The notes below the pieces were generated by a model. That model did not search any database. It was given only the letters and a program-made list of their open reading frames with translations, and was not told the origin of the DNA. From the NCBI RefSeq assembly GCF_003586285.1, contig NZ_QUBR01000002.1:372001-436000 (forward strand): DNA of 64,000 nt. Direction: 5' to 3'. The translations under genes were made by a program, and so were the position numbers. How positions within the stretch are numbered: the first letter of the stretch is position 1; each line of letters opens with the position of its first letter. Source of the DNA: Aeromicrobium endophyticum (lineage in GTDB: Bacteria > Actinomycetota > Actinomycetes > Propionibacteriales > Nocardioidaceae). Below are positions 1-64,000 of this stretch, piece by piece.

Positions 1-208
1 GGACGGCGCCGAGGTCGGGGGTTCCGATGCCCAGGCCGGCGGCAGATCGCACAAGACGGTCGAGGTGACGCGTGAGCGCGAACGGTCTGTCGTCCTCGAT
101 CTTGACGGTCTCGAACACTCCGTCACCCACGATCATGCCGTGATCGAGGACGCTGATCGCCGGTTCGTCCGGGGATTGCAGGAGGCGTCCGTTGACCCAT
201 GTGCGCAT
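1..208 (-). CDS. Class IV aminotransferase / aminodeoxychorismate lyase-like, partial
   Basis: The minus strand reads an open frame from the ATG at 208 off the left edge, giving the first 69 residues. It opens MRTWVNGRLL and carries DHGMIVGDGVFETVK near residue 23, which is the N-terminal signature (D-H/R-G-x-x-x-GDGVFET) of fold-type IV PLP enzymes: 4-amino-4-deoxychorismate lyase (PabC), branched-chain and D-amino acid aminotransferases. The catalytic lysine lies beyond the window edge, so the substrate cannot be decided; PabC-like is the commoner identity for a short N-terminus of this kind. It diverges from the tRNA cluster to its right. Confidence 0.85.
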   Translation of the reverse strand, partial: MRTWVNGRLLQSPDEPAISVLDHGMIVGDGVFETVKIEDDRPFALTRHLDRLVRSAAGLGIGTPDLGAV

Positions 209-292
209 GCCTCCACGCTACGCCGACCCCGGTTTGGGGTGTACGGGAAGCATCCGCTAATGTTTCATCTCGGCCCGCCAAGCGGGCCGGTT

Positions 293-364
293 GCGGACAT
301 AGCTCAGTGGTAGAGCATCACCTTGCCAAGGTGAGGGTCGCGAGTTCGAATCTCGTTGTCCGCT
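293..364 (+). tRNA. tRNA-Gly (GCC)
   Basis: A 72-base cloverleaf. The acceptor stem GCGGACA pairs with TGTCCGC, the anticodon loop TTGCCAA gives anticodon GCC, and the T arm is GCGAG-TTCGAAT-CTCGT. No CCA is encoded. It is the first of three closely spaced tRNA genes that appear to share one transcript. Confidence 0.97.
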
Positions 365-391
365 CGGAGAGGGTCTCCATACCCATCCAGC

Positions 392-462
392 GGTGGGTTG
401 GCCGAGAGGCGAGGCAACGGACTGCAAATCCGTTTACACGGGTTCAAATCCCGTACCCACCT
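392..462 (+). tRNA. tRNA-Cys (GCA)
   Basis: A 71-base cloverleaf with acceptor arms GGTGGGT/ACCCACC, anticodon loop CTGCAAA (anticodon GCA), and T arm CGGG-TTCAAAT-CCCG. No CCA is encoded. It lies 27 bases after tRNA-Gly. Confidence 0.97.
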
Positions 463-485
463 CGCAGGTACAATTTCATATCCAC

Positions 486-557
486 GGGCGATTGGCGCAG
501 CGGTAGCGCGCTTCCCTGACACGGAAGAGGTCACTGGTTCAAACCCAGTATCGCCCA
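486..557 (+). tRNA. tRNA-Val (GAC)
   Basis: A 72-base cloverleaf with acceptor arms GGGCGAT/ATCGCCC, anticodon loop CTGACAC (anticodon GAC), and T arm ACTGG-TTCAAAC-CCAGT. No CCA is encoded. Third gene of the Gly-Cys-Val cluster, directly followed by an intrinsic terminator. Confidence 0.97.
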
Positions 558-565
558 CACGAGAA

Positions 566-606
566 AGCCCCCGGAATCCTGTTGGATTCCGGGGGCTCTT
601 CGTTTT
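566..606 (+). terminator. Rho-independent terminator of the tRNA cluster
   Basis: A perfect 14-bp stem (AGCCCCCGGAATCC, 566-579, with its complement at 584-597) closes a TGTT loop and is followed by CTTCGTTTT. It is the clearest intrinsic terminator in the window and begins nine bases after tRNA-Val. Confidence 0.93.
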
Positions 607-909
607 CAGGCGGCTCGCAGATTCATGCGTCGTGCTCCAGCTCGCTGAGCCGTGCCTGGCGTACGAGCACTCGGAGGGTCGCCTCGGATTCCGCAATCTC
701 GGTCGGGCCTCGTCCGGAGCCTGAGCCACGACTGTCGTCGGCGCTCGGCGCCGGCCTCCGCAGCGACGCCGGTGTTTCGCCGGTCGGCTGGTTCAACGCG
801 TCGCGAGTCACCGTTGCTCGTCCGCCTGGGGGCAGGGGTTCCTCTGCGGGCCTCGTCCCGGGACTGGTCACGGTCGGAGCGACACGGCGCTTCTGTCGCA
901 CCCCGTGGC
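607..909. other. Intergenic stretch without a convincing gene
   Basis: About 300 bases between the tRNA terminator and the promoter of the 56-residue gene. Every frame is open for long stretches, as expected at this GC content, but none shows a start with ribosome binding site or a recognisable product. The minus-strand frame 811-623 is discussed under rejected items. Confidence 0.5.
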
Positions 910-915
910 TAGCGT
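910..915 (+). promoter_or_regulatory. -10 element, leaderless start of the 56-residue gene
   Basis: TAGCGT ends seven bases before the ATG at 923, so transcription would begin at or next to the start codon. No ribosome binding site precedes that ATG, which fits a leaderless mRNA. No clear -35 is seen. Confidence 0.45.
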
Positions 916-922
916 CGATCGA

Positions 923-1093
923 ATGCAGCTCACCGCCACCGTCCGCACCATCCCCGACCCCGCGGCCGACGACATCGACAGCCTCAGGATGGACGTCATC
1001 ACCTCCGAGGCGGCTGATTACGACACCGCCTACGCCCGGCTCAGCACTCGCATCCCCGACGGGTGGCAGCTGCTCTCCGTGCGCAGGCACTGA
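923..1093 (+). CDS. Small conserved-looking protein of unknown function
   Basis: 56 residues, MQLTATVRTIPDPAADD to SVRRH. The C-terminal half (DYDTAYARLSTRIPDGWQL) has the pattern of short actinobacterial proteins of unknown function in which an acidic-aromatic start, a helix with alternating Ala/Leu, and a P-x-G-W/H-x-LL-s-i-R ending recur; this resemblance is from memory and unverified. No signal peptide, membrane segment or cysteine. The start at 923 is preferred over the GTG at 905 because a -10 hexamer (910-915) would place the transcript start at 923. It stands alone between the tRNA cluster and a small membrane protein gene. Confidence 0.6.
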   Translation: MQLTATVRTIPDPAADDIDSLRMDVITSEAADYDTAYARLSTRIPDGWQLLSVRRH

Positions 1094-1240
1094 CGGTCGG
1101 TCGCTGTCTCCGGCGCTGACCGCGACCATGTCGGCGTCCGCAGGAGCATCGCGAGTAGGTCACCGCCCCGGCGGCTCGGTGCGCCATGCTGGAGGTACAG
1201 CCCGCACGTGCGGGGTGAGAGGCGTCAGGCAGGAGACCGC

Positions 1241-1534
1241 GTGAACCAACCAGGGGACCCGCCGCTGCCCGACTGGGCCCAGCAGGCGCGGCGCGTCACA
1301 CGAGCCGCCATCAAGGTCGCGTCGACCTGCGTGCTGGTGAGCTGGCTGCTCGCGGGCGTCGATCTCGTCGTGGACGGATCGCTGCGGGGTCGGTGGGCCA
1401 CGTGGGCCTTCGGCATCGGGTTCGGGTCGGCCGCGGCGGTCGTGCTCGTCGCCGGCGTGGTGTGGCTCGCCGGCGAGACGGTGGCCGGCACGCGATCGCG
1501 ACAGACCCGGCGCAAGAGCTCGCGCAACGACTGA
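1241..1534 (+). CDS. Small two-helix membrane protein of unknown function
   Basis: 97 residues starting at GTG 1241, chosen because AGGAGA (1231-1236) sits at proper spacing; an upstream GTG at 1208 lacks such a site. A short proline-rich N-terminus is followed by two hydrophobic segments, about residues 23-44 (including VASTCVLVSWLLAGVDLVV) and 52-78 (AFGIGFGSAAAVVLVAGVVW), and a basic tail ending RRKSSRND that probably faces the cytoplasm. No family is recognised. It is convergent with the catabolic cluster on the minus strand, with one base between the two stop codons. Confidence 0.65.
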   Translation: MNQPGDPPLPDWAQQARRVTRAAIKVASTCVLVSWLLAGVDLVVDGSLRGRWATWAFGIGFGSAAAVVLVAGVVWLAGETVAGTRSRQTRRKSSRND

Positions 1535-1535
1535 C

Positions 1536-2135
1536 TCAGCGACGTCCGAACAGCAGGCGGAACGGTCGCGAGGCCAGCGTGACGAGCGGACGACGTCCGT
1601 GCAGGAAGGCCAACGGTCCGTCCGCGGCGAACGACCACCGGGCGGATGCCGTGCCGAGGCGCATGCGTCCCGTCACCGGCGACACCAGCAGGCTCCCGCG
1701 CTGGTCCTGGGCGATCCTGAACCCGGCCGGCAGCATCCACGGCAGTCGGCGCACGCGGCGCAGCACCAGCGAGCCGATGTCGTGCGCGGCGTACGACGCG
1801 TGCGGCACGACGTCGAAGTCGGCGAGCTGCTTGGGGATGGCCCACAGGTCGCGTCCGCCGTCGCGCGACGCCTCGCTGTCGACCCAGATGTGCGTGATCG
1901 ACACCCGCACGCGCCAGCCCTGCCGCACCAGCACGGTCGCCATGATCTCGTTGTAGGTCAGCGGGCTCGGCTGCTCGTAGACGAAGAACGCCGCACCGAC
2001 GATGCCGCGCCCGAAGATCGTGATCGGCCGGGTGGCGGGGTAGTGCGGTGCCGGCAGGTGGGCGACGGGCACGAGCCACGCGCCGATGTAGGCGTGACCG
2101 TGCAGGTCCCAGGGCTCGGGGGGATATGTCGTCAT
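1536..2135 (-). CDS. Acetoacetate decarboxylase family protein
   Basis: 199 residues. The segment DLWAIPKQLADF near the centre matches the I/Y-P-K-x-L motif around the Schiff-base lysine of acetoacetate decarboxylase, and the overall pattern (FGRGIVGAAFFVYEQ, then YNEIMATVLV) fits the ADC-like beta-cone fold. It is shorter than the classical enzyme (about 245 residues), as are many uncharacterised ADC-like proteins, so actual decarboxylase activity is not assured. Its ATG overlaps the stop codon of the upstream monooxygenase by four bases (ATGA), so the two are translationally coupled under the TetR-led operon. Confidence 0.8.
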   Translation of the reverse strand: MTTYPPEPWDLHGHAYIGAWLVPVAHLPAPHYPATRPITIFGRGIVGAAFFVYEQPSPLTYNEIMATVLVRQGWRVRVSITHIWVDSEASRDGGRDLWAIPKQLADFDVVPHASYAAHDIGSLVLRRVRRLPWMLPAGFRIAQDQRGSLLVSPVTGRMRLGTASARWSFAADGPLAFLHGRRPLVTLASRPFRLLFGRR

Positions 2136-3574
2136 GACCAGTGGAACGCTTCCGGCTCGAGCACCTTGGTGCGCTGGGCGTACGGATGGGTCGAGCCCGG
2201 CCAGTTGGACGTGATGCGGCCGGACGCGTGGCGGTACCAGCTGTCGCAGTGCGCCCACACCGAGTGCGAGAGTCGCAGCTGGACATCGTGGTCATAGGCC
2301 TGCTCGGCCTCGGCCGTCACCTCGACCGTGCGGTACGAGCCTGCCTCGAGACGGTCGACGGCCTGCCGCATGTGGCGCGCCTGCGCCTCGAGCATGTAGA
2401 CGATCGAGCCGCCGCCGAGATTGGTGTTGGGGCCGTAGGTGACGAGCAGGTTCGGGAAGCCCGGCATGTAGATGCCGAGGTAGGCCCGGGCCCCGTCGAC
2501 CCACTGCTCGGCGAGCTTGCGTCCGCCGGTGCCGGTGATGTCGATCGACTCGAGGAACTCCTGCGCGTCGAAGCCCGTGGCGTAGATGACGACGTCGACC
2601 TCGTGCACCGTCCCGTCGGCCGTCTGCACCCCGGTGGGGGTGACGGCGGTGATCGGGTGGGCGACGAGCCTGACGTGGGGCTGCGCGATGGCCGGGTAGT
2701 AGGTGTTGGCGAACAGGATGCGCTTGCAGCCGACCGGGTAGTCAGGCGTCAGCTTGGCCCTCAGCTCGGGGTCGGCGATCTTGCTCTCGAGGTGCTTGCG
2801 CGCGATCAGGCTGATGGTCTTGCCCATCACCGAGTCGTCGTCGAGGGCCCGCGAGAACTGCTCGGCGATGCCCCACGACCCGGCGCGCTCGGCCTTGAGG
2901 GCGCCCGGCGCGTGCCGCAGCATCCGGCGGTAGACGGGCCCGAACCGCTGGTCGGGCTTGGGCAGGATGTACGACGGGGTGCGTTGGAACACCACCAGCT
3001 CGGACGCCTGCTCGGCGATCTGCGGGATGAACTGGATGGCGCTCGCGCCCGTGCCGACGACCGCGACCTTCTTGCCGGTCAGGTCGACGTCGTGGTCCCA
3101 CCGGGCCGAGTGGAAGGCGGCGCCCTCGAAGGTGTCGACCCCCGGGATGCTCGGCAGCACGGGCTGCGACAGCTGCCCGACGGCTGACACCAGCACGTCG
3201 ACGGTCTGCTCGTCCCCGTCGTCGAAGCCCACGGTCCACGTCGAGCTCGCCTCGTCCCACCGCGCTGCCACGACGTCGCGCCCCAGCTGCACCAGCGGCG
3301 TGATGCCGTACTTGTCGGCGGTCGCGCGGATGTAGGCCAGGATCTCCGGCTGCACGCCGTAGCGGGACGACCACTCGGCCGACGGCTCGAACGAGAACGA
3401 GTAGAGCGGCGAGGGGACGTCGCACGCCGCACCCGGGTAGGTGTTGTCGCGCCAGACGCCGCCGATGCCGTCCGCGCGCTCCCACAGCCGCAGGTCGGTG
3501 TGCCCGGCGCGCTTGAGCTCGATCGCGACGGCGAGGGCGCCGAATCCTGAGCCGATGATGCCGATCGAGGTCAT
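2132..3574 (-). CDS. Flavin-binding monooxygenase, Baeyer-Villiger type
   Basis: 480 residues. The FAD-binding GSGFGA is at residues 8-13, followed by GGVWRDNTYPGAACDVPS (38-55), typical of class B flavin monooxygenases. FEGAAFHSARWD (149-160) is a close version of the Baeyer-Villiger fingerprint F-x-G-x-x-x-H-x-x-x-W, and FQRTPSYILPKPDQRF is the usual second-domain motif. Such enzymes insert oxygen next to a ketone to give esters or lactones using NADPH and O2. The ATG overlaps the TetR stop by four bases; the next gene is an ADC-like protein. The likely role is breakdown of a cyclic ketone, terpenoid or steroid; the substrate is unknown. Confidence 0.9.
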   Translation of the reverse strand: MTSIGIIGSGFGALAVAIELKRAGHTDLRLWERADGIGGVWRDNTYPGAACDVPSPLYSFSFEPSAEWSSRYGVQPEILAYIRATADKYGITPLVQLGRDVVAARWDEASSTWTVGFDDGDEQTVDVLVSAVGQLSQPVLPSIPGVDTFEGAAFHSARWDHDVDLTGKKVAVVGTGASAIQFIPQIAEQASELVVFQRTPSYILPKPDQRFGPVYRRMLRHAPGALKAERAGSWGIAEQFSRALDDDSVMGKTISLIARKHLESKIADPELRAKLTPDYPVGCKRILFANTYYPAIAQPHVRLVAHPITAVTPTGVQTADGTVHEVDVVIYATGFDAQEFLESIDITGTGGRKLAEQWVDGARAYLGIYMPGFPNLLVTYGPNTNLGGGSIVYMLEAQARHMRQAVDRLEAGSYRTVEVTAEAEQAYDHDVQLRLSHSVWAHCDSWYRHASGRITSNWPGSTHPYAQRTKVLEPEAFHWS

Positions 3575-4185
3575 GAGTCGGTGCCTTCCGTGGGAGGGGT
3601 GGGAGACGGATACGGGTGCTGCGCGAACAGCAGCACGCTCTCGGTGAGCAGCGTGAGCGCCTCGTCGCGGGTGAAGGTCTCCTGCTGGAGCCACTCGCGA
3701 CACACGGCCTTGGTGAGGGCCGCCATGGGCCGCAGGCGGGCGCGCAGGTGAGGTGTGTCGGGCAGCCCGAGGGCGTCGAGCACCAGGCGTGCCGCGCGGT
3801 CGTCGGCCTCGTCGACGATCTGCTGGATGTCGGAGCTGCCGTGCAGGTTGGCCGCGCCGCTGGCAGCGACCCAGGCCTGGCCGTACGTGGTGGCGGCCTC
3901 GAGGATCCAGTCCATCGTCATCGCGGCCCGCTGCTCGAGCGTCTTGCCGTCGAGCTCGGGCAGGGCCCGCTCGGGCATCATGATCGACTCGCGCATCACG
4001 GCCAGGAACAGCTCGCGCTTGTCGCCGAAGTAGTGGTTGATGAGTCCCCGGGCGACGCCCGCAGCATCGGCGAGCTCGCTTGACGAGACGGCGTCGTACG
4101 GGCGGTCGACGTAGAGCTCACGCGCGGCGTCGATGATCTGCTGACGCCGCTCCGCCGGTGCCAGGCGTGATCGTGGGATGGCCAT
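3571..4185 (-). CDS. TetR family transcriptional regulator
   Basis: 204 residues. The N-terminal helix-turn-helix domain reads RRQQIIDAARELYVD, then SSSELADAAGVARGLINHYF, the hallmark TetR DNA-binding segment; the rest is a divergent ligand-binding helical domain. First gene of an operon with the monooxygenase and ADC-like genes (four-base overlaps) and divergent from the GMC oxidoreductase gene 55 bases away. The shared intergenic region has a dyad overlapping the GMC promoter, so autoregulated repression of both directions is likely. Confidence 0.92.
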   Translation of the reverse strand: MAIPRSRLAPAERRQQIIDAARELYVDRPYDAVSSSELADAAGVARGLINHYFGDKRELFLAVMRESIMMPERALPELDGKTLEQRAAMTMDWILEAATTYGQAWVAASGAANLHGSSDIQQIVDEADDRAARLVLDALGLPDTPHLRARLRPMAALTKAVCREWLQQETFTRDEALTLLTESVLLFAQHPYPSPTPPTEGTDS

Positions 4186-4205
4186 GCGTCCAGTCTCACC
4201 GGCTA

Positions 4206-4234
4206 TTGGCAGAGTGTCAACAACGTCGTATGCT
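4206..4234 (+). promoter_or_regulatory. Promoter of the GMC gene with overlapping TetR-type operator
   Basis: TTGGCA (4206-4211) and TATGCT (4229-4234) are spaced by 17 bases, a good sigma-70-type promoter; the -10 ends six bases before the ATG at 4241, so the mRNA is probably leaderless. The -35 is one arm of a dyad, TTGGCA-GAG-TGTCAA (4206-4220), one mismatch from perfect. It lies between the divergent TetR and GMC genes, as a TetR operator would. Confidence 0.6.
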
Positions 4235-4240
4235 CGGGGG

Positions 4241-5980
4241 ATGAGCGACTTCGACTACGACGTCCTGGTGGTGGGATCCGGCTTCGGCGGCAGCGTCGCC
4301 GCCCTTCGGCTGACCGAGAAGGGCTACCGCGTCGGCTTGATGGAGGCCGGCCGCCGGTTCGCCGACGACGAGCTGCCCAAGACGTCGTGGCACGCCTCTC
4401 GCTACCTGTGGGCCCCGTGGGCGCGCTGCTTCGGCATCATGCGCATCACGCTGCTGCGGGACGTGCTGATCGCGAGCGGCACCGGCGTCGGCGGAGGTTC
4501 GCTCGTCTACGCCAACACGCTCTACGAGCCGCTCGACGCCTTCTACCGCGACCGCCAGTGGGCCGACCTCGCCGACTGGAAGAGCGAGCTCGCGCCGCAC
4601 TACGCCCAGGCCCGCAAGATGCTGGGCGTCACGACCTACCCGGGCGACAGCCCGGCCGACGAGCACCTGCGCGCGCTCGCCAAGGACTACGGGGTCGAGC
4701 ACACCGCGCACGCCACCGACGTCGGCGTGCTGTTCGGTGCCGACCACGGGGCCGCACCGGGCGACGAGGTGCCCGATCCGTTCTTCGGCGGCGCTGGGCC
4801 GACGCGCAACGCGTGCATCGACTGCGGCGCCTGCATGACGGGCTGCCGCCACAACGCCAAGAACACGTTGGTCAAGAACTACCTGCACCTGGCCGAGGGC
4901 GCGGGCGCGGTGGTGCATCCGCTCACGACCGTCACGGGGGTGCGCCCACGCTCTCGCGGGGGCTACGACGTCACGACCCGGCGCACCGGCAACCCGCTGC
5001 GCCGGCGCACCTTCTCGGCCGAGCAGGTCGTCTTCGCCGGCAACGCGCTCAGCACGCAGCGTCTGCTGCACGAGCTGCGGGCCACGACCCTGCCCCGGCT
5101 GTCGGCACGCATCGGCGAGCTCAGCCGCACCAACTCCGAGGCGGTGCTCACGGCGCGCTCGATGCGCAAGGACGCCGACTACACGCCCGGCATCGCGATC
5201 ACGTCGTCCTTCCACCCCGACGAGCACACCCATGTCGAGGTGTGCCGCTACGGACACGGGTCGAGCGCGCTGGGCCTGATCAATGCGCCGCTGGTCGACG
5301 GCGGTCACGGTGGCTCTCAGCTGAAGGCCGTCTGGCGTGCCTATCGTGCCCTGGGCCTGCGCCGGGCGCTGGCGATCCACAACCCGCGGCGGTGGGCCGA
5401 GCAGTCGATCGTCGTGCTGGTGATGCAGACCCTCGACAACTCGATCACGACCTACGTCAAGAAGGGGTTGTTCGGACGCCGGATGACCAGCAAGCAGGGT
5501 GTCGGCGACCCCAATCCCAGCTGGATCCCGATGGCCAACCGGGTCGCTCGCGACCTGGCGACCGAGATCGGCGGCAACGCCGGCAGCTCGACCGCCGACC
5601 TGGCTGGCATCCCCATGACCGCGCACTTCATCGGCGGCTGCGTCATCGGCGCCAGCGCAGAGACCGGGGTGATCGACCCGTACCAGCGGGTGTTCGGCTA
5701 CGACGGCCTGCACATCTCCGACGGCTCTGCGATCAGCGCCAACCTCGGCGTCAACCCGTCGCTGACCATCACGGCACAGGCCGAGCGCGCGATGGCGCTG
5801 TGGCCCAACAGGGGAGAAGCGGACGCCCGTCCTCCCGTGGGCGAGCCGTACGTCCGCGTGCCGGTCGTCGCGCCGGTCGCACCGGCCGTGCCGATGGGCG
5901 CACCCGCCGCCCTGCTGCTGCCGGTGCCGGCCGTGCCCCCGCGAGCCGCCGACCTCTCCGTTGGGGGCACCTCCCGATAG
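4241..5980 (+). CDS. GMC family FAD oxidoreductase (cholesterol-oxidase-like)
   Basis: 579 residues. VVGSGFGGSVAALRL at the N-terminus binds FAD; GTGVGGGSLVYANTLYEP is the second flavin motif; the C-terminal HFIGGCVIGA and NPSLTITAQAERAM with preceding DGSAI match the GMC C-terminal block. An unusual Cys cluster CIDCGACMTGC (C192, C195, C198, C202) looks like an iron-sulfur ligand set and is seen in the cholesterol-oxidase-like GMC subfamily. About 40 residues at the end are rich in Pro, Ala and Val, a low-complexity tail of unknown role. The divergent TetR/Baeyer-Villiger operon suggests a shared sterol or terpenoid catabolic role; substrate unproven. Confidence 0.88.
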   Translation: MSDFDYDVLVVGSGFGGSVAALRLTEKGYRVGLMEAGRRFADDELPKTSWHASRYLWAPWARCFGIMRITLLRDVLIASGTGVGGGSLVYANTLYEPLDAFYRDRQWADLADWKSELAPHYAQARKMLGVTTYPGDSPADEHLRALAKDYGVEHTAHATDVGVLFGADHGAAPGDEVPDPFFGGAGPTRNACIDCGACMTGCRHNAKNTLVKNYLHLAEGAGAVVHPLTTVTGVRPRSRGGYDVTTRRTGNPLRRRTFSAEQVVFAGNALSTQRLLHELRATTLPRLSARIGELSRTNSEAVLTARSMRKDADYTPGIAITSSFHPDEHTHVEVCRYGHGSSALGLINAPLVDGGHGGSQLKAVWRAYRALGLRRALAIHNPRRWAEQSIVVLVMQTLDNSITTYVKKGLFGRRMTSKQGVGDPNPSWIPMANRVARDLATEIGGNAGSSTADLAGIPMTAHFIGGCVIGASAETGVIDPYQRVFGYDGLHISDGSAISANLGVNPSLTITAQAERAMALWPNRGEADARPPVGEPYVRVPVVAPVAPAVPMGAPAALLLPVPAVPPRAADLSVGGTSR

Positions 5981-6084
5981 CGGGGGAGTGGCGCAGTTCC
6001 GTCTTCTTGGGACGGCGTGTCGCACGACGTTGCGCCGGTCGGTGGGTGGTCTGCGCCACTCGCGGACCGGCAGCCATCGGACGC

Positions 6085-6090
6085 TAGGGT
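6085..6090 (+). promoter_or_regulatory. Probable -10 element for thrS
   Basis: TAGGGT in the 168-base gap before thrS would give a leader of about 52 bases. Upstream, CCGTC-TTCTTGG-GACGG (5999-6015) could form a weak hairpin ending the GMC transcript. No T-box-like structure is apparent in so short a leader. Confidence 0.4.
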
Positions 6091-6148
6091 GGGGCCAAGC
6101 AGCACGCGCCATCCGTAGGGCGCGTCACACCGAACGAGGAGCGCCACC

Positions 6149-8140
6149 GTGTCCGACATCCAGATCACCGTCGTCGACGAGTCCAGGTCTGTCGAGGCGG
6201 GCACGAAGGCCTGGCAGCTGTTCGCCGAGTCGCCCGACGTCATCGCCGCCCGTGTCGACGGGGCCCTGAAGGATCTCGCCTACGAGCTCACCGACGGCGA
6301 CGTCGTCGAGCCCGTCGCGATCGACTCCAAGGACGGCCGCGACATCCTGCGCCACTCGACCGCGCACGTCATGGCCCAGGCCGTGCAGGAGCTGTTCCCG
6401 CAGGCCAAGCTAGGCATCGGCCCGCCGATCACCGACGGCTTCTACTACGACTTCGACGTGCCCGAGCCGTTCGTGCCCGAGGACCTGGTCAAGATCGAGT
6501 CGCGCATGCGCAAGATCGTCAAGGAGGGCCAGAAGTTCGACCGTCGCGAGATCAGCGACGACGCGGCCCGTGCCGAGCTGGCCGACGAGCCCTACAAGCT
6601 CGAGCTGATCGGCCTCAAGTCGACGGCCGCCGACACAAGCATGGAGAGTGCCGCCGAGGGTGCGAGCGTCGAGGTCGGCGAGGGCGGCCTCACGATCTAC
6701 GACAACCTCAAGCGCGACGGCTCGGTCGCCTGGGGCGACCTGTGCCGCGGCCCGCACCTGCCCACCACCAAGCGCATCCCGGCGTTCAAGCTGATGCGCA
6801 GTGCCGCGGCCTACTGGCGCGGCGACGAGAAGAACAAGCAGCTGCAGCGCATCTACGGCACCGCCTGGGAGTCGAAGGAGGCGCTCGACGAGCACCTGCA
6901 CCGCATCGAGGAGGCGCAGCGACGCGACCACCGTCGTCTCGGCACCGAGCTCGACCTGTTCTCGTTCCCCGACGAGATCGGCTCCGGCCTGCCGGTGTTC
7001 CACCCCAAGGGCGGCGTCATCAAGCGTGAGATGGAGGACTACGTCCGCGCCCGCCACATCGAGGAGGGCTTCGAGTACGTCGGCACCCCGCACGTCTCGC
7101 GCGAAGAGCTGTTCTACACGTCGGGCCACCTGCCGTACTACGGCGACAACATGTTCCCCCCGCTCGACCTCGACGGGCAGCCGTACCGCCTCAAGGCGAT
7201 GAACTGCCCGATGCACAACCTGATCTTCCGGTCACGCCAGCGGTCCTACCGCGAGCTGCCCCTGCGTCTGTTCGAGTTCGGGCACGTCTACCGCAACGAG
7301 AAGTCAGGCGTCATCCACGGTCTGACCCGCGTGCGCGGCTTCGCGCAGGACGACTCGCACTCGTACGTCACGCCCGAGCAGGCGCCCGACGAGATCCGCC
7401 ACCTGCTGAACTTCGTCCTCAGCCTGCTGCGCGACTTCGGCATGGACGACTTCTACCTCGAGCTGTCGACCCGTGACGACTCCAAGCCCGACAAGTTCAT
7501 CGGATCGGACGACGACTGGGCGGTGGCCACGAAGGTGCTCGAGGACGTGTGCCTCGAGACCGGCCTCGAGCTCGTGCCCGATCCAGGTGGAGCCGCCTAC
7601 TACGGCCCCAAGGTGTCGGTGCAGGCTCGTGACGCCATCGGTCGCACCTGGCAGATGTCCACGATCCAGTACGACTTCAACATGCCGTCGGCCGAACGGT
7701 TCGATCTCGAGTACGTGGCCGCCGACGGATCCCGTCAGAAGCCCGTGATGATCCACTCCGCCAAGTTCGGCTCGATCGAGCGGTTCATGGGCGTGCTCGT
7801 CGAGCACTACGCCGGCGCCTTCCCCCCGTGGCTCGCCCCCGTCCAGGTCGTCGGCATCCCGGTCGCCGAGCGGCACGCCGACTACCTGTACGAGCTGGCC
7901 AAGCGGCTCAAGGGGCTGGGCGTGCGCGTCGAGGTCGACGACTCCGACGAGCGGATGCAGAAGAAGATCCGCAACGCGCAGCTGCAGAAGGTGCCGTTCA
8001 TGCTCATCGCCGGCGACAACGACGTCGAGGGCGACGGGGTCTCGTTCCGCTACCGCAGCGGCGACCAGGAGAACGGCGTGCCCGTCGACGACGCGGTCGA
8101 GCGGATCGTCGAGGCGATCCGCTCCCGGGTGCAGGTATGA
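6149..8140 (+). CDS. thrS: Threonyl-tRNA synthetase
   Basis: 663 residues, GTG start preceded by GAGGAG. It charges tRNA-Thr in the cytoplasm. An N-terminal TGS-like domain is followed by the editing domain with [11 protein letters not shown] and the [10 protein letters not shown] Cys/His motif, the class II catalytic core with MNCPMHN (zinc Cys), [17 protein letters not shown] (motif 2), and a C-terminal anticodon-binding domain ([16 protein letters not shown]). Length is normal. It overlaps the following HIT gene by four bases, the first of a three-gene coupled group that is conserved in actinobacteria. Confidence 0.98.
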
Positions 8141-8694
8141 CCTCGGAGGGTCATCCCGGCGATGCAGGTCAGGACGGCGTGGGGGAGCCCGACGCCTTCC
8201 AACGGCTGTGGACCCCGCACCGCGTCGACTACATCAAGGGTGAGGGGAAGCCGACGACTTCCGACGCCGTCGACTGCCCCTTCTGCCGCATCCCCTCGAT
8301 GGACGACGCCGAGGGGCTGATCGTGCACCGGGGCGAGCACGCGTACGCCGTGCTCAACCTGTACCCGTACAACGCGGGTCACCTGCTCGTCTGCCCGTAC
8401 CGTCACGTCGCCGACTACACCGAGCTCGACGACGACGAGACGACCGAGGTCGCGTCCATCACCAAGACGGCGATGCGTGTCATGCGTGACGTCACGAGCC
8501 CGCAGGGCTTCAACCTGGGCATGAACCAGGGCGATGTCGCCGGCGCCGGCATCGCGGCCCACCTGCACCAGCACATCGTCCCCCGGTGGGGCGGCGACGC
8601 CAACTTCCTGCCCGTCATCGGGCGTACCAAGACCATGCCGCAGCTGCTGGGCGACACCCGCGAGCTGTTCGCGGCCGCCTGGCCGACGAAGTAG
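8137..8694 (+). CDS. HIT family hydrolase (diadenosine tetraphosphate phosphorylase-like)
   Basis: 185 residues. The histidine triad [10 protein letters not shown] lies near the C-terminus and is preceded by [19 protein letters not shown] near residue 48 and the [16 protein letters not shown] segment are typical of the actinobacterial Ap4A-phosphorylase-like HIT proteins found between thrS and pgsA. It probably splits dinucleoside polyphosphates such as the Ap4A made by aminoacyl-tRNA synthetases. The start ATG overlaps the thrS stop (ATGA). Confidence 0.93.
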
Positions 8695-8702
8695 AGGACC
8701 CT

Positions 8703-9335
8703 GTGCTCGAACGATTCCGCCAGTTCTGGACCATGATCTGGGCCCCGCTGGGCGACCTGTTCCTCAGGCTCGGCATCACGCCCAACCAGGTGACGGTCGT
8801 CGGCACCCTGGGCGTCAGCGCCGGCGCCCTGTGGTTCTTCCCCCGCGGGCAGTTCTTCATCGGCGTGATGGTCGTGACGGCCTTCGTGTTCAGCGACCTG
8901 ATCGACGGCTACATGGCCCGCAAGCTCGGCAAGGCGTCCAAGTGGGGGGCCTTCCTCGACTCGACGCTCGACCGCGTCGGCGATGCCGCCGTGTTCGGCG
9001 GCATCATGCTCTACTACACGACGTCCGACGCCCAGGCCGACCTCGGCGACCCGCGCCTGTACCTCTACCTGAGCCTCGCCTGCCTGGTGCTGGGCAACCT
9101 GACGTCATACGCGCGCGCCCGCGCCGAGAGCCTGGGCATGACCGCCAAGGGTGGCATCGCCGAGCGGTCCGACCGGCTCGTCTCGATCCTCGTGATGACG
9201 GGCTTCGCGGGACTGCTCGACCTGCCCTTCCTGCGCGAGATCACCTTGTGGGTGCTGGCGATCGCGAGCCTCATCACGGTCTTCCAGCGCATGCGCATCG
9301 TCTACCAGCAGACGGTCGACGACCCGGCGCTGTGA
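8703..9335 (+). CDS. CDP-alcohol phosphatidyltransferase (phosphatidylinositol phosphate synthase-like)
   Basis: 210 residues, starting at GTG 8703, eight bases after the HIT gene. SDLIDGYMARKLG and FLDSTLDRVGDA together form the CDP-alcohol phosphotransferase signature D-x-x-DG-x-x-AR-...-D-x-x-x-D. Several membrane helices follow. The thrS-HIT-pgsA order is that of mycobacterial and streptomycete PI-phosphate synthase (PgsA1), which joins CDP-diacylglycerol to inositol phosphate; phosphatidylglycerophosphate synthase cannot be ruled out. The acyltransferase and mannosyltransferase (pimA) genes that usually follow are absent here. Confidence 0.9.
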   Translation: MLERFRQFWTMIWAPLGDLFLRLGITPNQVTVVGTLGVSAGALWFFPRGQFFIGVMVVTAFVFSDLIDGYMARKLGKASKWGAFLDSTLDRVGDAAVFGGIMLYYTTSDAQADLGDPRLYLYLSLACLVLGNLTSYARARAESLGMTAKGGIAERSDRLVSILVMTGFAGLLDLPFLREITLWVLAIASLITVFQRMRIVYQQTVDDPAL

Positions 9336-9351
9336 CCCTCCCATCGTGACA

Positions 9352-9415
9352 GTGTCGATGTGACGACACGGATGTGACATCAGCATTGACACATACCCTC
9401 GGTATCCCACATGCT
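9352..9415 (+). promoter_or_regulatory. Promoter region of the diiron oxygenase gene with two dyads
   Basis: A perfect TTGACA (9386-9391) is followed after 18 bases by CATGCT (9410-9415). Between them sits a perfect dyad ATACC-CTC-GGTAT (9393-9405). Upstream is a second perfect dyad GTGTCG-ATGTGA-CGACAC (9352-9369). Two dyads, one of them in the spacer, suggest that the AurF-type gene is controlled by specific regulators not encoded nearby. Confidence 0.45.
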
Positions 9416-9443
9416 GTGAGGACCGCCACGCCGAGGAGCTCCC

Positions 9444-10487
9444 ATGTCGCAGACCATGCACGACCGTCCGTCCGGCTCGCCGGTCGCCGACGTCCCTGAC
9501 GTCCCCGTCGACGTCACGCCCGAGCAGTACGCCGACATCCTGCGGGGCTTGTCGCAGGCCTCCGTCGACCGGCACTTCGACGCCTTCGTCGACGTGCCGT
9601 GGGACCACCCCGACTTCGACGTGCGCGCCGACGACCCCCGGTGGGTGCTGCCGGCGGACGTCGACCCGCTGGGAGCCCACCCCTGGTACCAGGCGCAGCC
9701 CCTCGAGCGGCAGATCGCGATCGGCCAGTGGCGGCAGGCCAACATCCTCAAGGTCGGTCTGCAGTTCGAGAACATCCTGATCCGCGGCATCATGCAGTAC
9801 GTCTTCACGCTGCCGAACGGCTCGCCCGAGTACCGCTACCTCACGCACGAGGCGACCGAGGAGTGCCACCACACGCAGATGTTCCAGGAGACCGTCAACC
9901 GCATCGGTGCGCCGGTCGAGGGCATGCCGTGGCTCATGCGACGTCTGGCCGCGCTGCTGCCGTGGGCCGGCTCGCTCGCGCCCTACGGGTTCTTCATCGG
10001 GGTCCTGGCCGGCGAGGAGCCGATCGACCACACGCAGAAGGGCGTCCTGCGCAGCGGCAAGGACCTGCCGCCCATCCTGCGCCGCATCATGGAGATCCAC
10101 GTGGCCGAGGAGGCCCGCCACATCTCGTTCGCGCACCACTACATCAGGCGCAACGCCCCGCGACTGGGTCGCGTCGAGAAGGTCGTCATCTCGCTGCTCT
10201 TCCCGGTCATCATGCGCGTGCTGTGCGACGTCATCATGGTGCCGTCGAGGTCGTTCCGCCGAGAGTTCGGCATCCCCCGCTCGGTCATGAAGGACATCTA
10301 CTGGCGTGCGCCCGAGTCGCGGTCGCGCCTGCGAGAGCTCTTCGGCGACGTGCGGATGCTCGCCGACCAGGCGGACCTGCGACGCAGCCGTGCCTCGCGC
10401 CTGATGTGGCGGCTGTGCGGCATCGACGGACGTCCGTCGCGCTACCGCAGCGAGCCGCCCGTCGTGTTCGCGCCGATCCACGACTGA
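9444..10487 (+). CDS. AurF-type diiron oxygenase
   Basis: 347 residues, ATG start after GAGGAG. EATEECHH (residues 136-143) and AEEARH (221-226) supply the Glu and His ligands expected for the diiron centre of the p-aminobenzoate N-oxygenase (AurF) family, whose characterised members oxidise aryl amines to hydroxylamines and nitro compounds. No natural-product genes are adjacent; the neighbour, three bases downstream, is a ferredoxin fused to a ferredoxin reductase, a plausible electron supply. Substrate unknown. Hydrophobic stretches (LLPWAGSLAPYGFFIGVL, VVISLLFPVIMRVLC) suggest membrane association or a lipid-like substrate. Confidence 0.88.
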   Translation: MSQTMHDRPSGSPVADVPDVPVDVTPEQYADILRGLSQASVDRHFDAFVDVPWDHPDFDVRADDPRWVLPADVDPLGAHPWYQAQPLERQIAIGQWRQANILKVGLQFENILIRGIMQYVFTLPNGSPEYRYLTHEATEECHHTQMFQETVNRIGAPVEGMPWLMRRLAALLPWAGSLAPYGFFIGVLAGEEPIDHTQKGVLRSGKDLPPILRRIMEIHVAEEARHISFAHHYIRRNAPRLGRVEKVVISLLFPVIMRVLCDVIMVPSRSFRREFGIPRSVMKDIYWRAPESRSRLRELFGDVRMLADQADLRRSRASRLMWRLCGIDGRPSRYRSEPPVVFAPIHD

Positions 10488-10490
10488 CGC

Positions 10491-12164
10491 GTGCCCCACG
10501 TCGTCACGCAGGCCTGCTGCGGCGACGCCTCGTGCGTCTTCGCCTGCCCGGTCAACGCGATCCACCCGACGCCTGACGAGCCCGACTTCGCGCTGGCCGA
10601 GATGCTCTACATCGACCCGGTGTCGTGCGTCGACTGCGGAGCGTGCGTCACGGCGTGCCCCGTCGGGGCCATCAGTGCCCACGACAAGCTGACGGAGCCG
10701 CAGCTGCCGTTCGTCGACATCAACGCCCTGTTCCACTCCACGCCCCGCTCGCACCCGGCTCAGGCTCCCGTCCCGCCCCTCGTCGCGCGCACCTCCAGCG
10801 ACCCGATGCGGGTGGCGATCGTCGGGGCTGGTCCCGCCGCTCTGTTCGCTGCCGACGAGCTGCTCAAGCGGCCGGGCGTGCAGGTGACCGTCATCGACCG
10901 TCTGCCCACCCCGCACGGGCTGGTGCGCGCAGGCGTGGCGCCGGACCACCCGTCGACCAAGACCGTCGAGGGGCTGTTCCGCCACATCGAGGACCAGCCC
11001 GGGTTCTCCTACCTGCTCGGCGTCGACGTCGGCGTCGACGTGACGCACGACGAGCTCGCCGCCCACCACCACGCCGTCGTCTACGCGACCGGTGCCTCGC
11101 GCGACCGCAGGCTCGACATCGGGGGGGAGTCCCTCGTCGGCAGCACGACGGCCACGGACTTCGTGGCCTGGTACAACGGCCACCCCGAGCACGCCGACAG
11201 GAGCTTCGACCTCTCCAGCCGCAGAGTGGTCGTCATCGGCAACGGCAACGTCGCACTCGACGTGGCCCGCATCCTCGCGACCGATCCCGAGTGGCTCGCC
11301 GCCACCGACATCGCCGACCATGCGCTGGCAGCGCTGAGAGCGTCGTCCGTGCGAGAGGTCGAGGTGGTCGGACGCCGCGGCGCCGAGCACGCGGCGTTCA
11401 CGCTGCCCGAGCTGGTGGGACTGGTCGAGCGCGACGACATCGACGTCGAGGTGCGCGGCGACCCGCTCATCACGCCCGGCGGCACCGACACCATGACGGC
11501 TCGCAAGATCGGGCTGCTGCGCGAGGCAGCCACGAGGCCGCGACGTCCCGGTGCCCGCACGATCGTGTTCCGCTTCGCGGCCTCGCCCGTGGCGATCGAG
11601 GAGGCGGCAGGCGGCCGGGTCGGCGGGGTCGTGCTGGCCCGCAACGACCTCGTGACGGACGCCGCAGGAGTCCCTCGTGCCGTCGCGACGACGGAGGCCG
11701 AGGTCGTCGAGACGGGGCTGGTGCTGCGCTCGATCGGCTACCGCGGCGTGGCCGTGCCGGGGCTTCCCTTCGACGCCGAGTCCTCGACGGTGCCGCACAC
11801 CGGCGGCCGCGTCGACGGCATGGCGGGCACGTACGTCGCGGGCTGGATCAAGCGCGGGCCCAGCGGATTCATCGGCACCAACCGGTCGTGCGCGCAGGAG
11901 ACGGTCGACTGTCTCGTCGCCGACGACAATGCCGGGCTGCTGCCAGCGCCGGCCGCATCGGCAGGGGCGTTCCGGCGACTCGCCGCGGGCCGCGTCACCG
12001 GAGCGATCGACCTGACGGGGTGGCGGTCGATCGACGCCCGCGAGCGCGAGGACGGCCGGAGCGAGGGGCGTCCACGCCGCAAGATCGTCCGGCTCGGTGC
12101 GATGCTCGAGGCGGCTGCACCCGCTGTGCCACCCCGCCGACGGCCCTGGCTCGCCCGTCGCTGA
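10491..12164 (+). CDS. Ferredoxin-fused ferredoxin/adrenodoxin-type NADP+ reductase (FprB-like)
   Basis: 557 residues, GTG start. An N-terminal ferredoxin domain has CCGDASCVFACP (C9, C15, C19) and CVDCGACVTACP, a pattern of seven- or eight-iron ferredoxins. Then VAIVGAGPAALFAADELL begins the flavoprotein domain, with PHGLVRAGVAPDHPSTK and a second Rossmann motif VVIGNGNVALDVARIL for NADPH. The layout matches mycobacterial FprB. The last 60 or so residues (GRPRRKIVRLGAMLEAA) are basic. It lies three bases after the AurF-type gene, so the pair probably forms one NADPH-reductase-ferredoxin-diiron oxygenase chain. Confidence 0.9.
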   Translation: MPHVVTQACCGDASCVFACPVNAIHPTPDEPDFALAEMLYIDPVSCVDCGACVTACPVGAISAHDKLTEPQLPFVDINALFHSTPRSHPAQAPVPPLVARTSSDPMRVAIVGAGPAALFAADELLKRPGVQVTVIDRLPTPHGLVRAGVAPDHPSTKTVEGLFRHIEDQPGFSYLLGVDVGVDVTHDELAAHHHAVVYATGASRDRRLDIGGESLVGSTTATDFVAWYNGHPEHADRSFDLSSRRVVVIGNGNVALDVARILATDPEWLAATDIADHALAALRASSVREVEVVGRRGAEHAAFTLPELVGLVERDDIDVEVRGDPLITPGGTDTMTARKIGLLREAATRPRRPGARTIVFRFAASPVAIEEAAGGRVGGVVLARNDLVTDAAGVPRAVATTEAEVVETGLVLRSIGYRGVAVPGLPFDAESSTVPHTGGRVDGMAGTYVAGWIKRGPSGFIGTNRSCAQETVDCLVADDNAGLLPAPAASAGAFRRLAAGRVTGAIDLTGWRSIDAREREDGRSEGRPRRKIVRLGAMLEAAAPAVPPRRRPWLARR

Positions 12165-12213
12165 GCCGGCTGTCCGTCATGTGTCCGACGGATCGCCGCA
12201 GGAGCCCCGGGAG

Positions 12214-12219
12214 TAGACT
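12214..12219 (+). promoter_or_regulatory. -10 element of pdxS
   Basis: TAGACT. Transcription would begin near 12226, just after the ATG at 12223, which argues that translation starts instead at GTG 12256 with AAGGA at 12244-12248. Confidence 0.5.
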
Positions 12220-12255
12220 GAAATGACGACCTCCAGCACAACGAAGGACACCGTA

Positions 12256-13158
12256 GTGAGCAACGAAGCAACGTCAGTCGGCACCGGCACGGCGCGCGTC
12301 AAGCGCGGCATGGCAGAGATGCTCAAGGGTGGCGTGATCATGGACGTGGTCAACGCCGAGCAGGCGCGGATCGCCGAGGACGCCGGCGCGGTGGCCGTGA
12401 TGGCGCTCGAGCGGGTGCCCGCCGACATCCGCTCGCAGGGCGGCGTGGCGCGCATGTCCGATCCCGACCTGATCGACGGCATCGTGGCCGAGGTGTCGAT
12501 CCCCGTGATGGCCAAGGCCCGCATCGGTCACTTCGTCGAGGCGCAGGTGCTGCAGTCGCTCGGCGTCGACTACATCGACGAGTCCGAGGTCCTGACGCCC
12601 GCCGACTACGTCAACCACATCGACAAGTGGAACTTCACGGTGCCGTTCGTGTGCGGCGCGACCAACCTGGGCGAGGCGCTGCGTCGCATCACCGAGGGTG
12701 CCGCGATGATCCGTTCCAAGGGCGAGGCCGGCACCGGCGACGTCTCCAACGCGACGGGTCACATGCGCAAGATCGGTGGCGAGATCCGCCGCCTGCAGTC
12801 GCTGAGCGAGGACGAGCTGTACGTCGCGGCCAAGGAGCTGCAGGCGCCGTTCGACCTGGTCAAGGAAGTCGCCGAGGCTGGCAAGCTGCCCGTCGTGCTG
12901 TTCACCGCCGGTGGCATCGCGACCCCCGCCGACGCCGCGATGATGATGCAGCTCGGCGCCGAGGGCGTGTTCGTCGGCTCGGGCATCTTCAAGTCGGGCA
13001 ACCCCGCCGAGCGTGCGGCAGCGGTCGTCAAGGCCACGACGTTCTTCGATGACCCCGACGTCATCGCCAAGGTCTCGCGCGGTCTGGGCGAGGCCATGGT
13101 CGGCATCAACGTCGACGAGATCCCCGAGCCCCACCGCCTGGCCGAGCGCGGTTGGTAG
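12256..13158 (+). CDS. pdxS: Pyridoxal 5'-phosphate synthase lyase subunit
   Basis: 300 residues. It builds PLP from ribose 5-phosphate, glyceraldehyde 3-phosphate and ammonia delivered by Pdx[58 protein letters not shown] and [16 protein letters not shown] are nearly invariant PdxS blocks, including the catalytic lysines. GTG 12256 is preferred to ATG 12223 because it has a ribosome binding site (AAGGA, 12244-12248) and the -10 at 12214 would leave the ATG outside the message. The partner pdxT follows after an unusual 349-base structured gap. Confidence 0.97.
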
Positions 13159-13178
13159 GCGGGGCGGCTCCGCCGCCT
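13157..13178 (+). terminator. GC-rich hairpin after pdxS
   Basis: AGGC-(GG)-GGCGG-CT-CCGCC-GCCT forms a tight stem that begins within the pdxS stop codon. A second small stem CCCGG/CCGGG lies at 13200-13216. There is no T tract, so termination strength is uncertain. Confidence 0.4.
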
Positions 13179-13244
13179 CGCGCTCGTCCCTCGCGCTCTC
13201 CCGGGCTTCGTCCGGGTTGCTTGGCGTTCGCTCGCTGCGGGCGG

Positions 13245-13272
13245 TGACGTGTGGGGCGGGGGAGAGTATGCT
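13245..13272 (+). promoter_or_regulatory. Putative promoter inside the pdxS-pdxT gap
   Basis: TGACGT (13245-13250) and TATGCT (13267-13272) are separated by 16 bases. The predicted start, about 13279, falls right before the first stem of the structured segment at 13282. The -35 is only a partial match. Confidence 0.35.
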
Positions 13273-13279
13273 CTGGGCG

Positions 13280-13470
13280 TTGGTCCGCGCGAGGTATGGG
13301 AGTGCCTCACGACGCGGACCGGCCTGAGGGGGCACGGCTGTTCTCGGCGCTCGCGTCGATCGACGGCCCAACCCTCGTGAAGACCCGATCGGGAGGGACA
13401 TCCGAGAGGGAGCAGCGACGGCGGTGACGCATCCCCTGGGGGACTCCGGTCCTCTCGCGTCACCGCCGTC
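13280..13470 (+). ncRNA. Candidate structured RNA between pdxS and pdxT
   Basis: No frame here looks coding. The stretch holds a perfect 8-bp stem GGTCCGCG/CGCGGACC (13282-13289 with 13313-13320) enclosing a second stem GAGGTA/TGCCTC; a CGTCGATCGACG palindrome; CCCGATCGGG; and a perfect 14-bp stem GACGGCGGTGACGC/GCGTCACCGCCGTC (13417-13430 with 13457-13470). GAGAGG (13404-13409) can also pair with CCTCTC (13451-13456), which lies in the loop of the last stem, so two exclusive folds are possible. It does not match SRP RNA, tmRNA, RNase P RNA or a riboswitch class that I can recognise. It may be a small RNA or a regulatory leader. Confidence 0.35.
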
Positions 13471-13495
13471 GTCACGAGCCGACCGGCCGCATCGC

Positions 13496-13501
13496 TAGGG
13501 T
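13496..13501 (+). promoter_or_regulatory. -10 element of pdxT
   Basis: TAGGGT ends six bases before GTG 13508, so pdxT is probably transcribed separately from pdxS as a leaderless message, although GGAGGA lies between the hexamer and the start. Confidence 0.45.
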
Positions 13502-13507
13502 GGAGGA

Positions 13508-14143
13508 GTGCCCGTGACGACCCACCAGACCCCCTCGATCGGCGTGTTCGCGCTGCAAGGCGACGTCCGCGAGCACGTCCAGGTGCTCACGAGACTCGGG
13601 GTCGACGCGTTCACGGTGCGCCGCCCCGAAGAGCTGGAGCGCTGCGACGGCCTCGTGCTGCCCGGCGGCGAGTCCACCACGATGTACAAGCTCGCGCGCA
13701 CGTTCGACCTGTTCGAGCCCCTCGCCCGACGCATCGGCGCGGGCATGCCGACCTTCGGCACGTGCGCCGGCATGATCATGCTGGCCGATCGCGTCCGCGA
13801 CGGCATCGACGGGCAGGAGACCCTCGGCGGCCTCGACATCACGGTGCGTCGCAACGCCTTCGGTCGTCAGGTCGACTCCTTCGAGGGCGAGATCGCCTTC
13901 GACGGATTCGACGACCCCGTGCACGCGGTGTTCATCCGCGCCCCATGGGTGGAGGAGGCTGGAGCAGGGGTCGAGGTGCTTGCCACCATCCCGTCGGGGC
14001 CGGCAGCCGGTAGAATCGTCGCGGTCCGCCAGGGCAACCTGGTCGCGACCTCGTTCCACCCGGAGGTCGCCGACGACGATCGCATCCATCGCTACTTCGT
14101 CGACCTCGTCAAGCAGTCGTCGCAGTCACTGCCAGTTCAGTAA
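13508..14143 (+). CDS. pdxT: Pyridoxal 5'-phosphate synthase glutaminase subunit
   Basis: 211 residues. It hydrolyses glutamine and channels ammonia to Pdx[25 protein letters not shown], the nucleophile elbow [11 protein letters not shown] (Cys), and FHPE near the C-terminus form the class I glutaminase triad. GTG 13508 is the likely start; GTG 13514 is an alternative. It is followed 12 bases later by yebC. A TAGAAT hexamer inside it (14011-14016) could serve yebC. Confidence 0.96.
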
Positions 14144-14155
14144 GGGGCATCAGCC

Positions 14156-14917
14156 ATGTCAGGCCATTCCAAGTGGGCGACCACCAAGCACAAGAAGGCG
14201 ATCGTCGACGCCAAGCGCGGCAAGATGTTCGCCAAGATGGTCAAGAACATCGAGGTCGCCGCCCGCATCGGCGGACCCGATCCCGACGGCAACCCCACGC
14301 TGTACGACGCGATCCAGAAGGCCAAGAAGTCGTCCGTGCCGAAGGACCACATCGATCGCGCGGTCAAGCGCGGCGGCGGCGTCGGCGCGGATGCCGTCGA
14401 CTACACGACGATCATGTACGAGGGCTACGCCCCCGGCGGTGTCGCGCTGTTGGTCGAGTGCCTGACCGACAACAAGAACCGGGCCGCGATGGAGGTCCGC
14501 ACCGCGATGACCCGCAACAACGGCACGATGGCCGATCCGGGATCGGTGTCGTACATGTTCCACCGCAAGGGCGTCATCATCGTCCCCGAGGAGCAGGAGG
14601 GCGGCCCGACCAACGAGGACGACATCCTGATGGCCGTGCTCGACGCCGGCGCCGAAGAGGTCAACGACCTCGATGGCTCGTTCGAGGTCATCTGCGAGGC
14701 CACTGACCTCGTCGCCGTCCGCACGGCCCTGCAGGAGGCCGGCCTCGACTACGACTCGGCCGACGCCTCGTTCGTCCCCACCATGACCGTCGACGTCGAC
14801 GTCGACGCAGCCACCAAGATCATGCGCCTGATCGACGCCCTCGAGGACAGCGACGACGTGCAGAACGTCTTCGCCAACTTCGACGCCTCCGACGAGGTCA
14901 TGGCCCAGGTGCAGTAG
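14156..14917 (+). CDS. yebC: YebC/PmpR family protein
   Basis: 253 residues, the normal length. [21 protein letters not shown] and [18 protein letters not shown] are the family hallmark N-terminus, and [19 protein letters not shown] follows. The family is annotated as DNA-binding regulators, and recent work links some members to translation at proline stretches. The pdxT-yebC-ruvC order is typical of actinobacteria. Its TAG overlaps the next start by one base. Confidence 0.96.
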
Positions 14918-15348
14918 TGCACGTTGACGATCCGTCCGGCGCGGCCTGGCGGATCAAGCGGCGCTGGTTGCCGTGGCGCCTGCGCCGACGGGATCCCTCG
15001 GACTTCACCGATGCCCCGGACGTCGGCGGGGGCGCCGATGCGGACGACCTGCTGATCGGCCTGGCCATCTTCGTCGGCGTCCTCGTGCTCCTGGTCGTCG
15101 TGCCCTTCGTGGCCGTCCTGGCCGTCCTCGTGGCCGAGCTGTTCCTGCTGCTTCTCCTGTTGCCGTTGTTCGTGGTGTTGCGAGCGGCGACAGTGGCTCG
15201 GTGGCCCATCGAGGTCTGGCACGGTGATCGACTCGTCCGCGCCGAGGCCGTGCGCGGCTGGGGCAGCTCGCACCGCCGCATGGACGCGCTCGCCGACCAC
15301 GTTCGCCTCGGACGCCTACGCGACCCCGGCGAGTCTCCAGCGGTCTGA
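14917..15348 (+). CDS. Hypothetical membrane protein
   Basis: 143 residues from GTG 14917, which overlaps the yebC stop codon. A basic N-terminal part (RIKRRWLPWRLRRRD) is followed by an acidic linker and two adjoining hydrophobic segments (about residues 45-85, very rich in Leu and Val), then a soluble C-terminal part containing WPIEVWHGDRLVRAE and SSHRRMDALADHV. No recognised domain. Coupling to yebC suggests co-expression but says little about its role. Confidence 0.75.
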   Translation: MHVDDPSGAAWRIKRRWLPWRLRRRDPSDFTDAPDVGGGADADDLLIGLAIFVGVLVLLVVVPFVAVLAVLVAELFLLLLLLPLFVVLRAATVARWPIEVWHGDRLVRAEAVRGWGSSHRRMDALADHVRLGRLRDPGESPAV

Positions 15349-15361
15349 CGTACTGCCCCAC

Positions 15362-15384
15362 TAGGCTGTCGAACATGCGTTCTA
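15362..15384 (+). promoter_or_regulatory. ruvC promoter -10 with LexA (SOS) box
   Basis: TCGAAC-ATGC-GTTCTA (15369-15384) matches the actinobacterial/Gram-positive SOS box TCGAAC-N4-GTTCGA with one mismatch. It begins two bases after a -10 hexamer TAGGCT (15362-15367), so LexA would cover the transcription start. Genes controlled would be ruvC, ruvA and ruvB, which are known SOS genes. Confidence 0.8.
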
Positions 15385-15400
15385 CCTGGGTGACGCCCGC

Positions 15401-15940
15401 ATGAGGGTCCTCGGCATCGATCCCGGCCTCACCCGCTGCGGCGTCGGAGTGGTCGACGGCAGTGTCGGCCGGACGCTCTCGATGGTGCACGTCGGCGTGT
15501 TCCGCACGCCGGCCGAGCTCGACACGGCCCGTCGTCTGCACCAGCTCGAGCAGATGGTCGAGGCCAGCGTGCTGCTGCACCGTCCCGACGTCGTGGCGGT
15601 CGAGCGCGTCTTCAGCCAGCACAACGTCAGCACCGTCATGGGCACCGCCCAGGCCAGCGGCATCGCGATGCTCGTGGCGGCGCGTCACGGCATCCCCGTC
15701 CACCTGCACACCCCCAGCGAGGTCAAGGCGGCCGTCACCGGCAGCGGACGCGCCGACAAGGCGCAGGTGACCGGCATGGTCACCCGGCTGCTGCGCCTGA
15801 CCGAGGCCCCCAAGCCCGCCGACGCCGCCGACGCGCTGGCCCTCGCCATCTGTCACATCTGGCGCGGGGGAGCGCAGAACCGCCTGCAGGAGGCCATCGC
15901 CAAGGCCGAGCAGGCCACCCGGAAGGCAGCAGCACGATGA
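15401..15940 (+). CDS. ruvC: Crossover junction endodeoxyribonuclease RuvC
   Basis: 179 residues. RuvC cuts Holliday junctions as the last step of recombination. [18 protein letters not shown] carries the first catalytic Asp; [13 protein letters not shown] has the Glu; [15 protein letters not shown] contains the C-terminal Asp residues. Its ATGA overlaps ruvA, and an SOS box lies 17 bases upstream, consistent with DNA-damage induction of the whole ruvCAB set. Confidence 0.97.
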
Positions 15941-16527
15941 TCGCCCACGTCCGCGGCCCCGTCGCCGCCGTCACCCTCACCTCGGCCGTGCTCGACGTCG
16001 GAGGCGTCGGTCTGCAGGTCATGTGCACCCCCGGCACGATCGCCACGCTGCGCATCGGGCGCGAGGTGCAGCTGTCGACCTCGATGGTGGTGCGCGAGGA
16101 CTCACTGACCATCTTCGGCTTCGCCACTGCCGACGAGCGCGACATGTTCGAGCTCGTCCAGACCGCCAGCGGCGTCGGGCCCAAGGTGGCGCAGGCGATG
16201 CTCGCGGTGCTCGACCCCGACCGGCTGCGCCAGGCCATCGGCCAGGGCGACCTCGCGACGCTCACCACCGTCCCCGGTATCGGACGCAAGGGTGCCGAGC
16301 GCATCGTGGTCGAGCTCAAGGACCGGGTCGGCGTCACCACGACGGTCGCCGCCGGTGCGTCCTCGTGGCGCGGCCAGGTGCACGAGGCGCTGCTGGGTCT
16401 CGGCTGGTCCACCCGCGACGCCGACGCGGCGCTCGACGCCGTCGCGGCCGAGCTGCCGCCGGGCGAGGTGCCCGACGTCTCGACGATCCTGCGCGACGCC
16501 CTCCGCTCGCTCGCGAAGACGCGCTGA
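15937..16527 (+). CDS. ruvA: Holliday junction branch migration protein RuvA
   Basis: 196 residues. RuvA binds the four-way junction and loads RuvB. The N-terminal OB-like domain ([12 protein letters not shown]) is followed by helix-hairpin-helix motifs [13 protein letters not shown] and [13 protein letters not shown], then a C-terminal RuvB-binding domain. It overlaps ruvC by four bases and ruvB by one. Confidence 0.97.
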
Positions 16528-17600
16528 TGGACCACACTGGCCCTATGGGGGACGGGTACGTGGACGACGGCTTCGAGGCGATCGTGGCCGAGGCCGGCCC
16601 CGAGGACCGCGCCTTCGAAGCCGCCCTGCGTCCTCGCACGCTCGACGAGCTCGTCGGGCAGGAGCGCGTGCGCGAGCAGCTGTCGCTGATGCTCGAGGCG
16701 GCCGTCGCGCGCGGGCGCACCCCCGACCACGTCCTGCTGTCGGGCCCACCGGGCCTGGGCAAGACGACCCTGGCCATGATCATCGCCAACCAGCTCGGTG
16801 CGCCGCTGCGCATCACGAGCGGCCCGGCGATCCAGCACGCCGGTGACCTCGCCGCCATCCTGTCGGGCGTCAACGAGGGCGACGTGCTGTTCATCGACGA
16901 GATCCACCGCATGTCGCGCCCGGCCGAAGAACTGCTCTACATGGCGATGGAGGACTTCCGCGTCGACGTCATCGTCGGCAAGGGACCGGGCGCGACAGCG
17001 ATCCCGCTCGAGATCCCGCCCTTCACGGTTGTGGGCGCCACCACCCGCGCAGGCCTGCTGCCCAGCCCCCTGCGCGACCGCTTCGGCTTCACGGCCCAGC
17101 TCGACTACTACGACACCGACGAGCTGCACCGCATCGTCGTCCGGTCGGCCGGGCTGCTCGACCTCGAGGTCACCGGCGACGGCGGGCGCGAGATCGCCTC
17201 GCGATCGCGCGGCACCCCGCGCATCGCCAACCGTCTGCTGCGACGCGTGCGCGACTACGCCGAGGTGCGCGCCGGGGGAGTCGTCGACCACGACGTCGCC
17301 CGCGACGCACTGTCGCTGTACGAGGTCGACCAGCTCGGGCTCGACCGGCTCGACCGGGCCGTGCTCACGGCGCTGTGCCGCAGCTTCAACGGGGGACCGG
17401 TCGGCATCTCGACGCTCGCCGTCGCGGTGGCCGAGGAGCGCGAGACCGTCGAAGAGCTGGCCGAACCCTTCCTCGTCCGGCTCGGATTCCTCGCGCGGAC
17501 GCCCCGGGGACGGGTCGCGACGGCTGCGGCGTGGCGCCACCTCGGGCTCGCCGTGCCGGCCGGCACCGAGCAGCTGGCACTGCCCGACGACCCTGGCTGA
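16527..17600 (+). CDS. ruvB: Holliday junction branch migration ATPase RuvB
   Basis: 357 residues from ATG 16527 (TGATGG overlap with ruvA); ATG 16545 is an alternative. [18 protein letters not shown] is followed by Walker [12 protein letters not shown], Walker [18 protein letters not shown], the GATTRAGLL sensor and [10 protein letters not shown]. The C-terminal winged helix ([13 protein letters not shown]) binds DNA. It motors branch migration with RuvA. Confidence 0.97.
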
Positions 17601-17716
17601 ACGCCACACCGTGCGGGGGAGCACCATTGAACGGTTGCCGGGTTAAACTATCCGGCGGCCCACCGGCCACCTCCCGCTCCGGCGGGCACTCTCACATCCA
17701 CGACGGAGCATCCACC

Positions 17717-18007
17717 GTGAACGACTGGGCGTCCATCCTCCCCCTCGTCATCCTGGTCATCGCCTTCCTGGTGCTGGTCATCCGGCCCGCCCGGGCCAAC
17801 CGGCGCCAGTTCCAGCAGCTGCAGAGCACGCTGGCCCCGGGCCAGCAGGTCATGCTGGCCAGCGGGATCTTCGGCGAGATCGTGACGATCGGCGACGAGA
17901 CGATCGAGCTGCGCATCGCGGCCCAGACCGTCGTGACCGTCAACCGGCACGCTGTCTCGCGCGTCGTCACGCCCGCGTCCGAGAACGAAACGAGTACAGA
18001 CCTCTGA
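17717..18007 (+). CDS. yajC: Preprotein translocase subunit YajC
   Basis: 96 residues from GTG 17717. One N-terminal membrane helix (ILPLVILVIAFLVLVI), then the conserved RPARANRRQFQQLQSTLAPGQ-like segment and MLASGIFGEIV. YajC joins SecD and SecF as an accessory to the SecYEG translocon. The TGA overlaps the secD ATG by one base. The 116-base gap before it holds a TAAACT hexamer (17644-17649) that could be a -10. Confidence 0.93.
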   Translation: MNDWASILPLVILVIAFLVLVIRPARANRRQFQQLQSTLAPGQQVMLASGIFGEIVTIGDETIELRIAAQTVVTVNRHAVSRVVTPASENETSTDL

Positions 18008-19647
18008 TGGCCACCAAACCTCAGCGCAGCTCCAACCGGGCGCGCCCGATGCGTACCGTCGTCATCTTCCTGGCGGTCATCGTCGCGCTCTACGCACTCG
18101 TCGCCCTGATCGGCGCGACCGGCTCGAAGAAGGACGACAGCCCCTGGCACCCGAAGCTCGGGCTCGACCTCGAGGGCGGTACCCGCATCACCTTCGAGGC
18201 CAAGGCCGAGCCGGGCAAGAAGGTCGATGCGCCCAAGCTCGAGCAGGCTCGCAACATCATCGACCAGCGTGTCAACGCGTCGGGTGTGGCCGAGGCCGAG
18301 GTGACGACGCAGGGCGGCGACCAGATCATCGTCGAGATCCCCGGCGAGAAGCGCGCCAACATCGTCGACGAGGTCGGCAAGACCGCGCAGCTGCGGTTCC
18401 GCCTCGTGTGGGCCGGCAACCTGCCCAGCGCGACGACGCCGGCCGACGTGAGCGCGCAGAAAGCCGTCGTCGACAAGGTGGACTGGTCGAAGGTCAGCCT
18501 CGACCAGATGATCACGGCCGAGACGCAGGGCCTGCAGACCCTGCCCGCCGACGTGCAGCCCGCCATCAAGGCCCTGCAGGAGGAAGCCGCCGGGTTCGTG
18601 TGCGACCCCAAGGGCGTCGACGTCGACGACGTCGCGAACAAGCCCCTGGTCACGTGCGACACGTCGACCGGTGACGTCCAGATCCTCAGCCCCACGGTGG
18701 TGCCCGGCTCCGACATCGCCAAGGCCGAGCCCCAGTACGACAGCCAGCGCGCCCAGTGGACCATCGCCGTCAAGCTCAAGGGCGACAGCAAGGGAGCCTT
18801 CAAGGCCGTCACGACCGAGCTGTCGAAGGCACAGAACCAGTTCGCGATCGTGCTGGACGGCGAGACCATCTCGACGCTGGCCTCGCAGGCGGCCATCACC
18901 AACGGTGAGTCGTCGATCCAGGGCGGCTTCACGGCCACCACCGCCAAGCAGCTGTCCAACCAGCTCAAGTTCGGCGCCCTGCCGCTGACGTTCAGCGTCA
19001 ACGGCAGCGAGGAGATCGGGCCGTCGTTGGCCGGCACGCAGCTCAACGCCGGCCTCGCGGCCGGCGCGATCGGCCTGCTGCTCGTCGTCGTCTACTGCCT
19101 GCTCTACTACCGCGGGCTGGGCCTGGTCATCATCGGCTCGCTGCTGGTGGCCTCGGCGCTGACCTACGTCATGGTGCTGCTGCTCGGTCAGGGCGTCGGC
19201 TTCACGCTGACGCTGCCGGGCATCGCCGGACTCATCGTGGCCATCGGCATCACGGCCGACTCGTTCATCGTGTTCTTCGAGCGCATCCGCGACGAGGTGC
19301 GCGACGGCAAGTCGCTGAGGCTGGCCGTCGAGGCGGGCTGGGTGCGCGCCCGCAGCACGATCCTCGCCGCCGACGCGGTGTCGATCATCGCCGCGGTGAC
19401 GCTGTTCATCTTCGCGATCGGCGTGGTGCGCGGCTTCGCCTTCGCACTGGGCCTGACCACGCTGATCGACGTGTTCGTGGTGTTCTTCTTCACCAAGCCC
19501 CTGGTGTCGCTGCTCGCACGCACGAAGTTCTTCGGCCAGGGCCACAAGCTCTCCGGGCTGGACGCGTCGCACCTCGGCATCACCGGCCGCAAGGTCAGCG
19601 AGATCGCTCGCGCCGCCAAGCCCAGCACCCCCGGAAAGGCCATCTGA
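18007..19647 (+). CDS. secD: Protein translocase subunit SecD
   Basis: 546 residues. SecD uses the proton-motive force to finish export of proteins through SecYEG. A first membrane helix (TVVIFLAVIVALYALVALIG) is followed by LGLDLEGGTRITFEA, the SecD D1 motif, a large extracytoplasmic domain, and five C-terminal helices including GLIVAIGITADSFIVFFERI with the conserved Asp and Arg. The central domain has an added stretch (about residues 130-215), as often in actinobacteria. One-base overlap with yajC and secF. Confidence 0.97.
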   Translation: MATKPQRSSNRARPMRTVVIFLAVIVALYALVALIGATGSKKDDSPWHPKLGLDLEGGTRITFEAKAEPGKKVDAPKLEQARNIIDQRVNASGVAEAEVTTQGGDQIIVEIPGEKRANIVDEVGKTAQLRFRLVWAGNLPSATTPADVSAQKAVVDKVDWSKVSLDQMITAETQGLQTLPADVQPAIKALQEEAAGFVCDPKGVDVDDVANKPLVTCDTSTGDVQILSPTVVPGSDIAKAEPQYDSQRAQWTIAVKLKGDSKGAFKAVTTELSKAQNQFAIVLDGETISTLASQAAITNGESSIQGGFTATTAKQLSNQLKFGALPLTFSVNGSEEIGPSLAGTQLNAGLAAGAIGLLLVVVYCLLYYRGLGLVIIGSLLVASALTYVMVLLLGQGVGFTLTLPGIAGLIVAIGITADSFIVFFERIRDEVRDGKSLRLAVEAGWVRARSTILAADAVSIIAAVTLFIFAIGVVRGFAFALGLTTLIDVFVVFFFTKPLVSLLARTKFFGQGHKLSGLDASHLGITGRKVSEIARAAKPSTPGKAI

Positions 19648-20753
19648 TGGGTCGCATCAGCACATTCGGTCAGCACCTCTACGAGGGGCGCATCGCCTTC
19701 GACTTCGTCGGACGGCGCAAGCTCTGGTACTCCATCTCGGCCGGCATCGTCGTGCTCGCTGCCCTGGCGTTCATGGTGCGAGGCTTCAACTACGGCGTCG
19801 AGTTCAAGGGTGGCGTCGAGTTCACCGCGACGGTCAAGGTCGCCAACAGCGAGACGTCCGACCGCCTGACCCAGGCCGTCGAGGACTCCGGGGCGCCCGA
19901 CGCGGGCGATCCGACCGTCCAGACGTCCGGCTCCGACCTGATCCGCATCCAGACCCGCGCCCTCTCGCAGGACGAGGCGACGAAGGTCTCGAAGTCGCTC
20001 GAGAAGGCCGGTGCCACCGAGGTCAGCCAGAACCTGATCGGTCCCACCTACGGCAAGCAGGTGGCGACCAAGGCGCTGACCGGACTGATCGTGTTCCTGG
20101 TCGTGATCGTCCTGTTCATCTGGGCCTACTTCCGCGAGTGGCGGATGTCCGTCGCCGGCATCGTCGCGCTCGTGCACGACCTCGTGATCACCGCCGGTGT
20201 GTACGCACTGTCGGGCTTCGAGGTCACCCCCGCCACCGTGACCGGCCTGCTGACGATCCTCGGCTTCTCGCTGTACGACACCGTCGTGGTGTTCGACAAG
20301 GTGCGCGAGAACACCAAGGGGATCTTGTCGTCGACGTCCAAGACGTACGCCGAGCAGGCCAACCTGGCCGTCAACCAGACCCTCGTGCGCTCGATCAACA
20401 CCTCGATCACGGCCCTGCTGCCGGTCGGCGCACTGCTGATCGTCGGAGCCGGCGTGCTCGGCACCGGCCCGCTGAAGGACCTCGCCCTGGCGCTGTTCGT
20501 CGGCATGGCGGCCGGCGCCTACTCGTCGATCTTCATCGCGACCCCGCTGGTCTCGCAGCTCAAGGAGCACGAGCCGGCCATGCAGGCCCAGGCCAAGCGT
20601 GTGCTCGCCCGGCGTGCCAAGGAGGGTGCCCTGGTCACCACCGCGGCGTCCGCGCCCGCGGCGCCGGCGAGGCCCGTGCAGTCGTCGGGGGCCGCCAAGC
20701 GCGCGCAGCCCTCACGCAAGCCTCGCTCGCAGCGGGGCAAGGGGGGTTCCTGA
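19647..20753 (+). CDS. secF: Protein translocase subunit SecF
   Basis: 368 residues. FNYGVEFKGGVEFTA is the SecF D1 motif; YDTVVVFDKVRENTKG is the conserved transmembrane-4 block. Six membrane helices, with a basic, Ala/Pro-rich cytoplasmic tail of about 60 residues (AKRVLARRAKEGA to GKGGS) longer than in enteric SecF. It is the last gene of yajC-secD-secF. Confidence 0.97.
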   Translation: MGRISTFGQHLYEGRIAFDFVGRRKLWYSISAGIVVLAALAFMVRGFNYGVEFKGGVEFTATVKVANSETSDRLTQAVEDSGAPDAGDPTVQTSGSDLIRIQTRALSQDEATKVSKSLEKAGATEVSQNLIGPTYGKQVATKALTGLIVFLVVIVLFIWAYFREWRMSVAGIVALVHDLVITAGVYALSGFEVTPATVTGLLTILGFSLYDTVVVFDKVRENTKGILSSTSKTYAEQANLAVNQTLVRSINTSITALLPVGALLIVGAGVLGTGPLKDLALALFVGMAAGAYSSIFIATPLVSQLKEHEPAMQAQAKRVLARRAKEGALVTTAASAPAAPARPVQSSGAAKRAQPSRKPRSQRGKGGS

Positions 20754-20842
20754 CCGAGGGGGTCACCGGCGCGTGACATCATGCTGACGACACTTGGTCG
20801 GCGGCGCGGGCCGGTTCCGCACCCCTTGCACGAGGAGCACAC

Positions 20843-21313
20843 GTGAAGATCTCTCAGGCGCTGGTCGGCGCCGTCCTCATCGGCGCGAGCCTGGCAGCCT
20901 GCAGCGGCAGCAGCGACGGGGGAGACGACGCGGGCAGCAGCTACTGCAAGGACATCAAGGCCGCGAAGCCGACCTTCGAGACCCTCGCCTCGGGCGATCT
21001 GTCCGAGCTCGAGAAGGGGTTCACGACCTTCCACCGGCTGGCCGACGAGGCGCCCGACGAGCTGAAGGACCAGTGGAAGGTGCTCGACGACGCTGCCGAC
21101 TCGGTCGAGGACAAGCTCAAGGAGGCCGGACTGACGTTCGACGACCTGCCCGACATCCAGGCCGGCAAGCTGCCCGAGGGCGTCAGCGTCGAGAAGCTGA
21201 CCGCCTTCGCGGCCGACCTGCAGAAGCTCAACAACGACACCTTCGCCGAGGCGCGCACCGAGATCGGCAAGCAGGCCAAGGACGTGTGCGGCGTCGAGCT
21301 CGGCGCAGGCTGA
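20843..21313 (+). CDS. Putative lipoprotein, paralogue of the one after pyrF
   Basis: 156 residues from GTG 20843. The signal peptide ends in the lipobox SLAAC with the lipidated Cys at 20, followed by a Ser/Gly/Asp linker. The mature part starts YC (34-35), is acidic and helical, has a DQWKVLDDAAD segment followed by AGLTFDDL, and ends DVCGVELGAG. The YC and final C, the W-x-x-x-D-x-A segment and AG(L/I)TFD recur in the lipoprotein at 56665, so the two are one family; the two cysteines could form a disulfide outside the membrane. Function unknown. Confidence 0.8.
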   Translation: MKISQALVGAVLIGASLAACSGSSDGGDDAGSSYCKDIKAAKPTFETLASGDLSELEKGFTTFHRLADEAPDELKDQWKVLDDAADSVEDKLKEAGLTFDDLPDIQAGKLPEGVSVEKLTAFAADLQKLNNDTFAEARTEIGKQAKDVCGVELGAG

Positions 21314-21372
21314 CGCCACCAGACCCCGCCCCGCGGGTCGCCCCGACAGCACGCCCACCCGGAAGGATCTTC

Positions 21373-21903
21373 GTGACCGAGCTAGACGCCGCGATCGACC
21401 GACTCGTACGTCCCATCGCCGACTGGCCCGAGCCGGGCGTCACGTTCCGCGACATCACCCCGTTGCTGGCCGACCCCGTCGCCTTCGAGGCCGTGATCGA
21501 CGGTCTGGTCCTCCTGGCTGAGAAAGCCGGCCCGGTCGACGCCGTGCTGGGCGTCGAGGCGCGAGGCTTCATCTTCGGCCCGTCGATCGCGCTGCGACTG
21601 GGCGTCGGGTTCGTGCCGGTGCGCAAGGCCGGCAAGCTGCCGTCCACGTCGCTGTCGACGTCGTACGACCTCGAGTACGGCTCGGCGACCATGGAGATGC
21701 ACGTCGACGCCGTCGTCCCGGGCGCCCGGGTGCTGGTCGTCGACGACGTCCTGGCCACGGGCGGGACGCTGCTGGCAGCGGCCGACCTCGTCGCCCAAGC
21801 GGGCGCGAGCGTGGCCGGCAACCTCGTCCTGATCGAGCTGTCCGCCCTCGGCGGCCGCGAGCGCATCGGCGCCGCCGGCTGCGAGTCGCTTCGCAGCTAC
21901 TGA
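21373..21903 (+). CDS. apt: Adenine phosphoribosyltransferase
   Basis: 176 residues from GTG 21373, with GGAAGGA upstream. It salvages adenine to AMP using PRPP. WPEPGVTFRDITPLL, GVEARGFIFG and the PRPP-binding VLVVDDVLATGGTLLAAAD are diagnostic. The secDF-apt-relA order is common in actinobacteria and firmicutes. Confidence 0.95.
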   Translation: MTELDAAIDRLVRPIADWPEPGVTFRDITPLLADPVAFEAVIDGLVLLAEKAGPVDAVLGVEARGFIFGPSIALRLGVGFVPVRKAGKLPSTSLSTSYDLEYGSATMEMHVDAVVPGARVLVVDDVLATGGTLLAAADLVAQAGASVAGNLVLIELSALGGRERIGAAGCESLRSY

Positions 21904-21932
21904 ATCCCTCCCACCGACCGAATCGAGACCGC

Positions 21933-22025
21933 ATGAACCCCCGACAGGTCCGCGTCGTCGCACTCGTCCTGGTGGCGATCCTCGTGCTGGGTGCCGCCGC
22001 GACGTTGCTCGGCGAGCTCGTCTGA
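21933..22025 (+). CDS. 30-residue single-pass membrane peptide
   Basis: ATG 21933 to TGA 22025. MNPRQVRVVALVLVAILVLG begins a short basic N-terminus followed by one hydrophobic helix (residues 8-28) and ends LLGELV. It fits between apt and the relA promoter. Short peptides of this shape (Arg-rich start, one helix) are often present at such places in actinobacteria, but I cannot name a family. A ribosome binding site is weak (GAGACC before the ATG). Confidence 0.5.
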   Translation: MNPRQVRVVALVLVAILVLGAAATLLGELV

Positions 22026-22051
22026 CCGAACGACCGTGCACACCGTCCGAC

Positions 22052-22057
22052 TAGACT
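22052..22057 (+). promoter_or_regulatory. -10 element of relA
   Basis: TAGACT, giving a leader of about 16 bases that carries GAGGAGA (22069-22075) before GTG 22080. Confidence 0.55.
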
Positions 22058-22079
22058 GAGCAGACAGTGAGGAGAGCGC

Positions 22080-24383
22080 GTGGCTGATCGCATCGAGACC
22101 CCGTCGGTCGAGTCGAAGAACACCGACTCGGTGCCTACATCTGCGCGCGTGCGCAATCGCCTGGCGCGCATCGGCGGCAGCCGCGCCGGCTCGGTCGACG
22201 TGCTCGACCCGCTGATCAAGGTCTACCGGGCGACGCATCCCAAGGGCGAGGTCGCCGCCATCCAGAAGGCGTACGAGATCGCCGAGCGGATGCACGACGG
22301 CCAGAAGCGCAAGAGCGGCGACCCCTACATCACGCACCCGCTGGCCGTCGCGACCATCCTGGCCGAGCTCGGCATGACCTCGCCGACGCTGTGCGCGGCC
22401 CTGCTGCACGACACGGTCGAGGACACGCCCTACACGCTCGAGCAGCTGACGGCCGACTTCGGCGACGAGGTGCGGCACCTCGTCGACGGTGTGACCAAGC
22501 TCGACAAGGTCAAGTACGGCGACTCGGCGCAGTCCGAGACCATCCGCAAGATGGTCGTGGCGATGAGCCGCGACATCCGCGTGCTCGTCATCAAGCTCGC
22601 CGACCGGCTGCACAACATGCGCACCCTGCGCTACCTGCGTCAGGACAAGCAGGAGCGCATCGCACGCGAGACCATCGAGATCTTCGCCCCGCTGGCGCAC
22701 CGGCTCGGCATGAACACGATCAAGTGGGAGCTCGAGGACCTCGCGTTCGCGACGCTGCACCCCAAGGTCTACGACGAGATCGTGCGTCTTGTGGCCGACC
22801 GCGCGCCGTCCCGCGGCGAGTTCCTCGAGCGGGTGACCAGCGAGGTCGAGTCCGACCTGCGGCACGTCAAGCTCAAGGCGACGGTGTCGAGCCGCCCCAA
22901 GCACTACTACTCGATCTATCAGAAGATGCTGGTCGGCGGCCGCGAGTTCTCCGAGATCTTCGACCTCGTCGGCGTGCGCATCCTGGTCGACTCGGTGGCC
23001 GACTGCTACGGCGTCCTCGGCGTGCTGCACGCGCGCTGGAACCCCATCCCGGGACGGTTCAAGGACTACATCTCGGTGCCGAAGTTCAACATGTACCAGT
23101 CGTTGCACACCACGGTGATCGGCCCGCAGGGCAAGGCCGTCGAGCTGCAGATCCGCACGTACGCGATGCACCGTCGTGCTGAGTACGGTGTCGCCGCGCA
23201 CTGGAAGTACAAGGAAGACGCGACCGCCGGCGGCAGGGGTGCCAAGGGCTCCGACGGCAACGACATGCTGTGGCTGCGCGAGGTGCTCGACTGGCAGTCC
23301 GAGACCGAGGACTCCGTCGACTTCCTCGACTCGCTGCGCTTCGAGATCAACAACGCGGGCGTCTACGCCTACACGCCGCGCGGCGACCTCATCCAGCTGC
23401 CGGCCGAGGCCACACCGGTCGACTTCGCCTACGCCGTGCACACCGAGGTCGGTCACGCCTGCATCGGCGCGCGCGTCAACGGACGGCTGGTCTCGCTCGA
23501 GTCGACGCTCGAGAGCGGCGACGTCGTCGAGATCTTCACGTCCAAGTCGGCCGACGCCGGGCCGAGCCGCGACTGGCTCGACTTCGTCGCGAGCCCCCGC
23601 GCCCGCAACAAGATCCGCCAGTGGTTCACCAAGGAGCGGCGCGAAGAGGCCATCGAGCGCGGCAAGGACCTCATCGCCAAGCAGATGCGCAAGGAGGGGC
23701 TGCCGCTCCACCGGCTGTTCAAGCACGAGACGCTGTCGACGGTGGCCCAAGAGCTGCACCTTCCCGACGTGTCGATGCTGTACGCCGCGGTCGGCGAGGG
23801 CAACGTCGGGCCCCAGAGCGTCGTCGAGCGCGTCATCGACCTGGCCGGTGGGCGCGAGGGGGCGCAGGAGGACCTCGCGGAGGCCACCACGCTGCCGGGC
23901 ATCGGGGCGCGGCGCCCGCGCAACGAGAACCGCGACGCCGGCGTCATCGTCGACGGTCTCGACGGTGACGTCCTGATCAAGCTGGCCCGGTGCTGCACGC
24001 CGGTGCCGGGTGACGACATCCAGGGCTTCGTGACACGCGGCGACGGCGTCTCGGTGCACCGCACCGACTGCGTCAACCTGCTGTCGCTGCGCAGCCAGCC
24101 CGAGCGGCTCGTCGGCGTCCGGTGGGCACCGACGGGCAAGAGCACCTTCCTCGTCGCCGTGCAGGTGGAGGGCCTCGACCGTCCGCGCCTGCTCAGCGAC
24201 ATCACACGGGTCATCTCCGACCAGCACGTCAACATCCTGTCGGCGTCGCTGAGCACTGGTCGCGACCGGGTCGCCAAGTCGAAGTTCACCTTCGAGATGG
24301 CCGATCCGAAGCACCTGGGCCACGTGTTGTCGGCCGTCCGCACGGTCAAGGGCGTCTTCGACGTCTACCGCCTCACCCAGTAA
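22080..24383 (+). CDS. relA: Bifunctional (p)ppGpp synthetase/hydrolase
   Basis: 767 residues. It makes and degrades the stringent-response alarmone. HDTVEDT marks an intact HD hydrolase domain; the synthetase has [11 protein letters not shown] and GRFKDYIS, where the R-x-K-D form (not E-x-D-D) is that of bifunctional Rel enzymes. TGS ([20 protein letters not shown]) and ACT ([15 protein letters not shown]) regulatory domains follow, with [10 protein letters not shown] between. GTG start with a strong ribosome binding site. Its stop codon abuts a repeat array, with a foreign-looking cassette beyond. Confidence 0.97.
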
Positions 24384-24385
24384 CG

Positions 24386-24429
24386 CTGACGCGTGGGTTC
24401 CGCCCCACTGACGCGTGGGTTCCGCCCTA
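24386..24429. repeat. Two tandem copies of a 22-bp repeat (left array)
   Basis: The unit CTGACGCGTGGGTTCCGCCC plus CA/TA occurs at 24386-24407 and 24408-24429, starting two bases after the relA stop. The same unit appears in inverted orientation, six times, on the far side of the AbiEi-like gene. Confidence 0.9.
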
Positions 24430-24431
24430 CC

Positions 24432-25358
24432 TCAGCCGCGAGCTCCCCAGCGACGGGCCAAGGGTGTCATCCCGAGCGCGGCGCCGAGCTCGTCCTCGAA
24501 CGAGGTGTCGGCGCCGAAGATCCGACCCCGAGTGGCATTGATCCAACGCCACCCGTACACGTCGGTCAGGTATCCGCGCCGGTCGTCGTCGTGCTGTCGG
24601 TGGCCGGCATCGGTGTGGAACTCCCGACCGTCGAACTCGCTGCCGATGAGGCGCTCCGGGTACGACAGGTCGATGAAGAAGGTTCGCCCGAAGTCGTCGA
24701 CCACCTCGTGTTGGGCCTCGGGCGGCGGGAACCCCGCGTCGAGCATTCGCAGGCGCTGCCACGACTCGCCGGGGGACTGTGTCTTGGGCTCGATGACAGC
24801 CGCCAGGCTCCGCGCCTGCACGATGCCGCGATACCCGTTGAGGCGCGCGACGTAGTCGACGACCTCGGGTGCGCGAACGAGCCCGGCTGCCGCGAAGGCG
24901 TCCGCCGCGGCGAGTGCGTACGGCCGGTACATCGAGCGAAGAAGGTCCGACACCGTGCGCAGCGGCGTGGTCAGGTGGATGCCATCGACGAAGTCGATGT
25001 CCTCCGAGCGCAGGATGGCCTGCCTGCCGCGGCTCCCAGGTCGGACGATGCGCGATCCACCGTGCTGAAGCACCATGGCGGGGGTGAAGTCGTGCCTGTC
25101 GCCGGGCGCGAAGACGTCCAGACCCATGACCCACGCAGCCGTCTCATCGCACACGACCGCGTTCGACGGCGTCACGAGGCGGAGTGCCCGCATGCGGCCC
25201 CGGCGGGAGTCGGGAACGCGAGCGTCGACGTACACGCCGCGAAACTCTCGGCGGAGGGCGCCGAGGGCGAACATGGACCGCAGGTGCTTCGGGTGGAGCC
25301 CGAGATCGCGGCCCTGCAGCACGGTGAACGGATATCCGTCGTTGACGAGCTCAGACAC
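24432..25358 (-). CDS. AbiEi-antitoxin-like protein with C-terminal DUF559/VSR-like nuclease fold
   Basis: 308 residues from GTG 25358; a TTG at 25409 is also possible, and the longer open frame runs into the repeat array. The N-terminal part (VLQGRDLGLHPKHLRSMF, then REFRGVYV and DETAAWVMGLDVF) resembles the winged-helix start of type IV AbiEi antitoxin-like proteins. The C-terminal part (SEFDGREFHTDAGHRQHDDD, RRGYLTDVYGWRWI) has the pattern of DUF559/Vsr-type endonuclease-fold domains. Such solitary genes are frequent in actinobacteria. No partner AbiEii toxin gene is adjacent. It sits alone between convergent housekeeping genes, flanked by inverted 22-bp repeat arrays, which suggests a mobile or horizontally exchanged cassette. 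Confidence 0.75.
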   Translation of the reverse strand: MSELVNDGYPFTVLQGRDLGLHPKHLRSMFALGALRREFRGVYVDARVPDSRRGRMRALRLVTPSNAVVCDETAAWVMGLDVFAPGDRHDFTPAMVLQHGGSRIVRPGSRGRQAILRSEDIDFVDGIHLTTPLRTVSDLLRSMYRPYALAAADAFAAAGLVRAPEVVDYVARLNGYRGIVQARSLAAVIEPKTQSPGESWQRLRMLDAGFPPPEAQHEVVDDFGRTFFIDLSYPERLIGSEFDGREFHTDAGHRQHDDDRRGYLTDVYGWRWINATRGRIFGADTSFEDELGAALGMTPLARRWGARG

Positions 25359-25422
25359 GTCACCGATCAAAGAGCGCCCGGGGGCTGGCGTCGAACCGTT
25401 CGTCCACAACCACGCGGCGACA

Positions 25423-25553
25423 GGGCGCAACCCACGCGTCAGCGGGGCGCAACCCACGCGTGAGGGGGGCGCAACCCACGCGTCAGCGGGGCCTAAGCCA
25501 CGCGTCAGCGGGGCGCAACCCACGCGTCAGCGGGGCGCAACCCACGCGTCAGC
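25423..25553. repeat. Six tandem copies of the 22-bp repeat (right array)
   Basis: The ACGCGT core recurs at 25434, 25456, 25478, 25500, 25522 and 25544, exactly 22 bases apart. The unit is GGGGCGCAACCCACGCGTCA plus GC, the reverse complement of the left-array unit with G for C at one position. The second copy has GTGAG for GTCAG and the fourth is degenerate (CCTAAGCC). Each unit can fold a small GGG-CGCAA-CCC hairpin. There are no spacers, so it is not CRISPR. The array abuts the stop codon of the DUF349 gene. Confidence 0.9.
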
Positions 25554-25554
25554 G

Positions 25555-26790
25555 TCAGGAGAAGTCGGCTTGGGCCTTCTTGGCCATCTCGAGGAAGGCC
25601 TGTTTGGACTCGAGGTCCTTCTGCAGGTCCTTGGCCTTCTTGGCGTCGCCCTTGGCCTCGGCCACGGTGAGCTTGTCCTGCACCTCGTCGATCGCGCGCT
25701 GGAGCTTGCCGATCATGTCGTCGGCGCGCGCCGACTTCTCGGGATCGGTCTTCTTCCAGATGCTGTCGGTCGCGTCCTTGATGGCCTGCTCGACCTTGCG
25801 GATGCGCCCCTCGAGCTCGCTGATCCGGCCGCGCGGCACCTTGCCGGCGGCCTCCCAGCGGTCGGCGATGTCGAGCCACGCCTTGCGGGCGGCGTCGACG
25901 TTGGTGATCGGCAGCAGCTTCTCGGCCTCGGCGAGGATCTCGATCTTCTTCTCGGCATTGACCTCATACTCGGCGTCGAGCGCGCTGTTGGCCTCGTCGC
26001 GAGCCGTGAAGAATGCGTCCTGAGCGGCGCGGAAGCGCTTCCAGAGCTTGTCCTCGACGTTGCGGGGTGCCGAGCCGGCCTTCTTCCACTCCGTCATGAG
26101 GTCGCGGTACTTGCCGGCCGTCGGGCCCCACTCGGTGGACGTCGACAGCGCCTCGGCCTCGACGATCAGCTTCTCCTTGACGACCTTCGCCGCGTCGCGC
26201 AGCGTCGACTGCTCGCCGAAGTGGCTCTTGCGACGTCGGGTGTACGTGGTGCGCGCGGAGCTGAAGCGGTGCCACAGCTCGTCGTCGGCGGACTTGCTGA
26301 GCCGCGGCAGCGCCTTCCACTCGTCGAGCAGCGCGCGCAGCTTGTCGGCGCCGCTCTTCCAGTCGTTTCCGGCAGCGATCTTCTCGGCGTCCTCGGCGAT
26401 GCGCGTCTTGGCGGTCTGCGCCTCGGCGACCTTGGCCGCACGCTCGACCTTGCGCTGCTCGCGCTGCGCGTCGATCGCCGGCTGCAGCGCGTCGAGGCGC
26501 GTGACGAGCGAGGCGAGATCGCCCATCGCCTGGGCGTCGACGAGCTGGTTGCGGACCTTGGTGACGGCCTTGGCGGCGTCGTCGGGGGACACCGTGCCGC
26601 CCTTCAGCCGCGCCTCGAGCAGACCGACCTCGGTCTCGAGGCCCTCGAAGCGGCGGACGTACAACGACATCGCCTCGGCGGGGTCACCTCCGGGCCACTG
26701 GCCGATCAGTCGTTCGCCGTCGGTGGTCTTGACGTAGACGTTGCCGTCGTCGTCTACACGACCCCAGGGGTTCGTGGGCGCAGAACTCAT
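25555..26790 (-). CDS. DUF349 domain-containing protein
   Basis: 411 residues. It is almost entirely alpha-helical and coiled-coil, with repeated modules of the form LRALLDEWKALPRLSKSADD-ELWHRFSSAR and LMTEWKKAGSAPRNVEDKLW-KRFRAAQDAF, the DUF349 repeat. An N-terminal segment NPWGRVDDDGNVYVKTTDGE resembles a small beta domain found in the actinobacterial members. No enzymatic motif; function unknown. The start at 26790 is supported by a -10 hexamer seven bases upstream. It converges on relA across the repeat-flanked cassette and diverges from the metallo-hydrolase gene. Confidence 0.9.
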   Translation of the reverse strand: MSSAPTNPWGRVDDDGNVYVKTTDGERLIGQWPGGDPAEAMSLYVRRFEGLETEVGLLEARLKGGTVSPDDAAKAVTKVRNQLVDAQAMGDLASLVTRLDALQPAIDAQREQRKVERAAKVAEAQTAKTRIAEDAEKIAAGNDWKSGADKLRALLDEWKALPRLSKSADDELWHRFSSARTTYTRRRKSHFGEQSTLRDAAKVVKEKLIVEAEALSTSTEWGPTAGKYRDLMTEWKKAGSAPRNVEDKLWKRFRAAQDAFFTARDEANSALDAEYEVNAEKKIEILAEAEKLLPITNVDAARKAWLDIADRWEAAGKVPRGRISELEGRIRKVEQAIKDATDSIWKKTDPEKSARADDMIGKLQRAIDEVQDKLTVAEAKGDAKKAKDLQKDLESKQAFLEMAKKAQADFS

Positions 26791-26797
26791 GGGCGAC

Positions 26798-26803
26798 AGT
26801 CTA
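26798..26803 (-). promoter_or_regulatory. -10 element of the DUF349 gene
   Basis: TAGACT on the minus strand ends seven bases before the ATG at 26790, indicating a leaderless message. Confidence 0.55.
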
Positions 26804-26853
26804 GGGCGACGACCGGGGCGACGACTGCATGGAGGGCGTCCGCCCGTCTCGCG

Positions 26854-26859
26854 TACCCT
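26854..26859 (+). promoter_or_regulatory. -10 element of the metallo-hydrolase/hisS operon
   Basis: TACCCT ends seven bases before GTG 26867, so the operon probably begins with a leaderless start. It lies about 50 bases from the divergent -10 of the DUF349 gene. Confidence 0.45.
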
Positions 26860-26866
26860 GGCGGAC

Positions 26867-27558
26867 GTGCTTCTCACGTCATTCCCGGCCGGTCCGCTGC
26901 AGGCGAACTGCTACTTCGTCTCGCGTGGCCCCGGAGCCGGATGCGCCATCGTCGACCCCGGGATGGATGCGCTCGAGGGCGTCCGCCAGGTCGTGGCCGA
27001 GCACAACCTGAGGCCCGCCGCCGTCCTCGTGACCCACGGCCACTTCGACCACATGTGGAACGCGCAGGACGTCGCGGCCGAGTACGACTGCCCCGTGTGG
27101 ATCCACCCGGCCGATCGCCACCTGCTGAGCGATCCGATGGCCGCGATCTCAGGCCAGTCGGCCGCGATGCTGCGCTCACAGCTGGGCATGACCGACATGC
27201 CTGAGTTCGCCGAGCCCGCCGACGTCCGCGATGCCGTCGACGGGGCCGAGATCGAGGTGGACGGGCTGACGTTCACCGTCGACCACGTGCCCGGCCACAC
27301 CCCCGGCACGGTGTTTTACCGGGTCGACTACGACGGGCCGGAGGACGTCTCGCAGATCATGTTCTCCGGCGACTTCCTGTTCGCGGGCTCGATCGGCCGC
27401 ACCGATCTCACCGGCGGCTCGCACGACGAGATGCAGGCCAGCCTGCGCGACCGTGTCCTGCCGCTGCCGGACGACGTCGTGGTGCTGCCCGGGCACGGCG
27501 GCCAGACGTCGATCGGTCGCGAGCGTGCCACCAACCCGTTCCTGGCTGAGGTCGCCTC

Positions 27559-27562
<4 letters not shown>
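26867..27562 (+). CDS. Metallo-beta-lactamase fold hydrolase (glyoxalase II-like)
   Basis: 231 residues from GTG 26867. THGHFDHMWN is the metal-binding HxHxDH motif; VPGHTPGTVFY, SGDFLFAGSIGRTDL and LPGHGGQTSIGRERATNPFL supply the remaining ligands and are typical of the glyoxalase-II-like branch. The gene is regularly found just before hisS in actinobacteria. The true substrate (a thioester or other hydrolysable metabolite) is unknown. Overlaps hisS by four bases. Confidence 0.92.
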
Positions 27563-30674
<3,112 letters not shown>

Positions 30675-30687
30675 GCTCCAGATCGTC

Positions 30688-30775
30688 GGTTCACCACGCC
30701 GGCAGGGCAGGCCTCATCCCGGCGCGGCAAGCCGTCCGCGTCCGGACCGAGTTTGCCCTCCCGGCGTGGTAAACC
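30688..30775. repeat. Long imperfect inverted repeat between aspS and rarA
   Basis: Arms at 30688-30709 and 30754-30775 match in 20 of 22 positions (core ACCACGCCGG / CCGGCGTGGT). Inside, CCCGGCGCGGCAAGCCG (30718-30734) resembles the right arm CCCGGCGTGGTAAACCG, so it is effectively three copies of one roughly 17-bp unit, one inverted. It may end aspS transcription or be a dispersed palindromic element. Confidence 0.7.
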
Positions 30776-30795
30776 GCGGCGTCGGGACGGGCGGA

Positions 30796-30801
30796 TAGGC
30801 T
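30796..30801 (+). promoter_or_regulatory. -10 element of rarA
   Basis: TAGGCT ends six bases before ATG 30808; no ribosome binding site intervenes, indicating a leaderless message. Confidence 0.55.
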
Positions 30802-30807
30802 CGACCC

Positions 30808-32172
30808 ATGAGCTCTGACGGGTTGTTCGACATCCCCGATCCCGTCGTATCCACGGGGTCGTGCTCGGGCTCGCTGAGCGGAAACACGCACTCCTCCGCG
30901 CCCTTGGCCGTGCGCATGCGACCCCGGACGCTCGACGAGCTCGTCGGCCAGCAGCACCTGCTGGCACCGGGGTCGCCGCTGCGGCAGATGATCGACGGCA
31001 ACCAGCCGCTCACGATCCTGCTGTGGGGTCCGCCCGGCACCGGCAAGACGACGATCGCGAGCCTGTTGAGCGCGCACACCGACCGCCGGTTCGTCGAGGT
31101 CTCCGCGGTGTCGGCCGGGGTCAAGGAGGTGCGCGACACGATCGCCGGAGCACGACGCGCGCTCGCCCAGAGCGGCGTCGAGACCGTCCTGTTCGTCGAC
31201 GAGGTGCACCGGTTCAGCAAGTCGCAGCAGGACGCCCTGCTGCCGGGCGTCGAGAACCGCTGGGTCTCGCTGGTCGCCGCCACCACCGAGAACCCGCACT
31301 TCAGCGTCATCTCGCCGCTGCTGAGCCGCAGCCTGCTGCTGACGCTCGAGAGCCTCACCGACGACGACATCGGCGTGCTGGTCGACCGCGCGCTGACCGA
31401 CGAGCGCGGCCTGGCCGGGGTCGTCACCCTCACCGACGAGGCCCGCTCGCACCTCGTGCGGCTCGCCGGCGGTGACGGACGCCGCGTGCTGACGTACCTC
31501 GAGGCCGCGGCCGGGGCGGCCACGAGCCAGGGCAAGCACGCGATCGACGTCGAGGACGCCGCGCTGGCCGTCGACAAGGCGGCGGTGCGCTACGACCGTC
31601 AGGGCGATCAGCACTACGACGTCATCAGCGCGTTCATCAAGTCGATCCGCGGATCGGACGTCGACGCCGCCCTGCACTACCTGGCCCGCATGATCGAGGC
31701 CGGCGAGGACCCGAGGTTCATCGCCCGCCGCCTGATGATCCACGCCAGCGAGGACATCGGCATGGCCGATCCCACCGCGCTGCCGCTGGCCACCGCCACG
31801 GCCCAGGCCGTCGCCATGATCGGCTTCCCCGAGGCGCGCATCCCCCTGGCGCAGGCGGTCATCCATCTCGCCGCCGCCCCGAAGTCGAACGCCGTCATCA
31901 CCGCGATCGACGCCGCGCTGGCCGACGTACGGGCCGGAAAGGTCGGTGCGGTGCCGCCGGCCCTGCGAGATGCCCACTACTCGGGCGCCAAGAAGCTCGG
32001 CCACGGCCACGACTACCGATACCCGCACAACGACGCCCGCGGCGTGGTCGGGCAGCAGTACGCGCCCGACGACGTCGACGGCTCGACCTACTACGAGCCG
32101 ACCGAGCACGGGTTCGAGGCCCGCCTGGGCGAGCGTCTGGCGATGATCCGCTCGATCCTGCGCGACCGCTGA
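30808..32172 (+). CDS. rarA: Replication-associated recombination ATPase RarA/MgsA
   Basis: 454 residues. [18 protein letters not shown], Walker [10 protein letters not shown], Walker [20 protein letters not shown] and [18 protein letters not shown] identify the clamp-loader-like AAA+ RarA/WRNIP1 family. The C-terminal tetramerisation domain ([33 protein letters not shown]) is complete. It acts at stalled replication forks. A 20-residue N-terminal extension resembling a clamp- or SSB-binding tail (GLFDIPD) precedes the AAA+ core. Confidence 0.95.
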
Positions 32173-32210
32173 CCGCCCCGGCCACGCAGGTCGTCCGACC
32201 GCCCCCGCGA

Positions 32211-32216
32211 TAGGCT
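32211..32216 (+). promoter_or_regulatory. -10 element before the alaS-group small genes
   Basis: TAGGCT ends seven bases before ATG 32224, again a leaderless arrangement; this could be the main promoter of the long alaS-ruvX group. Confidence 0.5.
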
Positions 32217-32223
32217 CGACGTC

Positions 32224-32703
32224 ATGTCGACAGAGGTGTGGATCCTCGCGGCGACCGCGGTTCTGGCCGTGGTCGCGATCTGCGCTGCCGTCATCGCCGT
32301 CCGCGCCGTGCGCCGGGTCGGGACGATCGCCACCCAGCCCGTCGAGGATCCCGCGACCCCCGCCACCCGCGACGCGCCGGCACCGTCCGCCGACGTCATC
32401 GTCCACGAGGCCGTCGTCACGTCGTTGCCGACCGAGCTTGAGCCCCGCGTCGTCGAGGGCCGCCTGGTCGTGCCGCCCACCCAGCACCAGGTCGTGCAGG
32501 CCGCCCTCGGGCGCCCGGGCGTCCGCCTGTCGATCGCGCTGCACGGAGTCACGTACGCCTTGCGGGCCGAGAGCCGCGACCGCATCACCGCCCTGATGCG
32601 CCGTGAGTTCCGCAGGCGCCGGCGCGAGCGGCTGCAGGCCGGGCGCCGCGCCGTGCGCTCGACGCGCCCCACGCCGCCGTCCGACCAGTGGCTGGGCTCA
32701 TGA
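32224..32703 (+). CDS. Hypothetical single-pass membrane protein
   Basis: 159 residues. One N-terminal helix (WILAATAVLAVVAICAAVIA), a Pro/Ala-rich linker, then a small domain (LVVPPTQHQVVQAALGRPGV, HGVTYALRAESRDRITALMR) and a strongly basic tail (RREFRRRRRERLQAGRRAV). It occupies the place where streptomycetes carry a DUF948 gene before alaS, but I see no clear DUF948 pattern. Overlaps the next gene by four bases. Confidence 0.75.
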   Translation: MSTEVWILAATAVLAVVAICAAVIAVRAVRRVGTIATQPVEDPATPATRDAPAPSADVIVHEAVVTSLPTELEPRVVEGRLVVPPTQHQVVQAALGRPGVRLSIALHGVTYALRAESRDRITALMRREFRRRRRERLQAGRRAVRSTRPTPPSDQWLGS

Positions 32704-33011
32704 GGTCTCGTCTCGTCTGGTTCGTCGCCGGGTCGGCGGCCGGTGTCTACACCGCTGCCAAGGCCCGCCGCGCGGCCTACCGCCTCTCGGCCCCGGGCGT
32801 CGTCGACCAGGCCGCTGCCCTCGGCCTCGGCTGGCGCGAGCTCAGCGCCGAGGTGCGCGACGGGATGCTCGCCCGTGAGCGGCAGATCGCCCGCCAGCTC
32901 GCAGACGCCCCGGCCGCCGATGCGCTTCGCCTCGATGAGGCCCGACCCGACCACGAGCTCCCCGAGACCATCCGTCCCGATGTGACCCACCCCGATCCGA
33001 AGGCCACCTGA
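32700..33011 (+). CDS. Small membrane-anchored protein, DUF6167-like
   Basis: 103 residues. An N-terminal hydrophobic segment (RLVWFVAGSAAGVYTAAKARR) then an amphipathic region (WRELSAEVRDGMLARERQIARQ) and an acidic, Pro-rich tail. The F-x-x-G-x-A-A-G-V-x-x-x-x-K start and V-R-D-G-M-x-x-R-E block resemble the actinobacterial DUF6167 proteins that precede alaS; recalled from memory. ATGA and TGATG overlaps couple it to both neighbours. Confidence 0.7.
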   Translation: MRSRLVWFVAGSAAGVYTAAKARRAAYRLSAPGVVDQAAALGLGWRELSAEVRDGMLARERQIARQLADAPAADALRLDEARPDHELPETIRPDVTHPDPKAT

Positions 33012-35668
33012 TGCACACTGCGGAGATCCGCCGCCGCTTCCTCGACCACTTCGAGCAGGCAGGACACACGGTCGTGCCCTCGGCGCCGCTGCTGTTCGAC
33101 GATCCCAACCTGCTGTTCGTCAACGCCGGCATGGTGCCGTTCAAGCCCTACTTCCTCGGCCAGGAGACGCCGCCGTGGCAGACCGCCACGAGCGTCCAGA
33201 AGTGCGTGCGCACCCTCGACATCGAGGAGGTCGGCAAGACCACGCGCCACGGCACGTTCTTCCAGATGAACGGCAACTTCTCGTTCGGCGACTACTTCAA
33301 GGAAGGCGCCATCACGCATGCCTGGCGGCTCATCACGGGCTCCGTGGCCGACGGCGGTCTCGGCATCGACGCCGACAAGATCTGGGTGACGGTGCTGCAC
33401 TCCGACCAGGAGGCGCGCGAGATCTGGAGGCGCGTCGCGGGGCTGCCCGACGAGCGCATCCAGGACCGCGGGCTGCTCGACAACTACTGGCACATGGGCG
33501 TGCCCGGCCCGGGTGGCCCGTGCAGCGAGATCTACGTCGACCGCGGGCCGGAGTTCGGCCCCGACGGCGGCCCAGTCGTCGACGAGGACCGCTTCCTCGA
33601 GATCTGGAACCTCGTGTTCATGCAGGAGGAGATCGCCAACGTCCGGGCCAAGGACCAGTTCGACGTGATCGGCGAGCTGCCGAACAAGAACATCGACACC
33701 GGCATGGGCCTCGAGCGGGTCGCCTACCTGCTGCAGGGCAAGGGCAACCTCTACGAGATCGACGAGGTCTTCCCGGTCATCGAGAAGGCCTCGGAGGTCT
33801 CGGGTCGCACGTACGGCAAGGACCACGCCGACGACGTGCGGTTCCGTGTGGTCGCCGACCACGTCCGCAGCGGCCTGATGCTCATGGGCGACGGCGTGAC
33901 GCCCGGCAACGAGGCCCGCGGGTACGTCCTGCGTCGCCTGCTGCGCCGCGCCGTGCGGTCGATGCGCCTGCTCGGCTTCGAGGACCCGGCCCTGCCGCTG
34001 CTGCTGCCGGTGAGCCTCGAGCGCATGAAGGCGTCGTACCCCGAGCTCGAGGCCGACTTCCCGCGCATCGAGCAGATCGCGTACGCCGAGGAGGACGCGT
34101 TCCGCCAGACGCTCGGCAAGGGCACCCAGATCTTCGAGAGCGCCGCCGTCAAGGTCAAGGAGAGCGGAGGCTCGGGCCTGTCGGGCGAGGCCGCGTTCAC
34201 CCTGCACGACACGTACGGCTTCCCGATCGACATCACGCTGGAGATGGCTGCCGAGAAGGGCCTCAGCGTCGACGAGGAGGGCTTCCGCTCGCTGATGGCC
34301 GAGCAGCGCTCCCGCGCCAAGGCCGACGCGAAGGCCAAGAAGGGCAGCCACGCCGACACGACGGTCTACCGCTCCGCGCTCGACGCCAACGGCCCCACCG
34401 ACTGGCAGGCCTACACGACCCTGACCACCGAGTCGCGCGTCCAGGCGCTGATCGCCGGCGGCGCGACCGTCCCGGTGCTCGGCGCGGGCTCGGTCGGCGA
34501 GGTCGTGCTCGACCGCACCCCGTTCTACGCCGAGTCGGGCGGCCAGCACGCCGATGCCGGACACCTGCAGTGGGATGGGGGCCGCGCCGAGGTGCTCGAC
34601 GTCCAGCGCCCCGTGCGCGGGCTGGTGGTCCACCAGGTGCGTGTGCTCGACGGTGAGCTGACGCTCGACGCGCCGGTCGAGGCCGTCGTCGACGCCGAGT
34701 GGCGTCTCGGCGCCCGCCAGGCCCACTCGGGCACCCACGTCGTCCACGCCGCGCTGCGCGAGGTGCTCGGACCCACGGCGCTGCAGGCGGGCTCGTACAA
34801 CCGTCCCGGCTACCTGCGCCTCGACTACGGCTGGAGCGGCGCGCTGTCGCCCGACCAGCTGCACGGCGTCGAGGAGGCGTCCAACCGGGCGCTGCGCGCC
34901 GACCTGCCCGTCACGGCCAAGACCATGTCGCTGCCCGAGGCGCGCGAGTGGGGTGCGCTCGCGCTGTTCGGCGAGACGTACGGCGAGGACGTGCGCGTCG
35001 TCGAGATCGGCGGCCCGTGGTCGCGCGAGCTCTGCGGTGGCACGCACGTCGACCGGTCGTCGCAGATCGGCACCGTCGTCATCACGTCCGACGGCTCGGT
35101 GGGCGCGGGCAACCGGCGCGTCGAGGCGCTCGTCGGCATCGAGGGCTTCCAGTACCTCGCCAAGGAGCGCGACGTCGTCCGGCAGCTCACCGACCTGCTC
35201 AAGACCCAGCCCGAGGACGTCCCCGGACGCGTCAACGACCTGCTCGAGCGCCTGAAGGCCGCCGAGAAGGCCGCCGAGAAGATCAAGGCCGCCCAGCTGC
35301 TGGGCGCGGCCGGCGACGTCGCCGCGTCCGCGCGCGACGTCGGTGGCGTGGCCTACGTCGGTCACCACGCCGCCGGTGCCGCCGGGGGAGACGTGCGCAC
35401 GATCGCGCTCGACATCCGCAAGCGGCTCGCCGATCGTCCGGCCGTCGTGGTCGTCATCGGCGACGCCGGCGACAAGCCGGCCGCGGTGGTGGCCCTCAAC
35501 GAGGCCGCGCAGGAGCGCGGGCTGTCGGCCAACGACCTCATCAAGGTCGTGGGAGCGCAGATCGGCGGCAAGGGCGGCGGCAAGGCCGATGTCGCGCAGG
35601 GCGGCGGCACCGACGTGGCAGGCATCCCCGCGGCGCTCTCCGCGGTCGAGGCCGCCCTGGCGCGATGA
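33011..35668 (+). CDS. alaS: Alanyl-tRNA synthetase
   Basis: 885 residues. Charges tRNA-Ala and edits mischarged Ser/Gly. RRRFLDHFEQAGHTVVPSAP starts the class II core; QKCVRTLDIEEVGKTTRHGT, GDYFKEGAI and GVTPGNEARGYVLRRLLRR follow; the editing domain has RQAHSGTHVVHAALR (HxxxH) and RELCGGTHVDRSSQIG; the C-terminal domain includes GGGKADVAQGGG. Full length. First enzyme of a coupled group with ruvX. Confidence 0.98.
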   Translation: MHTAEIRRRFLDHFEQAGHTVVPSAPLLFDDPNLLFVNAGMVPFKPYFLGQETPPWQTATSVQKCVRTLDIEEVGKTTRHGTFFQMNGNFSFGDYFKEGAITHAWRLITGSVADGGLGIDADKIWVTVLHSDQEAREIWRRVAGLPDERIQDRGLLDNYWHMGVPGPGGPCSEIYVDRGPEFGPDGGPVVDEDRFLEIWNLVFMQEEIANVRAKDQFDVIGELPNKNIDTGMGLERVAYLLQGKGNLYEIDEVFPVIEKASEVSGRTYGKDHADDVRFRVVADHVRSGLMLMGDGVTPGNEARGYVLRRLLRRAVRSMRLLGFEDPALPLLLPVSLERMKASYPELEADFPRIEQIAYAEEDAFRQTLGKGTQIFESAAVKVKESGGSGLSGEAAFTLHDTYGFPIDITLEMAAEKGLSVDEEGFRSLMAEQRSRAKADAKAKKGSHADTTVYRSALDANGPTDWQAYTTLTTESRVQALIAGGATVPVLGAGSVGEVVLDRTPFYAESGGQHADAGHLQWDGGRAEVLDVQRPVRGLVVHQVRVLDGELTLDAPVEAVVDAEWRLGARQAHSGTHVVHAALREVLGPTALQAGSYNRPGYLRLDYGWSGALSPDQLHGVEEASNRALRADLPVTAKTMSLPEAREWGALALFGETYGEDVRVVEIGGPWSRELCGGTHVDRSSQIGTVVITSDGSVGAGNRRVEALVGIEGFQYLAKERDVVRQLTDLLKTQPEDVPGRVNDLLERLKAAEKAAEKIKAAQLLGAAGDVAASARDVGGVAYVGHHAAGAAGGDVRTIALDIRKRLADRPAVVVVIGDAGDKPAAVVALNEAAQERGLSANDLIKVVGAQIGGKGGGKADVAQGGGTDVAGIPAALSAVEAALAR

Positions 35669-36111
35669 GGCGAGGACGCCGACTCGGTGTCGACGTCGGC
35701 GACGCCCGTATCGGCGTGGCCGTCAGCGACCCGGACGGCATCCTGGCCACGCCGGTCGAGACGGTCGCGGCCGGGCCGTCGGCGATCGGACGCCTCGCGG
35801 CCCTCGTGCTCGAGCACGAGGTGCTCGAGTGCGTCGTCGGGCTGCCGATGGGGTTGTCGGGGCGCGAGGGCCCGGCCGCGGTGAAGGTGCGCGCCTTCTG
35901 CGCCGAGCTCGGCGAGGCCATCGACCCGGTGCCGATCCGGTTGTTCGACGAGCGCATGACGACGGTGTCGGCCGACGCCATGTTGCGGCACAGCGGGCGC
36001 TCCGCACGGGGCAAGCGCAGCATCATCGACCAGGCTGCCGCTACGGTGATCCTTCAAACGGCACTCGATGCCGAACGAACCCGCGGGTCAGCCCCCGGCG
36101 AGAGCGTGTGA
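35665..36111 (+). CDS. ruvX: Putative Holliday junction resolvase / 16S rRNA maturation nuclease RuvX (YqgF)
   Basis: 148 residues. RLGVDVGDARIGVAVSDPDG opens the RNase H-like fold with the first Asp; VVGLPMGLSG, LFDERMTTVSADAML and SIIDQAAATVILQTALD follow. YqgF takes part in pre-16S rRNA end processing in several bacteria. It sits after alaS and before mltG, a widespread order, and overlaps alaS by four bases. Confidence 0.95.
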   Translation: MRRGRRLGVDVGDARIGVAVSDPDGILATPVETVAAGPSAIGRLAALVLEHEVLECVVGLPMGLSGREGPAAVKVRAFCAELGEAIDPVPIRLFDERMTTVSADAMLRHSGRSARGKRSIIDQAAATVILQTALDAERTRGSAPGESV

Positions 36112-36120
36112 GGACATGGC

Positions 36121-37269
36121 ATGACTGATAGCGGACTCGATCTGGTGATGGGCGAGCCCGAGGGACCGAGGGGCCCAGGGCGTCGGCGCGCCGACACCCC
36201 GCCCCGCAAGCCGTGGGGCCGGCGCATCGTCGCGCTGGTCGTGGTGGTCGTCCTGGTCGCCGCGGTCGTCGTCGTGGGTGGCAAGGTCAAGGACCGGTTC
36301 TTCTCGAGCGCCGAGGACTACACCGGCCAGGGCTCCGGCTCGGTCACGGTGCAGATCCCCGAGGGCGCGGGTGGCCAGCAGATCGCCAACATCCTGAAGA
36401 AGGCCGGCGTGGTCAAGAGTGCCGAGGCGTTCTACCAGCTGAGCCTCAACGACAATCGCTTCGCCGCCGTCCAGGCCGGCAACTTCGCGTTGCGCAAGGA
36501 GATGTCGTCGGACGCCGCTCTCGGCGCGCTGGTCGACAAGGGCAACCGGGTCGAGGGCAAGGTCACGATCCCGGAGGGCGCGCGGCTCGACCAGGTCGTC
36601 GACATCATCGCGGCCAACACCAAGATCACGAAGGCTGATCTGCAGGCCGTGCTGGACGACCCCGGCAAGCTCGACCTGCCGGCCGTCGCCAAGGGCAACC
36701 CCGAGGGCTACCTGTTCCCGGCGACGTACGACGTCCCGCCCGGCACGACGGCGCTCGACCTGCTGCGCCAGATGGCGGCCAAGACCGTCGCCGTGGCGTC
36801 CGACCTCGACATCAGCACCCGGGCCAAGGCGCTTGGCTACACCGGCGAGCAGATCCTGACGGTCGCCAGCATCCTCGAGTACGAGGCCAACAACGACGAG
36901 GACTACGCCAAGGTGGCGCGCGTGCTCTACAACCGCCTCGACCGGGGGATGCCGCTGCAGCTCGACTCGACGGTGTCGTACGTCAGCGGCCGCAAGGGCG
37001 ACGTCTTCACGACGCCCGAGGAGCGCGACGCCGAGTCGGCGTACAACACCTACCAGAACCAGGGCCTGCCTCCGGGACCCATCGGCTCGCCGGGCGAGAA
37101 GACGATCGAGGCCGCCCTCAACCCGGCCGACGGCACGTGGCTGTACTTCGTGGCGGTCAACCTCGAGACCGGCAAGACGGTGTTCTCCGACACCCTGGCC
37201 GAGCACAACCGTGCCGTCGCCCAGCTGCGGGAGTACTGCAAGACGGCGCCCGAGGGCGTCTGCGGATGA
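36121..37269 (+). CDS. mltG: Endolytic transglycosylase MltG
   Basis: 382 residues. A basic cytoplasmic N-terminus and one membrane helix (about residues 38-56) anchor a LysM-like domain (VQIPEGAGGQQIANILKKAG) and the catalytic YceG domain: NPEGYLFPATYDVPPG, then ASILEYEANNDEDYAKVARV, where the first Glu is the expected catalytic acid, VLYNRLDRGMPLQLDSTVSY, and YNTYQNQGLPPGPIGSPG. It cuts nascent glycan strands and so limits peptidoglycan chain length. Confidence 0.95.
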   Translation: MTDSGLDLVMGEPEGPRGPGRRRADTPPRKPWGRRIVALVVVVVLVAAVVVVGGKVKDRFFSSAEDYTGQGSGSVTVQIPEGAGGQQIANILKKAGVVKSAEAFYQLSLNDNRFAAVQAGNFALRKEMSSDAALGALVDKGNRVEGKVTIPEGARLDQVVDIIAANTKITKADLQAVLDDPGKLDLPAVAKGNPEGYLFPATYDVPPGTTALDLLRQMAAKTVAVASDLDISTRAKALGYTGEQILTVASILEYEANNDEDYAKVARVLYNRLDRGMPLQLDSTVSYVSGRKGDVFTTPEERDAESAYNTYQNQGLPPGPIGSPGEKTIEAALNPADGTWLYFVAVNLETGKTVFSDTLAEHNRAVAQLREYCKTAPEGVCG

Positions 37270-37282
37270 GCGGATCGCGTCG

Positions 37283-38086
37283 ATGATCTGTGCCGTCGTG
37301 GGCTCGCCGATCGCCCACTCGCTGTCGCCGGTCATGCACCGGGCCGCCTACGCACAGCTCGACCTCGACTGGACGTACGAGCCGGTCGAGGTCGCGGAGG
37401 GTGCGCTGGCCGAGTTCGTCGGGGCGCTCGGCGACGACGTGCGGGGCCTGTCGGTCACGGCACCGCTCAAGCGCGAGGCCGCGCAGGTCGGCCACCAGCG
37501 CACGGGCGACGTCGAGGTGCTGGGCGTCGCCAACACGCTCGTCGTCGAGGACGGCCTGATCTCGGCGCACAACACCGACGTGCCCGGAGCCGTCGCGGCT
37601 CTGGGGGAGCGCGGTGTCGGCGCCCCCGTCACGGCGCGCATCCTCGGCGGAGGCGCCACGGCGGCGTCGATGGCCCTGGCACTCGTGCGCCTGGGGGTCG
37701 AGGAGGTCGAGTTCGTCGTCCGCGACGCGGCGCGCGCGGCCGAGGCCGAGGCCGTCGTGCGCGGTCGCGGCATCGGCGTGACGGTCCGGCTGCTCGAGGA
37801 GCCCCTGATCGATCGCGTCGACCTGCTGGTCTCGACCGTGCCGGGCGATGCCGTCGGCTCGCGGGCGTACGAGCTGGTCGACGCCTGCGCGGCGGTCTTC
37901 GACGTCGTCTACGACCCGTGGCCCACCCCGCTGGCGCACGCCGCCGACGAAGCCGGTGTCCGGGTCGTGTCGGGCATCGACCTGCTGGCCCACCAAGGCG
38001 CGCTGCAGGTCGAGCTGATGACCGGCTCGTCGGTCCCTCCACAGCTGCTGCGCGACGCCGCGCTCGGTGCGCTCGCGTCTCGCTAG
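37283..38086 (+). CDS. aroE: Shikimate dehydrogenase
   Basis: 267 residues from ATG 37283, 13 bases after mltG. GSPIAHSLSPVMHRAAY binds shikimate; LSVTAPLKREA has the catalytic Lys; HNTDVPG has the Asn and Asp; ILGGGATAASMALALVRLG is the NADP Rossmann motif; VYDPWPTPLAHAA follows. Fourth step of the shikimate pathway, clustered with aroC, aroK and aroB just downstream. Confidence 0.94.
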   Translation: MICAVVGSPIAHSLSPVMHRAAYAQLDLDWTYEPVEVAEGALAEFVGALGDDVRGLSVTAPLKREAAQVGHQRTGDVEVLGVANTLVVEDGLISAHNTDVPGAVAALGERGVGAPVTARILGGGATAASMALALVRLGVEEVEFVVRDAARAAEAEAVVRGRGIGVTVRLLEEPLIDRVDLLVSTVPGDAVGSRAYELVDACAAVFDVVYDPWPTPLAHAADEAGVRVVSGIDLLAHQGALQVELMTGSSVPPQLLRDAALGALASR

Positions 38087-38089
38087 GGT
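38084..38089 (+). promoter_or_regulatory. -10 element of the prepilin peptidase gene
   Basis: TAGGGT overlaps the aroE stop codon and ends six bases before GTG 38096, a leaderless arrangement. Confidence 0.4.
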
Positions 38090-38095
38090 CGGCTC

Positions 38096-38776
38096 GTGAC
38101 CATCGTCGTCGCCGCGCTGTGCGCGGCTCTCATCGGTGCCTTGGGTCCTGAGATCCTGCGGCGCGTGCCTGAGCCGCCGGTGCCCGACGACGACAAGCTG
38201 CCGTACGCCGTGCTGGCCGAGTTCCGTCTGCTCCGGCTCGGCCTGGCTGCCGCCGCGGCCACGATGGCAGCGGTCGTCGCCTGGCGCATCGACGAGCCCG
38301 AGCTGCTTCCCGTGTGGGTCGTCGTGGCGGGCGTCGGCGCCCTGCTGTCGTTCGTCGACTGGCACACCCGGCTGCTGCCGTTCCTGATCGTGGCACCGCT
38401 GTACGTCGTGACGATCGCCCTGGTCGGGCTGGGCGCCCTGTTGCTCGACGATCGCGACGTGCTGGTGCACGCTCTCGTGGCCAACGTCGTCGTCTACGGC
38501 GTGTTCCGGCTGCTGCACTGGGCCGGCAACCGGTTCGCGGGCGGGGCGTTCGGCTACGGCGACGTGCGTCTGTCGGGCGTGCTCGCGCCGGCGCTCGGAG
38601 CCCTCGGCACCGACGAGGTGCTGGTCGGGATGTATGCCGGCTTCATCCTCGGTGCCGTGCTGGGCGTCGTGCTCTCCAGGCTGCGCATCGTCGACCCCCA
38701 GGGCTTCGCCTTCGGCCCGTACATGGTCGCCGGGGCCGTCCTGGGGGCTGCCTTCGGACCCGCGATCTACCGCTGA
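38096..38776 (+). CDS. Short prepilin peptidase (A24 family)
   Basis: 226 residues with about six or seven membrane helices. The two catalytic aspartates are in [11 protein letters not shown] and GYGDVRLSG, the hallmark of A24 aspartyl prepilin/preflagellin peptidases. The N-terminal N-methyltransferase domain with its Cys pairs is absent, as in archaeal-type and actinobacterial peptidases. It would process type IV or Tad-type prepilins; no pilus genes are in the window. Its location between aroE and aroC is common in actinobacteria. Confidence 0.88.
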
Positions 38777-38844
38777 GCCGTGCCGGTGCGCCCTGCGCCG
38801 GACGCGTGGCGGGCCGGCCGTCCTGGCATGGGAGAATCATCGAC

Positions 38845-40023
38845 ATGCTTCGTTGGTTGACCGCTGGTGAGTCCCATGGCCCCGCTCTTGTCGCCGTCCT
38901 CGAGGGGCTGCCCGCCGGCGTGCAGGTGACCAGCAAGGAGATCCAGGCCGCCCTCGCGCGTCGCCGGCTCGGCTACGGGCGCGGTGCCCGCATGGCCTTC
39001 GAGGCCGACGAGCTCGAGATCGTCGGCGGCCTGCGTCACGGCACCACGATGGGCAGCCCGATCGCGCTGCGCATCGGCAACAGCGAGTGGCCCAAGTGGG
39101 ACCAGGTGATGGCGGCCGACCCCGTCGACGAGGCGATCCTCGAGGGGCTCAAGCGCAACGCCCCCCTGACCCGTCCCCGCCCCGGCCACGCCGACCTGGC
39201 CGGCATGCAGAAGTACGGCTTCGAGGAGGCGCGCCCCGTCCTCGAGCGGGCCAGCGCCCGCGAGACCGCCGCTCGCGTGGCCCTCGGCGAGATCGCGGCC
39301 CAGTTCATCCAGCAGACCACCGGCGCGACGATCGTGTCGCACGTCGTCGAGCTCGGCACGGTCCGCGCGCCGGCCGGCGCGATCCCGGGTCACGCCGACG
39401 TCGACGCCCTCGACGCCGATCCGGTGCGTTGCTTCGACGCCGCCACGAGCGCGGCCATGGTCGCCGAGATCGACCTGGCCCACAAGGAGGGCGACACCCT
39501 CGGCGGCGTCGTCGAGGTCGTCGTCGAGGGACTTCCGCCCGGCCTCGGCTCCTACACGCACTGGGACAAGCGCCTCGACGGCCGGCTCGCGCAGGCGCTC
39601 ATGGGCATCCAGGCGATCAAGGGCGTCGAGATCGGCGACGGCTTCGAGCTGGCCCGCACCCGCGGCTCGCTGGCCCACGACGAGATCGTCCCCACCGACG
39701 AGGGCATCCGACGCGTCTCGGGCCGCGCCGGTGGCACCGAGGGCGGCATGACGACCGGCGAGCTCCTGCGCGTCCGCGCGGCGATGAAGCCCATCGCCAC
39801 CGTGCCCCGCGCGCTGCGCACGATCGACGTCCAGACCGGTGAGGAGGCGCGCGCCCACCACCAGCGCTCGGACGTGTGCGCCGTCCCCGCGGCCGGCATC
39901 GTCGCCGAGGCGATGGTCGCGCTCGTCGTGGCCGACAGCCTCGTCGAGAAGTTCGGCGGCGACTCGGTCGAGGAGACCCGTCGCAACGTCGAGGGCTACC
40001 TCGCCAACCTGAGGCTGCGTTGA
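38845..40023 (+). CDS. aroC: Chorismate synthase
   Basis: 392 residues from ATG 38845. [52 protein letters not shown], and [14 protein letters not shown] are diagnostic. It converts EPSP to chorismate with reduced FMN. GAGAAT at 38832-38837 may be a -10 and would again make the message leaderless. The last codons overlap the aroK TTG start. Confidence 0.97.
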
Positions 40024-40547
40024 CGACCACCCGTCCTGGTCCGGTCGTCGTCCTGGTGGGCCCGCCCGGCGCGGGCAAGTCGACCGTCGCCCGGCGGCTC
40101 TCCGAGCGGCTGGGGGTCGGCTTCCGCGACACCGACCACGACATCGAGCAGCACGTGGGCACCTCGGTGCAGGACGTCTTCGTCGACCACGGCGAGGCGC
40201 ACTTCCGGACGCTCGAGGAGCAGGCCGTGGCGCGCGCGCTCGACGAGCACGAGGGTGTTCTGGCGCTCGGCGGAGGAGCCGTGCTGAGCGAGGCGACGCG
40301 CGAGCTGTTGAAGCGGCACCGCGTCGTGTTCCTCGACGTCGGACTGGCGGCGGGCGTGAAGCGCGCCGGCGTCAACGGCAACCGACCCCTGCTTCTCGGC
40401 AACGTCCGGGGACGCCTGAAGGCCCTGATGGACCACCGTCGTCCCCTCTACGAGGAGGTCGCCACCTACACGATCGTCACCGACACCCTCGACGCCGCCG
40501 CGGTCACCGACCGCGCGCTGCAGCTGATCCAGGAGGACCCCGCATGA
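40020..40547 (+). CDS. aroK: Shikimate kinase
   Basis: 175 residues from TTG 40020, which overlaps the aroC stop; no ATG or GTG lies before the P-loop in this frame other than far upstream inside aro[21 protein letters not shown] is Walker A, then [27 protein letters not shown] and RPLLLGN, all typical. Fifth step of the shikimate pathway. Its ATGA overlap couples aroB. Confidence 0.93.
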
Positions 40548-41638
40548 CCACCCGCCTGACCGTGCCCACGGCACGGCCCTACGACGTCGTGATCGGGCAC
40601 GGGGTGCACGAACAGCTGCGGGGACTCGTCGGCTTCGGCATGGGTGTCATGCGCGTCGCGATCATCCACGCCCCGACGATGGCCGCGCAGGCGGCCCGGC
40701 TGCGCGAGCCGCTCGTGTCCGACCACCTCGAGGTGCACCTCATCGAAGTGCCCGACAGCGAGCAGGCCAAGACCACCGACGTGCTGGCGTTCTGCTGGAA
40801 AGTGCTCGGCCGGGCGGGCTTCACCCGCTCCGACGTCATCGTGGGGCTGGGCGGGGGAGCGACGACCGACCTGGCCGGCTTCGTCGCCGCCAGCTGGCTG
40901 CGCGGCGTGCGCTTCGTCAACGTGCCCACGACGGTGCTCGGCATGGTCGACGCGGCGGTCGGCGGCAAGACGGGCATCAACACCGACGAGGGCAAGAACC
41001 TGGTCGGTGCGTTCCACGAGCCGGTCGGCGTGCTGTGCGACCTCGACGTGCTGGCCGACCTGCCGGCGCGCGAGCTGCGCAGCGGCATGGCCGAGGTGGT
41101 CAAGTGCGGCTTCATCGCCGATCCGTCGATCCTCGACCTGGTCGAGGCCGCCCCGGCGGCGATCGCCGATCCGACCTCGCACATCGTGGCCGAGCTCATC
41201 ACCAAGGGCATCTCGGTCAAGGCGCGCACCGTCGCCGGCGACCTGCGCGAGACCGGCTCGGACGGCTCGATCGGTCGCGAGGCGCTCAACTACGGCCACA
41301 CCTTCGGGCACGCCGTCGAGCGCTTCGAGCACTACCGGGTCCGGCACGGCGAGGCCATCTCGATCGGCATGGTCTTCGTGGCCGAGGTGGCCCACCGAGC
41401 GGGCATGATCGACCGCGACCTGCTCGACCGGCACCGGTCGATCCTCGAGCTCGTCGGGCTGCCCACGACGTACCGGCCCGGCATCTGGGAGGCGCTGGCC
41501 ACCACGATGCGGCTCGACAAGAAGACCCGCGGCGACCAGCTGCGGTTCGTGGTGCTCGAGTCGTTGGCCCAGCCGGTGATCCTCGCCGGTCCCGACGAGT
41601 CGCTGCTGCTCGACGCGTACCGGGCGGTGGCGTCGTGA
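40544..41638 (+). CDS. aroB: 3-dehydroquinate synthase
   Basis: 364 residues. VGLGGGATTDLAGFVAASWL and VPTTVLGMVDAAVGGKTGIN bind NAD and substrate; SGMAEVVKCGFIAD and NYGHTFGHAVE carry the zinc ligands; HGEAISIGMVF has another. Second step of the shikimate pathway. Overlaps neighbours on both sides by four bases. Confidence 0.97.
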   Translation: MTTRLTVPTARPYDVVIGHGVHEQLRGLVGFGMGVMRVAIIHAPTMAAQAARLREPLVSDHLEVHLIEVPDSEQAKTTDVLAFCWKVLGRAGFTRSDVIVGLGGGATTDLAGFVAASWLRGVRFVNVPTTVLGMVDAAVGGKTGINTDEGKNLVGAFHEPVGVLCDLDVLADLPARELRSGMAEVVKCGFIADPSILDLVEAAPAAIADPTSHIVAELITKGISVKARTVAGDLRETGSDGSIGREALNYGHTFGHAVERFEHYRVRHGEAISIGMVFVAEVAHRAGMIDRDLLDRHRSILELVGLPTTYRPGIWEALATTMRLDKKTRGDQLRFVVLESLAQPVILAGPDESLLLDAYRAVAS

Positions 41639-42702
41639 GCGCCGCAGACCGTCGCGCGGCACTCGTCGCCGCGCTCACCGAGCGTCACCTCGAGGGCGTG
41701 TTCGTCACGACGCTCGTCAACGTCCGCTACCTGACGGGCTTCACCGGATCGAACGGCGCGCTGCTGGTGCCGACGTCGGGTGAGCCGGTGTTCTTCACCG
41801 ACGGTCGCTACCGCGACCAGGCGGCCATCGAGCTGCCTGACGTCGACCACGTCATCGGGCGCGATCTCGTGGGCGGAGCGGCGCACCGCATGACGTCCGG
41901 CCGATGGGCTGCCGAGACCCACACGCTCAGTGTCGACGCCCACCGGTCCCTGACCGGTCGCCTCGACGGCGTCGAGCTGGTCGGCGCCGACCGGGTCGTC
42001 GAGTCGCTGCGCGAGGTCAAGGACGACGACGAGGTCGACGCGCTCACCCGCGCCTGCGACATCTCGACCCGGGCGCTCGAGCAGCTGCTCGAGGGGCCGC
42101 TGGTCGGACGCACCGAGCGGCAGGTGGGCCGCGACCTCGAGAACCGCATGCTCGACCTGGGCGCCGAGGCGATCGCGTTCGAGACGATCCTGGCCACCGG
42201 CGACCACACCGCCGTCCCGCACCACCACCCGACCGACCGCGTCCTGGCCCAGGGCGACCTGCTCAAGATCGACTTCGGCGCGCGGGTCGACGGCTACCAC
42301 GCGGACTGCACCCGCACGGTCGTGCTGGGCCGTGCCGACGACTGGCAGCGCGAGGTCTACTCGGCCGTCCGCGCGTCGCAGCAGGCGGGAGTCGACCTGC
42401 TCCGGCACGGCGCCGACGTGGCCGCCTCCGACGTCGCGGCGCGCGCCTCGCTCGAGGCGTCCGGCTGGCTCGACGCCTTCACGACGGGCCTCGGGCACGG
42501 CGTCGGGCTCGAGATCCACGAGGACCCGTTCATCGCGGCCTCGCACGCAGGTAAACTGTCCAGTCGCACCGTCCTCACGATGGAACCGGGCATCTACGTG
42601 CCGGGTCGTGGGGGAGTGCGGATCGAAGACACCGTCCTCGTGACCGCGGGTGCCCCCGAGGTGCTCACCACGATGACCAAAGACCTCCTGGAGATCGGCT
42701 GA
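41635..42702 (+). CDS. M24 family Xaa-Pro peptidase
   Basis: 355 residues from GTG 41635. The creatinase-like N-terminal domain ([16 protein letters not shown]) precedes the pita-bread catalytic domain with [19 protein letters not shown] (Asp pair), [14 protein letters not shown] (His) and [20 protein letters not shown] (Glu pair), so all five metal ligands are present. The gene regularly precedes efp. TAAACT at 42552-42557 inside it could be an internal -10 for efp. Confidence 0.93.
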
Positions 42703-43265
42703 TGGCCACCACGAACGACATCAAGAACGGCATGGTCCTCGACCTCGACGGACAGCTGTGGTCCGTCGTCTGGTTCCAGCACCACAAGCCCGGCAAGGGC
42801 GGAGCCATGGTCAAGACCACGCTCAAGAACGTCATGAGCGGCAAGACCGTCGACAAGACCTTCAACGCGGGCCTCAAGATCGAGACCGCCAACGTCGACA
42901 AGCGCGACTTCCAGTACCTGTACCACGACGGCGACTCGTACGTGTTCATGGACAAGTCGACGTACGACCAGCTCAACGTGTCCGAGGCCGTCGTCGGCGA
43001 CGCCAAGGACTACATGCTCGACAACCAGGACGCGATGCTCGCGCTGCACGAGGGCGTGCCGCTCTACATCGAGCTGCCGGCCTCGGTCGAGCTGCTCGTC
43101 GAGTACACCGAGCCGGGCCTGCAGGGCGACCGCTCGAGCGGCGGCACCAAGCCGGCTCGCCTCGAGACCGGCAAGGAGATCCAGGTTCCTCTCTTCATCG
43201 TCAACGGCGAGAAGATCAAGGTCGACACCCGCGACGGCAGCTACCTCGGTCGCGTGTCGTCCTGA
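42702..43265 (+). CDS. efp: Elongation factor P
   Basis: 187 residues. [20 protein letters not shown] begins the KOW-like domain; the tip loop [18 protein letters not shown] bears the Lys that faces the peptidyl-transferase centre. It rescues ribosomes stalled at polyproline. The ATG overlaps the peptidase stop (TGATGG), and its own stop overlaps nusB. Confidence 0.97.
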
Positions 43266-43675
43266 TGTCAGCCCGCACCAAGTCACGCAAGCGCGCGCTC
43301 GACATCCTCTTCGAGTCCGAGGCGCAGAGCCTGCCGACCGGCGGCACGCTGGCCGACCGGCAGGCCGAGGGCGACTACCCGGTCAACGAGTACGCCGTGC
43401 TCCTGATCGAGGGCGTCGTCGCGCACCGTGACCGGCTCGACGAGATCATCGCCGAGAATGCCAACGACTGGACGCTCGACCGCATGCCCGCGGTCGACCG
43501 CAACCTGCTGCGCATCGGGACCTTCGAGATCCTCTACGTCGACGACGTGCCCGACGCCGTCGCCGTCAGCGAGGCCGTGGGTCTGGCGAGCGACCTGTCG
43601 ACCGACGAGTCGCCGTCGTTCGTCAACGGTCTGCTCAGCCGCATCGTCGAGCTCAAGCCGTCGCTGACGTCCTGA
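43265..43675 (+). CDS. nusB: Transcription antitermination factor NusB
   Basis: 136 residues. SRKRALDILFESEAQS, YAVLLIEGVVAHRDRLDEII, DRMPAVDRNLLRIGTFEIL and PSFVNGLLSRIV are the conserved NusB helices. With NusE (S10) it supports rRNA antitermination. Last gene of the coupled aro-efp-nusB series. Confidence 0.96.
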   Translation: MSARTKSRKRALDILFESEAQSLPTGGTLADRQAEGDYPVNEYAVLLIEGVVAHRDRLDEIIAENANDWTLDRMPAVDRNLLRIGTFEILYVDDVPDAVAVSEAVGLASDLSTDESPSFVNGLLSRIVELKPSLTS

Positions 43676-43712
43676 GAGACGCACACCTCGGCGCCGCCGC
43701 GTCATGATCCGG

Positions 43713-43771
43713 CGCGCACCCGCTCTGCACCCGTGAGACCTCGAGGTCTCCTGGCAGAGAGCGGGTGCGCG
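43713..43771. repeat. Large nested hairpin at the start of the glycosyltransferase gene
   Basis: Outer arms CGCGCACCCGCTCTGC (43713-43728) and GCAGAGAGCGGGTGCGCG (43754-43771) pair over 16 bp with a two-base bulge; the loop contains a perfect 16-base palindrome GAGACCTCGAGGTCTC (43735-43750). There is no T tract. One candidate start codon (GTG 43733) is in the loop and the other (GTG 43772) follows the stem directly, so the structure could control translation or be a regulator site as DNA. Confidence 0.75.
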
Positions 43772-44503
43772 GTGATCACCGAAGAGCTGATCGACCGGAT
43801 GGCGGAGAAGTGCCTCCTCAACGACGCCGACTTCGACGCCGTCGTGCTGCAGCACGGGTCCAAGCGCATCCAGACGGTCAACCTGCACCACCTGGCCCTG
43901 GCGGCCCGCTCCGACGACTTCGCCCGCACCATCGACCGTGCCGACTTCATCACGGCCGACGGCTGGCCGATCGTGTCGCTGATGCGGTCGCGTGGCATCG
44001 ACCCCGCCCGGGTCACCGGCTCGGAGTTCCTCGAGCGGATGCTCGCGGGCCGGCAGTTCCAGGGCACGAAGGCCGCGATCCTCGGCGCCGACCGTCATGC
44101 CGGCTACGACTTCCGCGGACAGCTGCACGGCTCGGGCCTGCACGTCGTGTTCCGCGACCACGGTAACCGCGGCGACTGGAAGCCCAAGCGGGTCGCCAAG
44201 AAGCTCGAGAAGTACGGCGTCGACCTGCTGATCGTGGCCGTCACGCCGCCATTCGGCGACATGATCGGCGAGGAGGTCCGCAAGGCGGGCTTCCGCGGCG
44301 TCGTGGTCAACGTCGGCGGCGCGGTCAACATGGTCACGGGCAACGCGACGATGGCACCGGGATGGGTCCGGGCCGCCAAGGTCGAGTGGCTCTACCGGCT
44401 GGTGCAGGAGCCCAGCCGGCTCTTCCGCCGCTACATCGTCGAGTGCCTGCCGGTGTTCGTGAAGTACGTCCTGCCGCACTACTGGCGCCGCTCCCGCACC
44501 TGA
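43733..44503 (+). CDS. WecG/TagA/CpsF family glycosyltransferase
   Basis: 256 residues from GTG 43733, or 243 from GTG 43772; neither has a strong ribosome binding site. RIQTVNLHHLALAAR corresponds to the family substrate motif, TADGWPIVSLMRSRGI to the D-G-x-P/W region, YGVDLLIVAVTPPFGDMIGE and VVVNVGGAVNMVTGNATMAP to the G/P loop and gafD-like block, and VEWLYRLVQEPSRLFRRYI to the C-terminal signature. Members transfer N-acetylmannosamine(uronate) to undecaprenyl carriers for wall teichoic acid or surface polysaccharide. No other polysaccharide genes are near. Confidence 0.85.
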   Translation: MRPRGLLAESGCAVITEELIDRMAEKCLLNDADFDAVVLQHGSKRIQTVNLHHLALAARSDDFARTIDRADFITADGWPIVSLMRSRGIDPARVTGSEFLERMLAGRQFQGTKAAILGADRHAGYDFRGQLHGSGLHVVFRDHGNRGDWKPKRVAKKLEKYGVDLLIVAVTPPFGDMIGEEVRKAGFRGVVVNVGGAVNMVTGNATMAPGWVRAAKVEWLYRLVQEPSRLFRRYIVECLPVFVKYVLPHYWRRSRT

Positions 44504-44658
44504 CGGCTGCTCGCCCTGGGCGTGTCGTGACAATCTTTCGCGGGGTCGATCGATGAAAGCGGCGACGCCATAGACCCTGCAACGGCAGCTGTTTTCTGGC
44601 TCCATACGATCGCCTCACAAGCCCTCGCGAGCGCTCACCAGGACGTTTTCGAGTAGCC

Positions 44659-44684
44659 CGACGGTGTTCTGGTCACTACCGTCG
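44659..44684. promoter_or_regulatory. Inverted repeat upstream of the osmoprotectant ABC operon
   Basis: CGACGGT-N12-ACCGTCG lies 24 bases before GTG 44709 in a 205-base gap (44504-44708) that is visibly more AT-rich than the rest of the window. It may be a regulator site or a leader hairpin. A further imperfect dyad CTTTC...GAAAG is near 44530-44555. No clear -10/-35 pair was found. Confidence 0.4.
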
Positions 44685-44708
44685 ACGGAACGCCTAGGGG
44701 GACGATCG

Positions 44709-45359
44709 GTGGGTAGCTTCTTCGAATTCGTGCAGGACCGGTGGTCGGTGCTGTCGTTCTTGGCCTACCAGCACATGAGCCTGGTGGTGCAGACGCTGGT
44801 GCTGTCGACGCTGCTCGCGCTGGTCGTGGGCATCGCCCTCTACCGCTCGGGCTGGGGCGTCGCGCTCGGCAACGCGATCACTGCGGTCGGGCTCACGATC
44901 CCGTCCTACGCGCTGCTGGGCGTCCTGGTCGGCGTGGTCAGCATCGGCGTCCTTCCGTCGGTCGTGACGCTCGTGTTCTTCGGGTTCATGCCGATCCTGC
45001 GCAACGTCGTCGTCGGTCTGAACGGCGTCGACCAGACGCTCGTCGAGTCGGCCCGGGGCATGGGCATGGGGCGCTGGACCCGGCTCGTGCGGCTCGAGCT
45101 ACCCCTGGCCTGGCCGGTCGTCATGACGGGCGTGCGGGTCTCCGGCCAGATGCTGATGGGCATCGCCGCGATCGCGGCGTACGCGCTCGGTCCCGGCCTC
45201 GGCGGCTACATCTTCTCCGGCATCTCCCGCACGGGAGGCGCCAACGCGACCAACTCGATCGTCGCGGGCACCCTGGGGATCCTGGTCCTCGCGGTGATCC
45301 TCGACGTCGTGCTGAACGTCTTCACCCGGCTCACGACTCCTAGGGGCATCCGTGTCTGA
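44709..45359 (+). CDS. Osmoprotectant (glycine betaine/choline-type) ABC transporter permease 1
   Basis: 216 residues from GTG 44709 with AGGGGGA upstream. About five or six membrane helices; GLTIPSYALLGVLVG, NVVVGLNGVDQTLVESARGM and RWTRLVRLELPLAWPVVMTG include the EAA-type loop that contacts the ATPase. Belongs to the OpuCB/OpuCD-like permeases. First gene of a permease-ATPase-permease-binding protein operon; overlaps the ATPase gene by eight bases. Confidence 0.9.
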   Translation: MGSFFEFVQDRWSVLSFLAYQHMSLVVQTLVLSTLLALVVGIALYRSGWGVALGNAITAVGLTIPSYALLGVLVGVVSIGVLPSVVTLVFFGFMPILRNVVVGLNGVDQTLVESARGMGMGRWTRLVRLELPLAWPVVMTGVRVSGQMLMGIAAIAAYALGPGLGGYIFSGISRTGGANATNSIVAGTLGILVLAVILDVVLNVFTRLTTPRGIRV

Positions 45360-46539
45360 ACCCACCTCGACCACGTCCGAGTCGACTCGCGCCGGCGGTG
45401 CGCGCATCCTGCTCGAAGGCGTCACGAAGCGGTATCCGGGCCAGGAGCGCGCGGCGGTCGACAACGTGACGCTCGAGATCCCGGCCGGCGAGATCGTGAT
45501 GCTGGTCGGACCCTCGGGATGCGGCAAGACCACCACCATGAAGATGATCAACCGGCTGATCGAGCCCACGAGCGGGCGCATCTTCATCGGCGACGACGAC
45601 GTGACCGATCGCAACGCCGACCAGCTGCGGCGCCACATCGGGTACGTCATCCAGGGCGCTGGGCTGTTCCCGCACATGACGGTCGCCGACAACATCTCAC
45701 TGGTCCCGAAGCTGCTCAAAAGGGACAAGTCGCGTATCAGCGATCGCGTCGACGAGCTGCTCGAGCTGGTCAACCTCGACCCGGGCCAGTACCGCGACCG
45801 GTACCCGCGCGAGCTGTCGGGCGGTCAGCAGCAGCGCATCGGCGTCGCGCGGGCCCTCGCCGCGGATCCGCCGGTGCTGCTGATGGACGAGCCCTTCGGC
45901 GCGGTCGACCCCATCACTCGGCAGCGCCTGCAGGACGAGCTGCTGAGGCTGCAGGAGGAGCTGCACAAGACGATCGTGTTCGTCACGCACGACTTCGACG
46001 AGGCCGTCAAGCTCGGCGACCGCATCGCGATCCTGCAGGTCGGCTCCGAGATCGTCCAGTACGACACCCCCGAGCGGATCCTCAGCCACCCCGCCGACGA
46101 CTTCGTCCGCGGATTCGTCGGCCACGGGGCCGCCCTCAAGCAGCTGACGCTGACCCGTGTCCGCGACGTCGAGCTGCACGACGCGGCCGTGGCACAGGTC
46201 GGCGGCGACGAGCAGGCCGCCATCGCCGACGCCCGAGCCATCGGTCGCGAGCACGTCATCGTGCTGGACGCACAGCAGCGTCCCCAGCGGTGGCTGTCGC
46301 TGCGCGACCTGGAGCGTCCGGGCTCGCTGCGCGCCGTCGAGCGCGACCACGACCTGGAGACCGTCAGCCTGGCCTCGACCCTCAACGACGCCCTGGACGA
46401 GATGCTGACCGCCTCGCACGGGGTCGTGGTCGTCACTGGACGGCGCAATGCGTACCAAGGCGTCGTCCGGGTCGAGACGATCATGGACGCCATGAACGAG
46501 CTGCGCGCCGCCGCCGACGACGCGGAGCCGGTCGTATGA
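45352..46539 (+). CDS. Osmoprotectant ABC transporter ATP-binding protein (OpuCA-like)
   Basis: 395 residues from GTG 45352. Walker A VGPSGCGKTTTMKMIN, Q-loop YVIQGAGLFPHMTVADN, signature ELSGGQQQRIGVARALA, Walker B LLMDEPFGAVDP and the H-loop VFVTHDFDEAVKLGDR are intact. The C-terminal 130 residues resemble a CBS-domain region (SLASTLNDALDEMLTASHGV, YQGVVRVETIMDAM), which in OpuA/OpuC ATPases senses ionic strength. It powers both permeases. Confidence 0.93.
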   Translation: MSEPTSTTSESTRAGGARILLEGVTKRYPGQERAAVDNVTLEIPAGEIVMLVGPSGCGKTTTMKMINRLIEPTSGRIFIGDDDVTDRNADQLRRHIGYVIQGAGLFPHMTVADNISLVPKLLKRDKSRISDRVDELLELVNLDPGQYRDRYPRELSGGQQQRIGVARALAADPPVLLMDEPFGAVDPITRQRLQDELLRLQEELHKTIVFVTHDFDEAVKLGDRIAILQVGSEIVQYDTPERILSHPADDFVRGFVGHGAALKQLTLTRVRDVELHDAAVAQVGGDEQAAIADARAIGREHVIVLDAQQRPQRWLSLRDLERPGSLRAVERDHDLETVSLASTLNDALDEMLTASHGVVVVTGRRNAYQGVVRVETIMDAMNELRAAADDAEPVV

Positions 46540-47327
46540 CGGCGGAGGTCGCCGAACATCCCGTCGCCGGGCCGGCCGACGGGTCGTCGACCGTCAGCGT
46601 CGATCGCCCCGGGCGCGCCCGCTGGCTCCTGCAGCCGGCCCTGTGCGTCGCCGCCGTCGTGGCGTCGTTGGTCTACGTCCACACGGCCTCGGTCTCCGAC
46701 ACCGAACGACGGTCGCTCAGCGTGTCGGCCCTGCTGACGCTGCTGCGCCAGCACATGGCGCTCAGCCTGACCGCGACGGTCCTGACGTGCGTCGTCGCGA
46801 TCCCGCTCGGCATCCTGCTGACCCGTGGTCGCATGCGCCGGTACGCCAAGCCCGTCACGACCGTCGCCGGCTTCGGCCAGGCCGCGCCCGCGATCGGGCT
46901 GATCGCGCTCGGCGCCGTGCTGCTCGGCATCGGATTCTGGGGCGCCGCCGTCGCGCTCACCGTCTACGGCGTGCTGCCGATCGTCGCGAACACGGTGACG
47001 GGGCTCAACAGCGTCGACGCCCGGCTCATCGAGGCGGCCCGCGGCATGGGGATGACGGCGTTCTCGACCCTCCTTCGCGTCGAGCTACCGCTGGCTCTGC
47101 GGGTCATCGTCGCCGGTGTCCGCACGGCCCTCGTCCTGATCGTCGGCACGGCGACGCTTGCGTCGTTCACGGGTGCCGGCGGACTCGGCACCCTCATCAC
47201 GACCGGCATCAAGCTGCAGCAGGACGTCACGCTCGTCGTCGGGGCGATACTGGTGGCGTCGCTGGCGCTGTTCATCGACTGGCTGGCGCGGCTCGTCGAG
47301 CTCGTCGCCGCACCGAAGGGGCTCTGA
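46536..47327 (+). CDS. Osmoprotectant ABC transporter permease 2
   Basis: 263 residues; ATGA overlap with the ATPase. A soluble N-terminus, one extra helix (QPALCVAAVVASLVYV), then the permease core with VAGFGQAAPAIGLIALG, NTVTGLNSVDARLIEAARGM and FSTLLRVELPLALRVIVAGV (EAA loop), and GTATLASFTGAGGLGTLI. It probably forms a heterodimer with permease 1. Confidence 0.92.
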   Translation: MTAEVAEHPVAGPADGSSTVSVDRPGRARWLLQPALCVAAVVASLVYVHTASVSDTERRSLSVSALLTLLRQHMALSLTATVLTCVVAIPLGILLTRGRMRRYAKPVTTVAGFGQAAPAIGLIALGAVLLGIGFWGAAVALTVYGVLPIVANTVTGLNSVDARLIEAARGMGMTAFSTLLRVELPLALRVIVAGVRTALVLIVGTATLASFTGAGGLGTLITTGIKLQQDVTLVVGAILVASLALFIDWLARLVELVAAPKGL

Positions 47328-47328
47328 C

Positions 47329-48300
47329 ATGACCGCGCGCCGCACCACCACGATCGTCCTCGCGACTGTCGCCGTCCTCGGGCTGGCGACGACGTCCGGC
47401 TGCGGCCTGCGCTCGGCCAGCGGGACGGTGCTGGACGCCGATCCGGGGCAGATCAAGCACTACGAATCTCTCGAGGGCGTCAGCCTGACGGTCGCGGCCA
47501 AGGACTTCACCGAGCAGCAGATCCTGGGCAACATGCTCTCGATCATCCTCAACGCCGCGGGCGCCGACGTGACGAACCTGAGCAACATCCCGGGCAGCTT
47601 CGGAGCCCGCGCGGCCATGACGGGCGGCGAGGCCAACATCTCGCCGGAGTACACGGGCACGGGGTGGATCAACTACCTCGGCAACGACAAGCCGGTCAAG
47701 GGCGAGGAGCAGCAGTGGAAGGCCGTCGACGAGGCCGACCGCGAGAACGGCCTGACATGGCTCAAGCCGGCCCCCATGAACAACACGTACGCCTTCGCGA
47801 TCCGCGCATCGGCGGCGAAGAGGCTCGGCGTGACGAAGCTGTCGGACCTGCAGAAGCTGCCGAAGGACGAGCTGACGTTCTGCGTCGAGAGCGAGTTCGC
47901 CGCCCGCAACGACGGCTTCGTGCCGATGCTCGAGGCCTACGGGCTGAGCAAGGACGCGATCGGCAGGGTCACGACCCTCGACACCGGCGTCGTCTACACG
48001 GCCACGGCGAAGGGCTCGTGCAACTTCGGTGAGGTCTTCACGACCGACGGCCGCATCCCGGGCCTGAACCTGACGGTGCTGGAGGACGACAAGAAGTTCT
48101 TCCCGCTCTACAACCTCACGGAGGTCATCGACTCGGACGTGCTGAGGAAGCACCCCGAGCTCAAGGAGATCTTCGCCCAGCTCAACCCGAAGCTGACCAA
48201 CGAGGTCATGCTCACGCTGAACGCCAAGGTCGACACCGGCGGCGAGGACCCGGCGATCGTCGCCCGAGACTGGCTCGTGGACGAGGGCCTGCTGAAGTAG
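47329..48300 (+). CDS. Osmoprotectant ABC transporter substrate-binding lipoprotein
   Basis: 323 residues. The signal peptide ends in a lipobox with Cys 25 (TTSGCG). The mature protein starts with VSLTVAAKDFTEQQILGNML, typical of OpuAC/OpuCC/ProX-type binding proteins, followed by ARAAMTGGEANISPEYTGTG and KPAPMNNTYAFAIRASAAKR. Presumed ligands are glycine betaine, choline or carnitine; the sequence alone does not decide. Last gene of the operon. Confidence 0.92.
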   Translation: MTARRTTTIVLATVAVLGLATTSGCGLRSASGTVLDADPGQIKHYESLEGVSLTVAAKDFTEQQILGNMLSIILNAAGADVTNLSNIPGSFGARAAMTGGEANISPEYTGTGWINYLGNDKPVKGEEQQWKAVDEADRENGLTWLKPAPMNNTYAFAIRASAAKRLGVTKLSDLQKLPKDELTFCVESEFAARNDGFVPMLEAYGLSKDAIGRVTTLDTGVVYTATAKGSCNFGEVFTTDGRIPGLNLTVLEDDKKFFPLYNLTEVIDSDVLRKHPELKEIFAQLNPKLTNEVMLTLNAKVDTGGEDPAIVARDWLVDEGLLK

Positions 48301-48382
48301 CCCCGACGATGCTCGCGCAAGCAGTCCGCGCAGGGGAGCGCCGGCCCGCCGAGCCGCGTCCGGACGACCGCTGAGCCGCTGC

Positions 48383-48442
48383 TAGTCTGGCTGCGTTCCA
48401 TCGACATCCTTTAACGGCCGTCCCGAGAGGCGGAGAAGGAGG
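48383..48442 (+). promoter_or_regulatory. pyr operon promoter -10 and PyrR-binding RNA hairpin
   Basis: TAGTCT (48383-48388) is a good -10, placing the transcript start near 48395. The leader then contains CCTTTAACGG...TCCCGAGAGGC...GGAGAAGGAGG: the TTTAA and CCCxGAGAGGC elements match the PyrR binding-loop consensus. TCCTT (48407-48411) pairs with AAGGA (48436-48440), which is part of the AAGGAGG ribosome binding site of pyrR. PyrR with UMP would therefore block translation, as reported for mycobacteria, rather than cause attenuation; no terminator follows. Confidence 0.75.
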
Positions 48443-48448
48443 TCAGAC

Positions 48449-49053
48449 ATGTCTGCGTCCGACGACGCCGAGCGTGCTGGCACTGCCCGCGACCACGAGA
48501 GCGGCGACGCCGCTCGCACCGTCCTCGACGAGCACGACATCTCCCGGGCCCTGACCCGCATCACGCACGAGATCCTCGAGCGCAACCGTGATTCCGCCGG
48601 GCTGGTCCTGCTGGGCATCCCCACGCGAGGCGTGCACCTGGCGCGTCGCATCGCCGAGCGGATGTCCGAGGTCGAGCAGCGCACCATCACGGCCGGCGCC
48701 CTCGACATCACGATGTACCGCGACGACCTGCGCCTCAAGCCGGCCCGTGCGCTCGAGCACACCGAGATCCCCGACGACATCGACGGCAAGGTCGTCGTGC
48801 TGATCGACGACGTGCTGTTCTCCGGCCGCACGATCCGTGCCGCGCTCGACGCCCTGACCGAGCTGGGACGCCCCAAGGCCGTCCAGCTCGCGGTGCTGAT
48901 CGACCGCGGGCACCGCGAGCTGCCGATCCGCGCCGACTTCGTGGGCAAGAACCTGCCGACCTCGCTGGTCGAGAAGGTCAAGGTGCGGCTGAACGAGTCC
49001 GACGGCAGCGACGCGGTCTCGATCACCGACTCCGGACGCTCGGAGGTCTCGTC

Positions 49054-49057
<4 letters not shown>
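48449..49057 (+). CDS. pyrR: Bifunctional pyr operon regulator / uracil phosphoribosyltransferase
   Basis: 202 residues with a 20-residue polar N-terminal extension. [42 protein letters not shown], the PRPP loop [18 protein letters not shown] and [20 protein letters not shown] are PyrR signatures. It senses UMP and binds the leader hairpin just upstream. First gene of the operon; GTGA overlap with pyrB. Confidence 0.97.
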
Positions 49058-50018
<961 letters not shown>

Positions 50019-50022
<4 letters not shown>

Positions 50023-51341
50023 GCAGCTACGTCATCCGGGGAGCACGGCTCCTCGGCAACGATCCGGTCGACATCGTGTTCGCCGACGGCGTGATCACGG
50101 CCGTCGGTCCGGGCGCCGCCGCCGAGGTCAGCGGTCACGACGAGATCGACGGCACGGGCCTCGTCGCCCTGCCCGGCCTGGTCGACCTGCACACGCACGT
50201 GCGCGAGCCCGGCCGTGAGGACGCCGAGACGGTGCTGACCGGCTCGCGCGCCGCGGCCCGCGGCGGTTTCACGTGCGTGCACGCGATGGCCAACACCGAG
50301 CCCGTGGCCGACACCGCCGGCGTCGTCGAGCAGGTGTGGCGCCTCGGACGCGAGGGCGGCTACTGCGACGTGCAGCCCGTCGGTGCCGTGACGGTCGGCC
50401 TGCAGGGCTCTCAGCTGGCCGAGCTCGGCGCGATGGCCGACTCCGCGGCGGGCGTTCGGGTGTTCTCCGACGACGGCAAGTGCGTCTCGGACGCCGTGCT
50501 GATGCGCCGTGCGCTCGAGTACGTCAAGGCGTTCGACGGTGTCGTCGCGCAGCACGCCCAGGAGCCGCGGCTCACCGAGGGCGCGCAGATGAACGAGGGA
50601 CCGTTGTCCGGCGAGCTCGGGCTGGTCGGCTGGCCGGCGGTCGCCGAGGAGGCGATCATCGCCCGCGACGTCCTGCTGGCCGAGCACGTCGGCTCGCGCC
50701 TGCACGTGTGCCACCTCTCGACGCGCGGATCGGTCGAGATCGTCCGCTGGGCCAAGAGCCGTGGCATCGACGTGACGGCCGAGGTCACGCCGCACCACCT
50801 GCTGCTGAGCGACGACCTCGTGCGGGGCTACGACCCGATCTACAAGGTCAACCCGCCCCTGCGGTCCAACGACGACGTCGAGGCCGTCCGCGAGGGCCTG
50901 GCCGACGGGACGATCGACATCGTCGCGACCGACCACGCGCCGCACCCCATGGAGGACAAGGAGTGCGAGTGGTCCGCTGCGGCCTTCGGCATGATCGGCC
51001 TCGAGACCGCGCTGTCGGTGGTCCAGCAGACGATGGTCGACACCGGCCGTCTCACGTGGGAGCAGGTGGCTGCGGCGATGTCGACCAGGCCCGCCTCGAT
51101 CGGTCGCGTGACGAACCAGGGACGTCCGCTGGCCGTGGGCGAGCCCGCCAACATCGTGCTGGTCGACCCGGCTGCGAGCCGGACGATCGACGCGCGCGAC
51201 ACCGCCTCGTTGTCGCGCAACACCCCCTACGCCGGGCTGACCCTGCCCGGCACCGTCGTCGCGACGTTCCTGCGCGGCAGACCGACCGTCCGTGACGGCG
51301 AACTCGTCACCCCGTTGTCCAAGGAAGGTGTCAGCGCATGA
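50019..51341 (+). CDS. pyrC: Dihydroorotase
   Basis: 440 residues, class I type. [20 protein letters not shown] has the HxH zinc ligands; [23 protein letters not shown] and [15 protein letters not shown] give the remaining residues. The length and N-terminal beta strip (ATG 50019, ATGA overlap with pyrB) fit actinobacterial PyrC. Confidence 0.97.
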
Positions 51342-52470
51342 CCGAAGCAGTTCTCGTGCTCGAGGACGGCCGCGTGTTCCGCGGCGAGTCCTTCGGAGCG
51401 ATCGGCGAGACGATCGGCGAGATCGTCTTCAGCACCGGCATGACCGGGTACCAGGAGACCTTGACCGACCCCTCCTACAAGGGGCAGATCGTGGCGATGA
51501 CCGCCCCTCACATCGGCAACACCGGGGTCAACGACGAAGACTTCGAGTCGCGTCGCATCTGGGTCGACGGCTACGTGGTGCGCGATCCCGCGCGCGTGCG
51601 CAGCAGCTGGCGTGCCAACCGCTCGCTCGACGACGAGCTCTCGGCGCAGGGGGTCGTCGGCATCTCCGGCGTCGACACCCGCGCGCTGACCCGTCACCTC
51701 CGCGAGCGCGGCTCGATGCGGGGCGCGATCAGCTCGTCGTCGGCCGACGTCGAGTCGCTGCTGGCACGGGTCAACGCGGCGCCGACGATGAAGGGCGCCA
51801 GCTTCCTCGCCGACGTCACGACCGAGCAGACGTACGTCGTCCCGGCGGTGGGCGAGAAGCGGTTCACCGTCGCGGCGATCGACCTCGGCATCAAGGGCAT
51901 GACCCCGCGCCGCATGGCCGAGCGCGGCATCGAGGTGCACGTCATGCCCGCGACCTCGACGTTCGAAGAGGTCGCCGCGGTCGCCCCCGACGGCGTCTTC
52001 ATGTCGAACGGTCCGGGTGACCCCGCCGCGGCCGACCACGCCGTCGCCCTGCTCAAGCAGGTGCTGGCCGCAGGCATCCCGTACTTCGGCATCTGCCTGG
52101 GCAACCAGATCTTCGGCCGGGCGCTCGACCGAGGCACCTACAAGCTGGTCTACGGCCACCGCGGCATCAACCAGCCCGTGCAGGACCTGACGACGGGCAA
52201 GGTCGAGATCACGGCGCACAACCACGGCTTCGCCGTCGATGCGCCGCTGGCGGGCCAGTTCGACACGCCGTTCGGCCCCGGGCGGGTGACCCACGTGTGC
52301 CTCAACGACGACGTCGTCGAGGGCCTCGCCCTGCTCGACCAGCCCGCGTTCAGCGTCCAGTACCACCCGGAGGCCGCGGCCGGACCGCACGACGCGGCCT
52401 ACCTCTTCGACAGATTCGTGGAGCTCATGCAGACAGACAAGACCGGCGCCGACGTCCAGGCAGGTGCCTG

Positions 52471-52471
<1 letters not shown>
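51338..52471 (+). CDS. carA: Carbamoyl-phosphate synthase small subunit
   Basis: 377 residues. [20 protein letters not shown] in the N-terminal domain; the glutaminase domain has [14 protein letters not shown] with the nucleophilic Cys, NHGFAVD and [12 protein letters not shown] with the His and Glu. It supplies ammonia to CarB. The pyrC and carA genes overlap by four bases; no extra ORF intervenes as it does in some mycobacteria. Confidence 0.98.
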
Positions 52472-55812
<3,341 letters not shown>

Positions 55813-55813
55813 C

Positions 55814-56629
55814 ATGAGCTTCGGCAGTCGTGCGCACGTCGCGATGCAGGCGTACGGACCGGCCTGCATCGGCATCGACCCGCACCCGTCGCTGCTCGAG
55901 CAGTGGGGCCTGCCGGACGACATCGAGGGCCTCGACCGCTTCGCGAGAACATGTGTCGAGGCGTTCGCCGGACAGGTCGCGTTCGTCAAGCCGCAGTCGG
56001 CGTTCTTCGAGCGCTTCGGGGCCAGGGGAGTGGTGGTCCTCGAACGGACGATCGAGGACCTGCGCCACACCGGCTCGCTGGTGGTGCTCGACGTCAAGCG
56101 CGGCGACATCGGGTCGACGGCGCAGGCCTACGCCGATGCCTATCTCGACGACGACGCCCCGATGGCTGCCGACGCGATCACCGTCAGCCCGTACCTGGGC
56201 TTCGGCTCGCTGACGCCGTTCTTCGAGGTGGCCGAGAAGAACGATGCCGGAGTCTTCGTCCTCGCCCTGACCTCCAACCCCGAGGGACCCGACGTGCAGC
56301 ACGCCGTGCGCGGCGACCGCACGGTCGCCGGTTCGGTGCTGGCGCAGCTGGCCGAGCTCAACGCCGGCGCGTCGCCGATGGGATCGTACGGCGCCGTGGT
56401 CGGAGCCACGATCGGCAGCTCGTCGGAGGACCTCGCGATCAACGGCCCCCTGCTGGTGCCGGGGTTCGGGGCCCAAGGCGGCACCGTCGACGACATCCGC
56501 CGGCTGTTCGGCGACGTCATCGACCAGGTCATCCCGTCGACGTCCCGCGGGGTGCTGTCCGCCGGCCCCGACGTCGCGGCCCTGCGCGACGCCGCGTCAC
56601 GCGTCAACGCCGAACTTGTAGGGTCGTGA
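55814..56629 (+). CDS. pyrF: Orotidine 5'-phosphate decarboxylase (type 2)
   Basis: 271 residues. CIGIDPHPSLLEQWGL, FVKPQSAFFERFG, VLDVKRGDIGSTAQAYADAY and the DAITVSPYLGFGSLTPF segment define the longer type 2 (mycobacterial) OMP decarboxylase. Starts one base after carB ends. pyrD and pyrE are not in this window. Confidence 0.96.
   Translation: MSFGSRAHVAMQAYGPACIGIDPHPSLLEQWGLPDDIEGLDRFARTCVEAFAGQVAFVKPQSAFFERFGARGVVVLERTIEDLRHTGSLVVLDVKRGDIGSTAQAYADAYLDDDAPMAADAITVSPYLGFGSLTPFFEVAEKNDAGVFVLALTSNPEGPDVQHAVRGDRTVAGSVLAQLAELNAGASPMGSYGAVVGATIGSSSEDLAINGPLLVPGFGAQGGTVDDIRRLFGDVIDQVIPSTSRGVLSAGPDVAALRDAASRVNAELVGS
56619..56624 (+). promoter_or_regulatory. -10-like element before the second lipoprotein gene
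   Basis: TAGGGT within the last codons of pyrF would start a message near 56631 with a leader that holds GAGGAGA before ATG 56665. This would give the lipoprotein expression independent of the pyr operon. Confidence 0.35.
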
Positions 56630-56664
56630 GGGCCCGCCCAGGGCCGCCCGACCGAGGAGACCGA

Positions 56665-57111
56665 ATGAACAGGCACCGGACGACCAAGACCGCTGCCGCG
56701 CTCGCGACGACCCTGCTCGCGGCCGCCGTGCTGAGCGGGTGCGGCGGCGACAGCGCCTACTGCGCCGCCGTGAAGGACAACCAGCGCGCCCTCAACAGCT
56801 TCGGCTCGGCCGCGACCGACGTCGCCTTCGCCAAGGAGGCCCGGGCGGTGCGTCGCATCGCGGCGACCCACCCCGAGAAGATCGGCCGAGACTGGACCAC
56901 GATCGACACGGCGATGCGCGGCGTGCAGAAGGCGCAGAAGAAGGCCGGCATCACCTTCGACGGCCTCAACGACCCCGAGAAGCGGGCCGAGGCCGACGAC
57001 GCCGACGTCGAGGCGATCCAGAAGGCCTATGCCCGGTTCAACGACACGGCCAAGCAGCGCAAGGCCGTGGTCGAGGACGTCCAGAAGACCTGCGACGTCA
57101 CGCTGAAGTGA
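56665..57111 (+). CDS. Putative lipoprotein, paralogue of the one before apt
   Basis: 148 residues. The signal peptide ends VLSGC with the lipidated Cys at 26. The mature protein starts SAYC (C33), has DWTTIDTAMRG, AGITFDGLNDPEKRAE, and ends KTCDVTLK. YC near the start, C near the end, the W-x-x-x-D segment and AGITFD all match the lipoprotein at 20843, so both belong to one family that I cannot name. It interrupts the usual pyrF-mihF neighbourhood; role unknown. Confidence 0.82.
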   Translation: MNRHRTTKTAAALATTLLAAAVLSGCGGDSAYCAAVKDNQRALNSFGSAATDVAFAKEARAVRRIAATHPEKIGRDWTTIDTAMRGVQKAQKKAGITFDGLNDPEKRAEADDADVEAIQKAYARFNDTAKQRKAVVEDVQKTCDVTLK

Positions 57112-57145
57112 CCCGGCGACCGTACCGATCTGAGAGGTGACCCCT

Positions 57146-57484
57146 GTGGCACTCCCGAGTCTCACCACCGAGCAGCGCGCCGCCGCGCTGGAGAAGGCGG
57201 CCGCGGCACGTCAGGCGCGGGCCGACGTCAAGGCCCGCCTCAAGACGTCCGAGCTGTCGCTCGCCGAGGTGCTGCAGCGAGCGACCGACGACGAGGTGGT
57301 GGCCAAGCTGCGCGTGGTCGACCTGTTGCAGGCCATGCCAGGCGTCGGCGCGGTGCGCGCCCACGAGATCATGCAGCGCATCGGCATCGCCGAGAGCCGG
57401 CGCCTGCGCGGGCTGGGCGCCAAGCAGGTCGCAGCGCTGCTGGCCGAGTTCGGCGAGCGGTCGGACCGGTCCGACCGTGGCTGA
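57146..57484 (+). CDS. mihF: Integration host factor, actinobacterial type (mIHF)
   Basis: 112 residues from GTG 57146, with AGAGG upstream; GTG 57137 is the alternative. A long N-terminal helix ([20 protein letters not shown]) is followed by [20 protein letters not shown], the helix-two-turn-helix DNA-binding motif, and [18 protein letters not shown]. mIHF is a nucleoid protein restricted to actinobacteria, usually located between the pyr genes and gmk. Overlaps gmk by eight bases. Confidence 0.95.
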
Positions 57485-58070
57485 CACGGCAGGCGCAGGA
57501 CGCTCCCGCCTCGTCGTGCTCGCCGGCCCCACCGCGGTCGGCAAGGGCACGGTCGCCGCCTGCGTGCGCGAGCGCCACCCCGACATCTGGATCTCGGTGT
57601 CGGTCACGACGCGGCCGGCCCGACCCGGCGAGGTCGACGGCGTGCACTACCACTTCATCTCCGACGAGGAGTTCGACCGGCTCGTCGCCGACGACGGTCT
57701 GCTCGAGTGGGCCGTCGTGCACAGCGCGGCCCGGTACGGCACCCCGCGCGCCCAGGTCGAGGAGCACCTGGCGGCCGGTGTGCCCGCCCTGCTCGAGATC
57801 GACCTGCAAGGCGCGCGCCAGGTCCGCACCACCATGCCGGACGCCCTGATGTGCTTCCTGAAGCCGCCGAGCTTCGAGGAGCTGGAGCGCCGGCTGGTCG
57901 GTCGCGGCACCGAGGGGCCCGAGGAGCGCGAGCGTCGTCTGCGCACGGCACGCACCGAGCTGGCCGCCGAGTCGGAGTTCGACGTCACGATCGTCAACAC
58001 CGATGTCGAGGCCGCGTGCGAGGAATTGGTAGACTTGTTCCGTTCCGGCTCCGGCCGGGCCCGTTCGTGA
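57477..58070 (+). CDS. gmk: Guanylate kinase
   Basis: 197 residues from GTG 57477. P-loop [12 protein letters not shown] (usually GPSGVGKGT), then [20 protein letters not shown] and [14 protein letters not shown] bind [18 protein letters not shown] follows. Converts GMP to GDP. TAGACT at 58030-58035 near its 3' end may be a -10 for rpoZ. Confidence 0.97.
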
Positions 58071-58117
58071 GCGAACGCCCGCGTCTTTCCACCACTCTTC
58101 TCTCTCTGTGAGGCTCT

Positions 58118-58423
58118 GTGTCCACGACACGTTCCACCGCCATCGGCATCACCAACCCGCCCCTCGACGACCTGCTCGAGAAGGCGGACAGCAAGTACAA
58201 GCTGGTCCTCTACAGCGCCAAGCGTGCGCGCCAGATCAACGCGTACTACTCGCAGCTCGGCGAGGGTCTGCTCGAGTACGTCGGCCCGCTGCTCGAGACC
58301 GGCGTCCAGGAGAAGCCGCTGTCGATCGCGCTGCGCGAGATCAACGCCGAGCTGCTGACCGTCGAGGACATCGACCCCGAGGCCGAGGCCGCCGCTGCGG
58401 CTGCCGCCGCCGAGAAGGCCTGA
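58118..58423 (+). CDS. rpoZ: RNA polymerase omega subunit
   Basis: 101 residues from GTG 58118. [40 protein letters not shown] and [16 protein letters not shown] match actinobacterial omega; an Ala/Glu-rich tail ends it. Omega aids assembly of core polymerase. Preceded by gmk and followed by coaBC, the standard actinobacterial order. Confidence 0.96.
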
Positions 58424-58446
58424 GCCGCACCGCCCCGGTCACGTCC

Positions 58447-59658
58447 ATGACCACCGAAGTCGTCCTCGGCGTCGCCGGCGGCATCGCGTCCTACAAGGCC
58501 GCCGAGCTGCTGCGCCTGTTCACCGAGTCCGGTCACAGCGTCCGCGTCGTCCCCACGGAGTCGTCCCTGCACTTCGTGGGGACGTCGACGTGGGAGGCGT
58601 TGAGCGGCAAGCCCGTCCAGGTCGGTGTCTTCGAGCACGTCGACGAGGTGGCGCACGTGCGCATCGGTCGCTCGGCCGACCTCGTGGTGGTTGCTCCAGC
58701 CACCGCCAACCTGCTGGCCAAGGCCGCCCACGGCCTGGCCGACGACCTGCTGACCACCACGCTGCTCACCGCGACGTGCCCCGTGATGTTCGTCCCGGCG
58801 ATGCACACCGAGATGTGGGAGAACGCCGCGACGCAGGCCAACGTCGCCACCCTGCGCTCCCGTGGCCACGTGGTCGTCGAGCCGGCGGTCGGTCGTCTCA
58901 CGGGAGCCGACACCGGCAAGGGACGTCTGCCCGACCCCGCGGCGATCTTCGCCGCCGCGCGCGACCTGCTCGAGGCGCGGCCCCGCGACCTGACGGGTCG
59001 CCACGTCGTGGTCTCCGCCGGCGGCACCCGTGAGTTCCTCGACCCCGTGCGCTTCCTCGGCAACCGCTCGTCCGGACGGCAGGGGTACGCGCTGGCCGAG
59101 GCCGCGGTCTCACGCGGCGCACGGGTCACGGTCGTGGCCGCCAACGTCGAGCTGCCGGTCCCGGCCGGCGTCGACGTCGTCCCGGTCGTCAGCACCGAAG
59201 AGCTGCGCCAGCAGGTGCACGCGGCCAGCGCCGGCGCCGACGCCGTCGTGATGGCCGCGGCGCCCGCCGACTTCCGCCCCGCCGAGCACGTCGACGCCAA
59301 GATCAAGAAGACCGACGACGGCACGACTCCCGAGATCCGCCTGGTCGAGAACCCCGACATCCTCGTCGAGCTCGTGGCGGCGCGAGGCGCCGCCGGCGCT
59401 CGGCCGGTCATCGTGGGCTTCGCCGCCGAGACGGGCGACGCGACCGCCACGGTGCTAGAGCACGCCCGGGCCAAGCTGGCCCGCAAGGGCTGCGACCTGC
59501 TCGTGGTCAACGACGTCAGCGACGGCAAGGTGTTCGGCCTCGACACCACCGAGGCCGTGTTGCTCGGCGCGGACGGCACGGTCGTCGAGGTGCCGCCCGC
59601 GAGCAAGAGCGTCCTGGCGCACAGCATCTGGGACGCCGTCGTCCAGCGCTTGGATTGA
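58447..59658 (+). CDS. coaBC: Bifunctional phosphopantothenoylcysteine decarboxylase / synthetase
   Basis: 403 residues. The flavoprotein half (CoaC) starts [20 protein letters not shown] and includes [20 protein letters not shown] and [10 protein letters not shown]; the CoaB half has [20 protein letters not shown] and the KIKK motif in [10 protein letters not shown], then GFAAETGD. Two steps of coenzyme A synthesis in one protein. Confidence 0.96.
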
Positions 59659-59684
59659 CCAAGACCCCTCGGCATCTCGCTCGT

Positions 59685-59690
59685 TACACT
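59685..59690 (+). promoter_or_regulatory. -10 element of metK
   Basis: TACACT gives a leader of about 25 bases with AGGAGA before GTG 59720, too short for a SAM riboswitch. Confidence 0.45.
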
Positions 59691-59719
59691 CTCGAACAGA
59701 CATCAACCCAGGAGAAAAT

Positions 59720-60913
59720 GTGAGCCGCTTCTTCACGTCCGAGTCCGTGACCGAAGGTCACCCGGACAAGATCGCCGATCAGATCAGCGACAGCGTCCTC
59801 GACGCCCTGCTCGCGCAGGACCCCAAGAGCCGCGTGGCGTGCGAGACCTTCATCACCACGGGTCTGATCGTCGTCGGTGGAGAGGTCACCACCGAGGCCT
59901 ACGCCGACATCGCGAAGATCGCGCGCGACCGCGTGCTCGAGATCGGCTACGACTCGTCGGTCAAGGGCTTCGACGGCGGCTCGTGCGGCGTGCAGATCAC
60001 CCTCGACGCGCAGTCGCCCGACATCGCCCAGGGCGTCGACACGGCCTTCGAGGGCCGCACCGAGGGATCGGCCGACCCGCTCGACCTGCAGGGTGCCGGC
60101 GACCAGGGCCTGATGTTCGGCTTCGCGTGCGACGAGACGCCCGAGCTGATGCCGCTGCCGATCACGATCGCGCACCGCCTGGCCGAGCAGCTCACCGCGG
60201 TCCGCAAGGACGGCACGCTGCCCTACCTGCGTCCCGACGGCAAGACCCAGGTCACGGTCGAGTACGACGAGAACGACAAGCCCGTCCGCGTCGACACCGT
60301 CGTGCTGTCGACGCAGCACGAGGACGGCATCGACCTCGACGCCACGCTCGCCGTCGACATCAAGAAGCACGTCGTCGACGTGGTCCTGGCCAATTTCGAC
60401 GTCGACATCTCCGACTACCGGCTGCTGGTCAACCCCACGGGCAAGTTCGTCATCGGCGGTCCGATGGGCGACGTGGGCCTGACCGGTCGCAAGATCATCG
60501 TCGACACCTACGGGGGCTACGCGCGCCACGGCGGCGGAGCGTTCTCCGGCAAGGACCCCAGCAAGGTCGACCGCTCGGCCGCCTACGCGATGCGCTGGGT
60601 CGCCAAGAACATCGTCGCCGCCGGGCTGGCCAGCAAGGTCGAGGTGCAGGTCGCCTACGCGATCGGCAAGGCGCACCCGGTCGGCTTCTACGTCGAGGCC
60701 TTCGGCACCGAGACGGTCCCGGTCGACACGATCCGTGCCGCCGTGCTCGAGGTCTTCGACCTGCGTCCGGCCGCGATCATCCGCGATCTCGACCTGCTCA
60801 AGCCGATCTACGCCCAGACTGCCGCCTACGGCCACTTCGGCCGTGAGCTGCCGGGCGTCGTGTGGGAGACCACCGACCGCGCCGAGGCGCTCAAGGCCGC
60901 TGCCGGCGCCTGA
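59720..60913 (+). CDS. metK: S-adenosylmethionine synthase
   Basis: 397 residues from GTG 59720. [52 protein letters not shown] and [19 protein letters not shown] are the ATP, methionine and metal motifs. Normal length. Followed by a hairpin likely to end its transcript. Confidence 0.98.
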
Positions 60914-60926
60914 TCGCACGTCCTCG

Positions 60927-60958
60927 CGACGCCCCTGCCCGTCCGGGTGGGGGCGTCG
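60927..60958 (+). terminator. Hairpin after metK
   Basis: CGACGCCCC and GGGGCGTCG form a 9-bp stem, with an inner CCCG/CGGG stem inside the loop. It lies 13 bases after the metK stop. The trailing sequence TCGTGTCG has few T residues, as often in high-GC genomes. Confidence 0.6.
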
Positions 60959-60989
60959 TCGTGTCGGCGGCGGCTGGTAGAACAGCAGC

Positions 60990-62987
60990 GTGACGACGGG
61001 GGAGACGGACAGGCCGGCCGACGCGGCCGAGCAGCTGTCGCTCGTGCCCGTTCCCGCGGCCGAACCCGTCCCCGAATCGCGGCCGACCGCCGTCGTGCGT
61101 CCCGTCGCGAAGGTCGTGGTCGACTCCGGGCTCGCCCACCTCGACCGTCCCTTCGACTACGCCGTGCCGGCCGACCTCGACCTGCAGGCGGTGCCGGGCT
61201 GCCGCGTCAAGGTGCGCTTCGCGGGGCGACTCGTCGACGGCTTCGTCGTCGAGCGCGTCGACCGCACCGAGCACCTCGGCCGGCTCGCACCCCTCGCGAA
61301 GGTCGTCTCGTCCGAGGTCGTGCTGACGCCCGAGGTGCTCGACCTCGCCCGGATCGTCGCCGACCGGTACGCCGGGGTGCTCGGCGACGTCCTGAGGCTC
61401 GCGATCCCGCCGCGTCATGCCCGGGCCGAGAAGGCACCGCGCCCACGGCGCGACGACGCGGTCTCGGTCGCGAGCCTCGACGGCTGGCAGACGTACGTCC
61501 ACGGGCTCGGCTTCGTGACCTCGTTGCAGGCCGGCGAGAGCCCGCGGGCCTGGTGGACCGCGGTGCCCGGTGCCGACCCGGCCCGCCTCGTCGCCGAGGC
61601 GGTGCTGGCGACGCTGGCGTCCGGCCGGGGAGCCGTGGTCTGCGTCCCCGACGTGCGCGACGTCGCGCGGTGGGACGCGGTGTTCACCGACGTGCTGGGC
61701 GCCGACCGGCACGTCGCGCTCACGGCGGCGCAGCCCGCCGAGCGACGCTACCGCTCGTTCCTGGCAGCGGCACGTGGAGACGTCCGGGTCGTCCTCGGCA
61801 CCCGTGCCGCGGCCCTCGCACCCGTCGCCGACCTGGGCCTGGTCGTGATGTGGGACGACGGCGACGACCTGTTCGCCGAGCCGCGTGCGCCCTACCCGCA
61901 CGCCCGCGAGGTGCTGCTGCTGCGCGCCGCCCGTCAGGCGACGGCGGTGCTGATCGGCGGATACGCCCGCACGGCCGAGGGGCAGTCGCTGGTCGAGAGC
62001 GGCTGGTGCACCGAGCTGGCCGCCGAGCAGCGCGCGCGTCGCCGGGCGTGGCCGCAGCTCGAGGTCACCGACGGCTCGACCGCGGGTGCCGCACCGGTCC
62101 GTCTGCCGCAGCAGGCGTTCAGGGCCATCCGCGCGGCGGAGGGATCGGTGCTCATCCAGGTGCCGCGCCGCGGCTACCGCGACGTCCTCGCGTGCCAGAC
62201 GTGTCGCGAGCCGGCGCGCTGCGCCGAGTGCCAAGGCCCGTTGGGGCAGCCGTCGGCGTCGGCGCCGGTCGCGTGCCGGTGGTGCGGGCGCGAGGCGTCG
62301 CCGTGGGAGTGCCCGCACTGCCACGGCACGTCGCTGCGGTCTCCGGTGGTCGGGGCCCTGCGGACGGCCGAGGAGTTCGCTCGCGCCTTCCCCGACCGCG
62401 AGGTCGTCACGTCGGGCGGCTCGTCGGTGCTCGACGACCTGCCGGCCGGGCGTCGCATCGTGCTGTCGACGCCCGGCGCCGAGCCGCACGTCGAGGGAGG
62501 CTACGACGCCGTGATCCTGCTCGACACGTGGTTGATGCTGGGCCGCGAGGACGTCCGGGTCGACGAGGAGTCGCACCGGCGCTGGTTCAACGCGCTCGCC
62601 CTCGCCCGGCCGGGTGGCCGCGCCGTCGCGATCGGCGACCCACAGACGCTCCAGGCGCTGGTCCGGGCCGATCCGGCCGGCTTCGCAGCCCGCGAGCTCG
62701 CGAGTCGCACCGAGACGCACCTGCCGCCCGCCGCGCGACTCGTGACGGTCGACGGCCCCGACGACGTCCTCACCGATCTGGCCCGGCGCACGTGGACGCC
62801 CCACACCGAGGTGCTGGGGCCCGTGCCGGTCGACCAACGCTCACCCGACGCCGGCGAGCGCCTGATCCTGCGCACACCACGTCGCGAGGGAGCGACGCTC
62901 GCGGCCCAGCTCGCGGCCGTGGCGGCCGAGCGCAGCGCTGCGAAGCTGCCGGGCCTACGCATCCAGGTCGACCCGCCGACGTTCTAG
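60990..62987 (+). CDS. priA: Primosomal protein PriA (probable, helicase motifs degenerate)
   Basis: 665 residues from GTG 60990. An N-terminal 3'-DNA-binding domain (VDSGLAHLDRPFDYAVPADL, GCRVKVRFAGRLVDGFVVER) is complete. At the place of Walker A there is only ESPRAWWTAVPGADPARL, and the DEAH box is replaced by MWDDGDDLF. The zinc-binding Cys pairs are kept (CQTCREPARCAEC, CRWCG, CPHC). Loss of the ATPase motifs is typical of actinobacterial PriA, so it is probably a structural restart factor rather than an active helicase. Confidence 0.92.
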   Translation: MTTGETDRPADAAEQLSLVPVPAAEPVPESRPTAVVRPVAKVVVDSGLAHLDRPFDYAVPADLDLQAVPGCRVKVRFAGRLVDGFVVERVDRTEHLGRLAPLAKVVSSEVVLTPEVLDLARIVADRYAGVLGDVLRLAIPPRHARAEKAPRPRRDDAVSVASLDGWQTYVHGLGFVTSLQAGESPRAWWTAVPGADPARLVAEAVLATLASGRGAVVCVPDVRDVARWDAVFTDVLGADRHVALTAAQPAERRYRSFLAAARGDVRVVLGTRAAALAPVADLGLVVMWDDGDDLFAEPRAPYPHAREVLLLRAARQATAVLIGGYARTAEGQSLVESGWCTELAAEQRARRRAWPQLEVTDGSTAGAAPVRLPQQAFRAIRAAEGSVLIQVPRRGYRDVLACQTCREPARCAECQGPLGQPSASAPVACRWCGREASPWECPHCHGTSLRSPVVGALRTAEEFARAFPDREVVTSGGSSVLDDLPAGRRIVLSTPGAEPHVEGGYDAVILLDTWLMLGREDVRVDEESHRRWFNALALARPGGRAVAIGDPQTLQALVRADPAGFAARELASRTETHLPPAARLVTVDGPDDVLTDLARRTWTPHTEVLGPVPVDQRSPDAGERLILRTPRREGATLAAQLAAVAAERSAAKLPGLRIQVDPPTF

Positions 62988-63004
62988 CCCCGCGCCCTCG
63001 TGGG

Positions 63005-63055
63005 GCGGTGCGTTGGCGTCCACTGAGCCGGCCGCGGTGGACGCTGGCGCACCGC
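63005..63055. repeat. Hairpin between priA and fmt
   Basis: GCGGTGCG-ttg-GCGTCCAC (63005-63023) pairs with GTGGACGC-tgg-CGCACCGC (63037-63055): two perfect 8-bp blocks around a symmetrical 3-base mismatch. It occupies most of the 95-base gap, ending 15 bases before the fmt -10. It could end priA transcription or be a regulator site for fmt. Confidence 0.6.
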
Positions 63056-63070
63056 TCACGGGCTGCGGCC

Positions 63071-63076
63071 TAGACT
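63071..63076 (+). promoter_or_regulatory. -10 element of fmt
   Basis: TAGACT ends six bases before GTG 63083, indicating a leaderless message. Confidence 0.55.
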
Positions 63077-63082
63077 CGCGGG

Positions 63083-64000
63083 GTGAGAATCGTCTTCGCA
63101 GGAACCCCCGAGACGGCGCTCCCGTCCCTCGAGGCGCTCGTGGCCAGCCGCCACGACGTCGTGGCCGTCGTGACCAGGCCCGACGCGCCGGCCGGTCGTG
63201 GACGCGCCGTGACGCCGTCGCCGGTCGCGCTGGCCGCCGAGGCCCACGGCATCGAGGTGCTCAAGCCCGCCAAGCCGTCCGATGCCGACTTCATGGCCCG
63301 CCTGCGCGAGCTGGCGCCCGACTGCGTCCCGATCGTGGCGTACGGCGCCCTGATCCGGCGTGAGGCCCTCGACATCCCGCCGTTCGGCTGGATCAACCTG
63401 CACTTCTCGGTGCTGCCGTCATGGCGCGGCGCAGCCCCCGTGCAGCGAGCCATCATGGCCGGCGACGAGGTCACGGGCGCGACGGTCTTCAGCCTGGTCG
63501 AGGAGCTCGACGCCGGGCCCGTGCTCGGCACCATCACCGAGCTGATCCGCGACGACGACACCACCGCCGACCTGCTCGCGCGGCTCGCCGACTGGGGCAG
63601 CAAGCTGCTCGTCGATGTCGTCGACCACATCGAGGACGGCGACATCGCCGCGGTGCCGCAGCCCGACGACAACATCTCCTTCGCACCCAAGCTGTCGACC
63701 GACGAGGCCCGCATCGACTGGAACCGCCCGGCGTTCGCGATCGACCGGCACATCCGCGGATGCACCCCGGCCCCTGGCGCCTGGACGACGCTGGGGGGCG
63801 AGCGGGTCAAGATCGGCCCCGCGTCGATCGCCGCCGAGAGCACCCTCGAGCCCGGGCACATCGATGCCGGCAAGCGCGAGGTGCGGGTCGGCACGTCCAC
63901 GACCGACCTGGTGCTCGGTGACGTCCAGGCCGTGGGCAAGAAGCGCATGGCCGCCGCCGACTGGGGCCGCGGCACGTCGCTCGACGGGGCCTCTTTCGAC
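63083..64000 (+). CDS. fmt: Methionyl-tRNA formyltransferase, 3' end outside the window
   Basis: 306 residues visible from GTG 63083; the frame is still open at 64000. MRIVFAGTPETALPSLEALV, VVTRPDAPAGRGR, the catalytic FGWINLHFSVLPSWRGAAPV, and VFSLVEELDAGPVL are diagnostic. The C-terminal tRNA-binding domain is almost complete (KRMAAADWGRG), so only a few codons are probably missing. It formylates initiator Met-tRNA. Its start is leaderless. Confidence 0.96.
   Translation, partial: MRIVFAGTPETALPSLEALVASRHDVVAVVTRPDAPAGRGRAVTPSPVALAAEAHGIEVLKPAKPSDADFMARLRELAPDCVPIVAYGALIRREALDIPPFGWINLHFSVLPSWRGAAPVQRAIMAGDEVTGATVFSLVEELDAGPVLGTITELIRDDDTTADLLARLADWGSKLLVDVVDHIEDGDIAAVPQPDDNISFAPKLSTDEARIDWNRPAFAIDRHIRGCTPAPGAWTTLGGERVKIGPASIAAESTLEPGHIDAGKREVRVGTSTTDLVLGDVQAVGKKRMAAADWGRGTSLDGASFD

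Follow-up and report, generated by a model that had tools for sequence, protein, structure and literature searches.

What is a solitary gene doing between two inverted arrays of one short repeat, packed with hardly any spacer between the stop codons of its neighbours? The question is raised by a locus of Aeromicrobium endophyticum in the window analysed here, a 64,000-nucleotide stretch of contig NZ_QUBR01000002.1 (positions 372,001 to 436,000). The initial annotation had seen in it either an insertable cassette or a defence-type gene with its own boundary elements.

The locus and its protein

On the left, a relA/spoT-type gene (22080–24383, plus strand; Pfam HD, RelA_SpoT, TGS and ACT domains) ends in a TAA stop codon at 24381–24383, which forms the left border of the cassette. 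The left array (24384–24429, plus strand) comprises a CG and two inward-pointing 22-bp units (CGCTGACGCGTGGGTTCCGCCC) of the form CTGACGCGTGGGTTCCGCCC(C/T)A, at 24386–24407 and 24408–24429. The enclosed gene lies on the minus strand (24432–25358) and encodes a 308-residue protein with an AbiEi-like N-terminal and middle part followed by an EDxHD/Vsr-type nuclease domain. A 363-residue reading frame (GTG at 25523) extends into the right array; it is over-long, since alignment with 19 relatives places the start at the GTG at 25358. The gap between start codon and upstream array holds the motif TTGTGGAC (25402–25409, minus strand; [GA]TCCACA on the opposite strand). At its inner edge the right array carries a degenerate partial unit, half of a seventh (25410–25422, minus strand), and then six inward-pointing 22-bp units (25423–25554, minus strand; plus-strand consensus GGGCGCAACCCACGCGTCAGCG), which Tandem Repeats Finder (TRF) reports with a period of 22, 6.0 copies, a score of 229 and 90% match. 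The DUF349 gene follows (25555–26877, minus strand; Pfam DUF349, 1.6e-50). Its stop codon (TCA on the plus strand, 25555–25557) forms the right border, so the right array directly abuts it. Left and right arms are 89–93% complementary across 43–45 nt.

Coordinates and TRF thus confirm the layout first noted, two units after the relA stop and six inverted units up to the DUF349 stop, and period and complementarity uphold the 22-bp periodicity and inverted placement of the arrays. Structure matches and the lack of an adjacent toxin gene agree with the description of the enclosed gene as solitary and AbiEi-like with a nuclease-fold C-terminus. The fold GGG-CGCAA-CCC proposed for each unit stands in part: the stem is present but only 3 bp long, and strong hairpins are instead a property of opposed arrays at dispersed sites.

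In an AlphaFold2 model (mean pLDDT 75) the winged helix-turn-helix region is poor, with pLDDT under 50 at residues 1–13 and 33–48. Residues 53–190 resemble the AbiEi antitoxin 6y8q (Z 11.0), and residues 195–297 resemble the catalytic domain of the homing endonuclease I-Bth0305I (3r3p; Z 10.0, rmsd 2.5) and also Vsr (1cw0; Z 8.5). Further structure matches (TnsA at Z 6.5, Can2 and others) were set aside as too middling in score. Among 66 class-wide homologs the nuclease residues are kept almost throughout (E198 in 66, D230 in 63, E241 in 65, H248 in 57 and D257 in 65). By modelled fold and catalytic motif the protein is an EDxHD/Vsr-type nuclease of predicted activity. Together with dN/dS values of 0.06–0.13 across five pairs, the conserved residues indicate a gene under purifying selection. 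Model searches place the family with AbiEi and MTES_1575/DUF559: of 20 aligned members, 9 match Pfam AbiEi_4 and 9 match MTES_1575, PADLOC assigns every one to AbiEi (AbiEi 4.1e-17), and none has an NCBIfam match. No AbiEii toxin gene lies beside the gene in the window, where its neighbours are relA and DUF349 with the arrays alone between.

Pairing of gene and repeat

The unit is far from confined to this locus. Across the 4.03-Mb genome (G000), with as many as 3 mismatches allowed, CTGACGCGTGGGTTNCGCCC matches 48 times and a reversed control pattern once, placing the arrays far above chance. The matches group into 12 sites, the window and 11 others, which rules out the window as a unique cassette; the gene is found inside the arrays at the window site only. 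Most sites are short head-to-head arrays with a 22-bp period at one or more gene 3′ ends, and about two-thirds lie between convergent genes (orientation partly read by eye). RNA folding of four opposed arrays gave z-scores of −7.2 to −11.2 for three and −2.6 for the fourth. The suggestion that the repeats serve as bidirectional terminators is therefore plausible at dispersed head-to-head arrays; it does not extend to the window, where some 1 kb separates the arms, no strong hairpin is expected between them and a terminator role is unlikely. At two sites (L016 and L019) the neighbouring gene takes its stop codon, a TGA, from the unit itself, and in subfamily B (L088–L092) the unit provides the stop codon of the nuclease gene. 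All 12 sites lie on contigs C2 and C3 (about 1.9 Mb); contig C1 (2.13 Mb) has no array site and one isolated match with 3 mismatches. Sites in the relative G008 likewise cluster around the gene, over roughly half the chromosome.

Five units (the window type, type B, G030 type A, and those of G046 and G299) were counted over whole genomes, and each is abundant almost solely in genomes whose gene has that unit as its flank. The window-type unit occurs 38 times in G000, 16 in G008, 47 in G013, 90 in G034 and 86 in G043, the genomes with the closest orthologs, and 0–3 times in the 44 other congeners. The type-B unit numbers 101 in G030 and 102 in G012 against 0–16 in other genomes; its pattern has a noisy background of up to 16 (G035), and counts of 16 each in G015 and G044, being no higher, were dropped as support. 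The G030 type-A unit occurs 37 times in G030, 32 times in G012 and in none of 47 genomes, the G046 unit 59 times in G046 against 0–2 elsewhere, and the G299 unit 93 times in G299 against 2 in its congener G394. As judged from these comparisons, genomes that hold the gene have its repeat scattered at the 3′ ends of genes. It had been argued at the outset that dispersal at random intergenic sites, away from such genes, would count against a cassette. That objection applies in part, as 11 sites in G000 lack such a gene, but copy number across genomes still tracks the cognate gene, and the gene-less sites are for this reason better read as non-autonomous copies than as non-association.

Two genomes depart from the rule. 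The 32 type-A copies in G012 match the flank unit of its sister G030 and not the present unit of its own subfamily-A gene, and G024 has at least one dispersed array of a unit that differs from the flanks of its subfamily-A gene: its counterpart of the L018 site (L203) carries an array with the core GTCACTTTTCGC, and no gene matching this unit turned up in that genome. For both genomes we had predicted a second homolog with the odd dispersed repeats as its flanks; none was found in either, and the prediction failed. Replacement of one allele by another would account for G012, where the dispersed units match the gene of the sister genome, though not for G024.

Relatives of the protein occur in 19 of 49 Aeromicrobium genomes, and class-wide homologs in 181 of 395 sampled genomes. 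The relatives in Aeromicrobium, Mumia, other Nocardioidaceae and Georgenia have tandem arrays, nearly always on both sides and inverted; the array unit varies between species while the left and right arrays of one locus agree. Class-wide homologs are often flanked likewise, with periods of 19–44 bp. To score the flanks, 400 bp from upstream were aligned locally with 400 bp from downstream, the latter reverse-complemented, and the cut-off was set at the 99th percentile of 599 same-genome windows (exceeded by 1% of windows). This background replaced an earlier mismatched-pair control with an inflated maximum of 321; its single extreme window is a Georgenia locus with 19-bp arrays of like kind of its own. 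Across Actinobacteria, 76 of 90 loci score above the cut-off (21 of 24 in Aeromicrobium, 26 of 27 closer class-wide homologs and 29 of 39 remoter ones), and flanking repeats went undetected by this test in about 16% of the 90. The expectation that arrays of this kind would stand beside other AbiEi/DUF559-like genes is thereby borne out, and the alignments firmly indicate that a repeat specific to the genome stands on either side of these genes in inverted, inward-facing copies. Five of six own-genome paralogs lack strong inverted flank repeats; the sixth (L034) scores 82, so the paralogs do not provide a clean negative control. In one family (f7 g39, about 5 copies per genome, the host probably Mycobacterium) the flanks are single REPIN-like hairpins such as CGAGCAGACGCAAATGTCCC. 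Elsewhere, 8 plus-strand and 5 minus-strand units surround a hexapeptide-repeat protein gene (L243, G046:C2:424600-425800), with no nuclease gene; by eye its product resembles a gamma-carbonic anhydrase. The enclosed gene is possibly cargo, or the two arrays may simply be neighbours.

The gap between upstream array and start codon contains a CCTGTGGA[CT]-type motif at 49 of 90 loci (25402–25409 in the window and 48 others); downstream it is found at 1 of 90, and in about 2% of background windows. We take this motif, and TTGTGGAC with it, to be DnaA-box-like on the opposite strand. It may tie expression of the gene to replication.

Polymorphic sites and apparent exchange at the relA-DUF349 junction

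Flanks of the 11 dispersed G000 sites were located in relatives and seven sites were aligned. Five sites are filled with an array in G000 and array-less in G008; the array is missing at one site in G012 and at another in G013, and the L018 and L016 junctions hold arrays of a different unit in other species. Array sites are, on this evidence, polymorphic between species. At the seven aligned sites, empty and filled forms differ by short flanking changes with no clean target-site duplication.

The gene and its arrays appear to have a history unlike that of their fixed neighbours, as if swapped between species at one junction. Trees of relA and of DUF349 join G012 with G030 and G000 with G044 (97–100% bootstrap), whereas the nuclease gene tree pairs G012 with G044. 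The gene tree rejects G012+G030 (p-AU 0.0002) and G000+G008+G044 (p-AU 0.0003); G024+G021 is not rejected (p-AU 0.11). By this conflict the gene and its arrays behave as an exchangeable cassette, and to that extent the cassette idea first put forward stands. The simplest reading of the trees is replacement of gene and arrays as a unit at a fixed relA-DUF349 junction; old paralogs with differential loss would be a less simple alternative.

The junction had also been expected to be empty in some strains, and the gene is indeed absent from it in at least one relative. There (G005), 10.6 kb separate relA from DUF349, a stretch of unrelated genes that has no nuclease gene and no arrays. This interval (L227) contains a three-copy repeat of 31–32 bp (3943–4037) and a 129-nt inverted repeat (4021–4149/4417–4545). 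In G027, relA-DUF349 was not found in 200 kb chosen by guessed position. In G008 (L204, G008:C1:3099000-3105000) the nuclease gene is split from its right array by two inserted genes, named by eye: one for an ISL3-like transposase and one of AraC type. No plasmid or phage homologs of the protein were found, and a plasmid or phage origin was set aside on this ground.

A candidate master locus and its alternatives

We propose, with rather more confidence than doubt, a REP-like repeat system whose enzyme is unrelated to RAYTs, with the gene and its arrays as its master locus. The N-terminal AbiEi-like part would recognise the genome's own repeat unit, a proposal prompted by the binding of AbiEi proteins to 23-bp inverted repeats (PMC7319586). 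The C-terminal EDxHD/Vsr-type nuclease would then nick or cut DNA at repeats or at recipient junctions and gene ends, and repair with the array as template would copy arrays into new gene ends and also expand or homogenise them. Such copying and homogenising would account for the one species-specific sequence shared by left, right and dispersed arrays. At the master locus itself one gene-plus-array allele would replace another in the fashion of a homing endonuclease. Dispersed arrays would be non-autonomous copies, tolerated as head-to-head hairpins just 3′ of stop codons, where they may act as terminators. Binding, cutting and copying by the protein, and hence its own part in spreading or homogenising the repeats, are what we infer from this arrangement.

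The closest parallel is the REP-RAYT system, in which a short extragenic repeat brackets a chromosomal gene as an inverted pair, gene and repeat are mutually specific, and the repeats are scattered between genes, in opposed pairs and at 3′ ends (PMC2817692, PMC3733652). The Aeromicrobium gene likewise lies between two inverted copies of a dispersed repeat that is abundant in genomes with the cognate gene, G012 and G024 excepted. Unlike REP-RAYT, the protein joins AbiEi-like and EDxHD/Vsr-type nuclease parts, and no HUH/Y1 transposase (Y1_Tnp, PF01797) was found in 10 Aeromicrobium genomes while control genomes were positive, which rules out a RAYT as mobiliser of the repeats there. Units such as CTGACGCGTGGGTTNCGCCC lack a GTAG head and have an internal stem of 3 bp, inward-facing tandem arrays with periods of 19–44 bp stand in place of single GTAG-tagged palindromes, and the cassettes appear to be swapped between species at one locus. 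RAYTs are the one kind of partner enzyme known for REP sequences, and CGTC-tagged families have no known dedicated transposase (PMC3733652); these share opposed dispersed repeats at gene ends but belong mostly to Proteobacteria and have stems of 8–9 bp. EDxHD/Vsr-type homing endonucleases such as I-Bth0305I share the nuclease fold and the order of conserved residues, and allele replacement at a fixed site, known here from its phylogenetic trace, recalls homing; they differ in that here there is no intron or intein, the DNA-binding part is AbiEi-like and tandem arrays come along. MITEs and terminal-inverted-repeat transposons also combine a gene-bearing copy with gene-less copies that have common inverted ends, whereas the present arrays are multi-unit and variable in copy number, no clean target-site duplication is seen at aligned sites and the protein falls outside known transposase families.

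The alternatives differ in what they ask of the protein. It could be a regulator or nucleoid factor that binds the arrays as operators or chromosomal landmarks (for autoregulation, termination or replication-linked control), the repeats having spread by other means. AbiEi-type domains are indeed repressors that act on their own promoter by binding 23-bp inverted repeats there (PMC7319586), the upstream array directly precedes the presumed promoter region, and the dispersed arrays at gene 3′ ends fold into very stable hairpins. Yet the downstream array could not control the promoter in like manner, repeat turnover between close species and empty junctions ill suit a conserved regulon, and the nuclease residues are almost invariant; we regard this account as unlikely, if worth serious attention. 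Quite improbable, to our mind, is a toxin-antidote or decoy arrangement, in which bound arrays would keep the nuclease harmless and the cost of losing gene or arrays would preserve both and drive cassette exchange. Strong purifying selection on a solitary nuclease-like gene, and recurrent replacement of the cassette, would fit, but the ortholog is missing from many congeners and the arrays vary between species.

Were the gene a mere passenger of repeats spread by another recombination or transposition system, array pairs holding other genes, as at L243, would be understandable, and the catalytic link between protein and repeats is itself inferred. The match of gene to genome-specific repeat nevertheless recurs in many genera with unrelated repeat sequences, and no Y1 transposase was found in the 10 Aeromicrobium genomes; we consider this very improbable. 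The suggestion of the initial annotation, a defence gene or orphan type IV antitoxin bounded by its own elements, draws on the PADLOC matches and on the AbiEi-like fold shared with type IV AbiE systems. That label, however, reflects the AbiEi-like half alone: no AbiEii nucleotidyltransferase toxin is adjacent, the C-terminal part is a nuclease domain, repeats lie on both sides and over the genome, and plasmid or phage copies were not found. A defence role found no support and seems the most improbable of these accounts.

The master-locus reading may reach well beyond Aeromicrobium. We lean slightly towards a widespread actinobacterial class of repeat systems that spread themselves. In these, an AbiEi-like DNA-binding domain joined to a nuclease of EDxHD/Vsr type would find its own arrays, copy them and keep them uniform, and the system would pass from one species to another by swapping cassettes in the manner of homing; many genes at present annotated as orphan AbiEi antitoxins or DUF559 may be members. 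The new part is the pairing of enzyme and repeat, its apparent activity being most like that of REP-RAYT, and in the open-licence literature we found no publication linking AbiEi/DUF559 proteins with repeats. Antitoxin or defence labels on these genes can mislead. The gene and repeat pairs suggest a previously undescribed route by which bacterial genomes gain and renew repeats. If this is true, a second, unrelated enzyme family would be tied to dispersed repeats, such systems would have arisen more than once, many solitary AbiEi/DUF559 genes of Actinobacteria would have a likely role, and there would be a handle on how bacterial repeats spread and remain uniform.
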